IMG/VR virus record: IMGVR_UViG_3300043395_003072 | Span: 1 to 64,000 of that record | Source of the DNA: a virus | Direction: 5' to 3' (one strand) | Length of the DNA: 64,000 bases | In this document: one piece after another, positions 1 to 64,000 of the stretch | Layout of the letters: each line of letters begins with the position of its first letter | How positions within the stretch are numbered: position 1 is the stretch's first letter | Translations under genes and position numbers: made by a program | The notes under the pieces: model-generated | The model's database searches: none | Told to the model about the DNA's origin: nothing | Seen by the model: only the letters and a program-made list of their open reading frames with translations

Positions 1-11
1 CTAGGTGTGGG

Positions 12-182
12 ATGGTCCTAGACACAATTGAAGAGATAAACTCTTGTACGTATGAGTACGAGATCGTGCAAGAGGGAGGACTCTTCACTGTCGTAAAAAA
101 ATACGACAGAAAGCTAATTGAGATCTTCACCACCTTGGGCCAGGCTGAAGCCTGGATAAACGACATGGAGGAACCCTTCTGA
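12..182 (+). CDS. small hypothetical protein, possibly truncated at its start
   Basis: A 56-residue reading frame begins at an ATG only 11 bases from the window edge. The frame stays open to the edge, so the true start may lie upstream. I do not recognise the family. The protein is charged and ends in an 'AEAW' motif close to an acidic tail; the next gene ends in a similar 'AEEAW...D' pattern, so the two may share a small C-terminal module. It sits directly before the first of two conserved leader stem-loops. Confidence 0.55.
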   Translation: MVLDTIEEINSCTYEYEIVQEGGLFTVVKKYDRKLIEIFTTLGQAEAWINDMEEPF

Positions 183-191
183 CGTTGCCCC

Positions 192-216
192 CCAGCTGCC
201 TTGGGCAAGCAGCTGG
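192..216 (+). promoter_or_regulatory. leader stem-loop 1 with CTTGGGCAA loop
   Basis: An 8-bp perfect stem (CCAGCTGC/GCAGCTGG) encloses the 9-base loop CTTGGGCAA. The same loop on a different stem recurs at 517-543. It lies in the gap between two small genes, followed by an SD-containing hairpin. There is no T-run after it, so it does not look like a simple terminator. The role (RNA processing, protein binding or regulation) is unknown. Confidence 0.6.
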
Positions 217-248
217 AAATCTCAACCATCGCCTACAAAAACTTAATC

Positions 249-279
249 CCTCACAACGTGAGGAGAAACGAGACGAGAC
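249..279 (+). promoter_or_regulatory. SD-sequestering hairpin and leader
   Basis: CCTCAC pairs with GTGAGG over a 3-base loop, and the 3' arm supplies the GAGG/AGGAG ribosome-binding site of the gene at 280. The following GAGAAACGAGACGA stretch is repeated almost exactly before the gene at 593. This suggests a common translational control on these early genes. Confidence 0.55.
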
Positions 280-507
280 ATGCATGCTCCGTGTCCTTCT
301 TGCTATCACGGGGATTTATTGCCCGTGACCCAAGCTATCCTCTCGTGCTCCAATTGCGAGTACGATGAAAAGGCCGTCTTGCTCTCCCAATGGGGGGAGT
401 GGGAACTCTGGGCAGAGGGTAGAGGGGTCCGCCTTTTTCGGGCGGGCATGAATTGGGGGTGGCATGCCTCCGCTGAGGAGGCATGGAAGGTCGTGGACGC
501 AGACTAA
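280..507 (+). CDS. small zinc-ribbon-like hypothetical protein
   Basis: This 75-residue protein begins with CPSC and has CSNC about 18 residues later, a typical four-cysteine zinc ribbon of the kind found in many small phage proteins. After the ribbon comes a tryptophan-rich segment and an 'AEEAW' end that resembles the end of the preceding gene. The ATG follows a conserved leader with GAGGAG whose 5' part forms a hairpin. A role as a host-takeover or DNA/RNA-binding protein is possible but not shown. Confidence 0.7.
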   Translation: MHAPCPSCYHGDLLPVTQAILSCSNCEYDEKAVLLSQWGEWELWAEGRGVRLFRAGMNWGWHASAEEAWKVVDAD

Positions 508-516
508 AAAGCGTCC

Positions 517-543
517 CTCAGTCACCTTGGGCAAGTGGCTGAG
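517..543 (+). promoter_or_regulatory. leader stem-loop 2 with CTTGGGCAA loop
   Basis: A 9-bp stem (CTCAGTCAC with GTGGCTGAG, one G-T pair) encloses CTTGGGCAA, identical to the loop at 200-208. The stem sequence differs from that of copy 1 while pairing is kept, which is what selection on an RNA structure looks like. It lies between the genes at 280 and 593. Confidence 0.6.
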
Positions 544-592
544 TATTAATTGCCTGTCTAAACCTCGTATGAGGAGAAACGAGACGAAACAT

Positions 593-781
593 ATGCAGCC
601 GATTTATATTTGCTTGGTGCAGGATAAGAAAATTAATCATAGCAAATATTGGTCTCGTAAGGTAAAGCTTTGCATGGCTCGGGGTGACTATGAGTTACTC
701 CTGGACTGCAAGCATTACCTTGCGTTGTATGAGAATAAACACTGGGCCGCAAGGCTCATCAACAAGATCGAGGAGTGGTAA
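593..781 (+). CDS. small hypothetical protein
   Basis: A basic 62-residue protein. The start at 593 is chosen because it directly follows the repeated leader (ATGAGGAGAAACGAGACGAAAC), in which CCTC/GAGG can form a hairpin over the SD; an in-frame upstream ATG at 464 would overlap the previous gene and the leader, so it is rejected. The family is not recognised. The stop codon is immediately followed by the ATG of the next gene, so translation is probably coupled. Confidence 0.6.
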   Translation: MQPIYICLVQDKKINHSKYWSRKVKLCMARGDYELLLDCKHYLALYENKHWAARLINKIEEW

Positions 782-961
782 ATGATTCAAGCTTTAATAA
801 TGCTGGCAATTGTTGCTAAAGTGATCATTGAGCTTGGTATTGTGACCGCCATGGTATATTGCTTCTCGCACTACGGTGCGGAATCATTGTTACCCTGGTT
901 GGCGTTTTTCTTTGGGGGAATTGTCATTTCGCTCCTCAATATTGAGGAGCTAGATAAGTAA
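782..961 (+). CDS. small membrane protein
   Basis: A 59-residue protein starting immediately after the stop of the preceding gene. Almost the whole chain is hydrophobic, with two likely membrane helices (about residues 3-27 and 33-53) and an acidic end (NIEELDK). The family is not recognised. It is followed one base later by another small membrane protein, so the pair may work together in the host envelope; that is inference. Confidence 0.55.
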   Translation: MIQALIMLAIVAKVIIELGIVTAMVYCFSHYGAESLLPWLAFFFGGIVISLLNIEELDK

Positions 962-962
962 G

Positions 963-1205
963 ATGCTCTTTTGGTTTCTAAGTGCGTATATGGTGGCCGC
1001 CGTCTATAACACTCTTTGGTATATTGATGAGTTCTCATATGAACTCAATGATTGCTTGAAGAGTTATAAATATATTATGACGGTGGCTTTGTTTATTGGT
1101 GGGTTGCTCTGGCCTATGAATTTGTTTCAACTCCTCACAAATAAGGAGAAACATCTAAATGAGTGCCGAGAGATCTTCAAGAAACGACCTCGAAATCTAT
1201 CATGA
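963..1205 (+). CDS. small membrane protein
   Basis: An 80-residue protein with hydrophobic stretches at about residues 1-19 and 38-60, separated by an acidic, aromatic loop and ending in a basic tail. This is compatible with two membrane helices. The family is not recognised. Its 3' end overlaps the start of the next gene by 47 bases. Confidence 0.55.
   Translation: MLFWFLSAYMVAAVYNTLWYIDEFSYELNDCLKSYKYIMTVALFIGGLLWPMNLFQLLTNKEKHLNECREIFKKRPRNLS
1131..1148 (+). promoter_or_regulatory. SD-sequestering hairpin
   Basis: CTCCT at 1131-1135 can pair with AGGAG at 1144-1148, which is the ribosome-binding site of the gene at 1159. This repeats the logic of the hairpins at 249-263 and 563-574, where the 3' arm also carries the SD followed by AGAAAC. 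It lies inside the coding sequence of the preceding membrane protein. Confidence 0.4.
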
Positions 1206-1458
1206 AGCTTGTCAGAAGATGGGTGCCGCAAAGTTTTCAGACCTCAAGGATGAGTTGTCTGAGTTCATTGCGGAACCTAGTCTAGATGAGCTGAGTGATT
1301 GCCTGCACTCTTTCATGAGAGTATGCAGGCTCCCTTCAACCCTTACCTTCTTCGTCGCAAATAAAACTGCGATGAAGCATGTTAATCGTATGCGGGAATA
1401 TGGTTGCCCCCGTTCTAAGCGCAACCACCTGGCCAATAACTGTAACTGCAACAACTAA
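1159..1458 (+). CDS. MazG-like/nucleotide pyrophosphohydrolase-like small protein
   Basis: A 99-residue protein. The central part 'DELSEFIAEPSLDELSDCLHS' has the acidic helix pattern (E-x-x-E...E...D) of all-alpha NTP pyrophosphohydrolases, and 'REYGCPRSKRNHL' resembles the end of small phage MazG-like proteins. If correct, it would hydrolyse an NTP or dNTP. The match is by eye and partial. The start is supported by AAGGAGAAAC 10 bases upstream. A clearer MazG-like protein is at 33151. Confidence 0.4.
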   Translation: MSAERSSRNDLEIYHEACQKMGAAKFSDLKDELSEFIAEPSLDELSDCLHSFMRVCRLPSTLTFFVANKTAMKHVNRMREYGCPRSKRNHLANNCNCNN

Positions 1459-1468
1459 GGAGAACAGA

Positions 1469-1900
1469 ATGAGTAATCAGCAAGCAATCGTCGTAAACCA
1501 TGTTGATATCTACAGGGCCATTCCTGAGGCACTTCGCCCCGTTTTCTACATCCACAAGATGTGGAGCGGGGTCAGCTGCATCCGCCTGGTCAAGGGCGGG
1601 TATAAGCAGCTCATGGAGCTCGGGAAGCAGTCTTTCGGGACTGAGTCTCATGCTTTGATCCTCTCCCTCGCGGAGACCGAGATTCTCCGTACGGCGCAGG
1701 CAACCAGGCCTCAGGTTTGGTGTTGTGCTCGTAGGGTGATCAAGGGTTCTGATGGGGTAGACTACGTTGGGGTGTTTATCTTCCTCGGGACCTCAAACTA
1801 TGAGGACTTTATGGAGGACAGCAAAAAGAGGCGGACCACCCAATCTCCTAATAACCCATATCAACCTGACAACACGGCACCTGCGCCGATGGAGTTTTGA
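1469..1900 (+). CDS. hypothetical protein, 143 residues
   Basis: The start at 1469 has AAGGAGAACAG directly before it; in-frame upstream ATGs would lie inside the preceding gene. The protein has an alpha/beta look, a central 'VWCCARRVIKG' strand and a polar, proline-rich tail (about residues 118-143) that is probably disordered. I do not recognise the family. Codon use is GC-richer than in genes beyond 4 kb. Confidence 0.7.
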   Translation: MSNQQAIVVNHVDIYRAIPEALRPVFYIHKMWSGVSCIRLVKGGYKQLMELGKQSFGTESHALILSLAETEILRTAQATRPQVWCCARRVIKGSDGVDYVGVFIFLGTSNYEDFMEDSKKRRTTQSPNNPYQPDNTAPAPMEF

Positions 1901-1902
1901 TT

Positions 1903-2202
1903 ATGGGTATTAGAGCTGAATGGGACAAGGCTCCTGATTGGGCAAAGCTCCTCTTGGCGATTGCGAGTATCATCGCGATTGTTAAGTGGTTTCCTATCGT
2001 GGAGCTTTTGCAGCTGTTCTTCTATGTCGTGATCATCCCTCTCGGACTTCTCATGGCAATCGGCTTTGTATCGCACGAAGCGTTCGATAGCTTCATCGAG
2101 ACATACAAGGCGGTCATTGAGAAGCTTAGAGAGGGCAATAACACCCCCCCATCTGTTCAGGTATCTACTGAACAGTCTAATAATGAGGAGGCGTCCAACT
2201 AA
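1903..2202 (+). CDS. membrane protein
   Basis: A 99-residue protein with two hydrophobic segments (about 16-30 and 38-58: 'LLLAIASIIAIV' and 'LFFYVVIIPLGLLMAIGF') followed by a polar C-terminal tail rich in Ser, Asn and Glu. The likely topology is a helical hairpin. The ATG at 1903 is close behind the stop of the preceding gene. The family is not recognised. Confidence 0.55.
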   Translation: MGIRAEWDKAPDWAKLLLAIASIIAIVKWFPIVELLQLFFYVVIIPLGLLMAIGFVSHEAFDSFIETYKAVIEKLREGNNTPPSVQVSTEQSNNEEASN

Positions 2203-2264
2203 TGGAAGACGCACTCATCTTTAAAATCCTTATTATTTCAATCTCTTTCATCTTGTTCTTCTAA
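2202..2264 (+). CDS. 20-residue membrane peptide
   Basis: A very short frame that is almost entirely hydrophobic after an acidic start (MEDALIFKILIIS...). It is supported by a strong GAGGAGG ribosome site 10 bases upstream and by fitting exactly between its neighbours, with its stop overlapping the SD region of the next gene. It may be a single-pass membrane peptide or a leader for coupling. Confidence 0.35.
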   Translation: MEDALIFKILIISISFILFF

Positions 2265-2273
2265 GGAGTAAAT

Positions 2274-2642
2274 ATGTCTTTCATTAATGATGTCTTGAGT
2301 GCTGTGCGTGAGATCGCTGCTACCAATGAGGAGCAGCGCCAAGTCGTGATCAAGAGCACGAAGCGCCTCGCTGAGGCGTATATGCTCGACATGTTCAGAA
2401 CGGTGGACTTCGTAGCGAAGATCACCACCAACATGGATAAGCAAGACTTGATCAAGCTTGCCTTCCCCTCCACCGCTCAGGCGATGAAGGTGATGAACCA
2501 GGAGATGGATAAGGCCTTTGCGCCTCCTCCTGCTCCTGAGCCCACTCCTGAGCCCGAGCTTCGGCTCAAGCCAAAGCCTAACCCCTGGGCTCCCAATCGG
2601 GAGGCTTGGGTTGCTATTTGTGAGAAGAACGCAAATGGGTGA
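2274..2642 (+). CDS. hypothetical helical protein with Pro-rich C-terminal part
   Basis: A 122-residue protein with CTAAGGAG before the ATG. Residues 1-85 are mostly helical and charged. Residues 84-103 form a repetitive P-A-P-E-P-T-P-E-P linker, followed by a basic end with two tryptophans. The helical domain plus a proline linker suggests an adaptor or DNA-associated protein, but the family is not recognised. Confidence 0.7.
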   Translation: MSFINDVLSAVREIAATNEEQRQVVIKSTKRLAEAYMLDMFRTVDFVAKITTNMDKQDLIKLAFPSTAQAMKVMNQEMDKAFAPPPAPEPTPEPELRLKPKPNPWAPNREAWVAICEKNANG

Positions 2643-2856
2643 TCGTGAGCTTAACGAGTTCCTAGATGTTCTAAGTCGCAATATTACCAAGTCAGTGCTC
2701 GGTACTGACGAGGGTCCCCTTGCGGCTCAGATAGCTAGGGAGTTCTATGCTCGTGCGGATAATAGGCGGCTTGAGATCAAGCAGTTGTTGGAGGAGTACT
2801 TGTTGATGAACAAGGGCGACCCAACAGACCAGATCCTCAAGCTGATCATCGAGTAA
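2635..2856 (+). CDS. small hypothetical protein
   Basis: A 73-residue, charged, probably all-helical protein. Its ATG overlaps the end of the preceding gene by 8 bases, which suggests translational coupling; upstream in-frame ATGs inside the proline-rich coding region are less likely. The family is not recognised. It is the last gene before the repeat-rich intergenic stretch. Confidence 0.6.
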   Translation: MGDRELNEFLDVLSRNITKSVLGTDEGPLAAQIAREFYARADNRRLEIKQLLEEYLLMNKGDPTDQILKLIIE

Positions 2857-3143
2857 AAACCTCGGCGCGAGACGATTTGCTGATTCTACGCTTGCAAGAG
2901 GAAATCACTCATTTTTGAATGAGTGTTGGACCCCTAGAAAAAGTAGTCTCGCTTATCGATTCTACGCTCAAAACGGCAAATCAGTTTTGCGCCGTACTTC
3001 CTGCACTTCATCTCTTTGGCGGCTCCAAAGTACTGATTTTGCGATTCTACGCTTGTAGGCCAAAATCACTAGTTTAGAGCCCTCAAAAAATGAGTGTTCA
3101 ACCCCCCTCAAAAGTAGTCTTTTACACTTTCAAAGGAGTTAAA
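2857..3143 (+). repeat. repeat-rich intergenic region (three GATTCTACGCT copies)
   Basis: This non-coding stretch holds GATTCTACGCT at 2882-2892, 2958-2968 and 3043-3053. The first and third copies extend to about 40 matching bases, ending in AAATCACT. A second repeated block (ATGAGTGTT, then ACCCC, then AAAGTAGTCT) occurs at 2919-2949 and 3089-3120. A perfect hairpin, CACTCATT/AATGAGTG, lies at 2906-2925. It looks like duplicated regulatory DNA such as promoters, operators or an origin. Confidence 0.55.
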
Positions 3144-3566
3144 ATGAGTCTTCCATGTCTTTGTGTGAACGAGAATGCCCCTCCTATGAGACTGGTGACC
3201 TTGATCGCCAAGCACTATACTCTTAACATTAGGAGTTCAGGAACGTCTTGGGGAATCACATTCTCTCTCGGTAAGGGTGTGATTGCTAGTGTGATCATGT
3301 CTGAGTATGCGTACTGCGAGCCCCGGGAGTATCGGAACAGCATCGACGACTACACTGAGGTAGAGGTCGCCTTTAAGAAGGAAGGCACCTCCGAGTGGTT
3401 TAACGTCGTTGAGTTCTTGGAGCTTGAGAATGATGATGATGAGTTGTCGAATAACATCAAGGATATGTTTGAGAACTCAGAGTACTACCTTTGCCCCTAC
3501 GCTCAAATTGTTGACGTAGACACTCTTTTTACCCTAATCAAGGAGGCGATGTATGAAGACTTTTGA
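3144..3566 (+). CDS. hypothetical protein, 140 residues
   Basis: The start at 3144 follows CAAAGGAG at ideal spacing; an in-frame ATG at 3090 would read through the second repeat block and lacks an SD. The protein is acidic with a cysteine pair near the N-terminus (PCLC) and an acidic patch (ELENDDDEL). The family is not recognised. It overlaps the next gene by 14 bases. Confidence 0.7.
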   Translation: MSLPCLCVNENAPPMRLVTLIAKHYTLNIRSSGTSWGITFSLGKGVIASVIMSEYAYCEPREYRNSIDDYTEVEVAFKKEGTSEWFNVVEFLELENDDDELSNNIKDMFENSEYYLCPYAQIVDVDTLFTLIKEAMYEDF

Positions 3567-3855
3567 GTACGATACTGACTTGGAGGTTGTCTATCAAATC
3601 ATCTCCTTCTCAACCTGGGATGATGATGAGGAGGGTGATAGGCTGCAGGAAAAGGCAATTGCAGCAGGGTATCCTGAGGATGCTGTGTATTGCTTTCTTG
3701 CTGGTGATGAGTTTGATTTTGTGGGTAGAGATTTCTTTGAGCATATGGCGCCTAAGATTGTCTATCTCTTTGAAAACACTCCAGATTATGCATTTGAGAC
3801 GCTTGAGTTTATTACTCAGTTGGGTCTTAAAGAGGAAGAGTACAGGTGGATCTGA
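3553..3855 (+). CDS. acidic hypothetical protein
   Basis: A strongly acidic 100-residue protein with a CAAGGAGGCG ribosome site. Acidic patches (DDDEE, EEEE) on a small phage protein are compatible with DNA mimicry or host-protein binding, but there is no recognised motif. Its stop overlaps the ATG of the next tiny frame (TGATG). Confidence 0.7.
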   Translation: MKTFEYDTDLEVVYQIISFSTWDDDEEGDRLQEKAIAAGYPEDAVYCFLAGDEFDFVGRDFFEHMAPKIVYLFENTPDYAFETLEFITQLGLKEEEYRWI

Positions 3856-3917
3856 TGGTCTTTTTCCTCTTTATTATGTGGTTTAGGCGCTGGCATAAGG
3901 AGCAGTTAGAAGGGTGA
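3855..3917 (+). CDS. 20-residue membrane peptide
   Basis: A short frame starting at the TGATG overlap with the gene upstream. The first ten residues are hydrophobic (MVFFLFIMWF) and are followed by a basic tail. It could be a small membrane peptide. The evidence is only position and composition. Confidence 0.3.
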   Translation: MVFFLFIMWFRRWHKEQLEG

Positions 3918-4174
3918 GTAGTATGCCCCCCGACAGGGGGGCGAGGCTACGAACCCTTCAGGGTTTAGCCGATTTCTTCTATAGTTATTAAAACAAAAAG
4001 GTACGCCTGTAAGGAGACCTAAAGTTTTGATATATATAGAGAAAATATAATTGGGATAAGTTGGTGTTATTGGGGTAGTCGTAAGTCGTAAGTCGTAAGT
4101 CGTAAGCCAAAAGCCGCAAAGCCTTAAGACTCGTATAGAGTCGTAACCTCTCTTTTAGAGACATGGAGATTCTC
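3918..4174 (+). other. structured intergenic region with hairpins and heptamer repeats
   Basis: This gap has a 7-bp GC hairpin GCCCCCC-GACA-GGGGGGC (3925-3942) and a second hairpin at 3945-3970 built from GGCTA/TAGCC and AACCCT/AGGGTT. It also has a TATAAT at 4046-4051 without a well-spaced -35 box, four tandem AGTCGTA heptamers (4077-4104) and a small hairpin GACTC/GAGTC at 4130-4144. It marks the change from GC-richer to AT-rich DNA. I see no convincing gene in it. Confidence 0.5.
4077..4106 (+). repeat. tandem heptamer repeat (AGTCGTA x4)
   Basis: Four exact head-to-tail copies of AGTCGTA, followed by AG. The unit is short and non-palindromic, and no spacers are present, so it is not CRISPR. 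It could be a protein-binding iteron array or a slippage product. It lies about 70 bases before the gene at 4175. Confidence 0.6.
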
Positions 4175-4393
4175 ATGTTAACGCTTGAAGATATTGATTA
4201 CTTGCACGCTGGTTTAGTTCGTATAAGCGATAGTCTTTACGAGATTCAGCTTGGTAATGTTTCAGCGATTATTACCGTGCTTGATAGTGAACGCTATTCT
4301 ATAGCGATGCTTGTAAATGGTCGTAAAGAGCATACTCATAGTCTTAATAGACTCAGTGAGCTTCTTGAGCTTGCTGAGCTAGATATGGTTTAG
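4175..4393 (+). CDS. small hypothetical protein
   Basis: A 72-residue acidic protein. The start at 4175 is preferred over an in-frame ATG at 4163 because GGAG lies at normal distance before it. The family is not recognised. It is followed by two hairpins (4395-4414 and 4413-4429) before the next gene. Confidence 0.55.
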   Translation: MLTLEDIDYLHAGLVRISDSLYEIQLGNVSAIITVLDSERYSIAMLVNGRKEHTHSLNRLSELLELAELDMV

Positions 4394-4394
4394 C

Positions 4395-4429
4395 CAGGGT
4401 GATTTTTTACCCTGCGGCAAAATGCCGCA
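4395..4429 (+). promoter_or_regulatory. two overlapping hairpins
   Basis: CAGGGT pairs with ACCCTG around a T-rich loop, and TGCGGCA pairs with TGCCGCA around AAA. The two stems share TG at 4413-4414, so they exclude each other at that point. This could be a terminator/antiterminator pair or an RNA-processing site. There is no T-run after the second hairpin. Confidence 0.4.
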
Positions 4430-4456
4430 CCCCTCTTACTTGGAGTAATAATACAC

Positions 4457-4642
4457 ATGTCTTTTGATATATGGTTGTCTTCATTTAATCGTTGCTCTTC
4501 TATGAAAGAGCGTCTTCGTTTGATCTCTCTTTTAGAGAGAGCTTTAATTAACAATATGGTAATAAATGTGCGCCGCGTTGATGACAAGTCAACTTGGGGA
4601 GATATTATTAATGCATGCATTAAAAGAGTACACCACTCCTGA
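4457..4642 (+). CDS. small hypothetical protein
   Basis: A 61-residue basic protein with CTTGGAG upstream of the ATG at a slightly long spacing. The motif 'MKERLRLISLLERAL' looks like an amphipathic helix. The family is not recognised. Its 3' end overlaps the next gene by 32 bases. Confidence 0.5.
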   Translation: MSFDIWLSSFNRCSSMKERLRLISLLERALINNMVINVRRVDDKSTWGDIINACIKRVHHS

Positions 4643-4814
4643 ACAATTACAGATATTAGACTCTATGGCTACTATAGCTGAGACTCTTACTAGATTAGAA
4701 TTATATGGATTACAGAGATTATCTGAGAAACAATATCAAGTATATCTAGAGTATTTAGATTTGTTGGATAAACAGAATATTAAATTACAGGAAGCTTATA
4801 ATGCAAACAAATAA
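4611..4814 (+). CDS. small helical hypothetical protein
   Basis: A 67-residue, probably all-helical protein rich in Leu, Glu and Gln. The start at 4611 has GGGGAG 8 bases upstream; earlier in-frame ATGs overlap the preceding gene deeply. It ends inside the start of the next gene (ATGCAAACAAATAA overlap). The family is not recognised. Confidence 0.5.
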   Translation: MHALKEYTTPEQLQILDSMATIAETLTRLELYGLQRLSEKQYQVYLEYLDLLDKQNIKLQEAYNANK

Positions 4815-5085
4815 TAAGTATGCCGCCGCTGCTTTAGAGATTGCTAATCTTATTTCTCTTAAGCAAGAAGCTTATGGCTGTGCATTTGATAATGCACATA
4901 AAATTCTAGAGGTGTTATATCCAAATGGGATTACGCCCGATGATTATAAAGAACTACTCACTATTACTCGTGTGATAGATAAACTATTTAGGATTGCTAC
5001 TAATAATGATCCAGTATTTAAAGAAGAGCCTTGGAAAGATATCTGCGGATACTCTTTGTTATCTCTCTGTAGAAGTAATAAATAA
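4801..5085 (+). CDS. small phage protein resembling nucleotide-modification-associated domains
   Basis: A 94-residue helical protein. The pattern 'LLTITRVIDKLFRIA...EPWKDICGYSLLSL' resembles the C-terminal signature (R-x-x-D-K-x-x-R ... E...D...Y) of small MazG-related proteins often annotated as nucleotide-modification-associated domain or DUF1599/DUF6378. If so it would act on nucleotides. The match is by eye. The start overlaps the end of the preceding gene by 14 bases. Confidence 0.45.
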   Translation: MQTNNKYAAAALEIANLISLKQEAYGCAFDNAHKILEVLYPNGITPDDYKELLTITRVIDKLFRIATNNDPVFKEEPWKDICGYSLLSLCRSNK

Positions 5086-5437
5086 AGAATTTACTTTTCT
5101 TGCTAGAGAGTTTGCTGAAGAGATAGTTTCTAAACTAGATCCTGCCAGCTATATAAAAGATAACTCTTATCTATTAGTTTCTAAAGTAGATCCAGCTTAT
5201 GTAGAGAATTATGAAAAAATGTGCGCCGAGCTTTTTCTTAGATATAATAAAAGAGCTCTAGACATTTTAACTAAAAAAGACTCAATGCTACTGATTTTAT
5301 TAAACAAGAAATACTTTATTGAAAAATACCTAAATATAACAGGAGATTTTCAAGAGTATTGTCTTAGTGTTATTAATGATTTAGTTAGTGAAGTAAGTAA
5401 ATCCGCTAAAGTCTTTGATAAAGGAACTTTCCATTGA
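5006..5437 (+). CDS. hypothetical protein with uncertain start
   Basis: About 143 residues from the ATG at 5006, which would overlap the previous gene by 80 bases. There is no good SD or start codon closer to the end of that gene, and the section after 5085 reads as a normal helical protein. The first 25 residues may therefore not be translated, or a rare start may be used. The family is not recognised. It ends in a TTGA overlap with the next gene. Confidence 0.5.
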   Translation: MIQYLKKSLGKISADTLCYLSVEVINKEFTFLAREFAEEIVSKLDPASYIKDNSYLLVSKVDPAYVENYEKMCAELFLRYNKRALDILTKKDSMLLILLNKKYFIEKYLNITGDFQEYCLSVINDLVSEVSKSAKVFDKGTFH

Positions 5438-5703
5438 TATATTATTTATGCGCCGTCTATATGATCAGTTGGCTTCTAGTTTATTCAGTGATTTTCAATC
5501 CAGTTGCTGTTTGGCTTGCCAAGCGCTCTGAATATCTAGATAAGCTTCTCAGCTGTATGATTTGTACCAGCTTCTGGGTCTCACTCTCACTTCTCTACTT
5601 TGTTAGAGATTTGCCTACTCATCAATTTGTTTTAACCCCCTTTGTATCACTCTTCTTTGTAAGAGTGGTCGCTCACTTTGTAGGAGATTTACATGATGAT
5701 TGA
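5434..5703 (+). CDS. small membrane protein, DUF1360-like
   Basis: An 89-residue protein starting at TTG inside a TTGA overlap with the upstream stop. There are three hydrophobic segments (about 3-25, 37-57 and 66-84). The cysteine pair in 'LLSCMICTSFW' and the general layout resemble the DUF1360 family of small phage and sporulation membrane proteins. Its function is unknown. Confidence 0.5.
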   Translation: MIYYLCAVYMISWLLVYSVIFNPVAVWLAKRSEYLDKLLSCMICTSFWVSLSLLYFVRDLPTHQFVLTPFVSLFFVRVVAHFVGDLHDD

Positions 5704-6133
5704 TCAATGCTTTGAGTATGATAATGAGTCCGGTGACTATCTGCTTCCAACTGAGATTGATATCTATGTAGTTGCTAAGCATCGAGATGACTCTCCTCTA
5801 CTCGAAGGAGAGTTGTATCGTTTAGTAAATATTCTAGATGCTTCTACTAGTACTGTTGTGCTTTTTCAAAGCCAGTGTGGTCAGTATAAATTCTGGGAGG
5901 ATTTATTTAACTTTACCAGGAAATATGATTTGGCGGCTTGTCCTCAAAACATTCCTGCAATGCTTTGGATTCTCAAGAAGAAGAAAATCAATTATACAAT
6001 TACCTCTGTTATGAATCCTGATAGTGGATTAGTTCAGTACTCTATTAAGAATGATACTACTGTCATTACAGGTTCAGAGCTTTATATGCTCTTGTTTGAT
6101 TTCATTGATAGTAAGGTTAACTTTCTATGCTAA
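5693..6133 (+). CDS. hypothetical protein, 146 residues
   Basis: A mixed alpha/beta protein that overlaps the preceding membrane-protein gene by 11 bases and the next gene (purA-like) by 7. The ATG follows TAGGAG. I do not recognise the family. Its place immediately before the purine genes makes it a candidate partner, but nothing in the sequence shows this. Confidence 0.7.
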   Translation: MMIDQCFEYDNESGDYLLPTEIDIYVVAKHRDDSPLLEGELYRLVNILDASTSTVVLFQSQCGQYKFWEDLFNFTRKYDLAACPQNIPAMLWILKKKKINYTITSVMNPDSGLVQYSIKNDTTVITGSELYMLLFDFIDSKVNFLC

Positions 6134-7227
6134 CTAATAATGTGTCCGCCGTTTTTGGGTTGCAGTATGGCGACGAAGGTAAAGGCAAGATTGCTTCTGC
6201 TATGGCAGCAAGTAAACGCTTTAGCTTAGTTGCCCGTTATAATGGTGGCCCAAATGCGGGACACACTATTATGATTGGCGATAAAGTTTGTAAAACTAGA
6301 CAGGTACCTTGTGGAGCGCTACACAAGGTTAAGAGCTATATTGGTCCAGGCACTGTACTGGATCTAAAGAAGCTCGCTGTTGAAATTAAAACCTTAAATG
6401 ATACCCTCGGCTTTGATATTGAACAGTATCTAATTATTGATCCAAGAGTCCCTATTATAGAAGAAAAACATATCCAAGAAGATATTGAGAAGTACTCTGT
6501 AAATGGTACTGTATCTACTGGAAGTGGTATCGCTCCAGCTTATAAAGAGTTCTATGGTCGAACTGCTACTCTTGCAGGAGACTTAGAGTTACCTTATGAA
6601 GTTAGAGAAATGCATCGTACTGAGCATCTATTACTAGAAGGTGCACAGGGTATTTGGCTTGATCCTATTCATGGCAACTACCCAAATTGCACTAGTAGTC
6701 ATTGCTTACCTAGTTTTGCATCAGCAACATTTGGCTTTTCACCTTTAGCTTTTAAAGAGATAATTGGTGTCGCCAAGGTTTACGAAACTAGAAGTGGTGC
6801 AGATGATTATTTCTATTGGCCCAAGTCATTTAAAGGGGAGCCTTATCGCCCCAACGATGACCAGCTAAATAAGATTAAAAATCAACTAGAACAGCTACAA
6901 GTATTAGGCAAGGAATTTGGCGTAAATACAGGACGTAAGCGTGCATGTAAGCCACTAGATGTTACTGCACTATGCAGAGCAATTAGAACTTCAGGCACTA
7001 CTCATACAGTAATTCAAAAGCTTGATATTCTAAGAGAAGCAAACTTCTGGTTTGTTTACTTAGATGGTGAGCTTGTAAAGCTAGATAATGAGCAAGAGTT
7101 TTGCAAGATAGTTGATATGTCTATTAAGACTTATAGCAACTGCAAAAAGATTACCTGGTTATCTTCACCTTATACTTTTTATGATGAAGGAGATTTTGTA
7201 GATGATTTCCCGTTACACAATCCCTGA
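6127..7227 (+). CDS. purA: adenylosuccinate synthetase (PurA family)
   Basis: This enzyme joins IMP and aspartate using GTP to make adenylosuccinate, the first step from IMP to AMP. Visible family motifs are the N-terminal nucleotide loop GDEGKGK (residues 15-21), 'NGGPNAGHT' at about 39-47, 'GPGTVLD', and 'LLEGAQGIWLD' in the middle. At 366 residues it is shorter than typical cellular enzymes (about 430). The Asp of GDEGKGK, the catalytic base in PurA, is present. As I recall, phage PurZ enzymes, which act on dGMP to make 2-aminoadenine, replace that residue, so ordinary IMP use is more likely; this is inference. The gene overlaps the purB-like gene by 26 bases. Confidence 0.9.
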   Translation: MLTNNVSAVFGLQYGDEGKGKIASAMAASKRFSLVARYNGGPNAGHTIMIGDKVCKTRQVPCGALHKVKSYIGPGTVLDLKKLAVEIKTLNDTLGFDIEQYLIIDPRVPIIEEKHIQEDIEKYSVNGTVSTGSGIAPAYKEFYGRTATLAGDLELPYEVREMHRTEHLLLEGAQGIWLDPIHGNYPNCTSSHCLPSFASATFGFSPLAFKEIIGVAKVYETRSGADDYFYWPKSFKGEPYRPNDDQLNKIKNQLEQLQVLGKEFGVNTGRKRACKPLDVTALCRAIRTSGTTHTVIQKLDILREANFWFVYLDGELVKLDNEQEFCKIVDMSIKTYSNCKKITWLSSPYTFYDEGDFVDDFPLHNP

Positions 7228-8323
7228 TATGCAAGCTATCTGGTCTGATGAGAATCGCTTCTTCAAGTATTCAGTATTTCATCATGCTTATTTAACTGAG
7301 CTTCTAAAGCGTCCAGTTATTTTAACAAAGCTTGATCCTGATTATGAGAAGATCAAACAATTTGAGTCTAAAACTCATCATGAGATGCAAGCATCTTTGC
7401 TTGAGTTTGAAACTCGTATTAACCCTGATGATCTAGAAGCTAAGGCTAATCTTCATAAAAACCTAACATCTTCTGATGTAATCGACACTGTACTTGCGTC
7501 TACTATCAAAGAAGCTAGTAATCTTCTAAAAACAAAGATTGCTGATTGTTTTGATGTTATACAAAAGCTAGTAGATGATACTAATGGCATTTATACTATT
7601 GGAAGAACTCATGGAAAGCATGCAATTCCAATGAAAATGTCCAGCAGGTTCAAAAGAGAGCTACATGATATTCATCTAGTAGCTACTAGTCTAAGAGAAA
7701 ACTGTGATATTCCAGGAAAGCTAAGCGGTCCAGTAGGAGAGCTAGGCTATGATCATAAACTAATTAATGGCTTAAATGCTCAATTTAATCTAGTTAATTA
7801 CATGACTAATGGTTTCTCTAATCAATGTGTATCAAGGCATTATCATTCTAAAATTATCTATGATATTGCACTGCTTGGTACTCTAATTGAAAGACTAGTT
7901 ACTAATATCAGACTTCTATCTATGAACGAAATTGATGAGCTCAGCGAAGGCTTCTCTGAAGATCAAGCTGGCTCCTCTTCAATGCCGCACAAAAAAAACC
8001 CTATCCGTTGTGAAAACCTAGTAGGTATCGCACGCTTGCTGCGATCCTACGTTACCCCCTCCCTAGAAAATGTGCCACTATGGCTCGAGCGAGATATGAC
8101 TCATTCGAGTGTAGAGCGTGTTATATTGCCGGATTCATTTAACTTGATTTACTATATGTTTACCAAGTTGGAAGAGATCCTAAGTACTTTATCTATTAAT
8201 AAAACTTCTATTGAGAGAAATCTTCGCAATTACGAAGGTAGCTCATACAATGAGCTTAATAATTCAAAGCTACCTAGAAGCGAAGCTTATAATCTAATCA
8301 AAGATAAGTATCATGCAACTTAA
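7202..8323 (+). CDS. purB: adenylosuccinate lyase (PurB family)
   Basis: This enzyme splits adenylosuccinate into AMP and fumarate. The fumarase/aspartase superfamily signature 'GSSSMPHKKNP' is at about residues 258-268, preceded by 'SGPVGELG' and the 'TSSDVIDT' and 'GRTHGKHA' motifs, with 'ERDMTHSSVERVILPD' after the signature. At 373 residues it is shorter than cellular PurB (about 430-470), mainly lacking part of the C-terminal domain. Overlap with the purA-like gene shows that the two are co-translated. Together they make AMP from IMP. A phage-encoded purB is uncommon, since phages usually rely on the host enzyme. Confidence 0.9.
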   Translation: MISRYTIPDMQAIWSDENRFFKYSVFHHAYLTELLKRPVILTKLDPDYEKIKQFESKTHHEMQASLLEFETRINPDDLEAKANLHKNLTSSDVIDTVLASTIKEASNLLKTKIADCFDVIQKLVDDTNGIYTIGRTHGKHAIPMKMSSRFKRELHDIHLVATSLRENCDIPGKLSGPVGELGYDHKLINGLNAQFNLVNYMTNGFSNQCVSRHYHSKIIYDIALLGTLIERLVTNIRLLSMNEIDELSEGFSEDQAGSSSMPHKKNPIRCENLVGIARLLRSYVTPSLENVPLWLERDMTHSSVERVILPDSFNLIYYMFTKLEEILSTLSINKTSIERNLRNYEGSSYNELNNSKLPRSEAYNLIKDKYHAT

Positions 8324-8492
8324 AGATATCATCTCTAAAGAGCGATACAAAGAGCGCATGCAGACTTGTCTTAAATGTGAATACTACAATCCTACTCTGA
8401 AGCAGTGCAAAGAGTGTGGATGCTTCTTAATTCTTAAAGCCGCCTTATCTGTAACCAAATGTCCGAAAGGAAAGTGGAAAGATGAAGATTGA
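8313..8492 (+). CDS. small zinc-binding protein, DUF6171-like
   Basis: A 59-residue protein with CLKC, then CKECGC, then CP, the cysteine layout of a family of short phage and plasmid zinc proteins (DUF6171) that typically end in 'CP-x-GKW', as here. Its start lies inside the end of purB, and its stop overlaps the ATG of the next gene. The function is unknown. Confidence 0.65.
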   Translation: MQLKDIISKERYKERMQTCLKCEYYNPTLKQCKECGCFLILKAALSVTKCPKGKWKDED

Positions 8493-8703
8493 TATTAAAG
8501 ATTTAGATATTGACCTCAAGGATGATTACTACTACTGGGCTTATAAAAATTATCAAGGTGCTACTATCATTCACCTTTATCCAAAAGAAGTTGCTAAGAA
8601 AGCTTTAATTAATCTTAATAAGTCTATTTGGAAGCCTCTTGTTGAAACTAAGCACGATCCTGATCAACTCGAGCTTTTTACAGAGGAACAGCTAAATGGA
8701 TAA
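8482..8703 (+). CDS. small hypothetical protein
   Basis: A 73-residue protein with AAAGGAAAG before the ATG. It starts with an alternating charged segment rich in Asp, Ile and Lys. The family is not recognised. It overlaps its neighbours by 11 and 8 bases, consistent with one operon running from the purine genes. Confidence 0.6.
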   Translation: MKIDIKDLDIDLKDDYYYWAYKNYQGATIIHLYPKEVAKKALINLNKSIWKPLVETKHDPDQLELFTEEQLNG

Positions 8704-8956
8704 CTTCATTGCTTTTGTAATATTTATCAGCATAATTGTAGGAGTCTTGCTTTATGATAGTAATGCAGAAATTACTATCAAGATATGCAAAACTTCAGAT
8801 GGAAACGTAGTCTTTGCTGGAGAGAAAATTGATTACGATTTTCTTGTAAGGAAAGATCTAATATCTAAAGGATTAGTTTGCTCTGAAAGGCTTTACAAGA
8901 AGCAAGATTGGTATACTTTAAAAAACATAACAAAGCGCTCAATTAATATCAAATAA
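8696..8956 (+). CDS. small membrane-anchored protein
   Basis: An 86-residue protein with one hydrophobic segment at the N-terminus (about residues 4-19, 'FIAFVIFISIIVGVLL'), followed by a polar, slightly basic domain with two cysteines. The likely topology is a single N-terminal anchor. The family is not recognised. Confidence 0.6.
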   Translation: MDNFIAFVIFISIIVGVLLYDSNAEITIKICKTSDGNVVFAGEKIDYDFLVRKDLISKGLVCSERLYKKQDWYTLKNITKRSINIK

Positions 8957-8968
8957 GGAATACAAATC

Positions 8969-9451
8969 ATGCAATGGTTTAAAGCTGATGGCGAACATAT
9001 ATTCTGGCAGGATATCTGCAATTCAATTACAGAAATGATCAGATCCGGAGCTGAGCATCAAATTGTAATAGGTTCAGATAGCCAGCCTAATTATAATAAA
9101 TCTATGTTCGTTGTAGCTTTATGCGTTATATCAGACTTTCCAGGTATGGAGAGAAGATATTACTATGCAAAAGTCAAACATGATAAGTATATGCCTCTTA
9201 GAGAACGCATATTAAAAGAAGCTAATCTTTCAATTGAAACTGCTTGCTTGCTAAGAGAGCGTTCTGATCTTGTAAATCAACAAGCTAATATTCAAATTCA
9301 TTTAGATGTTAGCTCTGAAGATTCAAAGAATAAGACAAGTAAAATGTCTTCAAGTATTATTAATCTAGTAAAGGCTTATAACTTTGAAGATGTTCAAATC
9401 AAACCTAATAGTTGGGCTGCTTCTTACATAGCAGACAAACACTCTAAATAA
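8969..9451 (+). CDS. RNase H-like nuclease-fold protein (DUF458/YkuK-like)
   Basis: A 160-residue protein. 'IVIGSDSQ' near residue 34, 'MPLRERILKEANLSIETA' in the middle, 'IHLDVSSED' and 'IKPNSWAASYIADKHS' at the end match the conserved blocks of the DUF458 (RNaseH_like, YkuK) family. The acidic residues fit an RNase H fold, but activity in this family is not well established. AAGGAATAC precedes the ATG. A role in RNA or primer processing is inference. Confidence 0.75.
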   Translation: MQWFKADGEHIFWQDICNSITEMIRSGAEHQIVIGSDSQPNYNKSMFVVALCVISDFPGMERRYYYAKVKHDKYMPLRERILKEANLSIETACLLRERSDLVNQQANIQIHLDVSSEDSKNKTSKMSSSIINLVKAYNFEDVQIKPNSWAASYIADKHSK

Positions 9452-9462
9452 AGGATAAGTAT

Positions 9463-9696
9463 ATGTATCATATTGTAATTAAGAACCCTTATCGAAATTT
9501 TAGCAGTACTATTAATATTCTAAATGAAGATGCTTTGAAATTTCATTTAAACTTTATTAATCGCAATCCCTATTCTTGGAACTTTGATGAAGATCCAGAT
9601 TATTATATTGCCACTGATAATCTAAATACTGATGAAACAGTAATTAAGCTTCACAAGAGCTTTCCTCGTAATCTCCTCAAGGAGCTTTTTGCTTGA
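9463..9696 (+). CDS. small hypothetical protein
   Basis: A 77-residue protein with AAAGGATAAG before the ATG. It is aromatic- and Asn-rich, and the family is not recognised. Its stop is in a TTGA overlap with the deaminase gene, so the two are translationally coupled. Confidence 0.6.
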   Translation: MYHIVIKNPYRNFSSTINILNEDALKFHLNFINRNPYSWNFDEDPDYYIATDNLNTDETVIKLHKSFPRNLLKELFA

Positions 9697-10061
9697 AGCT
9701 ACCTCGCGGTGTACTTGAATTAGCTGTATCTCAAGCGCTCAAGAGTACTATGCTTCATCAACACGGAGCTGTTGTATGGAAAAATGGTACTATTCTTAGC
9801 GCAGGGTATAACTATCATAAATCTCCTCCTAGCGATAAAGATCAAAGGAGACTCTCTATTCATGGAGAGAAAGATGCTTTGGCTGGCTTGCGTGGAGATC
9901 AAATTTATGGCGCATCAATTCTAGCTGTTAGAGTTAGAAAGGATGGCTCCGTAAGTTCAGGTGCACCATGTAAAGGTTGCTACAAGCTTTTAAAACGTAA
10001 AGGTATCGCTCGTGCCTATTGGTTCGACGAGCATGGACAACTCAACTGCACTTATATGTAA
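9693..10061 (+). CDS. cytidine/deoxycytidylate deaminase-fold protein
   Basis: A 122-residue protein starting at TTG with AAGGAG upstream. It has the zinc-site motifs of the CDA superfamily: 'HGEKDAL' (usual HAE, with the catalytic Glu kept) and 'PCKGC' (PCxxC) about 40 residues later. The substrate could be a free cytidine nucleotide, a nucleic acid or another purine or pyrimidine; the HGE variant and short length keep it apart from the typical dCMP deaminase at 34962. Confidence 0.75.
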   Translation: MKLPRGVLELAVSQALKSTMLHQHGAVVWKNGTILSAGYNYHKSPPSDKDQRRLSIHGEKDALAGLRGDQIYGASILAVRVRKDGSVSSGAPCKGCYKLLKRKGIARAYWFDEHGQLNCTYM

Positions 10062-10070
10062 GGAAACAAA

Positions 10071-10256
10071 ATGAATGATCCTAACAATACTAATCGAGAT
10101 GATATTGAAGATGATGAGACCCTAGACGCCTTTAACCGAGATTGGGACCGAGAGGTTGCAAGAGAGGAAGGTATGCTAGGTGGTTTAGATGCTTATAATG
10201 ATTATATGGGTAATTATTATGAGCCAGAATATGATGGTTACGACCAAGATTATTAA
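10071..10256 (+). CDS. acidic small hypothetical protein
   Basis: A 61-residue, extremely acidic protein rich in Asp, Asn and Tyr, with AAGGAAAC before the ATG. It is probably disordered. Such proteins in phages sometimes mimic DNA or bind host enzymes, but nothing specific is visible here. It is the last gene before the tRNA cluster. Confidence 0.6.
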   Translation: MNDPNNTNRDDIEDDETLDAFNRDWDREVAREEGMLGGLDAYNDYMGNYYEPEYDGYDQDY

Positions 10257-10267
10257 AAAAACTTCTT

Positions 10268-10287
10268 GCACATAAAAAATTATGTGC
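10268..10287 (+). terminator. hairpin before the tRNA cluster
   Basis: GCACATAA pairs perfectly with TTATGTGC around an AAAA loop, followed by TATATATAAAAAC. It lies between the acidic protein gene and the first tRNA. It may end the upstream transcript or mark a processing site. The missing T-run makes termination uncertain. Confidence 0.4.
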
Positions 10288-10304
10288 TATATATAAAAAC
10301 ATAA

Positions 10305-10378
10305 GCGCTCATAGCTCAGCTGGATAGAGCAACGGCCTTCTAAGCCGTAGGTCATAGGTTCGAATCCTATTGAGCGTA
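10305..10378 (+). tRNA. tRNA-Arg (anticodon TCT)
   Basis: A full cloverleaf can be drawn. The acceptor GCGCTCA pairs with TGAGCGT (one G-T). The D arm is GCTC...GAGC. The anticodon arm is ACGGC-CTTCTAA-GCCGT, with anticodon TCT. The T arm is ATAGG-TTCGAAT-CCTAT. No CCA is encoded. It reads AGA, a codon common in AT-rich phage genes and often rare in GC-rich hosts. Confidence 0.93.
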
Positions 10379-10386
10379 TAAAATAC

Positions 10387-10409
10387 TCTTTGAAAACAAA
10401 GACTTTTTA
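10387..10409 (+). terminator. terminator-like hairpin between tRNAs
   Basis: TCTTTG-AAAA-CAAAGA is followed directly by CTTTTT, which looks like a weak intrinsic terminator or a processing hairpin between tRNA-Arg and the next tRNA. Confidence 0.4.
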
Positions 10410-10410
10410 C

Positions 10411-10485
10411 GCTTCCTTAGCTCAATGGTAGAGCGAGGTGTGTGTTGTAACCCCTGGGTTCTAGGTTCGATTCCTAGAGGAAGCA
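10411..10485 (+). tRNA. tRNA-Asn-like, with enlarged anticodon arm
   Basis: The acceptor GCTTCCT/AGGAAGC, D arm and T stem CTAGG/CCTAG match the tRNA-Asn at 10822, so this is a paralogue. The anticodon arm, however, is three bases longer than normal. The best fold is a six-pair stem with one T-C mismatch (AGGTGT/ACCCCT) and an eight-base loop GTGTTGTA. Read as GTT it would be Asn; a shifted reading gives TGT (Thr). It may decode in an unusual way, act as a frameshift suppressor, or be a decaying pseudo-tRNA. Confidence 0.6.
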
Positions 10486-10518
10486 TTAATTTGTATTAAT
10501 CAATGAAAGAATTTTGAA

Positions 10519-10839
10519 ATGATTATCTGTCGTATTACAGAGAATGAATATCTTCAAGTTGTTTATCTTGATGATATGGCTTCAAGAATAGATTCATTAC
10601 AAGTGAGAGTTTCTCTTAAAGAAATCCCATTTATTGAAGATTTTCTTTATAAAGCACTAAAAAGAATTGAAACATCTACTAATACTGTAGATGCTGAAAC
10701 TATAACTGAAGGTGCATATTCTATTTGCCTCTATCCTGCTGTTCATAAAGCAATCATTACCCTTAGAGGAGAAACTATTAAACTTCACTTTGATACTATT
10801 TCAGAACTAAAAAATAAACTAGCTTCCTTAGCTCAATAG
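10519..10839 (+). CDS. hypothetical protein overlapping tRNA-Asn
   Basis: A 106-residue protein between two tRNA genes. Its last six codons and its stop (TAG at 10837-10839) lie inside the 5' part of tRNA-Asn, so tRNA processing would remove the stop codon from the message. The ribosome site before the ATG is weak. The family is not recognised. Confidence 0.6.
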   Translation: MIICRITENEYLQVVYLDDMASRIDSLQVRVSLKEIPFIEDFLYKALKRIETSTNTVDAETITEGAYSICLYPAVHKAIITLRGETIKLHFDTISELKNKLASLAQ

Positions 10840-10895
10840 GTTAGAGCAACTGGCTGTTAACCAGTAGGTTCTAGGTTCAAGTCCTAGAGGAAGCG
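10822..10895 (+). tRNA. tRNA-Asn (anticodon GTT)
   Basis: The acceptor GCTTCCT pairs with AGGAAGC. The anticodon arm is ACTGG-CTGTTAA-CCAGT, with GTT. The T arm is CTAGG-TTCAAGT-CCTAG. No CCA is encoded. The first 18 bases overlap the end of the upstream coding sequence. Confidence 0.93.
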
Positions 10896-10995
10896 CTTAC
10901 AAACTCTCTACGGTGTTGAAAGAGTCTTAAATCTGTACGATCTGGTGGCATTGCAAGGCTTTTCTTGCAAACAGTCAGATGGAGTTTGTTTTTAT
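10896..10995 (+). other. structured spacer between tRNA-Asn and tRNA-Leu
   Basis: This 100-base spacer has a perfect hairpin TTGCAAG-GCTTTT-CTTGCAA (10951-10970) inside a longer possible stem, ATCTG (10940-10944) with CAGAT (10976-10980). It carries no open frame of note. It could be a small RNA or a processing element. Confidence 0.4.
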
Positions 10996-11079
10996 GCCGC
11001 TGTGGTGGAATAGGTAGTCACAGGGGACTTAAAATCCCCCGCTCTAAAAGGCGTACCGGTTCGAGTCCGGTCAGCGGTA
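10996..11079 (+). tRNA. tRNA-Leu (anticodon TAA)
   Basis: The acceptor GCCGCTG pairs with CAGCGGT. The anticodon arm is GGGGA-CTTAAAA-TCCCC, with TAA. A class II variable arm (CGCTCTAAAAGGCG) and the T arm ACCGG-TTCGAGT-CCGGT follow. It reads UUA, an AT-rich codon. Confidence 0.94.
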
Positions 11080-11082
11080 TAC

Positions 11083-11155
11083 GGGCGTGTAGCTCAGTGG
11101 TTAGAGCAGCCGGCTCATAACCGGTCGGTCGTGGGTTCAATCCCCTCCGCGCCCA
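11083..11155 (+). tRNA. tRNA with CAT anticodon (Met or Ile2)
   Basis: The acceptor GGGCGTG pairs with CGCGCCC. The anticodon arm is GCCGG-CTCATAA-CCGGT, with CAT. It lacks the three G-C pairs of initiator tRNA next to the loop, so it is an elongator Met or an Ile tRNA whose C34 is modified to lysidine to read AUA. Sequence alone does not decide between them. Confidence 0.9.
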
Positions 11156-11180
11156 CTTATTATAATATAAAGGGTTAAAA

Positions 11181-11504
11181 ATGATTCAATACTTACTTCC
11201 ATGTACGTTACTAGTTATATCTAGTATAATATTTTGGTTTAAAGGTAACGCAAAAGATCTATTCGGTATAGAATGGGGCCCTTTTGAATGGTGGATATAT
11301 ACAAGCCTAGCTACTAACTACATGACACTTATATCATGGTGGAAGTTACTAGAGCTTGGAGATGTATGGAAGGCAGGAGTGATATGGGGAGTAATAAGTC
11401 TTTTTGTAGACCTAACTTTGAATTCCTGGTATTACGGATTCAATTGGAAAGGTCTTGTCGCTATGTGCTTATGCGCATGCGCAGCCATCATAATACATAA
11501 CTAA
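11181..11504 (+). CDS. membrane protein
   Basis: A 107-residue protein, mostly hydrophobic, with about four membrane segments (residues 3-19, 36-53, 65-80 and 90-105) and many tryptophans. AAAGGGTTAAAA precedes the ATG. It lies just after the tRNA cluster. It resembles small multi-pass membrane proteins generally; no transport signature is visible. Confidence 0.65.
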   Translation: MIQYLLPCTLLVISSIIFWFKGNAKDLFGIEWGPFEWWIYTSLATNYMTLISWWKLLELGDVWKAGVIWGVISLFVDLTLNSWYYGFNWKGLVAMCLCACAAIIIHN

Positions 11505-11530
11505 TAACCTGTAACAACAAAGGAATAACT

Positions 11531-11920
11531 ATGCTTACTAAAGAAGAACAAAATAATTTTGCCTCCTCTGAGGATCCTAAAGATAAAGTGCGAATTGCAA
11601 TCTCAATTGCCTTTTATGTCTCCTCAGTTTCTACTCTCTCTTATGATACTCAAAATCTTGCTTTGCTTGCTGCTCATAGGTGGCAAGTAGCTTATGATTT
11701 TGGTACTATCGAAAGAGTTTATCCTTGGATCTTTGGCTTGCCAAACGATCCTTTCGGAGAGTTTGAAAGACTCTTCGGTATGCAGGGTTGGAATCCTGAT
11801 GATATTATTGTCGACAAGTTTGCAAACGTCATACCCACCAAAGATTATCTCGATGAGCTAATGGCTGGTATTGACGCTTACAAGTTTGATCGTACTGTTA
11901 GTCCTGAGGAAGACTTTTAG
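11531..11920 (+). CDS. hypothetical protein, 129 residues
   Basis: A mostly helical, acidic protein with CAAAGGAATAAC before the ATG. The family is not recognised. Its 3' end overlaps by 23 bases the end of a gene on the opposite strand, so the two are convergent. Confidence 0.7.
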   Translation: MLTKEEQNNFASSEDPKDKVRIAISIAFYVSSVSTLSYDTQNLALLAAHRWQVAYDFGTIERVYPWIFGLPNDPFGEFERLFGMQGWNPDDIIVDKFANVIPTKDYLDELMAGIDAYKFDRTVSPEEDF

Positions 11921-12164
11921 TCAACTCTAACCTAACTAGTCTCTCTTCAAGTTCTTTGACGTCTTTTTGAAGTGGCTCAATCACTTCTTCTTCAAGCTCT
12001 TCAATGGACTTAACCTTGTCTTCCTTTAACTCTAAATGCTTTAAAGCTAATTTATAAGCAAAAAAAGATATAAAACAAAGTACTCCAGCCCAAATGTTCT
12101 GCTCTATAATCTTTAAAACGATTATAGTAATATCTATTTCTTTGACATTAGTCTGTTCTGGCAT
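11898..12164 (-). CDS. membrane-anchored coiled-coil protein (possible holin or spanin-like)
   Basis: An 88-residue reverse-strand gene with a clear SD (AGGAG seven bases before the ATG). Residues 26-46 form one membrane segment, followed by a highly charged coiled coil (EELEEEV...KELEERLVRLEL). Only this gene and the endolysin at 17613 are on the minus strand, so a lysis role (holin or inner spanin-like) is tempting but not proven. Confidence 0.65.
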   Translation of the reverse strand: MPEQTNVKEIDITIIVLKIIEQNIWAGVLCFISFFAYKLALKHLELKEDKVKSIEELEEEVIEPLQKDVKELEERLVRLELTKSLPQD

Positions 12165-12180
12165 TATAGTTCTCCTATAT

Positions 12181-12261
12181 GGGAAGGATGCTCGATGGTT
12201 GGGCAGCAGGCTGTAAACCTGTGGTCTTTGGACACTGTGGGTTCGACCCCCTCCCTTCCCA
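12181..12261 (+). tRNA. tRNA-Tyr (anticodon GTA)
   Basis: The acceptor GGGAAGG pairs with CCTTCCC. The anticodon arm is GCAGG-CTGTAAA-CCTGT, with GTA. A class II variable arm (GGTCTTTGGACA) and the T arm GTGGG-TTCGACC-CCCTC follow. A long variable arm is normal for bacterial tRNA-Tyr. Confidence 0.92.
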
Positions 12262-12350
12262 TTTTACTACTAACGTGCGAGTAGTAAAACCTGGCTTATG
12301 AAGCTGGGGCGTTTTTTGGATATCCTCAGTAATTCTGCTGGGGATATCCG
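12262..12350 (+). ncRNA. structured spacer with two strong hairpins
   Basis: Hairpin 1 is TTTTACTACT/AGTAGTAAAA (10 bp, loop AACGTGCG, 12262-12289). Hairpin 2 is GGATATCCTCAG/CTGGGGATATCC (12 bp with one T-G pair, loop TAATTCTG, 12318-12349). A T6 run lies between them at 12312-12317. No cloverleaf or open frame fits. It may be a small phage RNA released when the flanking Tyr and Gly tRNAs are processed. Confidence 0.45.
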
Positions 12351-12354
12351 TCCT

Positions 12355-12426
12355 GCGAAAGTAACTCAATGGTAGAGTATCTGCCTTCCAAGCAGAATGT
12401 TGCGGGTTCAAATCCCGTCTTTCGCT
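12355..12426 (+). tRNA. tRNA-Gly (anticodon TCC)
   Basis: The acceptor GCGAAAG pairs with CTTTCGC. The anticodon arm is TCTGC-CTTCCAA-GCAGA, with TCC. The T arm is GCGGG-TTCAAAT-CCCGT. No CCA is encoded. It reads GGA, again an A-ending codon. Confidence 0.94.
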
Positions 12427-12455
12427 ATTCTTTTAACTGTAAAAGAGCAATCGTA

Positions 12456-12809
12456 ATGAAAGTAATTCAACCTGTACCTGCAGTTCAAGAGTTTATGCTT
12501 AGTTTCGATATCGCTTGGCCTATACTCGAAACGCTTCATAATAATAACTTAGCAGATAACCTAATAGCTAAAACAATCACAAGCCATCAAGTAGTAGAAA
12601 ATACATTTCTTTATGAAGTATGGCTCATGGGTGATTTTAGTAACCACACTATAGCTGATAAGCTAAATGGAATCTGGATTGCTTTTACTACGAGTACAAT
12701 CCCAGATTATAATCTATGTACTACTATTCTTAAAACAATCAAAGAAGCTAAACTGCTTTACTCTACAAGAGAAGCAGCACTAGCTAATCCTATTGTACTG
12801 AGCGTTTAA
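12456..12809 (+). CDS. hypothetical protein, 117 residues
   Basis: The start at 12456 is chosen because an upstream in-frame start would fall in tRNA-Gly. AAAAGAGC precedes it at a longish spacing. The protein appears to be an alpha/beta fold; the family is not recognised. It lies directly before the SpoU-type methyltransferase. Confidence 0.6.
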   Translation: MKVIQPVPAVQEFMLSFDIAWPILETLHNNNLADNLIAKTITSHQVVENTFLYEVWLMGDFSNHTIADKLNGIWIAFTTSTIPDYNLCTTILKTIKEAKLLYSTREAALANPIVLSV

Positions 12810-12816
12810 AGGTATT

Positions 12817-13344
12817 ATGCAAAAGAATGTAATTGATGATTACAAAGAGTGGGAAACTATTAAGATCAAAGAAGATTTAGATCGTAAAGCTTTTCCTTAC
12901 TCTGTAATGATGCAACATATTCAAGGTGATTTCAACATTTCTACATTTATTAGAAATGGAAATGCCTTTGGAGTTAAAGAACTATTCTATTATGGCATTA
13001 AGAAATGGGATCGCCGAGGAGCTGTAGGCACTCATAACTACAAGCAACTCACGCATCTTAATTCTTTTGAAGAAATTAAATCTTTAAAAGATAAATACAC
13101 TCTTGTTGCCGTAGAAAACACTTTAGAAAATTCAGTACCAATTCAAGATTTTCAATTAAAAGAAAATCTATTATTTATTTTTGGAGAAGAAATGCTAGGA
13201 ATTTCAAAAGAAGTTCTAGACATTTGCGATTATTCTGTACATATTAATCAATACGGTAGCGTGCGTTCTTTAAATGTAGGCACCGCTAGCGGGATTATAA
13301 TGCAATATGCTTCTAATTACTTTTCTAAAATGAGAAATAAATGA
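12817..13344 (+). CDS. SpoU-family (TrmH) RNA 2'-O-methyltransferase
   Basis: A 175-residue enzyme of the SPOUT class, which transfers a methyl group from SAM to ribose 2'-OH in tRNA or rRNA. Motif 1 ('NISTFIRNGNAFGV', around residues 46-59), motif 2 ('LLFIFGEEMLGIS') and motif 3 ('RSLNVGTASGIIM') are all visible and form the knotted SAM site. Its length fits a catalytic domain alone. Its position beside the tRNA cluster suggests tRNA modification, possibly of phage tRNAs; that is inference. Confidence 0.88.
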   Translation: MQKNVIDDYKEWETIKIKEDLDRKAFPYSVMMQHIQGDFNISTFIRNGNAFGVKELFYYGIKKWDRRGAVGTHNYKQLTHLNSFEEIKSLKDKYTLVAVENTLENSVPIQDFQLKENLLFIFGEEMLGISKEVLDICDYSVHINQYGSVRSLNVGTASGIIMQYASNYFSKMRNK

Positions 13345-13514
13345 GTAGGAACGATCTTAGAATTAAAGAATTACACGAAACAATCTCTCTTTATAAAGAC
13401 AAGCTCGAATATTATGAAGAGATCGATGACAAAAAGAATATTAAGTCTCTAAAAGATTCAATAAAGAAGCTCGAAAAAGAACTTAATAAGCTTTTAAATG
13501 TGAAAGAAGCTTAA
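13341..13514 (+). CDS. small coiled-coil protein
   Basis: A 57-residue, Lys/Glu/Leu-rich protein with a continuous heptad-like pattern that is almost certainly a coiled coil. Its ATG overlaps the stop of the methyltransferase gene (ATGA). The function is unknown. Confidence 0.55.
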   Translation: MSRNDLRIKELHETISLYKDKLEYYEEIDDKKNIKSLKDSIKKLEKELNKLLNVKEA

Positions 13515-13542
13515 TCACTTCACTACTTGTATTGGAAATAAC

Positions 13543-13800
13543 ATGTCTAAGAATGCATTAGTATTAACAACTCAAACATATGATTCAAATATCATTACGA
13601 GGGTAATCAAAGACTTTAACTCTTGGTTTACCAGGTACAACATAGATACTTACAGCTTTAAGCTAGTAGATCAACATGCAAAGTTTGATCTTCCCAGCCA
13701 TGATTGTCTTTTGTTACTAGAAGACGATCCATTCGCTCCAGACTTATTGTTGCAAATTTCTATTCTCGATTTAACTGACAAAGAGGTATTCCTAGTATGA
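13543..13800 (+). CDS. small hypothetical protein
   Basis: An 85-residue alpha/beta protein with alternating hydrophobic strands. Its stop overlaps the start of the zinc protein gene by four bases (ATGA). The family is not recognised. Confidence 0.6.
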   Translation: MSKNALVLTTQTYDSNIITRVIKDFNSWFTRYNIDTYSFKLVDQHAKFDLPSHDCLLLLEDDPFAPDLLLQISILDLTDKEVFLV

Positions 13801-14075
13801 GCTGCAGTGTACTTTATTATGTAGATTCCAATGGTCAATCCATGTGGAGATGCCCAAAGACTTTTGGCACTAAAGAAACTCATTACATGCATGAGACTCG
13901 CTGCTGGCGTTTCAACTGTCCAGGAGCTAAGCCTCCCAACCCTGTATCTATTTGTCAAAGAGAAGGTTGCTCAAACTTACGCAGAGCTTCTAGAGATGCT
14001 AAGTATTGCAGTGACAATTGTAGAAAAGTTGCACATCGTCAAAGGCAAAGAAGTGCATTACAATTACCTTCCTAA
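13797..14075 (+). CDS. zinc-binding protein with MYND/HIT-like cysteine cluster
   Basis: A 92-residue protein with many cysteines and histidines: 'MWRCPKTF', 'RCWRFNCPG', then 'CQREGCSNL' and 'KYCSDNCRKVAHRQRQR'. The last part is a known small zinc motif (C-x4-C...YCS-x2-C-R) found in DNA-associated proteins. The basic tail supports nucleic-acid binding. It overlaps the AlkB-like gene in another frame by 23 bases. Confidence 0.7.
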   Translation: MSCSVLYYVDSNGQSMWRCPKTFGTKETHYMHETRCWRFNCPGAKPPNPVSICQREGCSNLRRASRDAKYCSDNCRKVAHRQRQRSALQLPS

Positions 14076-14643
14076 GTTTCTTTATAAAGAAGAAGCTGAT
14101 TACTTACTTAACTACCTGAAAAATGAAATACCTTGGCGCCAAATAAAGTATTACAAGCCCGAAAGGGGATATGTAATTACTCCAAGATTAACTTGGGTAG
14201 CTGGGTTCCACCAAGATACTCATTATAAGCTAAAGAATGGCGTTTTCCCGAACGCTATTCCAGACCCCTTACTCCCACTCAAGAATTTAGTAGAAGAGCA
14301 CACAGGCGTTATTTATAACTTTATTCTATTCGCTCAATATAGGGATGGACAAGATTCAATTACTTATCATTCTGATGACGAAATGTTTCTTGGTTCCTCC
14401 CCTACTATAGCCTCTATCACTGTAGGTGAAGAAAGACTATTTTGCCTAAAGCATAAAGAGTCTAAAGAAGTAGAATCTTTTAATCTAGGGCATGGAGATA
14501 TGCTTGTTATGCAAGAAAACTGTCAAAAAGACTACATGCACTCAGTCCCCAAAACAACTCAACAAAAGTCTCCAAGATATTCTCTTACCTTCAGAAGAGC
14601 ATTAAATGAATATGGTTCTTCTAATTATTATACATACAATTGA
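14053..14643 (+). CDS. AlkB-like 2-oxoglutarate/Fe(II) dioxygenase
   Basis: The family removes alkyl groups from DNA or RNA bases by oxidation. The iron site is visible as 'YHSDDE' (HxD), a distal His in 'DYMHSVPK' and the 2-oxoglutarate-binding Arg pattern 'RYSLTFRR' near the end. I choose GTG at 14053 as start (AAAGG upstream), giving 196 residues; the frame is open further upstream but that part would overlap the zinc protein completely. Roles could be repair of phage DNA or removal of host-made base damage. Confidence 0.85.
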   Translation: MHYNYLPKFLYKEEADYLLNYLKNEIPWRQIKYYKPERGYVITPRLTWVAGFHQDTHYKLKNGVFPNAIPDPLLPLKNLVEEHTGVIYNFILFAQYRDGQDSITYHSDDEMFLGSSPTIASITVGEERLFCLKHKESKEVESFNLGHGDMLVMQENCQKDYMHSVPKTTQQKSPRYSLTFRRALNEYGSSNYYTYN

Positions 14644-14688
14644 TTTTCCTTTAATATTCTGTTAAATAGGCTCAAAAAGGAGCTTATT

Positions 14689-14766
14689 ATGGAAGAAACC
14701 TTTTACTTTACCTTTATAATTTTCTCTTACTCTTCAATAATTATAGGAAATATTTTAAATAAATGA
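14689..14766 (+). CDS. 25-residue membrane peptide
   Basis: A short frame with a strong AAAAGGAG ribosome site and a hydrophobic, aromatic core (FYFTFIIFS...SIIIG). Its stop overlaps the next ATG. It is likely a single-pass membrane peptide of unknown role. Confidence 0.45.
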   Translation: MEETFYFTFIIFSYSSIIIGNILNK

Positions 14767-14978
14767 GTAGTGTTCCTCTAGAAGTAAAAACTTTCATTAA
14801 TGAACTTAACGTTTTACTTCGTAAGCATAAGATGATTATCGACTTCACTACAGGCTCTCTAATCTTCAAGCAATATAATCAAGGTAACCTTGAGGATAAC
14901 TACACAAGAGTTACACTTGCTGATGATTTCTCTGAGCTTTACGAGTCTAAACTAATCCACTCACAGGAAGACTCTTGA
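14763..14978 (+). CDS. small hypothetical protein
   Basis: A 71-residue protein coupled to both neighbours: ATGA overlap upstream and TTGA overlap with the transglycosylase gene downstream. The family is not recognised. Confidence 0.6.
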   Translation: MSSVPLEVKTFINELNVLLRKHKMIIDFTTGSLIFKQYNQGNLEDNYTRVTLADDFSELYESKLIHSQEDS

Positions 14979-15436
14979 TTGATCCAGTACTATTCTGTTT
15001 AGTTTTTCAGAACTTAATTTCCTTTAATAAAATTGATGCTACTCCAGAAGCTGCTAAGGTTTTCTGTGAACAAGCAGAGAATTTAGTTAGCGCTGCAGAA
15101 GCTAACGATCTCTCTCCTTTTATATTGGCATCAATTATTTATTGCGAAAGTAGATGGATTCCAGAAACCAAAAGCACTGCTGGTGCTTGTGGTTTAGCTC
15201 AAGTAGTACCCAAGTATTTTGGTGTTACTTGCCAAGAGCTAGTAAATAATCCTGACTTAGCAATAGAAACTGGAGCTTATGCTTTTCATCTTTGGAAGTT
15301 GCGTACCAAAGGTGATCGTTATAAAGCTTTAGAGTGCTATAGCACTGGAAATAAATGCTCTTACCCTGATTACGCAAATAAAGTTATATCTACAGCAAAT
15401 CTTTTTAGAAAGACATACGAAAGGTTAAATAAATGA
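14975..15436 (+). CDS. lytic transglycosylase (SLT family)
   Basis: A 153-residue protein that would cleave peptidoglycan glycan strands. 'IYCESRWIPETKSTAGACGLAQVVP' (about residues 55-79) is the SLT signature, with the catalytic Glu in ESRW and the GLAQ loop; only its core is typical, with ER/ES then AGA-GL-Q. The TTG start has CAGGAAG upstream. The N-terminus is hydrophobic enough to be a weak anchor or signal. It could act in DNA entry (virion-associated) or lysis; no tail genes adjoin it. Confidence 0.82.
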   Translation: MIDPVLFCLVFQNLISFNKIDATPEAAKVFCEQAENLVSAAEANDLSPFILASIIYCESRWIPETKSTAGACGLAQVVPKYFGVTCQELVNNPDLAIETGAYAFHLWKLRTKGDRYKALECYSTGNKCSYPDYANKVISTANLFRKTYERLNK

Positions 15437-16131
15437 AGATTTATGGTTCTCTTACAGTACCGAATCTAGCTTGGCGCCACACATACAACAGTATCCTCAC
15501 ATTCTTCAATGAGGAGATCAAGAATAGCTTTATCCGAGCTAGTCAATTTCATGTAGCGAATCTAGATTCAGATAAGACTGTTGATGAAATTACTGAACTC
15601 TTTGATGAGTACTCTGTTACTAATAAGCTTAGCCCTTATCAAGATTATCTAATTAGATCTTCTTTGTTTAATGGTGGCAACTTTTGCAAGCCAAAGCGTA
15701 GCAATTTTACACCTTACACTAACCGCACAACTTACATTCATGCAGTTGGTGTTAAGCTAAACATTGATAAAGATAATCATTCAATTACTCTAGAGACTTC
15801 TGAGTTTGATGATTTCGATAAGTATATGGCTTCTAATGGCTTCATTACAGAGTTTACTACTATGGTGAATAGTATTAATTGGCCCACTCGTACAGGGCCT
15901 TCTAAGACTGTTAGGGGTTGTACTCTAGTTAAGGAAGACGCTCGAAGCAATCGCACGCTTTACTATCAAGTAGGACCTTATCCTCCTGTGATGGATTATA
16001 GCTCAGATGAAACTCTTCCTGAGCCTGCACATTTGTCTTCTACTATGCTTCGTAATATCAAAGTCTCTTCTGTTACTCCAGACCCTATGTTGCAGCCTCT
16101 GCCCCAGCCAGAGGATCTTAGTGAGGTATAA
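15433..16131 (+). CDS. hypothetical protein, 232 residues
   Basis: An alpha/beta protein with a Pro-rich, polar C-terminal 35 residues ('PDPMLQPLPQPEDL') that is likely disordered. The family is not recognised. The ATG overlaps the stop of the transglycosylase gene (ATGA). Confidence 0.7.
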   Translation: MKIYGSLTVPNLAWRHTYNSILTFFNEEIKNSFIRASQFHVANLDSDKTVDEITELFDEYSVTNKLSPYQDYLIRSSLFNGGNFCKPKRSNFTPYTNRTTYIHAVGVKLNIDKDNHSITLETSEFDDFDKYMASNGFITEFTTMVNSINWPTRTGPSKTVRGCTLVKEDARSNRTLYYQVGPYPPVMDYSSDETLPEPAHLSSTMLRNIKVSSVTPDPMLQPLPQPEDLSEV

Positions 16132-16410
16132 ATGACTCCTTCAGAACTTCGTAGTAATATTAAGACTATATTCTCATACTATCAGATGAATGCACTTTCT
16201 ACTGTACTTGATCCCGATACAGATCTAAATATTATCAATGCAATCAGTTTTCTAAACTCAGTTATGAGTGACCTAAGCATTGAAGATATTGCAGAAAATA
16301 GAATCCCAGAAGATAAACGCTTGTTTGCTTCTTATGCAATTATGTGTTCAACTCTTGCTTTGCATAATATTGCTAATAAGAATAACATGAATGTTAAACT
16401 GGACCTATAA
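16132..16410 (+). CDS. small helical hypothetical protein
   Basis: A 92-residue, all-helical-looking protein directly following its neighbour and overlapping the thyX start by one base. The family is not recognised. The tight coupling to thyX could mean shared regulation only. Confidence 0.65.
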   Translation: MTPSELRSNIKTIFSYYQMNALSTVLDPDTDLNIINAISFLNSVMSDLSIEDIAENRIPEDKRLFASYAIMCSTLALHNIANKNNMNVKLDL

Positions 16411-17246
16411 TGCTAGATATTGTTTTAGATCAAGAAACTAAATCTGCGCTACTCTATTCTAACAGAAGCGACATTCCAGGTTCAGTACATCTAATGCAGT
16501 ATATGGGTGAAGATGGTATCACCCAAGTAAATGCAGCAAGAGCTTCCTTTATGAAGGAAGTTACTGAAATGTCTCCTCGAGATTATAAGCTACTAGAGTA
16601 TTGCATTAGAGAGAAGCACACTAGTGTAGCTGAGCACAATGTACTTACTTTTAGATTTAAGGTGCCTCTTTTTGTTGCTAGACAACATATGAGGCATCGT
16701 ACTTGGTCTTATAATGAAGTCAGCAGGCGTTATACTAGTGAAGCTTTAGACTTCTATCTCCCTAGAACATTCAGAAAGCAAGCGGCTTCTAACCGTCAAG
16801 CTTCTATTGATTCTGATGAAATCTGGAATCCTACTATCTCAGAGATTCATGGAACTAGACACATTTGGCCTCTTAAAGCATATGAAGCAGGTAAGGAAAT
16901 AACAGAGCGCTCTGTTAAGATGTACAATGCAATGCTTGAAGCTGGCGTATCTAGAGAGGAAGCACGTATGTTTCTTCCTCAGAATCTCTATACTACATAT
17001 TGGGGTACAGTTAATCTTAATAATTTCTTGAAGTTTTATGAGTTGCGCTCACATGAAGGCGCACAAAAAGAAATTGTTGAAGTCGCTGAAGCCTGTATGT
17101 CTCTTGTTCAAATGGTATGGCCTCACACTGTTGAGAGATATCAAAAAGCAAAACAACCAACAGTAAATAATATTATTAGTCAAATCAATCTACTAACCTC
17201 AGATGAGCGTGAGACGCTCATTAGTTCTCTAAATACAAAAGGATAA
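16410..17246 (+). CDS. thyX: flavin-dependent thymidylate synthase ThyX
   Basis: Makes dTMP from dUMP using FAD, NADPH and methylene-tetrahydrofolate. The ThyX signature RHR-x7-S is present as 'RHRTWSYNEVS' at about residues 95-105, followed by 'RRYT'. 'KHTSVAEHN' and 'ARMFLPQNLYTTYW' are further conserved blocks. At 278 residues it is a normal length. Together with the dCMP deaminase at 34962 and the NrdA/NrdB pair it completes a route from cytidine nucleotides to dTTP. Confidence 0.93.
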   Translation: MLDIVLDQETKSALLYSNRSDIPGSVHLMQYMGEDGITQVNAARASFMKEVTEMSPRDYKLLEYCIREKHTSVAEHNVLTFRFKVPLFVARQHMRHRTWSYNEVSRRYTSEALDFYLPRTFRKQAASNRQASIDSDEIWNPTISEIHGTRHIWPLKAYEAGKEITERSVKMYNAMLEAGVSREEARMFLPQNLYTTYWGTVNLNNFLKFYELRSHEGAQKEIVEVAEACMSLVQMVWPHTVERYQKAKQPTVNNIISQINLLTSDERETLISSLNTKG

Positions 17247-17250
17247 TAAC

Positions 17251-17622
17251 ATGTCTAATTTTAATCAGTGGATCGGCGAAGGCAATCTCTCTTGTGACCC
17301 CGAGCTTCGTTTTACTCACGATTCAAGTCGTCCAGTAACTAACTTTAATCTCTTCGTTGATAATACTTACAAGTCAAAGAAGGGTGTTGAGGAAGCTGTA
17401 ATGAAGAAGCGTAGCTCTCGCATCCCAGTAGTAGCTTGGGCTGCAAAAGCAGAGGCTATTTCAAAGAACTTCAAGAAGGGAGATAAGGTCCGAGTAGTCG
17501 GCCATATTCGTACCCGCCTTGTAGAGAAGGATGGGGTTACTTTCAATAGCTTTGAGATTGTAGCTGAGGAAGTAACTCTTATTCGAAAGTACACTCCTCG
17601 CGAAGATCTATCTCAGGACTGA
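17251..17622 (+). CDS. ssb: single-stranded DNA-binding protein (SSB)
   Basis: A 123-residue OB-fold protein. 'GEGNLSCDPELRFT' at the start, 'FNLFVDN' and 'IPVVAWAAKAEAISKNFKKGDKVRVVGHI' are typical SSB blocks. The acidic tail is reduced to a few residues and lacks the usual D-D-x-P-F end, so partner recruitment may differ from that of cellular SSB. It is convergent with the endolysin gene (the last 10 bases overlap). Confidence 0.88.
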   Translation: MSNFNQWIGEGNLSCDPELRFTHDSSRPVTNFNLFVDNTYKSKKGVEEAVMKKRSSRIPVVAWAAKAEAISKNFKKGDKVRVVGHIRTRLVEKDGVTFNSFEIVAEEVTLIRKYTPREDLSQD

Positions 17623-18512
17623 GAAAAAGCTTTAGCTTGCTCAAGTACTGCAGCCATATCTAAAGAAGAGCAATCTACTTTATTGTCTGTAAGGTTGTAA
17701 TGGTTAATGAATCCATTAAATGCTCCTTGCACACAATCCTCATCTACTCCTTTAGTTAAACACACATCTAGATTCATTCCAGTAGCATCATGAATAGCCG
17801 CCCACAAAGCAGCTAGTGCTTGTAGTTGTACAGGATAAAAGTCTAGGTGTGGTCCAGTTTTGCGTCCATGAACTCTTGATTCAACGATAGGTCTCGGTCC
17901 AAAACCTTTCTTTACATACCAGTCCTGGTATTTTGTATAGTAAGCATTTGAGACTTCGACACCAATACCATTTACATTCCAAAGTCTAGCTCCAGCTTGC
18001 CAAGCTACATGCTGAATATCTAGCAACTGATAAATGGTACCATCGTTATCAATTAAGAAATGCATAGACAATCCTCTCTTGGCGATTATGTTCGCGCAAG
18101 ACTCGGAAGAGAGGCACACATCCCAATGATTTACAAATTGAATAGGTCTTCTATCCGGCCTTCCTGACCAATCATTATATGTACCTTCCTTACATCCGAG
18201 TCCACCGTGCTCATCCCAGAGAATTACCTTATCCCAAGCGATTGGGAATCTTCTCTTATTGTAAACAATGTTCTTGTCACCTTTCCTTCTATTCCTCTTA
18301 GGTGGAGTATAATCTGCTTCTGCTAAAAGTTTCGTCTCTAACCTACGAAGAGTAGCAGGTCCGACAAGACCATCTGCTTTTAAGTCATGTTCCTCTTGGA
18401 AACGCTTAACTGCTTCTGTTAACTGCTCATTGAAAGTGTCGCAACCAAACCACTCAGAAGTCCAACCGTACTTCTTAGCGCTTTCAATATTAAATTGAAT
18501 TTCTTTTGTCAT
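17613..18512 (-). CDS. endolysin: peptidoglycan-binding domain plus N-acetylmuramoyl-L-alanine amidase
   Basis: A 299-residue reverse-strand gene. Residues 1-60 are a PG-binding type 1 domain ('AVKRFQEEHDLKADGLVGPATLRRLE'-type repeat core). Residues 110-290 are an amidase-2 domain with zinc-site candidates in 'VNHWD', 'HFLIDNDGTIYQL' and 'QHVAWQAG'. GGAG lies before the ATG. There is no signal peptide, so it needs a holin for release. It is one of only two minus-strand genes here. Confidence 0.9.
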   Translation of the reverse strand: MTKEIQFNIESAKKYGWTSEWFGCDTFNEQLTEAVKRFQEEHDLKADGLVGPATLRRLETKLLAEADYTPPKRNRRKGDKNIVYNKRRFPIAWDKVILWDEHGGLGCKEGTYNDWSGRPDRRPIQFVNHWDVCLSSESCANIIAKRGLSMHFLIDNDGTIYQLLDIQHVAWQAGARLWNVNGIGVEVSNAYYTKYQDWYVKKGFGPRPIVESRVHGRKTGPHLDFYPVQLQALAALWAAIHDATGMNLDVCLTKGVDEDCVQGAFNGFINHYNLTDNKVDCSSLDMAAVLEQAKAFSQS

Positions 18513-18543
18513 AAAAGCTCCAAAAAAGAAAAGAGAAAATATT

Positions 18544-18639
18544 ATGAGATTTGTTAAGAGAAATTTCTTTAAGATTTACGAATCAGCCAAGATTGTTTTT
18601 GATGCTGCAGTAGCTCTCTTTGCTATCTGGTACATCTAA
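18544..18639 (+). CDS. 31-residue hypothetical peptide
   Basis: A short frame divergent from the endolysin gene, with a basic start (MRFVKRNFFK) and a hydrophobic end. The stop is immediately followed by the ATG of the next membrane protein. Support comes from position and coupling only; the SD (AAGAG) is weak. Confidence 0.4.
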   Translation: MRFVKRNFFKIYESAKIVFDAAVALFAIWYI

Positions 18640-18903
18640 ATGAACTGGTACTTTTTACCAGCCTGGCTTGTTTCTATCTTAGCTTTTATAGGGCTCTCAG
18701 TACTCAGTCAAGCGTTATTATACATGATGCGCATGGCTGTTAATTACATAGTATTTAAAGAGCCGTATAGAAGCGATAAAGAAATGAGATACTTCTTATT
18801 ATTAGAAGAAAATAAAAAACTAAAAGATAAGCTTTCTGAACTAGAAGAACAAAACGATCAGATTAGCCGCTCTATCATTAAACAACTGCAAGATAAACTT
18901 TAA
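18640..18903 (+). CDS. membrane protein with coiled-coil tail
   Basis: An 87-residue protein with two hydrophobic segments close together (residues 2-33) and a charged coiled-coil C-terminus (LEENKKLKDKLSELEEQNDQ). The layout resembles small inner-membrane spanin or holin-associated proteins; with the divergent endolysin next door a lysis role is possible, but no family is recognised. Confidence 0.6.
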   Translation: MNWYFLPAWLVSILAFIGLSVLSQALLYMMRMAVNYIVFKEPYRSDKEMRYFLLLEENKKLKDKLSELEEQNDQISRSIIKQLQDKL

Positions 18904-18913
18904 GGAAATTATC

Positions 18914-19366
18914 ATGCCTAATTATAATGTAACCTTTACCTTCACCGGTCACTCTCCTACCTATGTCGTCCAAGCTAGCTGCGAAGCTGAGGCTTATGAT
19001 GTTGCTTTTGAAAACTTCGAAGATGACGGGCGCCCTCTAGAGGAAATCGAGTGGAACACCTTTGACTCTGATGTTACCGAGAGGATGGCTTTGCGTCCTG
19101 TGGGTTATACAAGTATGCGTGCGCTGGTTGATCAGCAAGCTAGCATCGAAACTCTTCAGCGTCAGGTTCAAGAAGAGATGCAACGTTCTGCTGTTCAAGC
19201 AGGTCTTAATGCTGCTGTAGCCAATTATAATCGCTTTACTCAAGAGCCTGTTACTCGCACTTATGTAGCTACTGATCCAGTTTATACACGACTCGTTGAT
19301 ATTACTCCTGTTGCTGTTGCACCTTCACGCCCTGCTACACCAGGTTATGTGCGTCTAGTTCGCTAA
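18914..19366 (+). CDS. hypothetical protein, 150 residues
   Basis: Residues 1-70 look like a small alpha/beta domain ('TYVVQASCEAEAYDVAFENF'). A coiled-coil-like middle rich in Gln and Ala and a Pro/Thr-rich tail follow. TTAAGGAAATT precedes the ATG. The family is not recognised. Codon use is GC-richer than in surrounding genes. Confidence 0.7.
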   Translation: MPNYNVTFTFTGHSPTYVVQASCEAEAYDVAFENFEDDGRPLEEIEWNTFDSDVTERMALRPVGYTSMRALVDQQASIETLQRQVQEEMQRSAVQAGLNAAVANYNRFTQEPVTRTYVATDPVYTRLVDITPVAVAPSRPATPGYVRLVR

Positions 19367-19491
19367 CAGTTACTTAATATTAAGAGATATCAGAGAAGAT
19401 GCGAATGCATCAAAACTGAGTATTTATACTCAGAGCAAGACCAAAGTATTTTTAAGATAATAACAACCCACATAGTATTAGGAGCTTGGCT
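19367..19491 (+). promoter_or_regulatory. intergenic region with two hairpins before the Ubl-region genes
   Basis: Hairpin GATGC-GAAT-GCATC (19398-19411) and perfect hairpin CTGAGTAT-TT-ATACTCAG (19416-19433) follow each other. The string ATTAAGAGATAT upstream of them recurs in the gap before the poly-Ubl gene (about 25136). This may be a shared promoter or regulator site for the cassette; I see no clear -35/-10 pair. Confidence 0.4.
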
Positions 19492-20358
19492 TTGCTCATC
19501 AAGTCTACTATTGATAATAAATATATTCCTTATCACGACAAAGTTATGTATTCTTTTAACAAGATCCTTGGAAAGGTACATAATAAACTTATTGATACAT
19601 CTCCTATCCTTAGCGGTAGCGCTGCAATATCTTTATTATATGCCCCTAAAAAAGCATTCAGTGACTTAGATCTTTATTTCAGCAAAGAGTCAGATTATCT
19701 AAATGCATTTAATTTTATTAAAGAAGTAGTACCTCAAACAAAAGAAAATACATATATAGATACTAAAGATAACGAAGAAGATATAGACGAAGAAGGTAAT
19801 CTACTTTACTACATTACTGATAATGCAGTCTCAGTAGTTACTCCAGCATACAAGATCCAGCTTATTAAAAGAGAGTTCTTATCTCCCGAAGAACTTATCT
19901 ACAAGCATGATTTTACAAATGTCTCTGTAGCTATATCTCCTCAAGGTATTTATACAACAAAAGAAACCAATTCAGCTTGGTTTGAAAAGAAACTTGTTCT
20001 TAGAAATTATCAAATAAAAGATGACGCTTCTTTAGAAGATACACTTATGTTTTATTATAATTTTCTAAACAGAGTTAATAAATATAGACTTCGCTATTCT
20101 CTTAAATTATCGAATGAGCTATATTTTAAAATAAAAACTATCAAAGATAACCTAAACTATCTTTTAAATGATGACTCTTCAGAACAAGTTACTCGTGCTC
20201 TTGAAAACGTTGCTTTGAATACGAATCCATACTACTCCGGAGAAAGAAAGATTTTTGCTATTGCTTCTTTAAAGAGCAAGCTTCTAGACACTGCAAAAGT
20301 CTTACTGGCATCAGGACTCATGTTAGAGAATTCAAACAATGAAAATATTCTGTTTTGA
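19492..20358 (+). CDS. nucleotidyltransferase-fold protein
   Basis: A 288-residue protein. The motif 'LSGSAAISLLYAP...FSDLDLYF' (around residues 40-62) has the G-S...D-x-D pattern of DNA polymerase-beta-type nucleotidyltransferases, as in AbiEii-like toxins, where the two Asp residues bind metal. I choose TTG at 19492 (AGGAG at good spacing) over TTG at 19486. The substrate is unknown. It is immediately upstream of the Ubl cassette and could belong to it. Confidence 0.6.
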   Translation: MLIKSTIDNKYIPYHDKVMYSFNKILGKVHNKLIDTSPILSGSAAISLLYAPKKAFSDLDLYFSKESDYLNAFNFIKEVVPQTKENTYIDTKDNEEDIDEEGNLLYYITDNAVSVVTPAYKIQLIKREFLSPEELIYKHDFTNVSVAISPQGIYTTKETNSAWFEKKLVLRNYQIKDDASLEDTLMFYYNFLNRVNKYRLRYSLKLSNELYFKIKTIKDNLNYLLNDDSSEQVTRALENVALNTNPYYSGERKIFAIASLKSKLLDTAKVLLASGLMLENSNNENILF

Positions 20359-20566
20359 TAGAGAAAATTGCGGATACTTCTACTACTTGGAAGAAGAAGA
20401 CTACAAGAACATAGACTTCTCCAATAAATTCATCAACTGTCCCGAGTGTACTTCCTTAGCAGCTTATGTTCCTGACGATTTTGTTATGGAAACAAGCAAA
20501 GAAGAGTACATTCAAATCTATGCTAAGATTAATAAGGTATTTAAAGAATATGACGACGACAATTAA
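20339..20566 (+). CDS. small Cys-containing hypothetical protein
   Basis: A 75-residue acidic protein with CFDRENC and CPEC, a likely zinc ribbon that normally mediates protein or nucleic-acid contacts. It overlaps its neighbours by 20 and 17 bases, so it is translated as part of the same operon as the E2-like gene. Confidence 0.6.
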   Translation: MKIFCFDRENCGYFYYLEEEDYKNIDFSNKFINCPECTSLAAYVPDDFVMETSKEEYIQIYAKINKVFKEYDDDN

Positions 20567-22949
20567 TTACTATAGAGATTCGCAAAACAATCTTGCTTCT
20601 TTTGAATTGCAAGATGATGTTTTTCCAGGTTTTACTGATTTGCCTGATGATGCTTCTAGAGCATTACTCCTCTCAGCTTACTCTTCTTCTTTTTCTCAAG
20701 ACCCTATTCTAAGTTATGCTGGTAACAACCTCTTGACTGGTTATCCTTTCCAGGCAGAAAGAAGGACTCTTAATAGTCTTACTCCTCTATTAAGCCTAAC
20801 AGATCAATCTACTGCAATTTACAATAGTACAAGATATACAAGCCCAAGTTACTTTAATAATGTTGATAGCTTCTTACCAAGTATTAGCTTTAACAAGGAT
20901 GTATATAGGCAACTTTATACTGATCACCAAGTAGTAGCCTTTCAAAACACTTATACTACAGAGTTCCTTACTCAAAATGAAACAGTAAGAAGTTATACTC
21001 GTGGATCAATAAACGATCCTCAAGTGTTTTTCGAAAATCCACCTCAGCTTCCATACCTTTACTATTGTAAGAAAAAGCTAGTTGGAACTGTTGATAATCT
21101 ACCTGTCTTTTCAACTTTAGTTCCAGAAGCTTTTGTAACATTTAAAGATAAATGCATTAAGCTAGATGATATTACCTACCACTATGCTCCATTTGTTAAA
21201 AGCTCTTTTCCAGGTACTCATCGCCGGTGCTATGCAATTAAAAGCAACTTGAAATCAACTATAAAGTCTGGTGTTTTTGCTGACATTAGCACTGAAAATG
21301 CAAAGCTAATGGATATTATTGCTAACTCTACAGCTAAGCGTTTTACAGTAATTGAAGTACCAGGATGGTCATCTGCAGCTAAACTAAATGATCCTCTCAA
21401 GATTGTTGAATATACTAAGTCTCAGGTTCAAAAGCGTAAGGCTTGTTTGATTCCTGCGCTCTTCAAAATGCAATTTAGAGATGAAAACTTTCAACTAAAG
21501 GATTGCTATCATTTCTCTCTTGTTTTGAATGTAAAGCTATTCTTCTCAACTATTGCTAGTATTAATTCTTTTTCGAATCTAATAAATTCGTTAGGAGAAG
21601 GCGATGGTTTAAAGTTCTTTAATCCAGAAGCATACAAAGAAGCAATTTACAAAAAGCTTGGAATCTTAAGTTATTATAGCAGTCAGATGGTAGCCTCCTT
21701 GCCAGAAGCACAACTCAATATGCTTCTACACAAGTACACTACTCAAACCAAATCTACGCATCTTAATAGTGCTGATTGCGACGATATATTTTCTATTAAA
21801 CTTAATGTAAATCCAACTATCACTACAAACCTAGATAAAGCTAACGCTAAGTATGAAGAGATTAAGAACAATATCAAAACATACAAAAAGCACTTTCTAG
21901 AAACTTTTAATCAAAAGTCTTCTGCAGTTACCACATATATTGATTACAAAAGACGACTTAAAGAAGTAAAAGATACTTACGAAAATACTACACTTCATAA
22001 TCTTACCACAGTAATTGATAATATCTCCTTCTCTACGAGAGTAGCTCAAGTTGTAAAAGAATTTGAAAACGCTTATGAGGCAGATAAGAAAAGAGCTTTA
22101 TCTGAAAAAGATTATGTAAAAGATGAGTTCTTTAATAATCTTGCAAAAGATGGAATTTATATCGAATCTATCTCTTTTAAAACTAAAAATGGCAACACAA
22201 AGACCCTTACAGCTAACACTTTTGATAAAACCCAAATCTTAGACCACTTACTAAGTAATGATAGATCAAGTCTAATTCAATCTATCTCTAATATTACTTT
22301 GGTAACTACTAAGCCTCAGAAGATTAAGGTAGATAACGACCCAAATATGATTGTTGTAGGCGGTCCTTACCGAGTGTATGCTGAGCCAAATCTCCTGCAA
22401 GTTTCCTTAGCAGAACTTCCTGCTGTTTGGGGTTATAATCCAAACAACACTGATTATATTTACGTTCACCCTCATGCTGCTAGTGTTACAATTAGCTCCA
22501 CAACAGTACTTGATAAAGCTAGAGCATGTTTAGGTGAAGCTGCTCCAATGCTTCACAAAGCTGGTACTACTGGCGATATCAAGATGATGATCTATACTAT
22601 TCTTATCTGGCTTCGCTCAGCGAATAGTGCAGATCCTTGGGGTCGTAATTATGTTCACTTTCCTAAGCTATCTGATGTTGACTTCGAAGGTATTACTATG
22701 GAGAAGTTTAACAAGATTAGGGAAGAGCAAAGTCTTGAGGTTAATGAGGAAGATATTGATTCTTTCCTTTTAACTGATTTAGGAGACCCCGAAGAGGACG
22801 ATGATAGTGAGGAAGATCTCCCCTCTACAGACGACCCTGTAGTTGAAGATCAAACTATTACTATTGAGCAAATCTTTGATACAGCTTCTCCTCCGGCCTA
22901 TGTAAGATGGTCGAATTTAGCAAATCAACCCACAGACCCAACAAGGTAA
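20550..22949 (+). CDS. large protein with E2-like (ubiquitin-conjugating) signature
   Basis: A 799-residue protein. Near the C-terminus it shows 'YVHPHA' (His640-Pro641-His642) and 'ARACLGEA' (Cys660), preceded by 'GGPYRVYAEP...ELPAVWGYNP'. This recalls the E2 pattern HPN...C-L and the prokaryotic E2-like families linked to JAB and E1 genes, where the cysteine carries the modifier. The spacing (18 residues) is longer than in eukaryotic E2s. The first 600 residues are not recognised and could recognise substrate. The tail after about 710 is acidic and disordered. It is encoded just before the JAMM and E1 genes. I assign E2 by context and motif, so it is not certain. Confidence 0.6.
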   Translation: MTTTINYYRDSQNNLASFELQDDVFPGFTDLPDDASRALLLSAYSSSFSQDPILSYAGNNLLTGYPFQAERRTLNSLTPLLSLTDQSTAIYNSTRYTSPSYFNNVDSFLPSISFNKDVYRQLYTDHQVVAFQNTYTTEFLTQNETVRSYTRGSINDPQVFFENPPQLPYLYYCKKKLVGTVDNLPVFSTLVPEAFVTFKDKCIKLDDITYHYAPFVKSSFPGTHRRCYAIKSNLKSTIKSGVFADISTENAKLMDIIANSTAKRFTVIEVPGWSSAAKLNDPLKIVEYTKSQVQKRKACLIPALFKMQFRDENFQLKDCYHFSLVLNVKLFFSTIASINSFSNLINSLGEGDGLKFFNPEAYKEAIYKKLGILSYYSSQMVASLPEAQLNMLLHKYTTQTKSTHLNSADCDDIFSIKLNVNPTITTNLDKANAKYEEIKNNIKTYKKHFLETFNQKSSAVTTYIDYKRRLKEVKDTYENTTLHNLTTVIDNISFSTRVAQVVKEFENAYEADKKRALSEKDYVKDEFFNNLAKDGIYIESISFKTKNGNTKTLTANTFDKTQILDHLLSNDRSSLIQSISNITLVTTKPQKIKVDNDPNMIVVGGPYRVYAEPNLLQVSLAELPAVWGYNPNNTDYIYVHPHAASVTISSTTVLDKARACLGEAAPMLHKAGTTGDIKMMIYTILIWLRSANSADPWGRNYVHFPKLSDVDFEGITMEKFNKIREEQSLEVNEEDIDSFLLTDLGDPEEDDDSEEDLPSTDDPVVEDQTITIEQIFDTASPPAYVRWSNLANQPTDPTR

Positions 22950-22953
22950 TATC

Positions 22954-23976
22954 ATGAAATCTGTTTCCGACTTTAGAATGTTAAATGCTCCACCAAATAT
23001 CCTTGCAACAAGGAAAACAATTCAAGCGATCAAGCATATTGTTAAGATTGCTCCTGAAGAGGCTCAGTGGTTTCATACAGTCGAGTATGACTCTGAATCA
23101 AACTCTTTGATACTTGGTGAAGAACTATATATCCCTGAACAAGTTTGTTCTGCTGCAGAAGTTGATACTAGCTCTAGTATGATTGTTCGCTTTTACAAAG
23201 AGCTATCAGCTAAATATGATCAAGAGACTACAAATAATATTCTTAAATCTATGACTTGTTGGTGCCATAGTCACCACAATATGGCACCTAATCCAAGTGG
23301 TCAAGATGTAAGGCAGTTCTCTACATTAATCCAGCAATCCATAGATCAAAATCAGTCTTCTTGGCAAATCATGCTAATCTTCAATAAGAAAGATCAGTTT
23401 TATAGCCGAGTTTATGATCCAAATTCTGGCAACGTTTACGAGGGTGTCCCTATTGATGTTGTCGAGGATAGCTTTGATTTTAATTACATTGATGTTGCTG
23501 CTAAAACAAAGTTTAAAACTCCTACACCAGCACCTGCAGCTTTCGCTAATTATAAGTTTGGATCGCCTACACAGGTAAAGAAGATCCCAACAGATAATTA
23601 CAATTCTCAGATTGCTGAAACTATTATGGATCAAATTTTTACTACTAAAGATCTACTTCTAGATAAGTTTAAATTCTCTAAGAAAGAAGCTCAAACTTAC
23701 CTAGCTAATATCCATCAATGTTTAACCGATAAAGAGATTCTTTGGTTTTATAGTGTATTGTCTGGAAAGAAAGATATCATTATTGAATCTTATTCAGATG
23801 AAATTGCTAGTAATAAACTCAAAGAGCTTGAGCTTCCTCTAAATACTTTCTTTATAAACTTATTTACTTCAGGTAAGTTTACTCCAGATCATTGTAAGAA
23901 AGCTTTGAAGGCTATCTTTGAGCTAGATGACTGTCCGACTATTAGTGAATTAATCCAGAAAGTGAAGTTGGCTTAA
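22954..23976 (+). CDS. JAB/MPN (JAMM) metallopeptidase, Ubl processing candidate
   Basis: A 340-residue protein. The JAMM zinc motif H-x-H-x7-S-x2-D is complete: His105, His107, Ser115 and Asp118 in 'CHSHHNMAPNPSGQD'. An upstream Glu suitable for catalysis lies in 'SLILGEELYIPEQ'. JAMM enzymes cut after the C-terminal Gly of ubiquitin-like proteins, so this is the likely enzyme for separating the poly-Ubl chain or reversing conjugation. The C-terminal 200 residues form an extra helical domain. The stop overlaps the E1 start by one base. Confidence 0.85.
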   Translation: MKSVSDFRMLNAPPNILATRKTIQAIKHIVKIAPEEAQWFHTVEYDSESNSLILGEELYIPEQVCSAAEVDTSSSMIVRFYKELSAKYDQETTNNILKSMTCWCHSHHNMAPNPSGQDVRQFSTLIQQSIDQNQSSWQIMLIFNKKDQFYSRVYDPNSGNVYEGVPIDVVEDSFDFNYIDVAAKTKFKTPTPAPAAFANYKFGSPTQVKKIPTDNYNSQIAETIMDQIFTTKDLLLDKFKFSKKEAQTYLANIHQCLTDKEILWFYSVLSGKKDIIIESYSDEIASNKLKELELPLNTFFINLFTSGKFTPDHCKKALKAIFELDDCPTISELIQKVKLA

Positions 23977-24668
23977 TGCAAGTAAGTTTCCTTAGGCATA
24001 GTGGTTTCTTTGGTCCTGAAGATGTAAATGGTAAAACTCTAAATATTATTGGAGTTGGTGCCACAGGAAGTTGGGTTGGTCTCATCGCTGCTAAGATGGG
24101 CTGGCATAACTTCCGAGTCTGGGACCTTGATATCGTTGAGTCTCATAATCTACCTAATCAAATTTATAGTGCAAAGCACATTGGTATGAAAAAGGTTGAT
24201 GCTTTTGAGCAAGTACTAAAGGAGTTCAATCCTCAAGTACAAGTTCAAAAGTATGATCGTTTTTATACAAACCAAGAAGACATTTCTAAAATGGATTTTG
24301 GTTCTTATATGTTTATTGCAGTAGATAGTCTTTCCGCAAGGAAAGATATCATTGAAGGTGTTAAGAATAATCTCTTCTTAGAGTTAGTTGCTGAGTCCCA
24401 AATGGGTTTTACTCATGCTACTATTAACTACTTTGAGCCTAATGATTACCTTCAGTTAGATACTTACAAGTCTATGCTAAAAGATGATTCTGAAGTAACT
24501 GAATCAGCTTGCAATGAACGTATCATTACTACCTTGACAGCAATGGTTGCTTCTGAGATAGTTCAGACAATCTCTGCTCACGCTTCTAAAAGTCGTAGAA
24601 CCGACGGATATAAGCGCCCACATAAACAAATCTTCTCTCTTAACCCTCTAAAAGTAATTACTTTTTAA
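23976..24668 (+). CDS. ThiF/E1-like Ubl-activating enzyme
   Basis: A 230-residue protein. The Rossmann loop 'GVGATGSWV' (from residue 26), the Asp pair in 'VWDLDIVE' (50 and 52), 'NLPNQIY' (58-64) and a Lys at 72-73 match the ATP-binding core of E1/ThiF/MoeB enzymes, which adenylate the C-terminal Gly of a beta-grasp protein. Cys179 in 'SACNERI' is a candidate thioester residue. The zinc CxxC pairs of MoeB are absent, so it is a minimal E1. It is placed between the JAMM gene and the Ubl genes. Confidence 0.85.
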   Translation: MQVSFLRHSGFFGPEDVNGKTLNIIGVGATGSWVGLIAAKMGWHNFRVWDLDIVESHNLPNQIYSAKHIGMKKVDAFEQVLKEFNPQVQVQKYDRFYTNQEDISKMDFGSYMFIAVDSLSARKDIIEGVKNNLFLELVAESQMGFTHATINYFEPNDYLQLDTYKSMLKDDSEVTESACNERIITTLTAMVASEIVQTISAHASKSRRTDGYKRPHKQIFSLNPLKVITF

Positions 24669-24680
24669 TAAGGAATTAAA

Positions 24681-24875
24681 ATGACAACACGTGAACAACT
24701 ACAAGAAATCGTAGATCTTCTAACCCCTGCACTTGACGATGCTGCTAAGTTTGATCGAGGCATGGAAAGCCCAGGTACTCGTGTAAGAGTTGCTGCGTCT
24801 CAAGCTTCTAAGCTACTAAAGGCACTTCGCTCATCAATTCAAGAGACTCGCAAGTCTCGTAAGGATCAAGAATAA
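24681..24875 (+). CDS. histone H1-like (Hc1-type) small DNA-binding protein
   Basis: A 64-residue protein. The pattern 'SPGTRVRVAASQASKLLKALRSSIQETRK' in its second half resembles bacterial and phage Hc1-like proteins (GT-R-x-R then Lys/Arg-rich helix). Such proteins bind DNA without sequence preference. It sits inside the Ubl cassette between E1 and the single Ubl, with TAAGGAATT before the ATG. It could be a conjugation target, but that is a guess. Confidence 0.55.
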   Translation: MTTREQLQEIVDLLTPALDDAAKFDRGMESPGTRVRVAASQASKLLKALRSSIQETRKSRKDQE

Positions 24876-25099
24876 TGGTTACTATTACTCTCGTTGTAAT
24901 TCCTGGCCCCGGTGCTCGCACCGTTCAACTCTCCGATACAGCTACAATTCAAGATCTTGTGGTTCAAGAGAATCTCCACGGTCGCGATATTATTGTAGAT
25001 GGTCAAGGAGTAGCACCTGCTAGCTGGTCTTCAACACCAATTTCTTCTGGTGTTGAGATCTTTGCAACTGGCTCCGTTAAGGGCAACTCTTCTAACTAA
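24875..25099 (+). CDS. single beta-grasp ubiquitin-like protein
   Basis: A 74-residue protein. It has a ThiS/MoaD/ubiquitin-like layout: first strand 'TITLVVIPGPG', turn, helix 'TIQDLVVQENLHG', strand 'DIIVDGQGV', and last strand 'EIFATGSVKG'. Gly70 is followed by four residues (NSSN), so it would need trimming to expose Gly, as with ubiquitin precursors. It is about 70% identical by eye to each unit of the poly-Ubl that follows. The start overlaps the stop of the histone-like gene (TAATG). A terminator follows. Confidence 0.8.
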   Translation: MVTITLVVIPGPGARTVQLSDTATIQDLVVQENLHGRDIIVDGQGVAPASWSSTPISSGVEIFATGSVKGNSSN

Positions 25100-25173
25100 T
25101 TATCTCTTTATAAGATTTTAAGAAAACAGCCAGATTATTAAGAGATATTAACCTGTTACTTTAATTACCAACT

Positions 25174-25196
25174 AAGGGGCAATAAGCCCCTTTTTC
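25174..25196 (+). terminator. intrinsic terminator between the two Ubl genes
   Basis: AAGGGGC-AATAA-GCCCCTT followed by TTTC gives a strong hairpin with a T-run. It separates the operon ending in the single Ubl from the poly-Ubl gene, so the two modifiers can be made at different levels. TATCTCTT/AAGAGATA flank the first half of this gap as a possible regulatory inverted repeat. Confidence 0.8.
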
Positions 25197-25219
25197 ATTT
25201 CATTATTAAGGATTTTACT

Positions 25220-25855
25220 ATGGCTACCATTACTCTCGTCGTTATCCCTGGTCCTGGCGCTCGCACCGTAACCCTCGCAGCAGGTGCTTCTGTTGCTGAC
25301 CTTGTGTGTCAAGAGAACCTCCATGGTCGTGATATTATTATCAACGGCCAAGGTGTTCCTGCTGCTACTTGGGCTACAGCAACAGTCCCTGAGGCTGCAG
25401 AAGTCTTTGCTACTGGCTCCGTTAAGGGCAACTCTAACTCTATCACGCTTGTTGTTATCCCTGGGCCTGGTGCCCGTAGTGTTGCGCTTCCTGCTGGTGC
25501 AACCGTTGCAGATCTAGTTTGTCAGGAAAACTTGCATGGTCGTGATATTATTATTAATGGCCAGGGCGTAGCGCCTGCGCTTTGGCCAACAACACAGGTG
25601 CCTAGCCAGGCTGAAGTTTTTGCAACCGGATCTGTTAAGGGTAATGCTCATACTGTTACTTTGATTGTGATCCCTGGACCTGGCGCTCGCATCGTACAAG
25701 TAGAGCAAGGAACTACTGTTGCTGATTTTGTTTGCCAAGAAAATCTTCATGGCCGTGATATCATTATTAATGGCATTGGCTTGATTCCAGCAGACTGGGC
25801 TTCTACACCAGTTCCTCCAAACGTCGAGATCTTTGCTACTGGTTCAGTTAAGGGC
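25220..25855 (+). repeat. three coding repeats of the Ubl domain
   Basis: DNA repeats at 25220-25429, 25430-25642 and 25643-25855 encode the three Ubl units. They are diverged at third codon positions, so the triplication is not recent; protein-level identity is kept by selection. The single Ubl at 24875 is a fourth, separate copy. Confidence 0.85.
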
Positions 25856-25894
25856 AATAAGGATTCATCTGTGCCCGCAAATTTTACTATGTAA
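25220..25894 (+). CDS. poly-ubiquitin-like precursor, three tandem Ubl units
   Basis: A 224-residue protein made of three head-to-tail beta-grasp units with an exact 71-residue period: each ends in GSVKG at Gly70, Gly141 and Gly212, and each Gly is followed by Asn. The units share 'ENLHGRDIIING' and differ elsewhere. Like eukaryotic polyubiquitin, this arrangement implies cleavage after Gly, most likely by the JAMM protein. The last unit is followed by 12 residues. A possible -1 frameshift (A AAT TTT at 25879-25885) would fuse the chain to the next frame. Confidence 0.85.
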   Translation: MATITLVVIPGPGARTVTLAAGASVADLVCQENLHGRDIIINGQGVPAATWATATVPEAAEVFATGSVKGNSNSITLVVIPGPGARSVALPAGATVADLVCQENLHGRDIIINGQGVAPALWPTTQVPSQAEVFATGSVKGNAHTVTLIVIPGPGARIVQVEQGTTVADFVCQENLHGRDIIINGIGLIPADWASTPVPPNVEIFATGSVKGNKDSSVPANFTM

Positions 25895-25932
25895 GAGCTG
25901 TTGGCGAGACTGCTAAGAAAGCTTTCGTCAAC

Positions 25933-26166
25933 ATGCTCGAACAAGAGCAGGCTTGGGCTGATGTAAAGGCAACCCCATCTCCACTCTTGTCTAAGAACCG
26001 TTACTTTATTGTTAATACTTTTGTATTTAACAATGATATCCAAGCAGCTTTAAATTATGTCTATGAGAACTGGCAGTCTTTTAGATTTAAGAAGAAAGCT
26101 GCTGGAGCACTGATCCTCTCTGATACTGACTATCTGTTTTTTACTTACGACTTACCTAAGGATTAA
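25933..26166 (+). CDS. hypothetical protein downstream of poly-Ubl, possible frameshift extension
   Basis: 77 residues from the ATG, but the frame is open and protein-like upstream ('KFYYVRAVGETAKKAFVN') back to a TAA at about 25858, with no ATG, GTG or TTG there. This stretch could be reached by -1 frameshifting from the poly-Ubl gene at A AAT TTT, or from a rare ATC start that has AAGGA just upstream. The family is not recognised. Confidence 0.6.
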   Translation: MLEQEQAWADVKATPSPLLSKNRYFIVNTFVFNNDIQAALNYVYENWQSFRFKKKAAGALILSDTDYLFFTYDLPKD

Positions 26167-26170
26167 TTAA

Positions 26171-26587
26171 ATGTCTGACAAGATTACTGTTTTTGTTATT
26201 ACTGGTGATTCTAAAACTGTACTGAATTCTGTTAAAGAGATGGTAGCTTCTGGTGCAGTTGCTATCAAAGCCTCTACAGAGACAAAAGCTATTGCAGCTC
26301 CTGCAGTGCTTTCCTTGCACAAAACCAAGTGCACTGATGTTCCATTCTCAAAGCTTTATATCAAGCCAGCTGCAGAGTTCTTAACTGGAGTTGGCAATGG
26401 TATTGTCCGATTTTCGGAGATGCTAAAATTTATCAATAAGAAAGTTGGCTCTATGCCTTCAAACAGAGAGCTTTCTTCTTTCTTGCGCAATAACAATTAC
26501 ATTCGTCTTCGTCAAACTATTGATAGTAAATCAACCTTCTTCTGGGTAAAGAAAGGATCTGTTTATGCTCTCGGAATCTCTAAGTAA
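26171..26587 (+). CDS. hypothetical protein, 138 residues
   Basis: Begins like a small alpha/beta domain ('KITVFVITGDSKTVLNSVKEM'), has an Ala-rich linker, then a compact C-terminal domain with basic helix features ('PSNRELSSFLRNNNYIRLRQT'). It may bind DNA, but no family is recognised. It is the next gene after the Ubl cassette and may be part of it. Confidence 0.65.
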   Translation: MSDKITVFVITGDSKTVLNSVKEMVASGAVAIKASTETKAIAAPAVLSLHKTKCTDVPFSKLYIKPAAEFLTGVGNGIVRFSEMLKFINKKVGSMPSNRELSSFLRNNNYIRLRQTIDSKSTFFWVKKGSVYALGISK

Positions 26588-26801
26588 TGCTTTTCAACGC
26601 ACTGACCTTGAGAACAACGGTATCATCTATCGTTGGAATCTAAATAACGTTCCAGATGCAGTAACTCAAATCTTATTTCTAAATGATTTGATTCTTCACG
26701 AAATGTCCTCTGGACGTGTTTGCAAAGTAAGACCTGACAAGCGTAAGCGAGCTCAAGGTCTTGTTGTTGTATTTTCTAATCCTTTGGAGGGTTCAAAATA
26801 A
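26565..26801 (+). CDS. small hypothetical protein
   Basis: A 78-residue protein with GAAAGGATC before the ATG, overlapping the preceding gene by 23 bases. It has a basic stretch 'KVRPDKRKRAQG'. The family is not recognised. Confidence 0.6.
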   Translation: MLSESLSNAFQRTDLENNGIIYRWNLNNVPDAVTQILFLNDLILHEMSSGRVCKVRPDKRKRAQGLVVVFSNPLEGSK

Positions 26802-27109
26802 TGGGTGCTCAAACATTTTATGATGAAGGCTCAGGCACTGATCCAAAGCAAGTCTTTAAAGATTTAGTTCAAGACGCTTTGCATTGGCATGGACACTCTC
26901 CTTATTCTGGTACCATCAAGGAAAAGCATAACTTTATTATGGCTACTAAGGATATTTTATCTGTAGAAGATGCTTATTCTTTAGCTGATAAACTAATTAG
27001 TACGCCTAACTATTCCGATAAATGGGGCCCAGCTGGTTGTATCCAGATGCTTCCTTCAGCAGGCAATACTACCCCAAGATATCTATTCTTTGGTTGGGCT
27101 TCGTCTTGA
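26801..27109 (+). CDS. conserved-looking phage hypothetical protein
   Basis: A 102-residue protein starting with 'MGAQTFYDEGSGTD', reminiscent of small conserved phage proteins of unknown role, with His-rich 'HWHGHSPYSG'. The His cluster might bind metal. The TAATG overlap upstream and TTGA overlap downstream show operon coupling. Confidence 0.65.
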   Translation: MGAQTFYDEGSGTDPKQVFKDLVQDALHWHGHSPYSGTIKEKHNFIMATKDILSVEDAYSLADKLISTPNYSDKWGPAGCIQMLPSAGNTTPRYLFFGWASS

Positions 27110-27537
27110 TCATTCAAGTTGTCGGCTTACCTTGCTCCGGAAAGTCTTATTACATAAATAACTTTATAGAAAAATATCCTCAATATAATTTTCTTAAGAA
27201 AGATATTTTAGATTTTTCTGGAACTACGCGAGAAAGAGACTTCTTGTTTGATATCATAGATAATAAAGACAAGAACTTATTTGTCGAGTCGGCTTGCGGT
27301 ATATCACCCCTGAAGAGTACAGTCATATTAGTCAGAGCTTCAAAAGAAGAACACTTGATTAATATGCAAAAAAGGCAAGAAAAGTACTCAAAAAATCTAC
27401 TAGAACAAATAAATAGCCAGATTATTCCTGCTAATTACACAGTTTATAATCAAGAATCTTTTGAAGCTTTAATACTATCTCTAATAGGAGCAAAGCATCA
27501 TGAGAGAGTTGATAATAAGCCAAGAAGAAATCGATGA
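27106..27537 (+). CDS. P-loop kinase-like protein
   Basis: A 143-residue protein from a TTG start in a TTGA overlap. The Walker A motif 'GLPCSGKS' near the N-terminus and the small size resemble polynucleotide or nucleoside kinases (AAA_33 type), which phosphorylate small substrates or RNA ends. Lysine-rich lid-like helix 'MQKRQEKYSKN' fits. The substrate is unknown. It overlaps phoH by 38 bases. Confidence 0.65.
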   Translation: MIIQVVGLPCSGKSYYINNFIEKYPQYNFLKKDILDFSGTTRERDFLFDIIDNKDKNLFVESACGISPLKSTVILVRASKEEHLINMQKRQEKYSKNLLEQINSQIIPANYTVYNQESFEALILSLIGAKHHERVDNKPRRNR

Positions 27538-28336
27538 GCTATTTAAAGAAAATAAACTCTTAGTTGATATTGAGGCTGCTCAGAATGAATACCTTATTCT
27601 AAAAGCTTCAAGCTCTGCTCTTGTTAAATACAAAAGACCACACTTTACACCATTAAGAGATTTTAAAACTTATCAAGGTATAAAGCCTAAAGATGCACAT
27701 CAGAAATGTTTCTTTGATTCAGTGGCAGATGATCAGATACTAATGACTGTTGTGCTTGGTAAGGCTGGTACTGGTAAAACATTACTGGCTATGGCTTATG
27801 CTGTTGATCAGTATTTCAAATCAAACAAAACAATAGTATTAATAAAGCCTACTATTTTTGTAGGTGGCAAATCTTCAGTTATGGGTCCTGTGCCTGGCGA
27901 TGTTAATGATAAACTCGCAGGTACAATGTCTTCATTTATAGTGCATATGAACGCTTTGCTTGGCCACAAGGCTTCTTTCATACTCGAAGATATGCTTGAT
28001 AAAGGTAATCTTAAGCTCTTACCTATCGAGCAAGCTAGAGGAATGAACTTAGAAAATTGCACTGTAATATTAGACGAAGCTCAAAACTGTGATATTCATG
28101 CTATGAAAACAATTGTTTCTAGAGTCGCCTCAAATAGTAAGCTTATTGTACTTGGAGATCTCTCTCAAATAGATGCTCCATTTAGAAGAACCGACTCTGG
28201 TCTTCATATCTTCATAGAGTCTAAAGCTTTTAAAGACTCTATTGTTACTTCACAAATCACTTTAACTACACAATACAGATCAGCCTTAGCTGATTTATGC
28301 GAAGCTGTATCTGAGGAATACTATAAGGATAAATAA
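27500..28336 (+). CDS. phoH: PhoH-like ATPase
   Basis: A 278-residue protein with Walker A 'GKAGTGKT' (about 87-94), Walker B 'TVILDEAQN' and sensor 'LIVLGDLSQID', the typical PhoH set. PhoH-like proteins are frequent in phages; they are ATPases linked to RNA metabolism or phosphate stress, with no settled role. The ATG has TAGGAGC upstream. Confidence 0.9.
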   Translation: MRELIISQEEIDELFKENKLLVDIEAAQNEYLILKASSSALVKYKRPHFTPLRDFKTYQGIKPKDAHQKCFFDSVADDQILMTVVLGKAGTGKTLLAMAYAVDQYFKSNKTIVLIKPTIFVGGKSSVMGPVPGDVNDKLAGTMSSFIVHMNALLGHKASFILEDMLDKGNLKLLPIEQARGMNLENCTVILDEAQNCDIHAMKTIVSRVASNSKLIVLGDLSQIDAPFRRTDSGLHIFIESKAFKDSIVTSQITLTTQYRSALADLCEAVSEEYYKDK

Positions 28337-28339
28337 TTA

Positions 28340-28774
28340 ATGTACGCTGCTTCATTTAATATCTACAAGAAATCTGCTGCTGCTCAATTCTCACTGCTAC
28401 CTCCTCGTCGTGATGAGAATGGTCGTGTATCTAAGAATGGAGCTATTCTTGTAGAGATGGCACCTAGTATTGGCGAGAAAGCTTATGACTGGAAGGGCAA
28501 GAAGCTTACCTTTGCTTTTGGAATCAATGATCTAGTTCAGTTCTTTGACGATCAAACCAATCCAAAGTGGGGTCAGTTCCTTCATGATAATGAGGGTCAA
28601 ATCAAAAAGCTTTCTATTACTCATGGAGAAGGTAAGTATGAGGGTACTTATATGATGGGTATCTCTTCTGGAGATAACCGAGTATCTGTCTCTCTTTCAG
28701 GAGGCGAGTTCGCTACATTGCATCGCCTATTTACTGCTGCACTCCCTAAGATTCTTGGATGGGACAGTGTCTGA
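28340..28774 (+). CDS. possible Whirly/PC4-like single-stranded nucleic-acid-binding protein
   Basis: A 144-residue beta-rich protein. 'GAILVEMAPSIGEKAYDWKGKKLTFAF', then 'KKLSITHGEGKYEGTYMMGI' and 'RVSVSLSGGEFATLHRLFTAALPKILGW' resembles the strand-helix pattern of Whirly-fold ssDNA- and guide-RNA-binding proteins. It is only a pattern match. Position among recombination and replication genes fits DNA binding. AAGGATAAA precedes the start. Confidence 0.4.
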   Translation: MYAASFNIYKKSAAAQFSLLPPRRDENGRVSKNGAILVEMAPSIGEKAYDWKGKKLTFAFGINDLVQFFDDQTNPKWGQFLHDNEGQIKKLSITHGEGKYEGTYMMGISSGDNRVSVSLSGGEFATLHRLFTAALPKILGWDSV

Positions 28775-29066
28775 TTTTAAAATAGTAACTAAAGATTCTT
28801 CTATTAACTTAACAAAAGAAGAGCTCTTTAAAACTATATTAAAGACTGTTTTTGAAGATAAAGATAATCAGAGTTTAAGATTTTCTGACGAATACGCCGA
28901 GGCAATACTTGCTATCCTTGGTGCAGATTCTAATAAAGAATTTTATAATATATCTTTAAAACAGTTAACTGCTATTGCTTTCATGGCTGGTTACTACTAC
29001 AAGCTGTTTTTGAGTAAAAATAATGTCACAATCATCGACAGAGATTCAAAAGAAGGAAGCTCTTAA
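28767..29066 (+). CDS. hypothetical protein, about 99 residues
   Basis: A helical protein. GTG at 28767 is preferred as the start, since it overlaps the upstream stop by 8 bases; TTG at 28755 is an alternative. The family is not recognised. It overlaps the next small frame. Confidence 0.55.
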   Translation: MSDFKIVTKDSSINLTKEELFKTILKTVFEDKDNQSLRFSDEYAEAILAILGADSNKEFYNISLKQLTAIAFMAGYYYKLFLSKNNVTIIDRDSKEGSS

Positions 29067-29148
29067 CTTTTTAGTTGACTTCCTATCTGATTTAATTGTA
29101 ACCGTGATTCTCAAATATAAGAATCACACAACTAACAAGGACAAATAA
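29023..29148 (+). CDS. 41-residue hypothetical protein
   Basis: A short frame that overlaps the upstream gene by 44 bases and ends exactly at the ATG of the SpoVG-like gene (TAATG). Its middle is hydrophobic ('LNFLVDFLSDLIVTVIL') with a basic end. A hairpin GTGATTCT/AGAATCAC (29104-29127) lies within it. Coding is plausible, not certain. Confidence 0.45.
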   Translation: MSQSSTEIQKKEALNFLVDFLSDLIVTVILKYKNHTTNKDK

Positions 29149-29615
29149 TGTTTTCTTATACTGTTAAAATTCGACGTATCAACTCTGCTAGCAGCTTTAA
29201 GGCTATTGCTTCAGTTCTCATTGATAACATGATTGAGATTGATGGCTTTAAAGTAATCAATGGTCGTAATGGATTATTCGTAAGTGTACCTAGCCACAAA
29301 GGCGAAGTAGTCGAAGATGGAGTCAAGGTAGAGAAATACTTTGACGATGTAAAATTCCCTGGAGAAGAAGCACTTGAGTTCTCTAAGGAGCTCAAAGAGG
29401 CTATCTTGTCTGCATACAATAACACTTCCACTAGTACTGGTTCTCCTTCTGAAGTTTTAGCTACAAAGCCTACTCCTAAAAGGCAAGTAGTTGATCAAGA
29501 AGAAACTGCTACTCGTAAATCAGTTGCGGCTACAGCTAAAGCTTCTGCAGCAACTACAGAGTCAGCTAAACCTGCTACAGCAACACGTGAGCGCAAACCT
29601 CTCTGGGGTTATTAA
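29148..29615 (+). CDS. SpoVG-like protein
   Basis: A 155-residue protein. Residues 1-55 match SpoVG ('KIRRINSASSFKAIASVLIDN...FKVINGRNGLFVSVPS'), a small protein that binds DNA and RNA in bacteria. The C-terminal 60 residues are Ala/Thr/Lys-rich and disordered. Phage homologues occur next to recombination genes. AACAAGGACAAATA precedes the ATG. Confidence 0.8.
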   Translation: MFSYTVKIRRINSASSFKAIASVLIDNMIEIDGFKVINGRNGLFVSVPSHKGEVVEDGVKVEKYFDDVKFPGEEALEFSKELKEAILSAYNNTSTSTGSPSEVLATKPTPKRQVVDQEETATRKSVAATAKASAATTESAKPATATRERKPLWGY

Positions 29616-29617
29616 TA

Positions 29618-30172
29618 ATGACTGACGACTACGAGCCCGTAGAAGTAGTCGGAATTGAAGCTGAAGATCTTGTTGATGAATTAAAGCTAGGTGCAGAAAC
29701 ATATTCACAAATCACAGAAGCTTTTATTAAAGAATTTGTTTTTTATGACAAAACTTTATATCAATGGGCTAACGATTTGATGATAGATGTTCCGTCAGCT
29801 AAAAGTCTCGATATACAAAACTTCAGAGAACTTCTGACTCAACTTGCAACAAATATTCAAATATCATCTAACTATTACTCTCTTGCAGCATCTATGGTTG
29901 ATGCGATTGGTGGAGGTAATAGTATGAAAAAATCTGACCTAGTTAACATTATAGTAGGAAATTATGCTGCTAAAGGAGCTAAAAGACCTGCTGCTTCTGT
30001 CATTGAGCGCATGGCTGACTCTTATCTCTCTAATACTGTCTCTGCTGAGAAAGCTGCAAAGATCGTAAAGAATTTTTGGAAACAAAGATTTGATACTCTT
30101 CTAGAGCTTAGAAAAGTGTTTGAACAAATAGGTCTATCACTCTCTGTAGAGATGAAGTTTACATCGAATTGA
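29618..30172 (+). CDS. hypothetical helical protein after spoVG
   Basis: A 184-residue, mainly helical protein with an acidic start and a basic middle ('NYAAKGAKRPAASVIERM'). The family is not recognised by name; the linkage to a SpoVG-like gene suggests a DNA-transaction role, which is inference. Confidence 0.7.
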   Translation: MTDDYEPVEVVGIEAEDLVDELKLGAETYSQITEAFIKEFVFYDKTLYQWANDLMIDVPSAKSLDIQNFRELLTQLATNIQISSNYYSLAASMVDAIGGGNSMKKSDLVNIIVGNYAAKGAKRPAASVIERMADSYLSNTVSAEKAAKIVKNFWKQRFDTLLELRKVFEQIGLSLSVEMKFTSN

Positions 30173-30178
30173 GGTTTT

Positions 30179-30421
30179 ATGATAGACGGATTAATACTAG
30201 GAATTATTACCTGGTTTAGCTTTTGCTTAACATTTGTTCATTTGCCTATTCAGGCTAGAAACTTTATGCTTAAATACCCAATGGCTACTGATGCTACAGC
30301 TGCTGTTGCTTCTTTTTTCTTACTCACAGAAGTAAGTAAGTCAATTGTAGCTGCTGTAGCTTCTATGATATGTGGTGTGCTTGTAAGTTTAAGCTTGATC
30401 ATTTACGAACATATCCGCTAA
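30179..30421 (+). CDS. small membrane protein
   Basis: An 80-residue, strongly hydrophobic protein with two to three membrane segments (about 4-20, 37-50 and 54-75). The family is not recognised. Its stop is followed by an intrinsic terminator at 30449. Confidence 0.65.
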   Translation: MIDGLILGIITWFSFCLTFVHLPIQARNFMLKYPMATDATAAVASFFLLTEVSKSIVAAVASMICGVLVSLSLIIYEHIR

Positions 30422-30448
30422 TATCAAAAACTCACCTCAATTATCATA

Positions 30449-30473
30449 AGACCGTTTAGGTCTTTTTGTTTTT
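30449..30473 (+). terminator. intrinsic terminator before nrdA
   Basis: AGACC-GTTTA-GGTCT followed by TTTTGTTTTT, a clear rho-independent terminator. It ends the PhoH-SpoVG operon; the nrdA ribosome site lies directly behind it, so nrdA must have read-through or a promoter that overlaps this gap. Confidence 0.8.
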
Positions 30474-30486
30474 GGAGCAAAATAAT

Positions 30487-32184
30487 ATGAATTATCAATT
30501 TTCAGAACATGCATTATCTCTACTAAATAATTATTATATGAAAGATGGAGAGGCTCCGACTGAAGCGTTCAGGAGAGCTGCTTACGCTTATACTCCCAAT
30601 AAAGAGCTAGCTGAAAGAATTACTAAGTATGCTAACGATGGTTGGTTCATGTTTAGTAGTCCTATTCTCTCCAATGCAGGTCGCTCAGGCCTACCTATTA
30701 GTTGCTTCTTAACTTACGTAGAAGATACTGTAGAATCGCTAATAGAGCATACTAACGAGCTCAGGTGGATGAGTGTTATGGGTGGTGGCGTTGGTGGACA
30801 CTGGTCTCATGTAAGATCAGTGTCTAAGAAAGCTCCCGGCCCTATTCCATTCTTGAAAACCGTAGACTCAGACATGCTAGCATACTCTCAAGGTTCAACC
30901 AGGAGAGGAAGCTATGCCGCATATATGGACATTTCTCATCCTGATATCATTGAGTTTCTTAATATACGAATGCCTACAGGCGGAGACTCTAATAGAAAGT
31001 GTCTTAACATTCATAATGCTATTAATATTACTGATGCATTTATGAATGCTGTCTATAGAGATAAAGAATGGCAACTCATCGACCCTCATAGTAAAGAAGT
31101 AAAAGATACAGTAAACGCTAGAGACCTCTGGCATCGTATCTTGGAAGTAAGGTTTAGAACTGGCGAACCTTATATTCATTTCATTGACACTTCTAACAAA
31201 GCTTTGCCTGAATCTCTAAAAGATCAAGGATTACAAGTACTTGGCTCAAATCTTTGCTCAGAAATAACCCTTCCGACAAACTTTGAACGCTCTGCTGTAT
31301 GTTGTTTATCTAGTTTGAATTTAGAGTATTTTGACGAATGGAAAGATACTTCTATTGTTCAAGACTTAGTTGAGTTCTTAGATGACGTACTTCAATATTT
31401 TATTGATAAAGCTCCAGAACATTTAAGTAAGGCTATCTACTCTGCAAAGCGTGAGCGCTCATTAGGCTTAGGAGCTATGGGGTTTCACTCTTATCTCCAG
31501 AAGCATAATGTTGCTTTTGAATCTATGTGGGCTACTGTTAAGAATCGCCAAATCTTTGAGCATATAAAGTCAGAAGCTTTAATTGCTACAAAGAGACTTG
31601 GTGAATTAAAAGGTGCTTACTTAGACGATACTCATACAGGACATAGAAACTCTCACTTACTTGCGATTGCTCCCAATGCAAACTCAAGCATTATCTTAGA
31701 GACTTCTCCCAGTATAGAGCCTTGGAAATCTAATGCTTTTACTTATAGAACTAGAGCTGGCTCATTTCTTCAGTTTAATAAATATCTTCTAGAGATACTA
31801 AAGACCAAAGGTGATGAAGCTTGGCTCCAAGATACAATCCAATCTGTTATCTTGAATCAAGGTTCGGTTCAGCATTTAGATTGCTTAGATGAACATCAGA
31901 AAAATGTTTTTAAGACCGCCTTTGAGCTTGATCAAATGTGGATTATTGAGCATGCAGGTGTACGCCAGGAATGGATATGCCAAGCTCAATCCGTAAATCT
32001 ATTCTTCCCAGCCAATACTGATGTTAACTATGTTAACTTAGTGCACCTTGCTGCTCATAAGAAAGGGCTCAAGTCTCTTTACTATCTAAGGACTACAGCT
32101 GGTGTTATTGCAGAGAAAGTTTCTACTCAAGTCGAAAGACGTAAACTTAAAGATGTAGAGGAGTGTCTATCATGTCAGGGTTAA
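30487..32184 (+). CDS. nrdA: class I ribonucleotide reductase large subunit
   Basis: Reduces ribonucleotides to deoxyribonucleotides with NrdB. Visible blocks: 'FMFSSPILSNAGRSGLPISCFL' with the active-site disulfide Cys, 'NLCSEITLPT' with the thiyl-radical Cys, 'LAIAPNANSSIILETSPSIEPW' and the two radical-transfer tyrosines in 'LYYLRTTAG'. It ends in CLSCQG, the usual mobile CxxC pair. At 565 residues it lacks the N-terminal ATP cone of the long enzymes, so dATP inhibition through the cone is absent. The start at 30487 follows GGAG. It overlaps nrdB. Confidence 0.92.
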   Translation: MNYQFSEHALSLLNNYYMKDGEAPTEAFRRAAYAYTPNKELAERITKYANDGWFMFSSPILSNAGRSGLPISCFLTYVEDTVESLIEHTNELRWMSVMGGGVGGHWSHVRSVSKKAPGPIPFLKTVDSDMLAYSQGSTRRGSYAAYMDISHPDIIEFLNIRMPTGGDSNRKCLNIHNAINITDAFMNAVYRDKEWQLIDPHSKEVKDTVNARDLWHRILEVRFRTGEPYIHFIDTSNKALPESLKDQGLQVLGSNLCSEITLPTNFERSAVCCLSSLNLEYFDEWKDTSIVQDLVEFLDDVLQYFIDKAPEHLSKAIYSAKRERSLGLGAMGFHSYLQKHNVAFESMWATVKNRQIFEHIKSEALIATKRLGELKGAYLDDTHTGHRNSHLLAIAPNANSSIILETSPSIEPWKSNAFTYRTRAGSFLQFNKYLLEILKTKGDEAWLQDTIQSVILNQGSVQHLDCLDEHQKNVFKTAFELDQMWIIEHAGVRQEWICQAQSVNLFFPANTDVNYVNLVHLAAHKKGLKSLYYLRTTAGVIAEKVSTQVERRKLKDVEECLSCQG

Positions 32185-33164
32185 CAGAGTTTTCTAAAGT
32201 CTATAAGCCTTTTCAATACCCTTGGGCTATGGAGTATGCAGAGCAACATGAAAAGATTCATTGGGGCTCGTGGGAAGCTAAGCTACAAGAAGATGTAGCT
32301 CAGTGGAAGAACAAGGTTATTACAGATAAAGAGCGCGCCCACATTACACAGATACTTCGTATCTTCACTCAAAGCGATGTAGCTGTTGGTGGTAACTATT
32401 GCGATATCTTTATTCCCAAGTTTAAGAATAATGAGATTCGTAATATGTTACTTTCTTTTGCAAATAGAGAAGGTACTCATCAACGCTCATATGCTTTGTT
32501 AAACGATACTCTCGGCTTAGCTGAATCTGAATATTCTAGCTTTCTCAATATAAAGGAGATGGCTGATAAAATAGATTTCATGCTTGAGACCGATTACAAA
32601 CCAGAGAACGAAGCTCAAGAGTTAGCTTTTGATCTTGCTCGCTCAGTTTGTAATGAAGGTATGTGTCTCTTCTCAGCTTTTGTTATGTTACTAAACTTTC
32701 AAAGGTTTGGTAAAATGAAAGGTATGTGCGAGATAGTTGAATGGTCCATTCGTGACGAAACTTTACACGTAGAAGCCATGACTAAATTATTCCACACTTA
32801 CTGCGAAGAGAACCCAAAACTAGTTACAACACAGCTTAAAAAGTATATTTATACTAACTTTACTAGAGCAGTAGCTATGGAAGATGCTTTGATTGATTTG
32901 CTCTATACAGATTACGAAAGTGAATCTCTCTCTGCTGATCAAGTTAAAACTTATATTCGTTATTTAGCTGATAGGCGTTTAATCCAACTAGGTTTAAAGC
33001 CACAATTTAAACAAAAGAAGAATCCTCTTGAATGGCTTGACTGGGTTGTCTCTGGCGACTCATTCAAAAATTTCTTTGAGGGTACTGTTACTGACTACAA
33101 TGCTGCTGGCATGGTAGGTCAAATTGACTGGACTGTTTTAGGAGATTCTAATGAAAATCAATGA
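32172..33164 (+). CDS. nrdB: class I ribonucleotide reductase small subunit
   Basis: A 330-residue diiron protein. Metal ligands appear in 'SDVAVGGNY' (Asp), 'REGTHQRSYALL' (Glu, His), 'NEGMCLFS' (Glu) and 'RDETLHVEAM' (Glu, His); the Tyr in 'RSY' fits the radical tyrosine. The ATG at 32172 has GAGGAG eight bases upstream and lies inside the end of nrdA. Confidence 0.92.
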   Translation: MSGLTEFSKVYKPFQYPWAMEYAEQHEKIHWGSWEAKLQEDVAQWKNKVITDKERAHITQILRIFTQSDVAVGGNYCDIFIPKFKNNEIRNMLLSFANREGTHQRSYALLNDTLGLAESEYSSFLNIKEMADKIDFMLETDYKPENEAQELAFDLARSVCNEGMCLFSAFVMLLNFQRFGKMKGMCEIVEWSIRDETLHVEAMTKLFHTYCEENPKLVTTQLKKYIYTNFTRAVAMEDALIDLLYTDYESESLSADQVKTYIRYLADRRLIQLGLKPQFKQKKNPLEWLDWVVSGDSFKNFFEGTVTDYNAAGMVGQIDWTVLGDSNENQ

Positions 33165-33483
33165 ATATGTAAAAGAAGCTTATAATAATGCCGCCGAGAA
33201 AGGTTGGCATGAAAAAGAGCGCTCTATAGGCGAACTAATTGCACTTATGCACTCTGAGCTATCTGAAGCCTTAGAGGAACATCGTAATGGTCATGCACCT
33301 AATGAGACTTATTATCCAGAAGGCTCTTTAAAGCCAGAAGGTATTCCTGTTGAGTTAGCTGATTGCGTTATTCGTATTTTTGACTTTTGTGGGAAATATG
33401 ATATTGATCTTGAAGATGCTATAAATACCAAGATGCAATATAACAAATCCCGGCCTCACAGGCACGGAGGCAAAAAGCTTTAG
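33151..33483 (+). CDS. MazG-like nucleotide pyrophosphohydrolase
   Basis: A 110-residue all-alpha NTP pyrophosphohydrolase. 'GELIALMHSELSEALEEHRNG' carries the E-x-x-E metal motif, and 'IPVELADCVIRIFDFCG' the second E...D site; 'NKSRPHRHGGKK' is a common end. It would hydrolyse (d)NTPs to (d)NMPs plus pyrophosphate. Phage MazG proteins are thought to adjust host nucleotide pools or ppGpp. It overlaps nrdB by 14 bases. It could supply dGMP in a 2-aminoadenine pathway, but other parts of that pathway are missing. Confidence 0.85.
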   Translation: MKINEYVKEAYNNAAEKGWHEKERSIGELIALMHSELSEALEEHRNGHAPNETYYPEGSLKPEGIPVELADCVIRIFDFCGKYDIDLEDAINTKMQYNKSRPHRHGGKKL

Positions 33484-33491
33484 GATGATAA

Positions 33492-34109
33492 ATGCTAAAA
33501 GATATGGACTTAGCAGACGATTATGAAAAATTACTTAAAGTAGTACTTGATGCTGCACTTGTTGATTTTATTAAACTTCAACACCCTAGAAATAGAACTA
33601 AAAAGTATTTAGAGGAAGCTTTAGATACTTCCGTTGAATTGTTTTTTGACCCTGATTTTCGCTTTGAATATTTTTTCAATCAAGATGATCCTAATGAAAA
33701 ATACTCTTTAAAAGAAGCCTTAATCAGATTATTAAAAACAAGGAATATTTCTATGACTAAAGTAAAAAATCATGTCGTCAATGAGTCTATATCTTATTGG
33801 TGGGAAAAGAATTTCCACGATATAAAAGTACCAACTAAAGTTAATTTAGCTGGTAAGGTTTTTTATATAGTAAATTCAAAACAAGAACGAATAGATTATG
33901 AAAATAATAAACTCTATTTTGCCTGCAAAAAAGAAGCAGCAGATAGAGTTTTTTTTAAACTATGTCTTAAAGTTCTTATAGAAGAATCTAATTTAGATTT
34001 TACAGATGAACAACTAGAGCTTTTTTATAAATACTTTTATCTTTTCTTAAAAATAAATGATGCATTTCCTACATTAAAATTGAAAGATAACCAAAATGAA
34101 TTGGATTGA
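33492..34109 (+). CDS. hypothetical protein, 205 residues
   Basis: A charged, helical protein with several aromatic-rich blocks ('FRFEYFFNQDD', 'LFYKYFYLFL'). The ATG follows AGGATGATA. The family is not recognised. Coupled to the resolvase-like gene by a 14-base overlap. Confidence 0.65.
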   Translation: MLKDMDLADDYEKLLKVVLDAALVDFIKLQHPRNRTKKYLEEALDTSVELFFDPDFRFEYFFNQDDPNEKYSLKEALIRLLKTRNISMTKVKNHVVNESISYWWEKNFHDIKVPTKVNLAGKVFYIVNSKQERIDYENNKLYFACKKEAADRVFFKLCLKVLIEESNLDFTDEQLELFYKYFYLFLKINDAFPTLKLKDNQNELD

Positions 34110-34794
34110 TATTATAACCGGTATACTGCTTTTAGGTTTAACATATGCTCTTTATAGGTCTACTCAAAAAGTAGAAATACTTAATGAGTGGATTAATATG
34201 GTTGCTTCTCAAAATGAATTTCTAAATAAAAAACATGATCAGCTATCTGAATATTATAGTACTGAAAACCATGCTTTAGAGGCAACAATCAAAGAGCTAA
34301 ACTCTCGTAATGCTCACTTGGTTGATGAATTAAATACATTCTACAAGGACAACTCTTCTTTAAAAGAACAGATTTATCATTTAAAAGATAAGCATCCTGA
34401 AGAACTTAAAAAAGCAAGAGAAGAAGCCTTAACTAAATCAAGATCAGTAATGCGCGGTCAAGCTACAGAGCATCTCGCTCCTTATATTATAAAAGATACA
34501 AATCCTAAAGATTATCGCTTTATGGGTAACCCTGTAGACTATGTAATATTCGAAGGTCTATCTGATGTACTTGACGGTCAAGCTGATACAATCAAATCAA
34601 TTACATTTCTAGATATTAAAACTGGTAAGTCTTCTTTAACTAAATCTCAAAGAAGAATTCGAGATGCAGTAAATTCTAGCTTTGTAACTTTTAAAGTATT
34701 AAATCTAGATGAGCTTGTTGAAAAACAAGCAGAAGGAACTGTTCAAGATGAACATAGCGTTCAAGACGAAAACGGGTCAAATCCGCCAGATTGA
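34096..34794 (+). CDS. Holliday-junction-resolvase-related endonuclease with membrane anchor
   Basis: A 232-residue protein. An N-terminal hydrophobic helix (4-20) is followed by a coiled coil (30-115). The nuclease domain has 'RSVMRGQATEHLAPY...DYRFMGNPVDYVIFEGL' and 'ITFLDIKTGKSSLTKSQR', the D...D-x-K pattern of the Endonuc_Holl family (PF10107-type). It likely cuts branched DNA. The membrane anchor is typical for this family. Confidence 0.8.
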   Translation: MNWIDIITGILLLGLTYALYRSTQKVEILNEWINMVASQNEFLNKKHDQLSEYYSTENHALEATIKELNSRNAHLVDELNTFYKDNSSLKEQIYHLKDKHPEELKKAREEALTKSRSVMRGQATEHLAPYIIKDTNPKDYRFMGNPVDYVIFEGLSDVLDGQADTIKSITFLDIKTGKSSLTKSQRRIRDAVNSSFVTFKVLNLDELVEKQAEGTVQDEHSVQDENGSNPPD

Positions 34795-34972
34795 TATTGA
34801 TGAGTTGCTACCTATCATAGAAATCCCCGAGTATAACTTTACCACTCCTCAGAGTATAGATCTTTATGATAGCTCAATGCTTACTCTTAATGTTAAAACA
34901 TTAGTATTTAAAAAAGTAGAAATGAAACTTCCGCATTATAATATGTCTTGGATTGAATATCATGAGGTCTGA
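34748..34972 (+). CDS. small hypothetical protein
   Basis: A 74-residue protein. The start at 34748 has AGAAGGAAC upstream, and overlaps the preceding gene by 47 bases. The family is not recognised. Its 3' end overlaps the dCMP deaminase start. Confidence 0.5.
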   Translation: MNIAFKTKTGQIRQIDIDELLPIIEIPEYNFTTPQSIDLYDSSMLTLNVKTLVFKKVEMKLPHYNMSWIEYHEV

Positions 34973-35387
34973 TTGGCATCAGTACTTTATGAATATAGCC
35001 TTTACTGTTTCTGCTAGAGCTACATGTCCAAGGCGTAGCGTTGGTTGCGTAATAGTAAGAGACAGATGCATTCTGGCTACTGGTTATAACGGTAGCTTAT
35101 CTGGAATGCGGCATTGCACTGATGGTGGTTGCATGATAATCGATGCGCATTGTATTCAAACTGTGCATGCAGAATTGAATGCAATTGCACAAGCAGCAAA
35201 GCAGGGGGTATCTCTCAAAGATTCAACTGCTTATGTTACTACTAGACCTTGCTTCAATTGCTTTAAAGGTTTAGTAGCTGCAGGTATTACTACTATCTAT
35301 TATCGAGAGACTTATGAATCTCACGCTAATCATTTCATTAATTATTATTTAGAGAAACATCCTGACTTTGTATTGGAGCAAATATGA
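34962..35387 (+). CDS. dcd: dCMP deaminase
   Basis: A 141-residue enzyme converting dCMP to dUMP, the substrate of ThyX. The zinc site is clear: 'TVHAELNAI' (HAE) and 'TRPCFNCFKGL' (PCxxC). A second Cys/His cluster ('RHCTDGGCMIIDAHC') is typical for phage and ComE-type dCMP deaminases. The ATG at 34962 is preferred over a TTG nine bases earlier. 'dcd' is used here only as a descriptive symbol for dCMP deaminase. Confidence 0.9.
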   Translation: MRSDWHQYFMNIAFTVSARATCPRRSVGCVIVRDRCILATGYNGSLSGMRHCTDGGCMIIDAHCIQTVHAELNAIAQAAKQGVSLKDSTAYVTTRPCFNCFKGLVAAGITTIYYRETYESHANHFINYYLEKHPDFVLEQI

Positions 35388-35605
35388 TTTTAACTAAACT
35401 ATGCCCAATTACACTTAAAGAAAATACATATCAGATCCCTATTACTGAAGAACAGTATTTTGCTTGGAGGAACGGAAATCAACTTATTCAAGCTGCTTTT
35501 CCTCATCTAAATGAATACGATAGAGAGTTTCTTATTTCTGGCATGTCATTCGAAGCTCAAGATGTTTTCTTTAAAGATCCTCTTGATTTAAATGAAAGAG
35601 ACTAA
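35384..35605 (+). CDS. conserved small phage protein
   Basis: A 73-residue protein of a type seen in many phages and plasmids: starts 'CPITLKENTYQI', then 'ITEEQYFAW' and 'IQAAFPHLNEYDREFLISGMS'. The function is unknown. ATTGGAGCAAAT precedes the ATG; it overlaps neighbours by 4 and 1 bases. Confidence 0.7.
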   Translation: MILTKLCPITLKENTYQIPITEEQYFAWRNGNQLIQAAFPHLNEYDREFLISGMSFEAQDVFFKDPLDLNERD

Positions 35606-35760
35606 TGAAACACTTAATTAAAAAACTACCCCCCAAGTATCGCATGACAATACATAATATTGTGGGTCATCCTTTAATGGAGATACTTAACTTAGTTGGT
35701 CTCAAAACTATTGCCGATATAGTTCATGACTCAACTTTACCCTTAGACTCAGAGGAATAA
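35605..35760 (+). CDS. small conserved phage protein, 51 residues
   Basis: A short protein with 'IHNIVGHPLMEILNLVGL' and 'VHDSTLP', a layout I recognise as a recurrent short phage family of unknown function. Starts at a TAATG overlap and ends four bases before the recA ATG. Confidence 0.65.
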   Translation: MKHLIKKLPPKYRMTIHNIVGHPLMEILNLVGLKTIADIVHDSTLPLDSEE

Positions 35761-35763
35761 TTA

Positions 35764-36843
35764 ATGGCTATTAAGAAGCTTACTGGTATACCCGAAATAG
35801 ATATGATTGCTTCTTCCCTTGCAAAGAAATTTGGCAAGGAAGATATCATGTCTGTTGGTCCTAAATATGAGAAGGTAAAAACTATCTCTACTGGCTCTAT
35901 TAGTTTAGATGCCGCTCTTGGTGTAGGTGGGCTTCCCAGCGATAGAGTTGTAGAAATCTTCGGCCCACCATCTGCAGGTAAAACTAGCTTATGCTTGCAA
36001 GTAGTAAAGAACTATATCAATGCTCACGGCTACACTAGGATGCCTGTGTATATCGATCTAGAACGTACTACAGGGCTTGATCTTGTTACTAGTATGGGTA
36101 TCGATGCAGGTAAGATGTTATTCTGCTATCCAGATACTGCAGAGGAAGCTTTACAGCTTGCTCAAGATCTAGGCAAGACTGGCAAAGTAGGTATCATTAT
36201 CTTTGACTCTATTGACGCAGCTCAATCAGAGCGAGATACTAAGCGCTTAATGAATGAGATGGGCGTAGGTGATCTTCCAAGATTACTATCAAAAGCTCTC
36301 CGTGCTATCTCTAAGATTAGCGTAGACAGTGATTGTCTTTACTTGTTTATTAACCAAGTACGCATGAATATTGGAGTTATGTATGGAAATCCAGAGACAA
36401 CGAGTGGGGGTAACGCTATTCCATTCTATGCTTCTGTTAGGCTTAGAGTAAGCAGCAAACCTTCTTCTGATACAGAAGGTGCTCTTACTATGAAGGTTAA
36501 AGTAGTAAAGAATAAAGTTGCGCCCGCTCTTAACAAGGAAGCTATCTTTGAATTCATTGCAGGTAAAGGTACTGAGACTTATGCTGACTTAGTATCTTAT
36601 GCAAAGGATATTGGATTGCTTCGTTTTGCTGGCTCTGCAGTTAAATGGTTTAATCCAGATAATGGCGAAGAAGAAACACTATGCTCTGGTGGTAAAGCCG
36701 GCGCTGTAAGTTTCTTCAAGTCTAACAATGACAAGTACTTAGCTTTTAAAGCTTTATGTTTATCTAAAACAACACCAACTGTTACCGAGGCTACTGAAGA
36801 TGACAGCTCAGATAGTGAAGACCTCTCACACGATCAGGTTTAA
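35764..36843 (+). CDS. recA: RecA recombinase
   Basis: A 359-residue protein. Walker A 'GPPSAGKT' (about 67-74), Walker B 'VGIIIFDSID', the L2 region beginning 'ETTSGGNAIPFYASVRL' and the N-terminal 'TISTGSISLDAALGVGGLPSDRVVEIFG' are typical of bacterial RecA rather than phage UvsX. It exchanges strands for repair and recombination-dependent replication. The C-terminal tail is acidic. Confidence 0.93.
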   Translation: MAIKKLTGIPEIDMIASSLAKKFGKEDIMSVGPKYEKVKTISTGSISLDAALGVGGLPSDRVVEIFGPPSAGKTSLCLQVVKNYINAHGYTRMPVYIDLERTTGLDLVTSMGIDAGKMLFCYPDTAEEALQLAQDLGKTGKVGIIIFDSIDAAQSERDTKRLMNEMGVGDLPRLLSKALRAISKISVDSDCLYLFINQVRMNIGVMYGNPETTSGGNAIPFYASVRLRVSSKPSSDTEGALTMKVKVVKNKVAPALNKEAIFEFIAGKGTETYADLVSYAKDIGLLRFAGSAVKWFNPDNGEEETLCSGGKAGAVSFFKSNNDKYLAFKALCLSKTTPTVTEATEDDSSDSEDLSHDQV

Positions 36844-37108
36844 AGAATCGTGGGATGAGGTATCTAATAAAGTCTATGATATCTTACATCTACTTCCATG
36901 GAATAAGGATCATGTAGACTTCTTAACTTATATTACTAAAGAATATTCTAAAGGTCTTGATGACTTTTATAAAGAGAATATCTTTATCTGTCCCCGCTGT
37001 GAAGAAAAATCTATTTTAGGAAGAATGTGTCCTGCTCATAAGCATGCAGTGTGCATTGCTCCTAAAGTAGAACTAGACTATTGTGATGACGAAGAAGATG
37101 AGTTGTGA
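36800..37108 (+). CDS. small zinc-ribbon protein
   Basis: A 102-residue protein with CPRC...CPAHKHAVC, a probable zinc-binding knuckle, and an acidic end. It overlaps recA by 44 bases and the polymerase gene by 11. The family is not recognised. Confidence 0.6.
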   Translation: MTAQIVKTSHTIRFKESWDEVSNKVYDILHLLPWNKDHVDFLTYITKEYSKGLDDFYKENIFICPRCEEKSILGRMCPAHKHAVCIAPKVELDYCDDEEDEL

Positions 37109-38405
37109 ACATAATCATGAAGTGGCTTGTAATCATTGCGAGAAGCAATTTGTACACTTGCATGTGCATACAGAATACTCGCTTCTTGATGGAATTAATA
37201 AGGTAGATAGGCTCCCTAAGCATGTAAAAGCTATGAATCAACCTGCTGTTAGTCAAACAGATCATGGTACGATTTCTGGTTGTTACAAGTTTTACAAGGA
37301 GGCTAAAAAAGCTGGCGTTAAACCAATCATAGGCATGGAAGCTTATTATACGGTTGGTGATAGAGCTGCAAGAGAGCCAGATGAAATGGGTAAGAACTAT
37401 TATCATCTTATTCTCTTAGCTCAAAATAACGTCGGGCTACATAACCTTATTAAGCTATCATCTTACTCCTATACAGAAGGTATGTATCATAAACCTCGCA
37501 TTGATGATGAGTTGATTGCTCAATACTCAGAAGGCTTAATTGCTACTACTACTTGTCTTGGCAGTAGAGCTTCTCAGTTGATTCTAAACGGAGAAGTTAA
37601 AGCCGCAGAGAAATTGATACATCATCACAAGGCTATGTTCAAAGACAGGTTCCTTGTCGAGCTACAACCTCATGTAGATCCTGAACAGATGCTAGTAAAC
37701 AAGACCCTGCTTCAGATCGCTACTTCTAATGATCTTCCTATGGTTATTACTGGTGACTGCCATTACCAGCATGACCACGATAAGATGCACCATGAAGCTG
37801 CGCTTTGTATGCAAACTAAAACTAAACTATCCGATGAGAAGAGATTCTCTTTTGGAGAGCTAGAAGTACATGTATCTGATCATGATTGGATGTGGGCTAA
37901 AGCAGAAGCTCAAGGACTTCCTTATGATGTAATATCTAATACTGTATCTGTTGCTAATATGATAGATAGTGATTCTTACTTCATGGATCGAATGAATCGC
38001 TATCCTAAATATCAAGAGATTCCAGATAACCTTAGATCATTTGAGCTATTAGAAATAGAAGCTCAACATGGTTTATGGGCTAGGTTTAATAGTATGCCGC
38101 CTCAAGAATACAGAGACAGGCTTGCTCATGAACTCAAAGCTATTAAGAAGATGGGCTTTTCAGATTACATGCTAATCGTTGCTCAATTTATGAATGGCGC
38201 AAGAGATTATGGAGTGATGCATGGCCCTGGTCGAGGTTCCGCAGCTGGCAGTCTAGTTGCCTATGCTCTAAGAATTACAGAAGTCGATCCTATTAAATAC
38301 AACTTGGTGTTCTCTCGCTTTCTAAATGAAGGTCGCGGAGCTACACCCTTAATCTTTAACCATGAGATGGCTGCTATTGCAGACAGCCACCGACTACCTT
38401 TTTAA
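37098..38405 (+). CDS. dnaE: DNA polymerase III alpha (DnaE), fragment 1: PHP domain and start of palm
   Basis: 435 residues from ATG 37098 (37086 or GTG 37083 are alternatives). The PHP domain begins 'HLHVHTEYSLLDG' (from residue 19), followed by 'QTDHGTISG'. Near the end 'GRGSAAGSLVAYALRITEVDP' and 'FSRFLNEGRG' are the finger/palm-entry motifs. The DnaE sequence then stops exactly before the catalytic PDIDID and is replaced by 21 unrelated residues and a stop. The continuation is encoded at 38657. No intein block is visible at this break. Confidence 0.88.
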   Translation: MSCEHNHEVACNHCEKQFVHLHVHTEYSLLDGINKVDRLPKHVKAMNQPAVSQTDHGTISGCYKFYKEAKKAGVKPIIGMEAYYTVGDRAAREPDEMGKNYYHLILLAQNNVGLHNLIKLSSYSYTEGMYHKPRIDDELIAQYSEGLIATTTCLGSRASQLILNGEVKAAEKLIHHHKAMFKDRFLVELQPHVDPEQMLVNKTLLQIATSNDLPMVITGDCHYQHDHDKMHHEAALCMQTKTKLSDEKRFSFGELEVHVSDHDWMWAKAEAQGLPYDVISNTVSVANMIDSDSYFMDRMNRYPKYQEIPDNLRSFELLEIEAQHGLWARFNSMPPQEYRDRLAHELKAIKKMGFSDYMLIVAQFMNGARDYGVMHGPGRGSAAGSLVAYALRITEVDPIKYNLVFSRFLNEGRGATPLIFNHEMAAIADSHRLPF

Positions 38406-38416
38406 GGATAATTACA

Positions 38417-38587
38417 ATGACTACTATTTATGCGATTCAGAATAAAACAAACAATAACTTTGTTCCTGTAAACGGCACTATGTTTTTCTCAAAGCGTAGT
38501 GATGCTCGTGCAGCTCGTGCAAACCTTCAGGGAAATGATTATCGAATTGTTACTACTACTGTTACCGATTGGAAGACAGCTAAGTAA
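38417..38587 (+). CDS. 56-residue protein inserted between DnaE fragments 1 and 2
   Basis: A basic, Asn/Thr-rich protein with TTAAGGATAATTAC before the ATG, so it is translated independently. It is the only frame in the 250-base gap between polymerase fragments. No homing-endonuclease motif is visible. The family is not recognised. Confidence 0.6.
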   Translation: MTTIYAIQNKTNNNFVPVNGTMFFSKRSDARAARANLQGNDYRIVTTTVTDWKTAK

Positions 38588-38593
38588 CTAACA

Positions 38594-38610
38594 CCCACCT
38601 TTACAGTGGG
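38594..38610 (+). terminator. weak hairpin after the inserted gene
   Basis: CCCAC-CTTTACA-GTGGG without a T-run. It may stabilise the message end or regulate DnaE fragment 2, which starts 47 bases later. Termination is doubtful. Confidence 0.3.
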
Positions 38611-38656
38611 CGCATCTCTTTAACATCCATCTCTTATAGGTTATGATGCTTCTCAT

Positions 38657-40252
38657 ATGCTCTCCAAAGATATATGTTTAAAATATATAGATACTAAAGT
38701 TATTGAAGAAAGATTAGATCAAATAGATCCTGACTTTCTAGAATATGAAGTAAAGATGATATCTCGAGAAGATATTAATCGAATACATAATGTACTAGTA
38801 GTTCAAGATTTTAAATTTGAAGAAAATCCTCATAACAGTATCTTGCTTTATATTACTGGGTTAACCGATCAATTTGATTTTGAAGCTATGAGATCGAATA
38901 TGATTGGTGGTGCACCCCCGGATATCGATATAGATCACGATGCGCTAGAGCGTGAGAAAGCTATTCAATGGTGTATTGATTATTGGGGGCGAGAAAAAGT
39001 CGCCAATATTATTACTCATGGAACTTTTAAACCTAAAAGTCTAGCTAGATCTTATTATCGTATTACTGAGAAGGATCAAGAAGATTTAACAGAACTTCTT
39101 AAAATGATTCCGCCTCCTAAGTATGGCAAGGAAGCCTCTCTCTCAGAAATACTAGAACAAAACCCAAATCTATCCGAAGAAGAGAAGTATAAAACCTTTC
39201 TTGAATTTGCAGATAGAATAGAAGACATGGTTGCAAACTTTGGTATTCATGCGGCTGGCGTAATTATTTCTGACAAAGAAATCTCAGATACTATTCCTAT
39301 CTGGAAGAATTCTAAAGCAGATAGAATTACTCAGTTTGATAAAGACGAATGCGAAGAGCTTGGGTTGCTCAAGTTCGACTTCCTCGGTATCGATACTATC
39401 TCTATTATCAAAGAGTGCGTTTCGCTTATCAAGAGAGACAAGGGTGTAGAAATACAGCCTTACTCTATCCCAGATGGCGATACTCTAGCTTATGAGAAAC
39501 TAAACGAAGGGCATCTTGTTGGTGTGTTTCAAATGGAGACCTCTGGTACTGCCAAGAGGTTAATCATGGATATTCAACCAACTAGCATTGAGGACCTTAG
39601 TGCTATTAGTGCCATTAATCGCCCTGGACCGTTACAAGCTAATCTTGATAAAACCTATATAGCTAACAAACTAAACAAAGCTCCACCAGATACGCTTCCT
39701 GCTCAAGTAGCTGAGATACTCAAAGCTTCATACTGGACCTTGATATATCAGGAGCAGATTATGTCTTTGTTTACTGAGCTTGCAGGGTTTACACCTCAAG
39801 AGGCAGATGAAGTACGTCGAGCTATGGGTAAGAAAAAGCTAGAAGTATTAGAGCCTTACAAAGATAAGTTTATTATAAAGTCCCAAGAAATTGGAGGCTT
39901 GCTCGCTGAATATGCTCAATCTTTATGGTCTGATATATTAGGTTTTGCAGATTACTGTTTAGCTGGAAATACTCAAGTTAAGATTAAACAAACTCCTTAT
40001 GTAAAAACTATTGCAGATATAGTAGATGACCAAATATCACCTACTGTTTTCTCTTATAATGGCTCTGAATTTATAAGACAGAGGGTTGAACAATGGCATT
40101 ATAAGGGAGTAAAACAAACTTACACTTATCTTTGCGAAAACGGAGCGTCAGTTACTTGCACTCCAGATCATAAATTCCTTACAATAGATAATAAATTTAA
40201 ATCTATTGATGAAATTTATACTAATAACTTAGAGATATACACCATAGAATAA
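38657..40252 (+). CDS. dnaE: DnaE fragment 2: catalytic palm/fingers fused to N-half of a split intein
   Basis: A 531-residue protein. Residues 1-85 match nothing I know. DnaE resumes at 86 with APPDIDIDHD (catalytic Asp pair), then 'LLKFDFLGID' (third Asp), 'AINRPGPLQ' and 'LGFADY'. At Cys434 a 98-residue IntN begins: 'CLAGNTQVKI' (block A) and 'GASVTCTPDHKFLT' (block B, TxxH), ending in a stop. This is the same DnaE site (FA-D/E-Y|C-FNK) as the cyanobacterial DnaE split intein. The rest is at 51776. Confidence 0.9.
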   Translation: MLSKDICLKYIDTKVIEERLDQIDPDFLEYEVKMISREDINRIHNVLVVQDFKFEENPHNSILLYITGLTDQFDFEAMRSNMIGGAPPDIDIDHDALEREKAIQWCIDYWGREKVANIITHGTFKPKSLARSYYRITEKDQEDLTELLKMIPPPKYGKEASLSEILEQNPNLSEEEKYKTFLEFADRIEDMVANFGIHAAGVIISDKEISDTIPIWKNSKADRITQFDKDECEELGLLKFDFLGIDTISIIKECVSLIKRDKGVEIQPYSIPDGDTLAYEKLNEGHLVGVFQMETSGTAKRLIMDIQPTSIEDLSAISAINRPGPLQANLDKTYIANKLNKAPPDTLPAQVAEILKASYWTLIYQEQIMSLFTELAGFTPQEADEVRRAMGKKKLEVLEPYKDKFIIKSQEIGGLLAEYAQSLWSDILGFADYCLAGNTQVKIKQTPYVKTIADIVDDQISPTVFSYNGSEFIRQRVEQWHYKGVKQTYTYLCENGASVTCTPDHKFLTIDNKFKSIDEIYTNNLEIYTIE

Positions 40253-40263
40253 GGAACAATTAC

Positions 40264-40629
40264 ATGGCTACTCATGCAAATAACTCACTACGGGGTGTAC
40301 TTATTACAAGCTCTGTAGTCAATGTAGATGTAGATAATAATACTACTCTTGGTGAAGCTGAAGTAAGAACCTTGCTCCCCGTAGAACATGATCTTACTCC
40401 ACAAATAAACGGCTTTACTACTGAGTTCGTGCTTAATCCAGCTATTGGTCAAGGTACGGAACAATTCGTAGAGGTTTATTTAGATGGCCAAAGGCTTAAT
40501 AGAAGTTTTACTTCTGGTGGAGCAGACTACTATTTAAATCCAAATAGAGTTAGATTATTGTTATCTACTGATTTCTTATTAAACCAAAACTCAGTACTGA
40601 TTATTAAATATATCGAAGCTGCAGAATAA
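40264..40629 (+). CDS. tail-fibre-associated protein, beta-rich
   Basis: A 121-residue protein. Its C-terminal 75 residues ('FVLNPAIGQGTEQFVEVYLDGQRL...YYLNPNRVRLLLSTD') look like a small beta-sandwich that recurs at 49921, typical of phage fibre or baseplate attachment proteins. It opens the tail module that sits between the intein halves. Confidence 0.6.
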   Translation: MATHANNSLRGVLITSSVVNVDVDNNTTLGEAEVRTLLPVEHDLTPQINGFTTEFVLNPAIGQGTEQFVEVYLDGQRLNRSFTSGGADYYLNPNRVRLLLSTDFLLNQNSVLIIKYIEAAE

Positions 40630-40640
40630 AGGAGTCAACT

Positions 40641-43600
40641 ATGACAATAAACAGAAGAACTAAATTTAGACCTGGCTCCTTAGATGCTTCAATTGTAAAA
40701 GATAATACTGGACTTCTTATTGAAGAAGATACTGGCAAATTATCTGCCCAGCCTTTAGTTGATGAGGACCTTGTACTTCATCAACGAATAAATGATTTAT
40801 ATTGGAAAGACCCATTAGAGGTCTTTGACGATATTACCGCACCTGAAGATTATAGAGTTGGCGATACCTTTTATATAAAAGAAGCTCAACAAATATATAT
40901 CTATGGCGGAGTTCAAATTACTATCCCTGAAGGTGTTGATGTTTATCAACCACAGGCATGGATAGATGCTAATAGGCAAGAGGTTTTCTTTCCTATAGCT
41001 GTTGGTTTGGACAAAGACTCCCTTGCTACAAAAGCTTATGTTAACTCAGAGATATTGAATCTAATTGATAGCGCGCCTCAGTTACTCGATACTTTGAATG
41101 AGCTTGCTGCTGCAATTAATGATAATCCAAACTTTGCTACTGATATATTAAATATCACTACAAGTCTTCAAAACAGCAAAGCCGATAAAACATCCGTCTA
41201 TACTAAGACAGAGGTCGATAATAAAGACGATGCTATCTATGATTACGTAGATACTTTAAATGCTCAAGCTAGAAGAGTGCCTGACTATGTTGTTGGTGCT
41301 GGCGCTTATGCAGACGACAATAATATTCAAGAACTTTTAAATGCTATTGATCTCACTGAGCTTTCTGAATTTAAAACGATTTATCTTAGAAAAGGCACTG
41401 AGTTTCCAGTAGTAACAAATATACTTGCTCCTTCTTTAGTCTTTACTTCTTTTGATAAAAATATAATTAAACTAAATCAGATAAATATAAACACTCAAGA
41501 AGCTTTAGAAGATTCTCCTAGCATTATCAGCTTTAGTAATATTTCTGCTAATAAATTAACCATAGCTTCAACAACTGCTCAAGTAGAAGTATTTATAAAG
41601 TCATGTCAGTTTGATAGAATTGATATTCTTTCTTCAAATGCAATTGTACATATAGAAGATTCTCTTCTAAACAAAGTTATAGTAAATAACTCTGTATTAC
41701 ATATTAAAAACTCTATATTGGATTCCTTAGATAATATTGAGCTTTTAAATATTGCTGGCTCAAGTAAAGTAAATATCTTTACTTCCAAGCTAAGAGGTCA
41801 GACATTTATCGCTGATACTGCAAAGCTTTATTTAAATAAGAATGAGCTCTTTAATATAGAAAACAATCCTTATTTAATTGTTAATTCTCTTACGAGTCTT
41901 TTGAGTCTAGAAAACAATAGCTTTTTCTCTGACTCTAGTTTCGCTACTTACCACGTAGATGGTATTGGTCAGCTTTATGCTAACTTAAATAACTATGATC
42001 GTAGACTAAATCCCGCATTAGATTCTGATAGCTCTTATACTACTAAAATAACTGTACAACCATTATTAAATAATGGAGCTGGGCTTCCTGTACAAAACTA
42101 CTACCTTCCAGTAGGGTACGGTGATTTCTTTTATAATGACGAAAGAGCCAGGGATACTATTGCAGAAATGCTTCAAGTTCAACCTGGCATAGTCAAAAAC
42201 TACGACGATATAAATAATACGCTCACTCTCAGCTTAAACATCAGTACTGCAAATCTTAGTGACGAAGCTAGCATTGCTTATAAAGATAGAGTCAATAGTT
42301 TTACTAAAGCTAATACTTTTGCAGCTACGCTTACAGCGAATGCTGGAATTTATACTAACTCTATTAGCGCTTCTTTTGGCACTATCAGTAATCTAAAAAG
42401 TACAACAGCTTCTTTAAGCGACAACTCCAATAAAGTAGCCACTACAGCTTTTGTACAAGCCAAATATGCTCAATTAGAATTTGATCTTCAAGATCTTGAA
42501 CTCAATGAGTTGAAAGATGTTGATATTATAAGTCCTCAAGAAAAACATTACTTGACTTATATTCCTACATCTACTTTAACCGGAATTACTATAAATGCTC
42601 ATTGGGCTAACCGAAGTATAGATTCTTTTGATTTAACAGATAGTGGAACTCTCGTTAGAGTTGGAAATTCTGTATTTGTTTTAGCAGATATAGGTCGTCC
42701 AGCTTTGTTAGATCAAAGTGGCGCTGCCGTTGGACCAATGGATGCTTGGCCCTCTACTTCTCAGATCCTAAGATGGAGTGGTCAACAATACGATATTGCC
42801 GGAACTTTAACTAAAGGATCTGGCCAGTGGATATCTGATTTTGCTAATAATCCAATATTAAGAGCTACGGAAGAACCTCTAGGTGCTGCTGGTTACGATG
42901 GTTGGGGTAAAATAGCCTTAGCTGATTTTGAGGAAGTTAGAGATGGTTCTAACTCTACTAAAGCTGTAGTACCCAGCTTACTACACACTTACTATGCTAG
43001 TGTTACTTTATCTAATTTAGATTCTACTCAAGTAAGATTGGCTAGAGAAAATATTGGCTTTCCAAATAGTCCTCAAGATTCTACTTACTTAGTATACTCT
43101 GCTGATGATAACGCATGGGTTACTACTAAAACTGCAAGGCCTAGCTATCTACATGTAAGCGCAGATGTAAATCAAACCATATATCCTGGTTTATTTTACT
43201 CAAGCGCATCTGCTTCTACTTTAATGACTTTAACTTTACCTAATGACTCTTCTGGCGATATCTTTTTTAGAAAAGCTGACGATAATACTAAAACTGTAAG
43301 ATTTGTTGTAAAAAATAATAGTTTCCCAATAATTACTTCAGATAATGTAGTGCTCACTACTTTTGATGTTACATCTCAAGGGCAAACTATTGAGTTTTCT
43401 AAAGTAGAAATAGAAGGCTCTCCTTATTGGTTAGCTAAGGGTTACTATCAATCATCTACTACTGGCGCGATTGATAAAGAGTTCATACAAGATGCGGCCG
43501 CTGAGTTGTTCACACAGAACTCTCATGCCCCTGCGATATCTCTCACCTATCAAGATTCTGACCATAGAATAGATCTTGCTCTTAATTATGCAACCAATGC

Positions 43601-44384
43601 TCAAGTTCTAGCTGGCGTAGTAAACAATCTTCCTGTTACACCAGCTGGTGTAAAAGCAGCCTTAGATGCAAATGTCCCTCAAGGTGTTTTGTTTTCAGCA
43701 AACAATTTAAATGATTTAAATAATAAAGCTACTTCAAGAACCAATCTTGGTTTAAAAACAGCAGCTATATATGATGTTGGCTTTACAATAGATACTTTGC
43801 CTAAAAATGCTCAATCTCTTGCCGTTAATAAACTTATTGCTTACAATGGAACAGGTTTAGTTTCTGCTTCTGGCGATATATTAACCTCACTCGAAGCCAA
43901 TTCAACTACACCTGGACTTGCTACATTAGCAGATCCTTCACAACCACTAGCTGATCCAACAGCCCCTTCTGTAGCCAATACTGTAGTAACTTTAAGTTAT
44001 TTAAGCCAAATACTTAATAATTCAAATAGCTGGCTTACTGTTTTATTAAATCAAGTAGTTGAGGGGGAATCTACTGGTAACGGAGCCGGAGCTTTAACTT
44101 ATACTCCAATGACTGAAACAACTTTTGTTGCAGACTACTTAAAGTATTACAGCCTTTCTACTTCCCTCAGCTCTATAGTAATTACTCTTCCTGCAATAAC
44201 TTCTTTAAACTTAGGTAAAAGGATAGAGTTTAAGCTTGCTTCCAATACTGCTCCTAGAAAAGTAACAATACTTACTTCTGGATCAGATACTATTGATCAT
44301 GTGTACACTGAAATAGAACTCGTAGAACAAGGACAGCATATAGCTCTCATACCTGGCATATCAAATAACTGGGAGATCGCATAA
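40641..44384 (+). CDS. large tail-fibre protein
   Basis: A 1247-residue protein with repeats common in fibres: 'TASLSDNSNKVATTAFVQAKYA' and 'NLNDLNNKATSRTNLGLKTAAIY'. The N-terminal part has 'PLATKAYVNSEI'-like collar features, and the centre (residues 230-460) looks like parallel beta-helix rungs (repeating short strands with Ile, Asn and Ser), which in phages bind or degrade surface polysaccharide. AAAGGAG precedes the ATG. Host recognition is the likely role. Confidence 0.85.
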   Translation: MTINRRTKFRPGSLDASIVKDNTGLLIEEDTGKLSAQPLVDEDLVLHQRINDLYWKDPLEVFDDITAPEDYRVGDTFYIKEAQQIYIYGGVQITIPEGVDVYQPQAWIDANRQEVFFPIAVGLDKDSLATKAYVNSEILNLIDSAPQLLDTLNELAAAINDNPNFATDILNITTSLQNSKADKTSVYTKTEVDNKDDAIYDYVDTLNAQARRVPDYVVGAGAYADDNNIQELLNAIDLTELSEFKTIYLRKGTEFPVVTNILAPSLVFTSFDKNIIKLNQININTQEALEDSPSIISFSNISANKLTIASTTAQVEVFIKSCQFDRIDILSSNAIVHIEDSLLNKVIVNNSVLHIKNSILDSLDNIELLNIAGSSKVNIFTSKLRGQTFIADTAKLYLNKNELFNIENNPYLIVNSLTSLLSLENNSFFSDSSFATYHVDGIGQLYANLNNYDRRLNPALDSDSSYTTKITVQPLLNNGAGLPVQNYYLPVGYGDFFYNDERARDTIAEMLQVQPGIVKNYDDINNTLTLSLNISTANLSDEASIAYKDRVNSFTKANTFAATLTANAGIYTNSISASFGTISNLKSTTASLSDNSNKVATTAFVQAKYAQLEFDLQDLELNELKDVDIISPQEKHYLTYIPTSTLTGITINAHWANRSIDSFDLTDSGTLVRVGNSVFVLADIGRPALLDQSGAAVGPMDAWPSTSQILRWSGQQYDIAGTLTKGSGQWISDFANNPILRATEEPLGAAGYDGWGKIALADFEEVRDGSNSTKAVVPSLLHTYYASVTLSNLDSTQVRLARENIGFPNSPQDSTYLVYSADDNAWVTTKTARPSYLHVSADVNQTIYPGLFYSSASASTLMTLTLPNDSSGDIFFRKADDNTKTVRFVVKNNSFPIITSDNVVLTTFDVTSQGQTIEFSKVEIEGSPYWLAKGYYQSSTTGAIDKEFIQDAAAELFTQNSHAPAISLTYQDSDHRIDLALNYATNAQVLAGVVNNLPVTPAGVKAALDANVPQGVLFSANNLNDLNNKATSRTNLGLKTAAIYDVGFTIDTLPKNAQSLAVNKLIAYNGTGLVSASGDILTSLEANSTTPGLATLADPSQPLADPTAPSVANTVVTLSYLSQILNNSNSWLTVLLNQVVEGESTGNGAGALTYTPMTETTFVADYLKYYSLSTSLSSIVITLPAITSLNLGKRIEFKLASNTAPRKVTILTSGSDTIDHVYTEIELVEQGQHIALIPGISNNWEIA

Positions 44385-44875
44385 TGGCTTATAAAATAAC
44401 TAATGTTAATGGCGATAGAGGTCCTAATATAGTATTACAAACCACTCAGATACCTGAGGGTTCTAATCTTTACTTTACTGAACAAAGAGGCTTTGATGCT
44501 TCTCTTTTAAATAGAACTCAAAATCCTACTTATTTAGACAAGCATTTTTATACTATTGGAGCTTTAGAACAAAAAGTTGGAGATCTTTATTGGCATATTA
44601 TAAATCCAATCAAGATTGTCCAAGTATTTGCTAAAGTAAAAATTCCATCAGCTGGTAATAGTATTGCACTTTATGTACAAAAAAACGGTGGAAATTCTCC
44701 AGATAAACTACTATATGATATAACGATTAATCCTGGAGCTCTTTCTGCTACCGTTGGTGGCGACAAGATATTGCAGCCTGGAGACTATATTCAAATAGAT
44801 GTAGCTTCTATAGGTACAGTAAGTCCTGGTGCAGATTTAACTCTATCATTCAAATACCATAACATTCTATCTTGA
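44384..44875 (+). CDS. tail-fibre accessory protein
   Basis: A 163-residue protein starting at a TAATG overlap. 'IPEGSNLYFTEQRGF' is a common fibre motif (EG-x-NLYFT). The rest is a beta-sandwich-like domain ('VFAKVKIPSAGNSIALYVQKNGG'). It may be a tip or receptor-binding subunit. Confidence 0.7.
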   Translation: MAYKITNVNGDRGPNIVLQTTQIPEGSNLYFTEQRGFDASLLNRTQNPTYLDKHFYTIGALEQKVGDLYWHIINPIKIVQVFAKVKIPSAGNSIALYVQKNGGNSPDKLLYDITINPGALSATVGGDKILQPGDYIQIDVASIGTVSPGADLTLSFKYHNILS

Positions 44876-44882
44876 GGTCATT

Positions 44883-46979
44883 ATGCCAATTCTAAAGAAA
44901 TCAAATGCTGTTACATTTCTTCCTTACGACATTGCACTATATAGTGCTTCTTATAAAAATCCATTTTATCAACAGTATGCAGCCGGCTATAACACTTTAT
45001 TAATCGAAGATGAAGATCAGTCTACACTTTACCTAGATGGTGAAGCTTATGAATCTACAAGCTTAGTACCTTTCTTTGAAAAGAAACCACAAGCATTTAA
45101 TCCTGCTCGCCAAGATATATCTACCATGTATGAAAAGAATACTTTATTTACAAAGTATTCTTTTGCAAATGCTTGTCTTCAAACTCACTCATTAGTAACT
45201 ACTCAAAATAGTTACAATTCAGATAATAATTTAGGTTTAACTAATTTATCTAAAGCAGCAGATTTAACAGGAAATATGTCAACTGCTTTATTGCAAAGTG
45301 TAATCATTGGTGGTGAGACTTTTACTTTTTATCTAACAAGGCATTGGCCAAGAATAGTAAGCGCCCAAAACTCTTATGATCCTGCAGAACAAAAACTCAT
45401 TATGATTCAGGGGACTTCTTTTGAAAATTCGACTGCAATAGTCGAATACTCTATCCCTCTAGATACACTTGATTATACTTCTTATAGTACAATTCCTGGT
45501 TATACTTTTCTTTATATAGATACTGTAAATCGTTATATTTATTTTCTTGATAATGCTAGAAGAAACGGATCAGCTGCTTATACTCATGAATACTTTAATA
45601 AAGTAGTTGCTTTAAAATTTAACATCCCATCACAAGATGGGGTATTAAGTTTTGCTGCTTCTCCTACAGTACTTATTCATAATAGATCTACTGCTAGTTT
45701 TGTTCTCTTCCCTATGCTTGCTAGAACAATTCAAAGCTCAATTATATCTTTTTGTGGATTAGATGCATTCAATAACCTTGTTTTTGTAGAGCAGTATAAT
45801 AGAGCAGCAGCTTATCCTAGATCTGCAACTCCTGCTAATAAGTACTGGCTGCGTTTTCATATAGTAAAATATACTTCAGGAACTCCAAGCGTAACAAGAA
45901 CAGTAGACCTATCCTCATCTTGGGATATTGGTGCTTCTCCCAGTGCTTGGGCTCCTGGACATTCAGCGAGTATGCTTAGTTATCCTACCAAGTTTATTTC
46001 AGACAGCACTACTCCTACAATAAAAAGATCCTTACTTGTACTTCCTCAGCAAACTTATCAAATTGCTCCAATTGTCATTACCTGGAACTCTGCTTTAGAC
46101 TCAAGCAATGTTAGTACTACTCCATTTTCTATGGCTGCAGTTAGCCAATCAAATTTAACTTATCCATCAGGTACTACTTCTTTAGACTATATTGATATTC
46201 GATATGATAACGTAGTAAGTAACGCTTCTTCTGCTTATCAAAGCATATATGGTTTTCAAAAAGCTATTGTAACCAAATTAGCAGGCTCAACCTATATTAC
46301 TTTCTTTACTTCCTGGAAGTATCAAGTAAATATGGATGTAGCTAAAACAATAGCAACAAGAAAGATGAATGCTATTTGTTATAGACTTACAAATCTTGAG
46401 ACTAACCCAGCCTTAGAGTATATTCAAAGCTTCCCCATTGAGGCTTTAGATTATTTCTTAACTGACTCAGATACAACGTTAAATGTTATAGATAATGATG
46501 GAATCAGTTTTTACTCCTTAAGCCCTTCTGGTTGGGTAAATACCTCAAGAGAAGTTGGAGCCTTTACATCTATTGCTCTGGATAGTTTTGGAAGATTTTG
46601 GGCTACAAAGATTGCTGGTAAAAATTATTTACAATGGGATCAGCCATACTCAATTTGGTTACGCCCTTTCTATGACCCTAAGTTAGAGTTGCATATTATT
46701 CCTAGGACTTCTGCTTATACTACTAGCATTGAGTTTACAGATACCGATGTAGAATATAACGGTGTAAACATTAACAATACCCTCAAAGTTAACGCTTATA
46801 ACGCGCTTGGTCAAAGAATCGCTACTACTGTATTGCTTTCTATTGAAGGACCCAATATGGAGTTCCAAGTAGGAGGTACTCAACTTCAAGTAACTACTTC
46901 TACTATTCAAGATACTAGCGTTCCCGTAGTGATTACAGGCCCAGGTTATGTTAACGTTACTGCTAGCTTCGTGATCTAA
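44883..46979 (+). CDS. tail/receptor-binding protein with Ig-like C-terminal domain (paralogue A)
   Basis: A 698-residue, beta-rich protein with a propeller-like middle part. The C-terminal 80 residues ('VNINNTLKVNAYNALGQ...TTVLLSIEGPN...VPVVITGPGYVNVTASFVI') form an Ig-like domain that matches that of the protein at 47887. The overall order (short N-terminal part, long beta region, Ig-like end) is shared, so the two are paralogues. Likely part of the adsorption apparatus. Confidence 0.7.
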   Translation: MPILKKSNAVTFLPYDIALYSASYKNPFYQQYAAGYNTLLIEDEDQSTLYLDGEAYESTSLVPFFEKKPQAFNPARQDISTMYEKNTLFTKYSFANACLQTHSLVTTQNSYNSDNNLGLTNLSKAADLTGNMSTALLQSVIIGGETFTFYLTRHWPRIVSAQNSYDPAEQKLIMIQGTSFENSTAIVEYSIPLDTLDYTSYSTIPGYTFLYIDTVNRYIYFLDNARRNGSAAYTHEYFNKVVALKFNIPSQDGVLSFAASPTVLIHNRSTASFVLFPMLARTIQSSIISFCGLDAFNNLVFVEQYNRAAAYPRSATPANKYWLRFHIVKYTSGTPSVTRTVDLSSSWDIGASPSAWAPGHSASMLSYPTKFISDSTTPTIKRSLLVLPQQTYQIAPIVITWNSALDSSNVSTTPFSMAAVSQSNLTYPSGTTSLDYIDIRYDNVVSNASSAYQSIYGFQKAIVTKLAGSTYITFFTSWKYQVNMDVAKTIATRKMNAICYRLTNLETNPALEYIQSFPIEALDYFLTDSDTTLNVIDNDGISFYSLSPSGWVNTSREVGAFTSIALDSFGRFWATKIAGKNYLQWDQPYSIWLRPFYDPKLELHIIPRTSAYTTSIEFTDTDVEYNGVNINNTLKVNAYNALGQRIATTVLLSIEGPNMEFQVGGTQLQVTTSTIQDTSVPVVITGPGYVNVTASFVI

Positions 46980-46998
46980 TAATAATCTGGAGGGAATC

Positions 46999-47700
46999 AT
47001 GCCACAATTTGAGTTTTTAGATAGAATAGTTAATACTATTTCTCTACAAACAAAGCCTGCATCTAAATTTAAGAAAAAAACCACTTCTTATTTTTACGAT
47101 ACTGATTCCCTTCAGGTTTTTAAAAAACTAAATTCAAACTCTTATCTTGCTGACTTTACTTTTCTTAATGTAAATACTCGTGCAAGCTTATTATCTACAA
47201 TAATATCTTCAAGTATATTTTCAGTACCTACTGATTATATATATATGAATAGTTCTACTTCTATTGAAATAGACTATTTTAGTCCTCAAACTACTCAAGA
47301 AAAAACAGAAACTCTCTTATTCTTTTCACAAGAAGCTTCTGCTAATTCACTTCACTACTTAAATGAATCAGCTCAACTAAACTATTTGTTAAATAGTTAT
47401 ACAGCTTATACTGACTTAAATCAGTATACTGATATTTCTTTAATAAATAGTTCCGAATCTTTACTTGTAGCTTCAATTCAAGATAGCTATCAGGACTATC
47501 CTATAGGCTCTGCTGCTTCTGTATCTTTAAATACTCCTGCTTATATCTATGTTCAAAAGGTAAATGACGATTTAATTCTTGCTTTAGATTTACAAGAGAA
47601 TTTAATTATTGAATATACCGAACCTCAAGATGTTGAGGAGTATGTGCCTCCAAATCCTGAAGACCTTATAATCATAACTCTAAAAGAATTTTGGGGCTAA
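46999..47700 (+). CDS. tail-module hypothetical protein
   Basis: A 233-residue acidic, Ser/Tyr-rich protein with TGGAGGG before the ATG. It lies between the two paralogous tail proteins. The family is not recognised; a structural or chaperone role is inferred from position. Confidence 0.65.
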   Translation: MPQFEFLDRIVNTISLQTKPASKFKKKTTSYFYDTDSLQVFKKLNSNSYLADFTFLNVNTRASLLSTIISSSIFSVPTDYIYMNSSTSIEIDYFSPQTTQEKTETLLFFSQEASANSLHYLNESAQLNYLLNSYTAYTDLNQYTDISLINSSESLLVASIQDSYQDYPIGSAASVSLNTPAYIYVQKVNDDLILALDLQENLIIEYTEPQDVEEYVPPNPEDLIIITLKEFWG

Positions 47701-47702
47701 AA

Positions 47703-47903
47703 ATGACTGAATTACAACTCGTTGAAGGCTGTCTTTATGTTTATGAAGATAGCGTATTAATAATGACCACCAGGGGCAACCCTACTCTATATAATCAACC
47801 TTTTCTAACCTTAGAAGAAGCTCAAGCTTGGTATCTTACCACAGTTCCTCAAGAGCAAATACAAGTAGAAGAAGAGGAGGTTCAAGATGAGAGTACTATC
47901 TAA
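47703..47903 (+). CDS. small acidic tail-module protein
   Basis: A 66-residue protein with an acidic end (QVEEEEVQDE). Its start immediately follows the upstream stop, and its end overlaps the next gene by 17 bases. It may be a fibre-assembly chaperone; that is inferred from size and position only. Confidence 0.6.
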   Translation: MTELQLVEGCLYVYEDSVLIMTTRGNPTLYNQPFLTLEEAQAWYLTTVPQEQIQVEEEEVQDESTI

Positions 47904-49920
47904 TACTATTATAAAAAGACTTGGTGCTTTAAATTACGAGTATCCTCAAAACAAAATATTAGCAGGTTTTGATGCTAATAATATTTATGCAAATGATCTC
48001 AAAATTCATAATACGTCTAAATTAGAAAGACCTTATAAAGAGACTTTCTTCTCTACGCACGATACTTCAAACACAATTCCTTACAAAAATTATTTGGCTA
48101 CGGAATTTCCTTGCAACTATTCTCCTCGATCAAATGTAGAAGCAGAAGACAATACAAGAAACTACACTGCTGGAAAAATAGATAAAACTCCTATTTGGAA
48201 AAACACTGCATACATGAATGTTCTTGATAAAAACTTAAGAGCGAAATGTGGAACTCTTTACAGTTTTCAAGATTCAGCATCAGTAAATCACTTTGTGCAG
48301 ATAGATTATAATGAACCTATTCTTTCCGCTTCTCACAACTACACAATCAATATTTCCCTAGTTCAAGGAAATGACTTATCTAGTATTCAGGCTAGTACTA
48401 TTAAGAGTTATTCTAATGGAATAATTACTCCTTTTAATCCAAACTATGTTTATACTGGAGTACCTTCCATTTTCTGGATAGATACAACTAGAAAATTTAT
48501 TTATTTAAATATGTATGCTGGTTATACTTATAGTGCAGATATTAATAGTTATCAGTACCAAGCTAGACTTTTATATAGAGTTAGTTATACTACAGTTGCA
48601 GATGGCGGTTCCCTCTCTCTTGGCAACTATGAGTACATAGCTACTCCAGGAACAAGCTTTTATACAATGGCCTACATGCATGCCGATCAATTGTTTCTTT
48701 GTGGTTTTGGTAACAATGGCAATCCAGTATACTTAAGAGCAGTTGAAAAAAATGCTGCAGGCTCTATCAATAGCTGGTACAACGCAGCGCCTTATACTGA
48801 TACACACTATCATAGGTATATAATATTTGAACACGTACTTAGTAATAATACTATTCTCACTTTGCACGATTTTGACTCTACTACTGGTTGGGGCCTTGGC
48901 GCTAACATAAACGATACTTCAAATAGAATAACTGGCCATTGCTCCCCTACTTGTTTTGAACAAGTAGATAGCGACAATTATAATGCTTTTTTTCCTGGGT
49001 TTAATACAAATAATCAACTGACTCCAATCCTTATAAAATGGAATAAAGCTACAAATGTTTTTCAACCAATAAGAGTACCTACAAGCATACAAGCTACAAT
49101 TAAAAATCAGTATCAAGATGTACATGACGATGCAGTTCCTTACACCTATACATTTAGTAACACTACATTAAGTCTTAGTTTAAAAGTTGTAGCTCCTGTA
49201 GTTATGGAAATTGTTACTGGTGAATTAGGTAATAAATATTTAGTAGTATATAATGACCTATTCAATAACAGAATGAGAGCTTATTGCACTTCTACCGGCG
49301 TTAGAAATATTGTTACATTCTCTATAACAAATAGTTGGTATACTCTAACTCACCTACAGACTGCTTCTATTGATTCTTTGTTTTCTTTGCCATTAAATTC
49401 TAATAGAACTAAATTAGCTGTTGCAGAAGCTGCAAATGTTTCTCTTTGGTCATTTAACGAAATAAATTACTGGCAAAAAACTATTACTACTCCAGCTATT
49501 GCCTATTATCTTGTTAGAAAAGATGATAATTCTTTTTATGCAGTAACTATGGAATCGGATACACTTGGAGATTTAGCTATTACTCAGTATCCAGAGAGAA
49601 GATATTCTACTTCTAGGATTCTTGAAATTAATGAAAATGCCAGTTCTAAGCAAATAGTTATAAATCTTGGTTCAGATGTTTCTTATACAGGTACTTCTCA
49701 AAATAAAACTATTTCTGTAGATGTATTGGATAATGGTTTAAGGTCTGTTGAGTCTGTAACCCTTACTATAAGCTCAGATAATGCAGTTTTTGATACTACT
49801 CCTCAAGCTAATACTACTACAATAGTAACTTCATCTACTGCATCTACTTCAGTGCCTTTAATTCTAAACTCTCCAGGTGTAGTATTTATCAGCGCTAAAT
49901 TTACTGATCTGGAGGTTTAA
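47887..49920 (+). CDS. tail/receptor-binding protein with Ig-like C-terminal domain (paralogue B)
   Basis: A 677-residue beta-rich protein with GAAGAGGAGG before the ATG. Like the protein at 44883 it has repeated aromatic and Ser/Thr-rich strands, and ends with an Ig-like domain ('TISVDVLDNGLRSVESVTLTIS...VPLILNSPGVVFISAKF'). The pair probably arose by duplication and diverged to bind different receptors. Confidence 0.7.
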   Translation: MRVLSNTIIKRLGALNYEYPQNKILAGFDANNIYANDLKIHNTSKLERPYKETFFSTHDTSNTIPYKNYLATEFPCNYSPRSNVEAEDNTRNYTAGKIDKTPIWKNTAYMNVLDKNLRAKCGTLYSFQDSASVNHFVQIDYNEPILSASHNYTINISLVQGNDLSSIQASTIKSYSNGIITPFNPNYVYTGVPSIFWIDTTRKFIYLNMYAGYTYSADINSYQYQARLLYRVSYTTVADGGSLSLGNYEYIATPGTSFYTMAYMHADQLFLCGFGNNGNPVYLRAVEKNAAGSINSWYNAAPYTDTHYHRYIIFEHVLSNNTILTLHDFDSTTGWGLGANINDTSNRITGHCSPTCFEQVDSDNYNAFFPGFNTNNQLTPILIKWNKATNVFQPIRVPTSIQATIKNQYQDVHDDAVPYTYTFSNTTLSLSLKVVAPVVMEIVTGELGNKYLVVYNDLFNNRMRAYCTSTGVRNIVTFSITNSWYTLTHLQTASIDSLFSLPLNSNRTKLAVAEAANVSLWSFNEINYWQKTITTPAIAYYLVRKDDNSFYAVTMESDTLGDLAITQYPERRYSTSRILEINENASSKQIVINLGSDVSYTGTSQNKTISVDVLDNGLRSVESVTLTISSDNAVFDTTPQANTTTIVTSSTASTSVPLILNSPGVVFISAKFTDLEV

Positions 49921-50214
49921 ATGAGTAATGTCTCTTATCCAATAACAATAATCAATTCTACGATTAATATAACTGGTGAAAATTCAGTTGGTACTATAAT
50001 CACTACTCATGATCTCTCCTCTTTTATTGATGGCGAGACTGTAGTCTTTCCCTTATCTCCAGCGCCTAACCCAAGTAATGTATTTGTAGTAAGCCTAGAT
50101 GGTTTGGTTTTAACTCCAAACGCAGACTATACAAAAACAAGCAGCTTGCTTACTTTGAATTTTGATGCTCCTCAACCAGGAGCTAAACTTTTAGCTTTCT
50201 ATCAGGATCTTTAA
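49921..50214 (+). CDS. tail-fibre-associated protein, beta-rich (paralogue of 40264)
   Basis: A 97-residue protein. 'VVFPLSPAPNPSNVFVVSLDGLVLTPNADYTKTSSLLTLNF' parallels the C-terminal domain of the 40264 protein (strand, V-x-LDG, DY, strand). Starts directly after the preceding stop, so it is co-translated. Confidence 0.6.
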   Translation: MSNVSYPITIINSTINITGENSVGTIITTHDLSSFIDGETVVFPLSPAPNPSNVFVVSLDGLVLTPNADYTKTSSLLTLNFDAPQPGAKLLAFYQDL

Positions 50215-50215
50215 A

Positions 50216-51766
50216 ATGCCAAGAGTTACAAAAGTAAAAGTAGATGGCTTAGATATCCCTAATATATTCTCTCCAGGATATTCATTAGACTCTTCAGGTT
50301 TAGTTATAGCTTCTAGCACACCAGGTCCTCAAGGTCCTCAAGGAGCACCTGGTCCACAAGGCGATAAAGGTGATACTGGAGACCAAGGCCCTCCAGGTGT
50401 TAATGCTTTATGGAACTATACTGGAGAATATAATAATGGTGCCGAATATGCTGTAGGAGATATAGCTACTTATGCAGGAAGTCTATGGTACAGATCAGAT
50501 TCTAATGGAGGAAATGTTGGTGATGTTCCTGGTCTCGGTAGCAGTTTTTGGGATCTGCTTTCTTCTAAAGGTGATCAAGGACTTCAAGGGGAGCAGGGTA
50601 TCCAAGGCTTGCAAGGGCCTCAAGGAGAACCTACTGACATTACAGATTTAGAACAAAATCGTTTATATTCACAGGTTATTTATGTAAATAATTCAGTAGA
50701 AGATATTCAACCTGCTATAGATCAAGTAACTAGTCAAAACATTTTAGTTTGGACATCTCCAGGTTCTTATGGTGGTTCTACTTTAACTTTAAATGATAAA
50801 ATACTATTGAAATTAAAAGCAGAAGGTTCTTCTACTGGTGGTTTTGGTATTGCAGAATTACCTGAAAGAGCTTTAACAATTACTGGCTCTGCCTCAACTA
50901 GAAACCTTATTGAAGGTTTTCAAATAGAAGGTTTAGCTACAATTAATGGTACTCAAGGAAGACATGCTTTTATTAACTGCCAACTTTTAGGTGGTTTAAC
51001 AATTAATAATGCTTGTTCAAATTTTATAACTATTCGTGATTGCGAAATTGTTGGACCTGTAAGTATTGCTGCAAGCGTTACTGCTGTTATTTATTTTATT
51101 AATTGTAATTTTCTAGGCGTTACTTTTAGTAACTCTGCTACGCCTACTCAAGTTATTATTGCTAATTGCAATGGATTCCCTTCAGCTTCTGCTTTGTCAG
51201 TAACTTTAGTGGGTCAGAATGGATTTTCAGATCTTTCTATTAGAGGTTTCTTTTCTGCTTTAACGCTTCCAAATGCATTAGCATTCACTGGAAATACTAA
51301 TCAGTTAACTAATGGTGCCGGATTCATTACTAGCAGCCAAGCACCAGTACAATCTGTCAATACTGCTACTGGGGCCGTTACTATTAGTGGACAAAACACA
51401 AACACAAACCACACTCCAATAAACTACACTACTTCAGGTAATACGTTAACGCAACACCTTGCTGGTATAGACTCTAAGTTAAATTTCTTACAATTAACTT
51501 ACGAAAGAAAAACAACTAGCTTTAATGCTTCAACTAGTTATCATTATTCAGTAGATACTAGCGCTGGAGATGTTATTGCTACGTTACCATTAAGCTCCTC
51601 TGCAGGAAGAGTTATTGGTTTTAAACGTAGGGCTGGTAATCACGTTTTAACCGTAACTCCTTCTGGTTCAAATACAATTGATAGTAATGGAGCTTATAGT
51701 TTAACTCATCAAGAGTATATACGTTTACTTGATAGTGGTTTAGGTGATTGGGAGATTATCAAATAA
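50216..51766 (+). CDS. collagen-like tail-fibre protein
   Basis: A 516-residue protein with two Gly-x-Y runs (about residues 37-62, 'GPQGPQGAPGPQGDKGDTGD', and 115-137), which form collagen-like trimer rods in phage fibres. A beta-helix-like middle and a C-terminal head ('VIGFKRRAGNHVLTVTPSGSNTID') follow. It ends the tail module, ten bases before the intein C-half gene. Confidence 0.85.
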   Translation: MPRVTKVKVDGLDIPNIFSPGYSLDSSGLVIASSTPGPQGPQGAPGPQGDKGDTGDQGPPGVNALWNYTGEYNNGAEYAVGDIATYAGSLWYRSDSNGGNVGDVPGLGSSFWDLLSSKGDQGLQGEQGIQGLQGPQGEPTDITDLEQNRLYSQVIYVNNSVEDIQPAIDQVTSQNILVWTSPGSYGGSTLTLNDKILLKLKAEGSSTGGFGIAELPERALTITGSASTRNLIEGFQIEGLATINGTQGRHAFINCQLLGGLTINNACSNFITIRDCEIVGPVSIAASVTAVIYFINCNFLGVTFSNSATPTQVIIANCNGFPSASALSVTLVGQNGFSDLSIRGFFSALTLPNALAFTGNTNQLTNGAGFITSSQAPVQSVNTATGAVTISGQNTNTNHTPINYTTSGNTLTQHLAGIDSKLNFLQLTYERKTTSFNASTSYHYSVDTSAGDVIATLPLSSSAGRVIGFKRRAGNHVLTVTPSGSNTIDSNGAYSLTHQEYIRLLDSGLGDWEIIK

Positions 51767-51775
51767 AGGAAATAA

Positions 51776-53038
51776 ATGAAAATTGTCTCCAAGCAAGATG
51801 CTGGAGAGCAAGTAGTTTACGATATTGGAGTGGCTAGCTTAGAAGGTCATAACAATTTCTTACTAAACAATGGGCTCGTAGCATCTAACTGTTTTAACAA
51901 AGCGCATAGTGTTAGTTACTCTGTTCTAACTTACATTACTGCATACCTAAAGGCTCACTACCCTGTTGAGTTTTTCACCTCTCTGATGTCTACTCGATCA
52001 AAGACTTTGCAACCTAAAACCTGGGCTATTAAAGCTCCAGAATATATCAAGGAAGCAAAACACTTTGGAGTAGATATTAATCCTCCATCTGTAAATCAAA
52101 GTAGCTTTGAGTTTACTGTTATAGGCTCAGAGATTTACTTTGGACTTAATGCTATTAGGGATGTAGGGCAAACAGCTGCAAGAGCTATTATTGCAGCTAG
52201 AGGCTCTATAGCTTTTAAAGATATTAAAGACTTTCTTAATAGAGTTAATCTTCAGAAGGTAAACACTAAGGTCTTTGAGGCTCTTGTTAAAGCAGGTGCT
52301 TTTGACAAGATGGGTTATACTCGATCAGAGCTTCTAGAAAATACTTCTGCTATTTATTCTTATATAAAAGATATAGAAGATTATAAACAGCGAGAAATTG
52401 ATTTTGTTGAAAGAGAAAATCACAATCTTAGAGTTGTTCCCTTAATAGAGCGTAGAGATTTTCTTAGAAATGAAATCAAGAAGATAGAGAATAGAATAGC
52501 TAAAGCTAAAGATAAGCCTGAAGATGCTGCCACACTTCTAGCTTATCAAGAAGAACTTCAACCTCTAGAAGATCAAGCACTTAAACGTTTACCTGCTTTG
52601 CAAAAGTTTGAGCTTCCAGTATTTCCTGAACTTCAAAGGAATAAACTTGTGCCTTTGAATCTTAAAGAAATTATGGAGCAAGCTCAATATATAGGTTGCT
52701 ATATTGGTGGTCATCCACTAGATCTTATTTCTATTGAGAAAGATGATCTGGATACTCTAGAAGAAGATACGTATGCAACTGTAGCCGGTGTTGTTCTATC
52801 TACTAAAACTGTAAAAACAAGATCAGGCAAGATGATGGCTTTCTTTGAAATAGATGATTCTACTAGCAGTGCAGAGATTGTAGTATTTCCGCAGCTCTGG
52901 TCTAAGGTAGAAGCTCTAGAAGTAAAAGAGACTGATATTTTAAAGTGCCGAGTTAAAGTTGAATCTACAGATCCAGATATAAAACTAATTCTTCAATCAA
53001 TAGAAAGATTTAAAATACAAAATGAAATGGACACCTGA
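51776..53038 (+). CDS. dnaE: DnaE fragment 3: split-intein C-half fused to the polymerase C-terminus
   Basis: A 420-residue protein with its own AAAGGAAAT ribosome site. Residues 1-38 are an IntC: 'VVYDIGVASLEGHNNFLLNNGLVASN' with terminal Asn, then Cys39 starting the C-extein 'CFNKAHSVSYSVLTYITAYLKAHYPVEF'. Both the sequence and insertion point match the DnaE intein of cyanobacteria. After trans-splicing to fragment 2 the C-extein supplies the HhH region ('SIAFKDIKDFLNRVN') and an OB-fold ('ATVAGVVLSTKTVKTRSGKMMAFFEIDD'). Confidence 0.92.
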   Translation: MKIVSKQDAGEQVVYDIGVASLEGHNNFLLNNGLVASNCFNKAHSVSYSVLTYITAYLKAHYPVEFFTSLMSTRSKTLQPKTWAIKAPEYIKEAKHFGVDINPPSVNQSSFEFTVIGSEIYFGLNAIRDVGQTAARAIIAARGSIAFKDIKDFLNRVNLQKVNTKVFEALVKAGAFDKMGYTRSELLENTSAIYSYIKDIEDYKQREIDFVERENHNLRVVPLIERRDFLRNEIKKIENRIAKAKDKPEDAATLLAYQEELQPLEDQALKRLPALQKFELPVFPELQRNKLVPLNLKEIMEQAQYIGCYIGGHPLDLISIEKDDLDTLEEDTYATVAGVVLSTKTVKTRSGKMMAFFEIDDSTSSAEIVVFPQLWSKVEALEVKETDILKCRVKVESTDPDIKLILQSIERFKIQNEMDT

Positions 53039-54089
53039 AGAAGAAAAACTATTAGCTCGCTCTTTAGGCAAGCTTAACTATGCGGAGATTACTAGCCTAA
53101 TCAACGCAAAATATAATGAGAATACCCCCGGCTTTCCTTACCAAAGAACAGAGCCTGCAGTTCGCAGGAAGATCTTAAGGGATAAAATCACTCCAACTGA
53201 AACTAAAGAGTATTCAGATAACTGGGATTTTATTATTGAGACTGCCAAGGAGTATCGTTCAAGATCTACCAAGTTAGATGTTGGATTGTCTGATAGTAAA
53301 GAGCGCAAGATTATTTCTTTTAGTGATTTACACTTACCATTCTTTCTTTGGGAAGATATGGAAAAAGCTCTAATACAACACAAAGATGCTAATATTATAG
53401 TACTCAATGGTGACATTTTAGATGCTTATATATTCAGTACATTTTCTAAAAGTAAAAACATTGCAGCTATCAAAGAATATAAGATGGCTTTCGATCTAGT
53501 ACATTACCTCTCTGATAACTTTGAGAAAGTAGTATTAGTTTCAGGCAACCATGACTATCGAACATCTAGAGCTTTAAAGATGGCAGGCTTTTCTAATGAT
53601 GCCTCTTCTGTCTATGGTGGAGACTTGCTCTTTAGAATAGCTAATGGTGAGAAACTAAATGATCAAGCTGTTCTCGAAGAGAAGATTGAGTTTGATAATG
53701 TTTACTATCAACGAGCAGATCCGTGGTATGTACGTATAGGCAAAACTATATTCTGCCACCCATCAGGCTTTGGAAGTAAATATCCTGGAGCTACTGTAGT
53801 AAAACTACTTGACCATTTCTCTGAGAGAATGCAAGATAGTGATTTCGATTCTATCGTTGTAGGTCATACTCATAAAGTATATAAAGGTATTGTCTCCGGA
53901 AAGCTTCTTATTGAACAAGGAGCTATGGCTCATAGGCTCCCTTATCAATTCCAAGCAGACCTTAAATTTAAAAATGCAATGAATGGATATGCCGTAATTT
54001 ATCAAGACGTTTCCGGCAATACCAATTTCAACGATTCCACCCCAATTTACATAGGTTCACATCTACCTACTAAGAAAGGTCTAATATGA
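53022..54089 (+). CDS. calcineurin-like metallophosphoesterase
   Basis: A 355-residue protein. The metal-binding motifs are in order: 'ISFSDLHLP' (D-x-H), 'VLNGDILD' (GD), 'LVSGNHDYR' (GNHD), 'IFCHPSG' and 'VVGHTHK' (GH-x-H). An N-terminal Myb/HTH-like helix set ('WTPEEEKLLARSLGKLNYAEITSLIN') may bind DNA. It could be a nuclease or phosphatase in DNA processing; it overlaps dnaE fragment 3. Confidence 0.85.
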   Translation: MKWTPEEEKLLARSLGKLNYAEITSLINAKYNENTPGFPYQRTEPAVRRKILRDKITPTETKEYSDNWDFIIETAKEYRSRSTKLDVGLSDSKERKIISFSDLHLPFFLWEDMEKALIQHKDANIIVLNGDILDAYIFSTFSKSKNIAAIKEYKMAFDLVHYLSDNFEKVVLVSGNHDYRTSRALKMAGFSNDASSVYGGDLLFRIANGEKLNDQAVLEEKIEFDNVYYQRADPWYVRIGKTIFCHPSGFGSKYPGATVVKLLDHFSERMQDSDFDSIVVGHTHKVYKGIVSGKLLIEQGAMAHRLPYQFQADLKFKNAMNGYAVIYQDVSGNTNFNDSTPIYIGSHLPTKKGLI

Positions 54090-54427
54090 CTACTGCTACC
54101 GACAATATGCCTAAAGAAGTTGCTGATCAACCAACTCCATTTGGTTTTACTATGAATCTGGCTCAAGCTCTTGAGTCTCGAATTGATTATAATTTCAATT
54201 CAATTATCCAGCTTTCTCTTCTTGTCGAGTTTCTTTATGACAAACTTGAAGAGAAGGGTTTAGGTATTGAACTTGACGAAAGCTTCCAGAAGTTTCAAGA
54301 AGAACGACTCGCTGATATCAAGAAGCAGTTCCAAGAAATTACTGAGTCTGTAAATAAAGAAACGGAAGCTGCAGCTAAACAAGCTGTAGAAGAGATTGCT
54401 GAAAAGCTAGATCTTAAGGATAACTAA
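54086..54427 (+). CDS. hypothetical helical protein
   Basis: A 113-residue, acidic, coiled-coil-rich protein, coupled by 4-base overlap upstream and 1-base overlap with the Cas4-like gene downstream. The family is not recognised. It may be a partner of the nuclease. Confidence 0.65.
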   Translation: MTTATDNMPKEVADQPTPFGFTMNLAQALESRIDYNFNSIIQLSLLVEFLYDKLEEKGLGIELDESFQKFQEERLADIKKQFQEITESVNKETEAAAKQAVEEIAEKLDLKDN

Positions 54428-55452
54428 TGTCTTATCAAAGTAACTGGTCATTTGTTAATTGGATTACTAATGAGCTCTGTAAGATTCCATTAGATGAACA
54501 AAAGGCCCCTACATTATGGCCAAGCTCTGCTACGGCTATTGTAAATAACCAGGTAATGGGGAAATGTAGGCGCCAAGCATATTATCGTTATGCTACAGAT
54601 CTATATAACTTCAGCCCCAAGTATTCTCACCTAGAAGAACTTATCTCTACAATCAAGCAGAATAAGCTTCCTCCAAGTCTTTATACTCAATGGATTTGGA
54701 AACAAGGTGAGCTTTACGAGCAACACTGCATTGATCTTGCAAGAGACTCAGGTATTTATGTAGGTACTCAGGTATCTGTATATATCCCCGCTTTCAATGT
54801 TTCAGGGAAGATCGATCTTATTGTACTTAACCCAGAAACCTCTACTTATCATATTGTAGAAGTTAAATCTGTTTATGGATTTAATGCTAACTCAGTAATT
54901 GGTACTGATGCTAATCATCGTATGGGCAAGCTTGGAGAACCAAGAGATGCTCACTTAATGCAGCTAGGTATCTATCAGTGGTGGTATGGTAACCCAAAAG
55001 CTTGGGGTCCAGGTATTCTTCTCTATGGTTCTAGAGATACTGGCAGGGCTGCTGAGTATCTTGTTACTGTAGAAGAGATCGATGGCTTAGATTATATCTT
55101 CTATCAAGGTCAATACCCTGTAAAGACTGAAAAAGTTAACAGTGGCATTACTATTCAAAGCATTATGAATAATTACAAAATGATTATGGATGCTGCGGAT
55201 TCTAATGAGCTTCCACCTAAAGACTTTGAACTTATTTACTCTCAGGAAAAGATTGACGCTATGTATGAAGCTGGTCAGTTAAATAAAACTGATACAGTAC
55301 AATATGAGCGCCGTAAGAAGCAGATAGAGGAAGGTAAGACTAAGCTTACTAAAGAAGTAATTAAAGGTGATTGGCAATGTAGATTGTGCGACTACAAGAA
55401 AGTATGTTATCCAGATGCTCCCGATACAGAAGACGGAGATGTCTCCGAATAG
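54427..55452 (+). CDS. Cas4/RecB-like PD-(D/E)XK exonuclease with Fe-S cysteines
   Basis: A 341-residue nuclease. The active site is 'GKIDLIVLNPETSTYHIVEVKS' (D...E-x-K). One cysteine in 'GKCRRQAYYR' and three in 'WQCRLCDYKKVCYP' are placed as in the 4Fe-4S Cas4/AddB fold. It likely degrades or processes DNA ends in recombination. No CRISPR is nearby. Confidence 0.88.
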   Translation: MSYQSNWSFVNWITNELCKIPLDEQKAPTLWPSSATAIVNNQVMGKCRRQAYYRYATDLYNFSPKYSHLEELISTIKQNKLPPSLYTQWIWKQGELYEQHCIDLARDSGIYVGTQVSVYIPAFNVSGKIDLIVLNPETSTYHIVEVKSVYGFNANSVIGTDANHRMGKLGEPRDAHLMQLGIYQWWYGNPKAWGPGILLYGSRDTGRAAEYLVTVEEIDGLDYIFYQGQYPVKTEKVNSGITIQSIMNNYKMIMDAADSNELPPKDFELIYSQEKIDAMYEAGQLNKTDTVQYERRKKQIEEGKTKLTKEVIKGDWQCRLCDYKKVCYPDAPDTEDGDVSE

Positions 55453-55684
55453 CTTCTATGTTGAAGCTAATGTAAATAACAAGCATATAGATATCTATGG
55501 GCCGTACTCGAAAGAGGCGGCTTTTGATTTTATAGTTAAAGATTTACTTTCTTGTTTAAAACAAAAACATGCATCTTCATTCTTTTTATCATCATTACTT
55601 TATTATTTAGATGAAAATCAAAATAAGATTGTATTTTTAAAAAGAAACCTATCTAGGATAAATAATGAGAAGCCACAACGATAA
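55439..55684 (+). CDS. small hypothetical protein
   Basis: An 81-residue protein. The ATG at 55439 is chosen over an upstream in-frame one that would lie in the Cas4-like gene's cysteine region. The family is not recognised. It overlaps the next gene by 20 bases. Confidence 0.55.
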   Translation: MSPNSFYVEANVNNKHIDIYGPYSKEAAFDFIVKDLLSCLKQKHASSFFLSSLLYYLDENQNKIVFLKRNLSRINNEKPQR

Positions 55685-56708
55685 AATATTTTCTTTAGAA
55701 GACCCTACTGCTCCTAAGCTTACGACAGATGATGTACTTCTAGTACCTACTATTGGAAAGCTACAGTCCCGATCTCAAGCAAAAGTAGACTCTACATTTA
55801 TTTATTCAAGTCCAATGGATGTAGTTACTGGGTTAGATCTATGTAAAGCTATGCTTAACGAAAGACAAGCTCCAGTACTTTGTAGGTTCCTACCAGAACC
55901 TGAACGAAGATATGCCTTGTCTTTATATCATGCTAATTCTAACTTCTGGTATTCTGTTGGTTTAAATAAAGAAGATTATGATTTCTTAGATTTTTACTTC
56001 ACTCAAAAAGGTAAGAATTCAAAAGTAAATGTATCTGTAGATATAGCCCATGGTGCAACTGAACAAGCTTATAAGCTTTATAAACTGTACTCAGAAGCCC
56101 CTTGGTGTAGAGCTATTATGTCCGGAACAGTAGCTACTCCAGAAGCTGCTGAATATGTGAGTAATTACTGCTCTCATATACGCGTTGGAATAGGTCCAGG
56201 AAGCGCTTGTTCTACAAGGATAGTCACTGGTTGCGGGTATCCTAATCTCGCTGCTGTATACGAAATTAGAGCTACATTAGGAAGTGATCATTATATTATT
56301 GCTGATGGTGGCATTAGATCTTCAGGAGATATCATTAAATACTTAGCGGCAGGTGCTGATGGCGTAATGCTTGGTAGTATGCTCTCTAGTATTGATGAGT
56401 CTCATGGATGGTTAGAACCATTTATTGGCAAACCATATAAGTATTATAGAGGTCAAGCTTCTAAGCAGTTTCAAATTGAACGTCGAGGGAAGGTTAATGG
56501 TGCGCCCGAAGGTGTTCAATCAAATAAAAAGATTTATAAATCAGGTAGCTTCTCTGATTTTAATAATCAAACAAAAGCATCAATTGCTTCGGCAATTTCG
56601 TATCTAGGTATTAACTGTATACAGGATTTAAATCCTGACAATGTTAAATTTGTTCGAATAACTACTTCTGGCTTACAAGAAAGCCACCCCCATATTTTAT
56701 TAAAATAA
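55665..56708 (+). CDS. IMP dehydrogenase/GMP reductase family enzyme, likely GMP reductase
   Basis: A 347-residue TIM-barrel enzyme. The loop 'GIGPGSACSTRIVTGCGYP' (catalytic Cys near residue 183) and the 'ADGGIRSSGDIIKYLAAGADGVMLGSM' phosphate-binding block are clear. It has no CBS insert and is exactly the size of typical GMP reductases. A GMP reductase would make IMP from GMP, feeding PurA/PurB; an IMPDH would do the reverse step. The 'YRGQASKQFQ...APEGVQ' flap region is kept. Family certain, direction uncertain. Confidence 0.85.
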   Translation: MRSHNDKIFSLEDPTAPKLTTDDVLLVPTIGKLQSRSQAKVDSTFIYSSPMDVVTGLDLCKAMLNERQAPVLCRFLPEPERRYALSLYHANSNFWYSVGLNKEDYDFLDFYFTQKGKNSKVNVSVDIAHGATEQAYKLYKLYSEAPWCRAIMSGTVATPEAAEYVSNYCSHIRVGIGPGSACSTRIVTGCGYPNLAAVYEIRATLGSDHYIIADGGIRSSGDIIKYLAAGADGVMLGSMLSSIDESHGWLEPFIGKPYKYYRGQASKQFQIERRGKVNGAPEGVQSNKKIYKSGSFSDFNNQTKASIASAISYLGINCIQDLNPDNVKFVRITTSGLQESHPHILLK

Positions 56709-56723
56709 AAGAAGGAGAATTAA

Positions 56724-59228
56724 TTGTACATTACTCAAGTCGATGAAGTTGTAACTCTTCTAAGAGGAAAGCTTCCTGACTATCTTAAACTTAAACTTGG
56801 TAAAGATTTTGATCCTACTAAGAAATTTAAATGCTTTGCTCATGACGATAACAGTCCCAGCATGCATCTCAATCCAAAGTCTGGTAATGAGACTGTAAAG
56901 TGTTTTGGTTGTGGTTTCCACGGCGATATCTTTACGGTTGCTAATCAGCTTGATAACTTACCTACCAATGGCCCTGAATGGCTATTTACTACGCTCCCTG
57001 AGCTGGCAAAACTATTCTCTATTGACTATCTTCCAGGCACTCTGACCGAAGAAGATAAAGAGAGAATTAATCTTTACAAAATTGCTCAAGATATCTCCGA
57101 TATCTTAGCTTCATTATCTCTTAATGATAATGAATATATTCTTGAGCGCAACTGGCTTCAAAAGCATGTTTCTGTAGGTTCTATTGATCAGACTGTTCTC
57201 ATTAATAAGTTGATGGAGCGAGGCTGGTCTTCTGAGTATATTAACTCTACAAATCTAATTAAGACTCGTTTCGTATCTTATTTTGGTGAAGACAAAGTTA
57301 CCTTTGCTATTAAAGATCATGTAAAGCGTACTGTTGGTTTTATTTGTAGAAATATTAATCATGAAGAAAAGCAGATTCCTAAATATATCAATACTCCAGA
57401 GTCTTTGATTTATAAGAAGAATCAAGCTTTATTAGGTTTAGATGTAGCTTATCAGGAAGCTAAAAAGTATGGACTTTATATCGTTGAAGGTCCAGGCGAT
57501 CTTATGCAACTTTATCGCCTTGGGGTCAAGAATGCTGTTGCTGTATGTGGCACTGCTTTTACTGAAGCTCATTTACTTCTTCTCAAGCAATTAGGAATCA
57601 GAAAGATTTTCTTGAACTTTGATTGGGATCAAGCGGGTTATGCTGCTACTCAACGAGTTCTAGAATCTATTCTCAAAACTACATCTGGTTTTTCAATCAG
57701 CGTAGTAATGGCTCCTGCTTCTGGAGACTACAAGGATGTAGATGATTTCTTGAAGGGGAAGGAGACTGCTCACGAATACTGGGATCTCCATAAGATGACT
57801 GCTTTTGAATGGCAGCTCAACTCATTCTCAGATCAAGATACTCCAGATATCATTTGCCAGAAAATGATTCCTATTGTCGCTGCTGAAGAAGCTACTGTAA
57901 AGCGTGAGCTTTATATTAAAGAGCTTTCTCAGTTCACCACAGTATCTGCTGGCTCTATTGCTGCAGATGTAAATGCTATTCGTAATAATAAGTTCTCTGA
58001 GCGTTTAGAGAAAACTAAAGCTGCTGCAGAATCTTATCTACGAGCTGTTACTGAAGATCCAGACTCTATTCGTTCTCATATTGCTAATCACGAACAACAA
58101 GTTGAGCTTATCGAGAAAGAATTCAAACAAGACTCTATCGGTATTAATTACCAGATTAGTCGCTTCGAAGCTATTCAGCAGCTTAGAGAAGAGAGTCAAG
58201 ATGATGACTCCGCTACTTCTTTTAAGATGAATTACTTCAAGCAGTTTGCTTTGAATATGAATGGCGGTATGCCCTGGACTACTGGCACTCTTATGTATGT
58301 CGGTGGTCGTGCTAACTCTGGTAAGACTGCAACTTGCTTGATGATTGCAACTGATGTCGCTTTGAGTGATGAGAACGCTGTAGTTCTAATTCACTCTACT
58401 GACGATTCTTATGAGCAAATCGAGCCTCGTATCAAAACTAATATCTATCGTATGACTTGTCCCGAAGGTCCTACGCTTACTATTGGTATGGTAGTTCAGC
58501 CTAAGCTTAATATGCGTGGTAAGGGTGATGAGCATTGGCAAGCTTTTAAACGAGCCAATGATACATTCAGAGAGCTCATTGAGAAAGAACGTCTTGTTAT
58601 TATCGACAGCGAAGACGGTCCTACATTATCTACTCTTGAGCAAAACTTAAGGTATTATAGGAATCGCTATCCAAATAGAAAGATTTTAATGGTGTGTGAT
58701 AACACCCACAACTATATTGAATTCATGAATTTGGAACAATCAGCTCGTATGACTGCTATCTCTAACCAGCAAAAGAATCTTACTGTTAAGTATCATGCTT
58801 GTATGATTGCTACTGCAGAGTATCGCAAGAACATGCCTATGGATCATAGCAAGATTAAGCTTCCGGTTGACGATGACCTTGCAGATGCCCGTGCGCTCAT
58901 GTATCGTCCCAACGTTATCTGGCATGTATATAACGATATCCATGATCGTAAAGAGCATGCAGAGATCTTCTGGCGAGATGAAGAAGGTAATATGCGCCCC
59001 CGCTTACTACTACACTTCACTAAGAACAAGATCTCAGGTTTCAAAGACAAGCTTATTCTTGACCTTGATCCTGCAACTGTAAGCCTTACTCCTGTAGATC
59101 CAAAGCAAGCTCTTCGCGATGCAGAGAGCTTCAAAGAGTTGAAAGAGTCAGGTTACGTACATACAGATGGCAAGCAAGTTAAATATATCGAAGCAGACGA
59201 ATATGACGAAGGAGAGTTAGATGGCTAA
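56724..59228 (+). CDS. fused DNA primase-helicase
   Basis: An 834-residue T7 gp4-like fusion. Zinc finger: Cys37, His40, Cys60, Cys63 (CHC2 type). TOPRIM domain starts at about 252 ('YIVEGPGDLMQL') with 'LNFDWDQAG' supplying the acidic site. A DnaB-like helicase follows with Walker A 'GGRANSGKT' near 528 and 'ILMVCDNTHN' as Walker B. TTG start with AAGGAG upstream. It makes primers and unwinds the fork for the split DnaE polymerase. Confidence 0.92.
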   Translation: MYITQVDEVVTLLRGKLPDYLKLKLGKDFDPTKKFKCFAHDDNSPSMHLNPKSGNETVKCFGCGFHGDIFTVANQLDNLPTNGPEWLFTTLPELAKLFSIDYLPGTLTEEDKERINLYKIAQDISDILASLSLNDNEYILERNWLQKHVSVGSIDQTVLINKLMERGWSSEYINSTNLIKTRFVSYFGEDKVTFAIKDHVKRTVGFICRNINHEEKQIPKYINTPESLIYKKNQALLGLDVAYQEAKKYGLYIVEGPGDLMQLYRLGVKNAVAVCGTAFTEAHLLLLKQLGIRKIFLNFDWDQAGYAATQRVLESILKTTSGFSISVVMAPASGDYKDVDDFLKGKETAHEYWDLHKMTAFEWQLNSFSDQDTPDIICQKMIPIVAAEEATVKRELYIKELSQFTTVSAGSIAADVNAIRNNKFSERLEKTKAAAESYLRAVTEDPDSIRSHIANHEQQVELIEKEFKQDSIGINYQISRFEAIQQLREESQDDDSATSFKMNYFKQFALNMNGGMPWTTGTLMYVGGRANSGKTATCLMIATDVALSDENAVVLIHSTDDSYEQIEPRIKTNIYRMTCPEGPTLTIGMVVQPKLNMRGKGDEHWQAFKRANDTFRELIEKERLVIIDSEDGPTLSTLEQNLRYYRNRYPNRKILMVCDNTHNYIEFMNLEQSARMTAISNQQKNLTVKYHACMIATAEYRKNMPMDHSKIKLPVDDDLADARALMYRPNVIWHVYNDIHDRKEHAEIFWRDEEGNMRPRLLLHFTKNKISGFKDKLILDLDPATVSLTPVDPKQALRDAESFKELKESGYVHTDGKQVKYIEADEYDEGELDG

Positions 59229-59508
59229 AGATACAGATATTGGAATTTATTTATTCTCAGACAAAACATTTTACTATCTAGAAGCTGGTGATAATTTTAT
59301 CGGCAATACTCTAGATAGAGTTCGCAAAACTTTGATTCAACGAGGCAAGATTGTTGGTCTTGTCGAGACTCCTCATAAGCAATCATATGAGATGATTACT
59401 GTTAAGGAGGCTCGAGCTAGAGACCTTAAAATGCAACCTGTTTATATATCTAAACATGTTCAGCAACTTGCACCAACAGAGCCTGCCAAGCAGAAAGGAT
59501 TTAAGTAA
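59221..59508 (+). CDS. small hypothetical protein
   Basis: A 95-residue protein with GAAGGAGAG before the ATG and an 8-base overlap with the primase-helicase gene. The family is not recognised. Confidence 0.6.
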   Translation: MAKDTDIGIYLFSDKTFYYLEAGDNFIGNTLDRVRKTLIQRGKIVGLVETPHKQSYEMITVKEARARDLKMQPVYISKHVQQLAPTEPAKQKGFK

Positions 59509-59813
59509 TGCCTTACTCCTCTCCAGTTTGGTTTGCTAGTGTAGGGTTTCTCATTTGTTTTGCAATCGTAGGTTATATTTGGCCCGAGCCGCCGAAATAC
59601 GAAGTCTTTTGTAAGGCTACTATTGAAGAGTTAGCTAAAACTAAGAACTCTTTATCATTACAATCTACTAGATGTTTAACTGAAAAAGCTAAGCTTGTAG
59701 AGGATTGTAAGGTTGATATGGATAAGTTTTGCGCTAGCAAAATAGAAGCTGTTTCTAAATTATGCGATGAAATTAACTGCACACTTTTGGAGGTCATATG
59801 CTCAGAGCAATGA
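59508..59813 (+). CDS. membrane-anchored Cys-containing protein
   Basis: A 101-residue protein with one N-terminal membrane segment (about 6-24) and a periplasm-facing charged part containing six cysteines. It resembles an i-spanin-like layout and is followed by a gene encoding an exported protein, but no lipoprotein partner is seen. Lysis or envelope function is a guess. Confidence 0.6.
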   Translation: MPYSSPVWFASVGFLICFAIVGYIWPEPPKYEVFCKATIEELAKTKNSLSLQSTRCLTEKAKLVEDCKVDMDKFCASKIEAVSKLCDEINCTLLEVICSEQ

Positions 59814-60277
59814 TTATTTCTTTATGTTTTTTCTCTTCTACTGCTTTTGCACAACCTAATAGCAAGAGCTTTGCTTTGAATCTCGGAACTTATTCTGCTG
59901 ATTTAACTTTTGTTAAGAAGGGCGTTCGTTCACCTTACGATGCTGTACTTTTTAACACTGGTAAACTATCAGAACTAAAAGTTCACTTTGATACTATTGA
60001 GCAATCTTGTCAGATACAAAAGAATCTAATTACAGACTCTTGCGTTGCTGAGACCGAGGCTTTAAAGCTTGAAATCTTTTCACTTCAAGATGAAATCGAT
60101 AAACTTAATAGTACTTATAAAGAAGATGTTTCTCATAGAGACAAGCTATTAGCTTCTTTAGAATCGCAACTAGATCTAGAGAAGAAGAATGCTTCTTTTG
60201 AAAAGACAGTTATTTATATTATAGGTGGTACTACTACTATAGCTTCGGCTGTAATTACTTATCTGCTAGTAAAATGA
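59798..60277 (+). CDS. exported protein with coiled coil and C-terminal membrane helix
   Basis: A 159-residue protein. An N-terminal signal peptide ends near 'SSTAFAQ', which fits signal peptidase I. A coiled coil (about 68-130) and a C-terminal hydrophobic helix (137-157) follow. GGAGGTCAT precedes the ATG. It may span the periplasm together with the preceding membrane protein. Confidence 0.65.
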   Translation: MLRAMIISLCFFSSTAFAQPNSKSFALNLGTYSADLTFVKKGVRSPYDAVLFNTGKLSELKVHFDTIEQSCQIQKNLITDSCVAETEALKLEIFSLQDEIDKLNSTYKEDVSHRDKLLASLESQLDLEKKNASFEKTVIYIIGGTTTIASAVITYLLVK

Positions 60278-61017
60278 CACATATATTAGAAAGCCAAATT
60301 GTTACCGCAAGCTATTGTTCTGAACTCTATAAGCTTAAAGGTGACTATACTGAGCTCTCTTATATTCAAAAAACAATAGCTACTTCTATTAAATATATAT
60401 ATGAAAGTACTAATAATCTTGAGAACTTTAGCAAGCTAGACAAGATTGTTGGTGCCTCAATATTTAAAGCTTTAACTGAAGATTCTGTTAAGTTTAATAG
60501 CTTTACAGATTATGAACGCAGAACCTTTACGGCTTATTGCTCTAATATGATTTATCAGTTCTTTAAAGTATACCCACCTTCTGAATGGATTCTTGTTTTA
60601 AGAGAACCTATTTATCATGAATATTACAATAAGACTGCATTTGTTTTTTGTACAGATATTATTCTTAGAAAAAGAAATGATAGCCGTTTGTTTTTTCATG
60701 CAGTGGATTTTATAAAGGATGTATCTTTAACTCCGCTAACTGATCTTTATAAGCATAAACGTAACCTTGTAAGCAAAGTACTATGGCGAGCCTTTAATAA
60801 ATTTAAGCTAAGTTATTTCGTATTTTCTTTTAGAGATTTTAATTATACAAATAATATGAATTTACCTCCTATAGAGAGTAAAGAGATTATTGTTGATAAA
60901 GAAATTAAGCTTGGTGCACATTATCAACATCTACTAAATGCTGATAATATTCCCAAGAGATTAATTTGTCTTGATAGAAAATGCCCTAAAAGAAAGGAAT
61001 GCATGAAAGATGAATAA
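60274..61017 (+). CDS. hypothetical protein with C-terminal Cys cluster
   Basis: A 247-residue protein. The end 'CLDRKCPKRKECMKDE' has three cysteines that could bind zinc or Fe-S, as in some nucleases. Sequence before this is aromatic and helical. The family is not recognised. Coupled to its neighbours by overlaps. Confidence 0.6.
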   Translation: MTHILESQIVTASYCSELYKLKGDYTELSYIQKTIATSIKYIYESTNNLENFSKLDKIVGASIFKALTEDSVKFNSFTDYERRTFTAYCSNMIYQFFKVYPPSEWILVLREPIYHEYYNKTAFVFCTDIILRKRNDSRLFFHAVDFIKDVSLTPLTDLYKHKRNLVSKVLWRAFNKFKLSYFVFSFRDFNYTNNMNLPPIESKEIIVDKEIKLGAHYQHLLNADNIPKRLICLDRKCPKRKECMKDE

Positions 61018-61306
61018 CTACGGTGATTTTATACTTGCTTCTAGAACACGTTTAACGCTCCCTAGCCACATCTTTGGCGGTGGTCCATGGACACATATGG
61101 CTACCGTTAAAAGATCTCTTAGAGAGTACGTTTGCTTGCTTCATGAGCCTACTCAAAAGATTTACATCGAAGAGATTAGTGCTACTGGACAAATGCACCA
61201 TATAGAAGATGATGCCTTGTGGAGTGATCTTCTAAACTTTCTATTCAGTAAAGGGATCGTTGGTTTTGTAAAAGACCAAGAGGTTGTTGTTGGCAAACTC
61301 AACTAA
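61010..61306 (+). CDS. small hypothetical protein
   Basis: A 98-residue protein with GAAAGGAATG upstream, overlapping its neighbours by 8 and 23 bases. 'HIFGGGPWTH' near the start may be a loop motif. The family is not recognised. Confidence 0.6.
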   Translation: MNNYGDFILASRTRLTLPSHIFGGGPWTHMATVKRSLREYVCLLHEPTQKIYIEEISATGQMHHIEDDALWSDLLNFLFSKGIVGFVKDQEVVVGKLN

Positions 61307-61718
61307 ACTAAAGAATCAATTCTTCCATTATGAGAATGCTTCTAAGTTTCATAATGATGTAAGAGCTGTTTTTATAAATGATGATTTCTTTAAGAAACTT
61401 CAATGCTTTCAAGAAGTATTAGTCTCTGAATTAGTAGAAGGTTACTCAAATAATTATGATGCTGTAGATTGGTATATTCGTGAGCTTAATTGCATTATCG
61501 AATTACATGGTAAACAGCATTATGAGCAGGTTAAATTTTCAAATAATAATTCTTTCTTTGAAAATAAGAAGGAGTTTCACAATATCCAATATAGAGATAA
61601 TCGTAAGAAAACTGCGCTTATTGATGCTGGATATTTATATTTGGAAATCTCATATAAAGATGCTAAGAAAATAAATGCAGAATTTCTAAAAGAAAAACTA
61701 TTCTCAATTGGAGACTAA
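61284..61718 (+). CDS. Vsr-like endonuclease-fold protein
   Basis: A 144-residue protein from a run of TTG codons (AAGAGG upstream). 'DWYIRELNCIIELHGKQHYE' is the active-site block of Vsr/EDxHD-type nucleases (D...E-x-HG-x-QHY), with 'QYRDNRKKTALIDAGYLYLEI' as the next conserved block. It could act as a free-standing homing or repair nuclease. This nuclease class has been linked by others to fractured, intein-split phage genes. Confidence 0.72.
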   Translation: MLLANSTKLKNQFFHYENASKFHNDVRAVFINDDFFKKLQCFQEVLVSELVEGYSNNYDAVDWYIRELNCIIELHGKQHYEQVKFSNNNSFFENKKEFHNIQYRDNRKKTALIDAGYLYLEISYKDAKKINAEFLKEKLFSIGD

Positions 61719-61719
61719 A

Positions 61720-62355
61720 ATGAAAAACCTAAAAGATCTTATTGTTCAAGAAATGTTATCTCAACCAGATATCGACTCTTGGCATATTCATGAGACGAAG
61801 TATTTTGGACCTACTACAAGGTCTCTCTTCTTTACTACCGAAGTTACTTCTGAGACAGCTGCTATATTGATTAGTCAGCTTTTACATCTAGAAGAACTTG
61901 ATCCTGAAGAACAGATTACTCTCTATCTGAATACTGAAGGCGGTTCCTTAACTGATGGCTTAGCTATCTATGATTGCATTACCAATATTGCTTGTCCTGT
62001 AGTTATTATTGCTACAGGCCTATGTGCTTCTGCAGGATTGTTAATCTTGAGTGCTGGTGATTATCGCGCTGCCACGCCTAACACTACATTCTTCTATCAC
62101 CAACCCATTCTTGGTGATTCTCATATTAACTCTACTGCTGATATGGAATCTCTTAATAGCCATTACGCTTACTGCAAAGATAAAGCAGATGGCATTATTA
62201 AGAAGCGCACTAAGATGAAAAAGCTTGTATGGGATAAACATTTCAAAGACAAGACAAGCTTCTATTTTACTCCAGAAGAAGCTATCGAGTTTAAATTCAT
62301 TGATAAAGTTATGCCTTCAAGAAAAGCAAAATTCACAGTTGAGGAAACTAAATGA
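61720..62355 (+). CDS. clpP: ClpP-like serine protease
   Basis: A 211-residue protein of the ClpP family. The Ser is in 'GLCASAGLLIL', the His in 'FFYHQP', with 'LYLNTEGGSLTDGLAIYD' before them. In phages such proteins act as prohead protease or alter host proteolysis. No capsid genes adjoin. The start at 61720 follows TTGGAG. Confidence 0.85.
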   Translation: MKNLKDLIVQEMLSQPDIDSWHIHETKYFGPTTRSLFFTTEVTSETAAILISQLLHLEELDPEEQITLYLNTEGGSLTDGLAIYDCITNIACPVVIIATGLCASAGLLILSAGDYRAATPNTTFFYHQPILGDSHINSTADMESLNSHYAYCKDKADGIIKKRTKMKKLVWDKHFKDKTSFYFTPEEAIEFKFIDKVMPSRKAKFTVEETK

Positions 62356-62699
62356 CTAGTAGAGGAAGAGGCGCTAGAATTAAAGGCGCTACATTTGAAC
62401 GCCAGTTAGCTAAATACTTCACTGAAAATACTCCACTAGAAGCTAAGCGTGGCCTTGGTCAAACTAGGCTTGGTGGCGCAGAAGTCTCTGATGTAGATAT
62501 GCCTATTATTCATGTAGAAGCTAAACGCCATGCTAGATGTAACATCAAAGCTGCGCTTAGACAAGCTATTGAAGATGCAGCCGTTAATGGCAAGATCCCT
62601 GTAGCTATTACAAAAGATGATCGTGAAGAGATTCTTTGTACTATGCTACTAGATGATTGGGTTAAACTATTTAATGGGTATTTGAAAACCCTGGATTAA
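62352..62699 (+). CDS. Holliday-junction-resolvase-like nuclease (Hjc-like)
   Basis: A 115-residue protein. 'GATFERQLAKYF', 'EVSDVDMPIIHVEAKRH' (D...E-x-K) and an 'AIEDA' helix match phage PD-(D/E)XK resolvases. It would cut branched DNA before packaging. It is a second resolvase-type gene besides that at 34096. Confidence 0.8.
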   Translation: MTSRGRGARIKGATFERQLAKYFTENTPLEAKRGLGQTRLGGAEVSDVDMPIIHVEAKRHARCNIKAALRQAIEDAAVNGKIPVAITKDDREEILCTMLLDDWVKLFNGYLKTLD

Positions 62700-62701
62700 T
62701 T

Positions 62702-63403
62702 ATGGAAGTTCAAGCTTTAGAATTTAAGGGAGATTATAAAAGGTTTGAGAAAGCCTATGTGCGATATAGGCAAACTAAAAAACCTGAGTATATGGAATAT
62801 ATCTATAAGAATATCAAAGATAACTTTATTAAATTTGAAGAACTAATTCTTTCTAGGAATTATAAATCAGATATAACAATTTATACTTTGATGTGTTTGC
62901 TAGAGAAAGATTCCAAGACTCCAGTAAGTTTAAAGCGTTTACTTTATATCTTTGAGGAATGGATGCAGTCTATGCATCTTACCTGGTTTGATATTTTTAC
63001 TGAAGCTTTCTTGTTACATATGAACAAGTTCTTCAGGATATCTAAATGGTATAAAAGCCCAAGGCATCTTGCCTATTTTATATCTCTTGATATGAAAATG
63101 TTTGTCTTCGCTAAAATAAGAAATATCTACTTTTTAAAAAGAAGAGATATCTCTTTAACAAATTCTAAGCGAAAAGAATATTTTCTTGAACAAGAAAAAG
63201 TATTTGATCCAATTCATTTTGATTCATATTCTTTTATAAAAGAACTTGAACAAAATAAAAAAATGCTTAGTATCTTTATGAAACAAATCTTTAATAAAAC
63301 TTTAAACAAACAGGATAAAGAATATTTATGTCACTCAATAAGTCAGAAGCTATTAGACAACTTGGAAACAACTCAAATGTTACCAACCAGCAATCCCTTG
63401 TAA
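62702..63403 (+). CDS. hypothetical protein, 233 residues
   Basis: A basic, helical and aromatic protein. Long helices and a basic middle ('KRRDISLTNSKRKEYF') leave open a phage sigma-factor-like role, but I see no clear sigma motif. It overlaps the next gene by 76 bases. Confidence 0.6.
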   Translation: MEVQALEFKGDYKRFEKAYVRYRQTKKPEYMEYIYKNIKDNFIKFEELILSRNYKSDITIYTLMCLLEKDSKTPVSLKRLLYIFEEWMQSMHLTWFDIFTEAFLLHMNKFFRISKWYKSPRHLAYFISLDMKMFVFAKIRNIYFLKRRDISLTNSKRKEYFLEQEKVFDPIHFDSYSFIKELEQNKKMLSIFMKQIFNKTLNKQDKEYLCHSISQKLLDNLETTQMLPTSNPL

Positions 63404-63825
63404 AGAAGCTTGCTGGTCCTCAGATTAATAAGCAAATCAAGCATATTATTCCCGGAGGAGCTACCTTAACAGAGGATATCTCTAAAGAGAATCTACCTGC
63501 AGCTATTGAGACATGGCTAAAGAGAGTACGCCACTTTAAAGATGTTATTATCTCCTTTGTAGATAACTATGCTACTAAAGAGTATCAAACATCTACAGTA
63601 GTGGACTTTAATGCATCGACTAAGCTTCCTCAATGGGAACTAGAGTCGAAGAAGTGGCTAGCTGAAAGAATCGCAGAGGTACTTGTAATGGATCATGTTT
63701 TTGCTGTAAAAGTTGATAAGACAGGAATTCATGTGATTCTAGATAAGACTCAGAAGTTCTCACCTGAGTCTGAATCTTGGGAGCCACATCTAATCTTTAC
63801 ACCTCATAAGCCTACAGGATTTTAA
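63328..63825 (+). CDS. hypothetical protein, 165 residues
   Basis: An alpha/beta protein with AACAGGATAA before the ATG. The large overlap with the upstream gene is unusual for this genome, but this frame has normal composition. The family is not recognised. Confidence 0.65.
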   Translation: MSLNKSEAIRQLGNNSNVTNQQSLVKKLAGPQINKQIKHIIPGGATLTEDISKENLPAAIETWLKRVRHFKDVIISFVDNYATKEYQTSTVVDFNASTKLPQWELESKKWLAERIAEVLVMDHVFAVKVDKTGIHVILDKTQKFSPESESWEPHLIFTPHKPTGF

Positions 63826-63827
63826 TC

Positions 63828-64000
63828 ATGGGTCTATTTGAAGAACGCCAAGCTTCTGCTAAGAAAGTAGTCGCTTTACAAAACGAAATCATCTCTCTTA
63901 AGACACAGCTACAAGCAGTACCTGATTGTTCTGCTTGTCAGAAAGAGCTTGCTGCTCTCAAAGCTCAAGTAGAGTCGCTCAAAGCTCAAGTAGCTAAGCT
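63828..64000 (+). CDS. coiled-coil protein, cut by the window end
   Basis: The first 57 residues are visible: a helix-forming start, CSAC (possible zinc hook or redox pair), and the repeat 'LKAQVESLKAQVAK'. The frame remains open at the window end. A Cxx C in a long coiled coil would fit a Rad50-type zinc hook, but too little is seen. Confidence 0.6.
   Translation, partial: MGLFEERQASAKKVVALQNEIISLKTQLQAVPDCSACQKELAALKAQVESLKAQVAK

Follow-up and report, generated by a model that had tools for sequence, protein, structure and literature searches.

Does this virus encode a protein-modification pathway of its own, and if so, of which kind? The question is raised by five linked genes at positions 20550–25894 of the window, the whole stretch of 64,000 nt analysed here, which is part of the 158-kb IMG/VR virus record IMGVR_UViG_3300043395_003072. 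All features reported below lie on the + strand. The five genes singled out in a preliminary description of this DNA, from an E2-like gene to one for a poly-ubiquitin-like protein (poly-Ubl), are all open, with the boundaries first proposed. The best explanation is a phage-encoded cascade that conjugates a Ubl to proteins; conjugation itself is a prediction from sequence, and one we consider likely.

The cassette is real. At least 13 other contigs, all divergent, share its gene order (E2-like, JAMM, E1, Hc1-like, one or more Ubl genes), with E1 identities of 40–59%, and they belong to one 14-row E1 clade with support of 100/99. Chance origin is excluded because the order has been kept in many independent contigs. 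About nine further viral contigs, as well as bacterial chromosomes, carry remoter Ubl-E2-JAMM-E1 cassettes, and a cultured jumbo phage of Xanthomonas, PhiXhv-15, has a related set of Ubl (XYR93122), E2-like (XYR93121) and E1 (XYR93120) genes. A near-identity DNA search returned no match. Retention across this uncultured phage lineage and the existence of bacterial operons of the same kind had both been missed at first reading.

PhoH, nucleotide-metabolism and DNA-replication genes surround the cassette, and the tail block lies elsewhere. Directly upstream is an NTase-like ORF of 290 aa (19486–20358; phrog_4400, 3.8e-07; pattern SGSxA...DxDxYF), with homologous ORFs in L001, L003, L011, L012 and L014. 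A small Cys-rich, zinc-ribbon-like ORF (20339–20566; CxxxxC...CPxC), which overlaps both its neighbours and also stands immediately 5' of the E2-like gene in L001, L003, L004, L006, L011, L012, L014, L032 and L047, likely belongs to the cassette. Between the two Ubl genes, a hairpin resembling an intrinsic terminator by consensus match only (25174–25192) is a possible operon end.

The E1, a minimal ThiF/UBA5-type adenylation domain of 230 aa (23976–24668), matches Pfam ThiF at 6.3e-20 (71.8 bits, cut-off 28.1), and its PDB profile matches include UBA5, Cap2, ThiF and BubCD. The GxGxxG, D-x-D and Cys179 motifs initially reported are present as G26xG28xxG31, D50xD52 and Cys179 (codon 24510–24512), the cysteine being invariant in 29 of 29 E1s. 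The JAMM/JAB metallopeptidase (340 aa; 22954–23976) is divergent in sequence, with a Pfam Prok-JAB score below threshold (0.0019; 18.5 bits, cut-off 25), and is named JAMM because this sub-threshold profile coincides with an intact motif. The complete H-x-H-x7-S-x2-D noted earlier is H105-S-H107-x7-S115-x2-D118, and the catalytic set E36, H105, H107, S115 and D118 is invariant in 24 of 24 sequences. Glu36, upstream of the motif, had gone unremarked in the preliminary description. Between the E1 and Ubl genes lies a helical protein of 64 aa (24681–24875), conserved in L001, L003, L004, L006, L011, L012 and L014, which had been called histone-like. Its match to Pfam Hc1 exceeds the cut-off (6e-08; 32.9 bits against 23.5), but it has no Lys-rich tail, and we reject a chromatin role.

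Two Ubl genes follow, one of them triple, as originally read. The single Ubl (74 aa; 24875–25099) ends in ...ATGSVKGN-SSN, and the triple Ubl (224 aa; 25220–25894) comprises units at 25220–25435, 25439–25645 and 25649–25858, each with a VKGN end. Phage Ubl units occur in tandems of one to four. Profile comparisons connect the phage Ubl with small phage Ubls (Prob 87) and these with a bacterial ThiS-type Ubl (Prob 94), so that homology with ThiS-type Ubls is indicated by way of the small phage proteins; the direct comparison gave Prob 44, and TIGR01683 thiS scored 21.2 bits, below its cut-off of 37.45. One bacterial Ubl relative matches Pfam ThiS above the cut-off.

In all phage Ubls the end reads ...KGN, with a variable tail or a stop after it; bacterial relatives have GG at this place (...PKVEGG, usually then a variable tail of 1–4 residues). 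This Gly-Asn rather than Gly-Gly end had previously been overlooked. The Asn occupies the place of the terminal Gly, with the variable tail beginning directly behind it, and it is possible, though we suggest it tentatively, that maturation leaves the phage modifier with a Gly-Asn end instead of Gly. With JAMM cleavage at the equivalent site, the group activated by the E1 would be an Asn carboxylate, perhaps via a succinimide. MccB of microcin C7, an E1-like enzyme that adenylates a peptide with a C-terminal Asn, offers a chemical precedent for activating this residue. The resulting Ubl linkage, if this is true, would rest on chemistry not known from other systems and might withstand host deconjugases.

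Downstream of the cassette genes, the "GWASS" protein (102 aa; 26801–27109) has a homologue in L005 that is fused to the C-terminal end of a 4x poly-Ubl, and GWASS homologues occur near the cassette in several relatives. Poly-Ubls and a Ubl–protein fusion imply proteolytic maturation. The fusion also suits a narrower reading, in which the Ubl is placed on the cascade itself, on other Ubls or on one phage protein such as GWASS and builds or regulates a single complex; retention throughout the lineage would likewise suit a fixed phage target. However, the fusion is confined to a single contig, and the fast N-terminal divergence of the large protein better suits varying targets, so we consider this reading unlikely beside a cascade with wider targets.

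The large E2-like protein (799 aa; 20550–22949) consists of a variable N-terminal region of ~420 aa, a long coiled coil (~420–518), an E2-like core (~560–712) and an acidic tail with terminal Y-x-[RP]-[YFW]. The HPH...CLG noted near its C-terminus corresponds to HPH640–642 (22467–22475), counterpart of the E2 HPN motif, and C660-L-G-E, with Cys660 (22527–22529) as the predicted active-site cysteine. HPH640–642 is kept in 13 of 14 large homologues (L035 has TPH). Cys660 aligns with the yeast E2 cysteine and is invariant in all aligned large, small-phage and bacterial homologues, and the C-to-N (+32) and C-to-D (+35) spacings, read directly, are the same in the 799-aa protein and the bacterial E2s. 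In hhalign comparisons the core matched small phage and bacterial HPH-E2 proteins (Prob 96.1, E 3e-9), which in turn matched yeast E2 with HPN and Cys in register (Prob 86, E 5e-6); a reversed-E2 control gave Prob 0.06. This chain of intermediate profiles supports, by transitivity, an E2-like assignment for the candidate first proposed. An E2 core and conservation of Cys660 were the features on which the preliminary description had made that assignment depend; the core is linked to E2s and the cysteine is invariant.

For the comparison with E2 folds suggested there, residues 519–721 (22104–22712) gave a confident model (pLDDT 86, pTM 0.84), and its strands, motif, Cys and helices follow an E2-like order, but Foldseek against PDB returned no significant E2, the Tsg101 UEV ranking 14 (E 1.7, TM 0.22–0.27). 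Full-length fold matches (PI3K p85, SMC) are meaningless, the coiled coil dominating them, and a BFVD search found one real homologue, A0A6J5NL39 of an uncultured Caudovirales phage (E 1e-17). The 799-aa protein has no direct match in Pfam, NCBIfam, PHROG or PADLOC, and none of the E2 models in Pfam or NCBIfam was matched. Searches against named phages with the 799-aa protein, the triple Ubl and the small E2s, and against plasmids with a bacterial E2, were likewise negative. It might be argued that the large protein is another Cys/His enzyme or a Ubl receptor, with E1, Ubl and JAMM needing no E2, as the SAMP systems of archaea do, a reading consistent with the missing PDB match and with the weak direct profile score to canonical yeast E2 (Prob 4). 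We regard this as quite improbable, since the HPH/HPN, Cys and N..D positions align through the intermediates the residues are conserved, and there are small homologues bearing HPHVxGxxGxxCLGN.

A sulfur-carrier pathway for thiamine, molybdopterin or cysteine, with E1 and Ubl acting like ThiF/ThiS or MoeB/MoaD, the JAMM as in the CysO-Mec route, where Ubl, E1 and JAMM also occur together, and the Ubl not attached to protein, would accommodate the ThiF-type E1 and the bacterial ThiS match, but is rejected as highly improbable: an E2-like protein with invariant Cys and an HPH-type motif is never missing, the Ubls are tandem and end in GN, not GG, and no rhodanese, PALP (CysM-type) or ThiG partner gene was found in the 158-kb record, which is possibly incomplete.

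Profile evidence and catalytic residues invariant across divergent phages agree with the complete Ubl/E1/E2/JAMM set of the preliminary description. For the conjugation cascade, we infer that Ubl precursors, single or tandem, are cut to their mature form at the conserved ...VKGN end by the JAMM peptidase, which probably also strips Ubl from conjugates. The minimal E1 would then adenylate the C-terminal end of the Ubl, very likely forming a thioester at Cys179, and the large E2-like protein would receive the Ubl on its Cys660. Counting against this scheme are the missing Gly-Gly at the Ubl end, the core model's lack of a significant PDB E2 match, the weak direct profile score to canonical E2 and the possible incompleteness of the record. 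The coiled coil and fast-diverging N-terminal ~420 residues may choose the target, making this protein a combined E2/E3. Some relatives have the E2 core fused to a RING-like zinc cluster, which in other phages may select the target from its position behind the core. As candidate targets we prefer host proteins, modified during takeover or to counter defences, to virion parts, given that the cassette sits in a neighbourhood of PhoH, nucleotide-metabolism and DNA-replication genes and outside the tail block.

We found no papers on phage-encoded E1/E2/Ubl cascades in the literature searched, though prior description is possible. New here are the K-G-N ends of phage Ubls, their tandems of one to four, the poly-Ubl fusion and the E2 core–RING-like fusions. 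The origin or replacement of E2 enzymes, poly-Ubl precursors, RING fusions and the C-terminal Gly outside eukaryotes becomes testable, with the cultured Xanthomonas jumbo phage as an experimental entry point. Ubl conjugation is a bacterial weapon against phages (CBASS, Bil), and a phage cascade would turn the same chemistry around.

On the features tested, the cassette is not PRTRC, CBASS or any of Iyer classes 6a–6e. The misfit to PRTRC suspected earlier is clear: PRTRC shares a ThiF-type E1 and a JAB with the phage cassette, but PRTRC_ThiF scored 19.6 against a cut-off of 144.75 and the other PRTRC models gave no match. CBASS Cap2/Cap3 has a related E1 domain (PADLOC E1-E2 models, 7.7e-13; PDB Cap2). 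Type II Cap2 is an E2–E1 fusion acting on a cGAS-like enzyme (PMC10097602), whereas here the E1 stands alone, there is no cGAS-like enzyme, and the PADLOC matches are confined to the E1 portion of Cap2-type models. Linked Ub-like, E1-like, E2-like and JAB genes define Iyer classes 6a–6e (Iyer et al. 2006, PMC1779556). E2 is fused to E1 in 6a–6c; 6d has an E2-like protein without the upstream His but with a downstream one; 6e has two to three tandem Ubls, a catalytically inactive E2/RWD-like fold and JAB fused to E1 (PMC1779556). In the phage cassette none of the parts is fused to another, and HPH and Cys are both present in the E2-like protein; the conserved upstream HPH rules out 6d, and the invariant Cys with separate JAMM and E1 rules out 6e. 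The named immune pathways Bil and Bub (PMC13373217) share Ubl, E1, E2 and JAMM, but the Bil E1 pairs inactive and active adenylation domains (PMC11354881) while the phage E1 is a single 230-aa domain; compared at the E1 level only, the match to BubCD was weak (4.5e-05). Phage tail assembly TAPI/TAPK also combines phage-encoded Ubl and JAB (PMC1779556), without E1 or E2 and in the tail block, whereas this cassette is in a replication region. MccB is E1-like (PDB profile match 1.9e-06) but acts on a heptapeptide without E2 or JAMM.

Bacterial Ubl-E2(HPH)-JAMM-E1 operons (L048, L060–L074) form a multi-copy family found in 12 of 284 genomes with a small-E2 profile. Pfam Prok-E2_B matched neither the 284 bacterial genomes nor 14 controls and is therefore uninformative, and scanning bacterial and archaeal genomes for Ubls by short patterns recovered no relative. 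These operons have no visible Hc1-like gene, and they differ in their single Ubl unit with a GG end, usually plus a short tail, and in an E2-like protein of 323–543 aa. They resemble the phage cassette in all four components, with an HPH[VI]xxDGxPC[LW]GN E2-like protein containing a coiled coil, a ThiS-type Ubl and a minimal E1. Since neither Pfam nor NCBIfam contains this E2 family, related bacterial systems have probably been overlooked.

The cassette lies in the part of an IMG/VR virus record of 158,462 bases covered by the window (1–64000), and the five linked genes named in the preliminary description were confirmed, each as an open frame: a large E2-like protein of 799 aa (20550–22949), a JAMM protein (22954–23976), an E1-like protein (23976–24668), a single Ubl (24875–25099), and a triple Ubl (25220–25894). 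A 64-aa Hc1-like protein (24681–24875) is also encoded in an open frame. The two Ubl genes hold the only four Ubl units in the entire record. A terminator-like hairpin (a consensus match only) between them suggests that the triple Ubl may stand apart as its own unit, possibly to supply Ubl in high dose. The catalytic residues previously read from both enzymes proved conserved. JAMM E36 and the H-x-H-x7-S-x2-D set (H105, H107, S115, D118) are invariant (24/24), as is Cys179 of the E1, alongside conserved GxGxxG and DxD motifs, in 29 E1s that include those of crAss001, FpV4, PhiXhv-15, and bacteria. Cys179 is the presumed counterpart of ThiF Cys184 and UBA5 Cys250; local PDB alignments of the E1 end before this position.

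IMG/VR searches with the Ubl, E1, and large protein led to unrelated contigs in which the gene order recurs: large E2-like protein, JAMM, E1, Hc1-like protein (in most), and Ubl(s). In many of them a P-loop gene, PhoH, and a gene for a conserved ‘SFNIYKK’ protein come next. Contigs L032–L035 and the bacterial-MAG contig L047 widen this order to 40–50% E1 identity, and 14 cassette E1s form one clade (support 100/99). Retention of the gene set at such divergence is direct evidence for selection on the set. In named phages neither the large protein nor the triple Ubl found a match, and the E1 found only distant ones (crAss-like, Flavobacterium, Xanthomonas, and other phages).

Homologues of the large protein span 727–1115 aa, with a strongly variable N-terminal part of ~420 residues, a long coiled coil, and then a conserved core containing the previously noted HPH (640–642) and C660-L-G-E together with W687 and A-N692-x-x-D695-x-W-G698. 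An AlphaFold2 core model (19 sequences; pLDDT 86, pTM 0.84) shows its elements in an E2-like order (strands, HPH loop, Cys660, helices), but a Foldseek search of the model against the PDB returned no significant match, which leaves the E2 fold proposed for this protein a candidate on structural grounds. Profile comparisons said more. The core matched smaller HPH…C proteins from phages and bacteria, taken as one set (158 columns; Prob 96, E 3e-9). This set in turn matched four yeast E2s, whose sequences may contain small errors, at Prob 86 (E 5e-6), and the alignment paired HPN and the active-site Cys; reversed yeast E2s as a control gave 0.06. Because the core matched yeast E2s weakly when compared directly (Prob 4) while the intermediates match both, we consider the large protein E2-like by transitivity, and the E2 reading is thereby supported with caveats. 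Its acidic C-terminal tail (22899–22949) bears a conserved terminal Y-x-[RP]-[YFW] motif, with Y784 invariant in nine aligned homologues, which is possibly a docking tag.

Every phage Ubl of these cassettes has a K-G-N end followed by a stop or a variable tail, whereas bacterial relatives have either PKVEGG with a short variable tail behind it or QGG at the stop, and the PhiXhv-15 Ubl ends in GG. In register, Asn stands where relatives have the terminal Gly. Either the JAMM would cleave before the invariant Asn, or the mature Ubl would end in Asn; the latter, if true, would be a chemistry not seen before, to which MccB comes closest as a precedent. Genes carry 1–4 Ubl copies, whose mean identity is 71% within one gene vs 61% between loci. 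In L005 (9986–11137) a single gene joins four tandem Ubls to a homologue of the protein encoded at 26801–27109 in the window, an arrangement we liken to eukaryotic Ub-ribosomal protein fusions. A 20–30-residue tail, GPSQTGRPSGGGRGNNPxxGK, recurs after KGN in one Ubl gene of L003, L004, L006, L011, and L012.

Most likely, the JAMM would mature the Ubl, the E1 would activate it, the large protein would receive it on Cys660, and the divergent N-terminal part would select the target. Use of the Ubl as a sulfur carrier is less likely, as no rhodanese, ThiG, or PALP gene was found in the 158,462-base record and the E2-like protein is always present.

Nine further viral contigs (L037, L038, L040–L046) carry distant Ubl-E2-JAMM-E1 cassettes, with two E2-like genes each in L038 and L040. 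Starting from L048, a chromosomal proteobacterial operon, we found a multi-copy family that is present in 12 of 284 bacterial genomes and in which Ubl, JAMM, and E1 again accompany the E2-like gene; the bacterial genomes with loci L060–L074 hold several operon copies each. E2-like proteins of these distant viral and bacterial cassettes, L060–L074 included, matched no Pfam or NCBIfam E2 model. In L037 (3207–4232), L041 (5748–7079), L043 (714–2096), L045 (1850–3232), and L046 (2422–3780), a Cys-rich treble-clef or RING-like cluster follows the E2 core in one polypeptide. These are candidate E2-E3 fusions in phages, the cluster matching Prok-RING_1 only at E 0.89. The cultured jumbo Xanthomonas phage PhiXhv-15 (L057) encodes a Ubl ending in GG (XYR93122), an 892-aa E2-like protein with HPH…CLGS and Cys-rich ends (XYR93121), and an E1 annotated as thiamine biosynthesis (XYR93120). 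In crAss001 (L056), the E1 is gp76 (‘Thiamine biosynthesis protein’). Beside it lie gp77, a JAMM protein, gp78, which has HSH…CTG, and gp79, a candidate Ubl, and these four genes may form a further Ubl cassette of a phage.

Elsewhere in the window, DNA polymerase III alpha (DnaE) is split over 38657–40252 and 51776–53038, with tail-type genes between. The first ORF ends with an intein N-part (CLAGNTQVKI…) and the second starts with an intein C-part (…HNNFLLNNGLVASNC) before the remaining DnaE, so that split-intein trans-splicing is likely; an additional break lies at 38405–38657. The adenylosuccinate synthetase encoded at 6127–7227 belongs to the PurZ-type family of phages (phrog_1211), a hint of 2-aminoadenine DNA, and an IMPDH/dehydrogenase-like gene (55665–56708; phrog_9582) adjoins replication genes.

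Iyer et al. (2006) described prokaryotic classes 6a–6e and phage TAPI/TAPK (PMC1779556), none of which unites a stand-alone E1 and JAB, a His-and-Cys E2, and tandem Ubls, as here. Among relatives that have been studied are CBASS type II, to which the cassette does not belong on the features compared, and the Bil and Bub systems (PMC10097602, PMC13373217). With the caveats attached to the E2 assignment, our results support placing the cassette within prokaryotic Ubl conjugation, here phage-borne and with an unusual modifier end.

What the first reader, a model, noticed from the sequence alone, without database searches (positions are those of the whole stretch)
38338..38916. Second break in dnaE, just before the catalytic PDIDID, without an intein
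Fragment 1 runs to 'FLNEGRG' and fragment 2 resumes at 'APPDIDID'; joined they give the usual spacing of this motif region. Between them are 21 foreign residues, a stop, an independent 56-residue gene, and 85 unknown residues at the start of fragment 2. No Cys/Ser-led block A and no terminal HN/S are present. The polymerase may be assembled from non-covalent subunits, or rejoined by an unknown mechanism.
Basis: partly seen in the sequence, partly recalled or inferred. Interest (0 to 1): 0.7.

Follow-up and report, generated by a model that had tools for sequence, protein, structure and literature searches.

The report
DNA polymerase split inside active site
A family of uncultured phages makes its only detectable DNA-copying enzyme as two separate proteins cut in the middle of the active site, each keeping the half of the catalytic machinery that the other has lost, so the enzyme most likely works only when the two proteins clasp each other rather than by being spliced together.

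Summary
dnaE is read from three ORFs: f1 (37083-38405), f2 (38657-40252) and f3 (51776-53038). f2/f3 is an ordinary split intein at the cyanobacterial DnaE site. The f1/f2 break is something else. The same break recurs in more than 20 other virus contigs; of 24 searched records, 21 hold one f1 and one f2, three (fragments) only f2, none an intact dnaE. f1 and f2 tile E. coli Pol III alpha 1-398 and about 401-754.

The added residues are conserved protein. The f1 tail is an in-register copy of the catalytic strand whose two Asp are always gone (PDID -> PLIF; 25/25). The 85-residue f2 head is a conserved helical segment, probably a decayed copy of the palm segment before motif A that has lost the GPGRGS loop. 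Each protein keeps what the other lost.

Introns are rejected with a working control: real group I introns sit elsewhere in this gene, none at this break, and in some relatives minus-strand genes lie in the gap. Intein features are absent.

Best reading: an obligate non-covalent two-subunit replicase, like Aeh1 NrdA-a/b or gp43A/B but cut inside the active site. No experiment or complex model yet. New variant of a known kind.

The parts
37083..38405 (+). f1: N-terminal DnaE subunit, 440 aa: PHP nuclease domain and first half of the palm
   Evidence: Pfam PHP 6e-48 and DNA_pol3_alpha columns 3-102; AlphaFold model aligns to E. coli Pol III alpha 1-398, Z 32
38223..38255 (+). GPGRGSAAGSL loop kept only in f1; most of it invariant in 20 f1 sequences
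   Evidence: alignment A3
38340..38402 (+). f1 C-terminal tail: in-register copy of motif A without catalytic Asp (ATPLIF...), then a short helix
   Evidence: Pro at R+4 in 25/25 split sequences, Asp401/403 equivalents never Asp; pN/pS 0.30; helix 427-435 in model, modest confidence
38417..38587 (+). independent 56-aa small gene of unknown function in the gap; homologs in the gaps of some close relatives
   Evidence: no significant family match
38657..40252 (+). f2: catalytic DnaE subunit, 531 aa: head, catalytic strand, thumb, second half of palm, fingers, then IntN
   Evidence: Pfam DNA_pol3_alpha columns 100-260, DNA_pol3_finger, Intein_splicing; model aligns to E. coli Pol III alpha about 401-754, Z 16
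38657..38911 (+). f2 head, 85 aa: conserved helical segment, probably a decayed copy of the pre-motif-A palm segment lacking GPGRGS
   Evidence: R19, E31, N57, N60, S61, I62, L64 invariant in 23; pLDDT about 85 for residues 1-70, linker 71-88 low; similarity tests
38918..38935 (+). motif A PDIDID with the live catalytic Asp pair (E. coli D401/D403 equivalents)
   Evidence: D89 and D91 invariant in 23 f2 sequences
39377..39379 (+). third catalytic Asp (E. coli D555 equivalent), f2 residue D241
   Evidence: invariant in 23; assignment to D555 from the KFDFLG motif, general knowledge
39956..40249 (+). IntN of a canonical split intein (CLAGNTQV...), a separate break
   Evidence: Pfam Intein_splicing 1.8e-5; the only PF14890 hit in the whole record
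51776..51889 (+). IntC (38 aa, ...VASN|CFNKAH) of the split intein
51890..53038 (+). f3: C-terminal DnaE piece, expected to be joined to f2 by the split intein
   Evidence: PHROG 405 columns 790-1078

Best explanation
The break is a fixed, inherited division of a C-family (DnaE) replicative polymerase into two polypeptides that are never spliced. f1 carries the PHP nuclease and the first half of the palm with the GPGRGS loop. f2, after intein joining to f3, carries the two catalytic Asp of motif A, the third Asp, thumb, fingers and the rest. The active site forms only when f1 and f2 associate non-covalently. The ends flanking the cut overlap: f1 ends in a copy of the motif A strand with both Asp replaced, and f2 begins with a helical head that is probably a decayed copy of the segment before motif A without GPGRGS. 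The likely origin is a tandem or partial duplication, or a mobile-element insertion with overlap, followed by reciprocal loss; the tail and head now probably act as the interface that holds the halves in register. Shown: separate genes, same break in more than 20 contigs, reciprocal loss of motifs, protein-level conservation, no recognisable intron or intein, tiling on Pol III alpha. Inferred: physical association, activity, and the clamp role of tail and head.
For: Exact tiling on PHROG 405 and on E. coli Pol III alpha. In 24 virus records every f2 is single, 21 also hold one f1, and none holds an intact dnaE. No PolA or PolB hit in the window's record. All three catalytic Asp and the GPGRGS loop are conserved, in different subunits. 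The f1 body is under strong purifying selection (pN/pS 0.22), as are tail (0.30) and head (0.47). Reciprocal loss: tail Asp lost in 25/25; head lacks GPGRGS in all. f1 and f2 trees agree on one split clade (100/99 and 100/100) with the same intact sister L086. Group I introns are detected at other sites of the gene but not here. Precedents: split NrdA of phage Aeh1 is fully functional and gp43A/43B of phage 25 co-purify and have polymerase activity (PMC2988022).
Against: No experiment shows association or activity. The complex itself was not modelled (the two structure jobs went to the single subunits). The head's derivation from the palm segment rests on weak scores: the first two tests were negative and later ones suggestive. 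Only metagenomic contigs are known, so replication of the phage genome by the host Pol III cannot be ruled out by sequence.
Confidence: 0.8

Rival explanations
1. f2 is a self-sufficient PHP-less polymerase whose head replaces the first half of the palm; f1 is a separate PHP nuclease or accessory subunit with a vestigial palm half.
For: PHP-less DnaE proteins appear to exist in Pbunavirus phages (hits start at f1 residue 341). The head may be a copy of the right palm segment and keeps an invariant N60-S61.
Against: The f1 palm half is not decaying: GPGRGS is invariant in 20 sequences and pN/pS of the f1 body is 0.22, while the head lost GPGRGS. In the f2 model the head is joined by a low-confidence linker and is not aligned to the palm of Pol III alpha.
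Confidence: 0.1
2. The break is an RNA intron (cis or trans) that is removed to give one polymerase chain.
For: Group I introns are common in this very gene in relatives (L009, L047, L049, L053), and Bacillus phage G dnaE is interrupted at LP|DIDID around a GIY-YIG endonuclease gene.
Against: No intron family match in the window gap or in the f1/f2 gaps of the relatives searched with the same model that finds the true introns. True intron sites have flush exons, while here both sides carry conserved extra residues. The gap varies from 251 to 4020 bp with differing content, including minus-strand genes.
Confidence: 0.04
3. An atypical split intein joins f1 and f2.
For: A canonical split intein joins f2 and f3 in the same gene; the head has an invariant N60-S61 preceded by His or Tyr.
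Against: No nucleophile-led block A at the end of f1 (Gly/Ala, in a few Ser, follows GR and no CxxGDT-like block is present); the residues after N-S do not resume the polymerase sequence but continue for about 27 residues to motif A; no intein profile hit there; the head is predicted helical.
Confidence: 0.03
4. f1 or f2 is a decaying pseudogene and the phage uses host Pol III.
For: Broken genes are often inactive; the host polymerase could in principle replicate the phage.
Against: Purifying selection on both halves and on the new ends over large divergence; conserved catalytic residues; persistence in a whole clade.
Confidence: 0.03

Closest known systems
Aeromonas phage Aeh1 NrdA-a/NrdA-b (ribonucleotide reductase split by mobE)
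   Same: Phage enzyme cut through a functionally critical region into two genes with no intron or intein, reported fully functional (PMC2988022)
   Different: Different enzyme; a homing endonuclease gene lies in the break there; here no endonuclease was recognised in the window gap, the break is shared by a large clade, and the ends look like reciprocal dead copies of the neighbouring half
gp43A/gp43B of Aeromonas phages 25 and 44RR (split PolB)
   Same: Phage replicative DNA polymerase in two genes; the phage 25 pair co-purifies and has polymerase activity (PMC2988022)
   Different: B-family polymerase; here C-family, cut between the GPGRGS loop and the catalytic Asp pair
Cyanobacterial DnaE split intein
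   Same: Same gene; the f2/f3 break of this phage has a split intein in front of CFNK
   Different: The f1/f2 break has no intein and lies before motif A
DnaE split near the PHP/palm boundary in actinobacteriophages (Papyrus, Madi, Anakin)
   Same: DnaE encoded by two or three adjacent genes
   Different: Cut upstream, roughly between domains, not inside the palm; the second protein there holds both GPGRGS-like loop and motif A
Bacillus phage G dnaE (gp329/gp330/gp331)
   Same: Interrupted within a few codons of the same place, at LP|DIDID, around a GIY-YIG homing endonuclease gene
   Different: Extra residues after LP are not the conserved tail and no head precedes the next piece; looks like an intron or endonuclease insertion
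PHROG 7513 (461 aa) and PHROG 12219 (starts at PDIDID)
   Same: Profiles end and start at about the same break, so another phage group may carry it
   Different: Members were not identified here; 12219 seems to lack the head

Membership tests
C-family DNA polymerase (Pol III alpha / DnaE) | PHP domain plus palm with GPGRGS loop and PDxDxD motif A plus third Asp | tested here: met
   All present and conserved, divided between f1 and f2
C-family DNA polymerase (Pol III alpha / DnaE) | DNA polymerase activity | not testable with these tools
   Needs purified proteins
Non-covalent split phage enzyme (Aeh1 NrdA type) | Two separate ORFs covering one enzyme, no splicing element at the break | tested here: met
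Non-covalent split phage enzyme (Aeh1 NrdA type) | The two chains associate and are jointly active | not testable with these tools
   No biochemical data; inferred from conservation
Non-covalent split phage enzyme (Aeh1 NrdA type) | Homing endonuclease gene at the break | tested here: inconclusive
   56-aa gap ORF has no endonuclease match in Pfam or PHROGs; gap ORFs of relatives were listed but not searched against profiles
Split intein | N-terminal block A led by Cys/Ser after the extein | tested here: not met
   f1 continues x-[AS]-x-P-[LKIMV]-I-F after GR across the family, no CxxGDT-like block
Split intein | Terminal Asn followed by Cys/Ser/Thr and resumption of the extein | tested here: not met
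   N60-S61 is invariant but about 27 non-resuming residues precede motif A
Group I or II intron | Conserved catalytic RNA between the exons | tested here: not met
   No match in the window gap even at E 10 while the same model library detects introns elsewhere in the gene
Group I or II intron | Exons rejoin flush without extra coding residues | tested here: not met
   21-residue tail and 85-residue head conserved as protein

The most novel reading that the evidence does not exclude
A replicative polymerase active site is assembled from two reciprocally degenerate overlapping copies (GPGRGS loop only in one subunit, catalytic Asp only in the other), and this arrangement arose twice: once in the large clade of the window and once in L110, which has the same kind of tail and a head still recognisable as the palm segment but falls elsewhere in both subunit trees.
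Probability: 0.3. Interest if true: 0.75.

Novelty: new variant of a known kind. Interest (0 to 1): 0.66.

Why it matters
Split phage enzymes are known, but I found no report of a C-family replicase cut between its GPGRGS loop and its catalytic aspartates without an intein. It gives a natural, long-lived case of an essential active site shared by two chains, tests how enzymes survive being cut in their most conserved spot, and separates a PHP nuclease subunit from the catalytic subunit. One gene family shows, side by side, three outcomes of interruption: a split intein, group I introns and a permanent two-protein solution. The tail/head pair may be usable as a polymerase complementation tag.

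Tried and rejected
Sequencing or assembly error: rejected, same break in many independent contigs. Intron: rejected, with positive control. Split intein at this break: rejected. A second intact dnaE in the record: none. Alternative PolA/PolB replicase: none found. Head as a known domain: no convincing Pfam hit; no match in cultured phages or, by pattern scan, in the bacterial and archaeal genome collection. Head as palm copy: first negative with shallow profiles, then suggestive with deeper ones. The apparent reach of the head in phage tblastn hits is gapped extension from motif A and was not used as proof. Fold search for the head: the rows barely cover it, so nothing can be said about its fold. 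Which phages make up PHROG 7513/12219: not found. No DNA-level relative among cultured phages. Literature searches found no non-intein split DnaE; the held library lacks most subscription journals.

Full report
What is there. The window lies in a 158,462-base virus record. dnaE is encoded by f1 (37083-38405), f2 (38657-40252) and f3 (51776-53038); PHROG 405 is matched at columns 21-443, 442-790 and 790-1078, with no other copy in the record. f2/f3 is a canonical split intein: f2 ends in CLAGNTQV..., f3 starts with 38 residues ending VASN|CFNKAH, the DnaE site used in cyanobacteria (from general knowledge). The finding concerns f1/f2 and is correct in every sequence detail.

It is a shared, inherited break. 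Scans of IMG/VR with f2, f1, the head alignment and the f1 alignment gave more than 20 non-redundant contigs with the same break. Gaps between f1 stop and f2 start run from 251 bp (window) to 4020 bp. In 24 records searched with PHROG 405, each has an f2 beginning at about column 441-445 and 21 have one f1 ending at about column 440-455; three records, probably fragments, lack f1; none has an intact dnaE. In several relatives (L041, L044, L045, L048, L050) f2 is 802-869 aa, that is, not broken by the intein, so the f1/f2 break is more widespread than the intein break.

Reciprocal loss. After GR, f1 reads x-[AS]-x-P-[LKIMV]-[ILH]-[FLS]. Pro stands at R+4 in 25 of 25 split sequences, the position of the Pro of PDID in intact relatives, but the residues at the two catalytic Asp positions are never Asp (L 19, K 2, I 2, M 1, V 1; F 23, L 1, S 1). 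The intact sister L086 reads SRVSPPDIDSD. f2 begins with a head and then [GND]G[SA][PA]PDIDID. The head is conserved (R19, E31, N57, N60, S61, I62, L64 invariant in 23) but has no GPGRGS. So the loop is only in f1 and the catalytic Asp (D89, D91, D241) only in f2.

Where the head comes from. Two first tests against the pre-motif-A palm segment were negative. In the deep split member L110 the head still reads EYQAYKKEIGAIEIAEMEDYFLEILEKR...NSMVAYLIGI...GGTIPDIDIDF and scores 13-17 bits against intact profiles, above all shuffles. For the main clade without L110 the profile comparison scores 21.7, reached once in 150 column permutations, with SILLYITGLTD on SLVxYLLxIT at the expected place. I take this as suggestive, not proven.

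Protein, not RNA. Pooled pN/pS in the close clade is 0.30 for the tail and 0.47 for the head, against 0.22 and 0.27 for the bodies. No intron model hits the window gap, even at E 10. As control, Rfam group I introns are found in the same gene of relatives at RRAMG|KK (L047, L049, L053) and at INRPG (L009), with flush exons; none is in an f1/f2 gap of the loci searched. In L014, L015, L042, L044, L047, L049, L050 and L051 the gap holds minus-strand ORFs, which share a LGRPA motif and so look like real genes.

Structure. f1 alone models as E. coli Pol III alpha 1-398 (Z 32), its tail as a loose region plus a helix 427-435 of modest confidence. f2 models as about 401-754 (Z 16), its head as helices with pLDDT about 85 on a loose linker. 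Together they tile the enzyme without gap. The rmsd values are large (8-12 A) and the f2 pTM is low (0.43), so only the tiling is used, not details of domain placement. A complex model was not made.

History. On an f1 tree the 24 split rows other than L110 form one clade (100/99) with intact L086 next to it (99/96); the f2 tree says the same (100/100; 97/90). L110 falls elsewhere in both; a single split clade is just not rejected for f1 (AU p 0.056). Bacillus phage G has dnaE interrupted at LP|DIDID around a GIY-YIG endonuclease gene, which shows that this spot is a target of mobile elements and offers a plausible origin.

Mechanism. The most likely mechanism is non-covalent assembly of one active site from f1 and f2(-f3). 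It follows from the division of essential motifs, the conservation of both halves and of their new ends, and the absence of splicing elements; it is inferred, not shown. Precedent exists: split NrdA of Aeh1 is fully functional and gp43A/gp43B of phage 25 co-purify and have activity (PMC2988022).

Novelty. It works like known non-covalently assembled split phage enzymes. It differs in the enzyme family, in the position of the cut inside the palm, in the reciprocal dead overlap, and in its combination with a split intein in one gene. No description was found in the papers searched.

Noticed in passing
L110 (f1 5998-7332, f2 7689-10115): Second, distant split dnaE with the same kind of tail and a head still close to the palm segment; may be an independent split at the same spot.
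   Followed up: partly
L009, L047, L049, L053 (and L007, L042 by reading frame): Group I introns, some with LAGLIDADG-like ORFs, interrupt the same polymerase gene at RRAMG|KK or INRPG in relatives.
   Followed up: partly
window 37083-37150 and f1 tails of L014-L017, L044, L047, L049: A Cys/His-rich motif (CxHxH-like) is at the N-terminus of f1 in one subclade and at the very C-terminus of the f1 tail in another.
   Followed up: no
window 38417-38587: The 56-aa gap gene has homologs in the same gap in close relatives (L001, L002, L003; similar ORFs in L005, L009, L034); function unknown.
   Followed up: partly
window 6127-8323 and 55665-56708: The phage carries PurA-like and PurB-like genes and an IMPDH/GMP-reductase-like gene (named by eye), a purine-supply set; possible link to base modification not tested.
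   Followed up: no
window 10411-10485: ARAGORN reports a tRNA with a four-base anticodon (gttg) within the tRNA cluster.
   Followed up: no
PHROG 7513 and PHROG 12219: Profiles that end and start at this break suggest another phage group with a similar split.
   Followed up: partly
L061 3965-7937 (Bacillus phage G): dnaE with an intein-like insert inside the GPGRG loop and an interruption at motif A containing a GIY-YIG endonuclease gene.
   Followed up: partly
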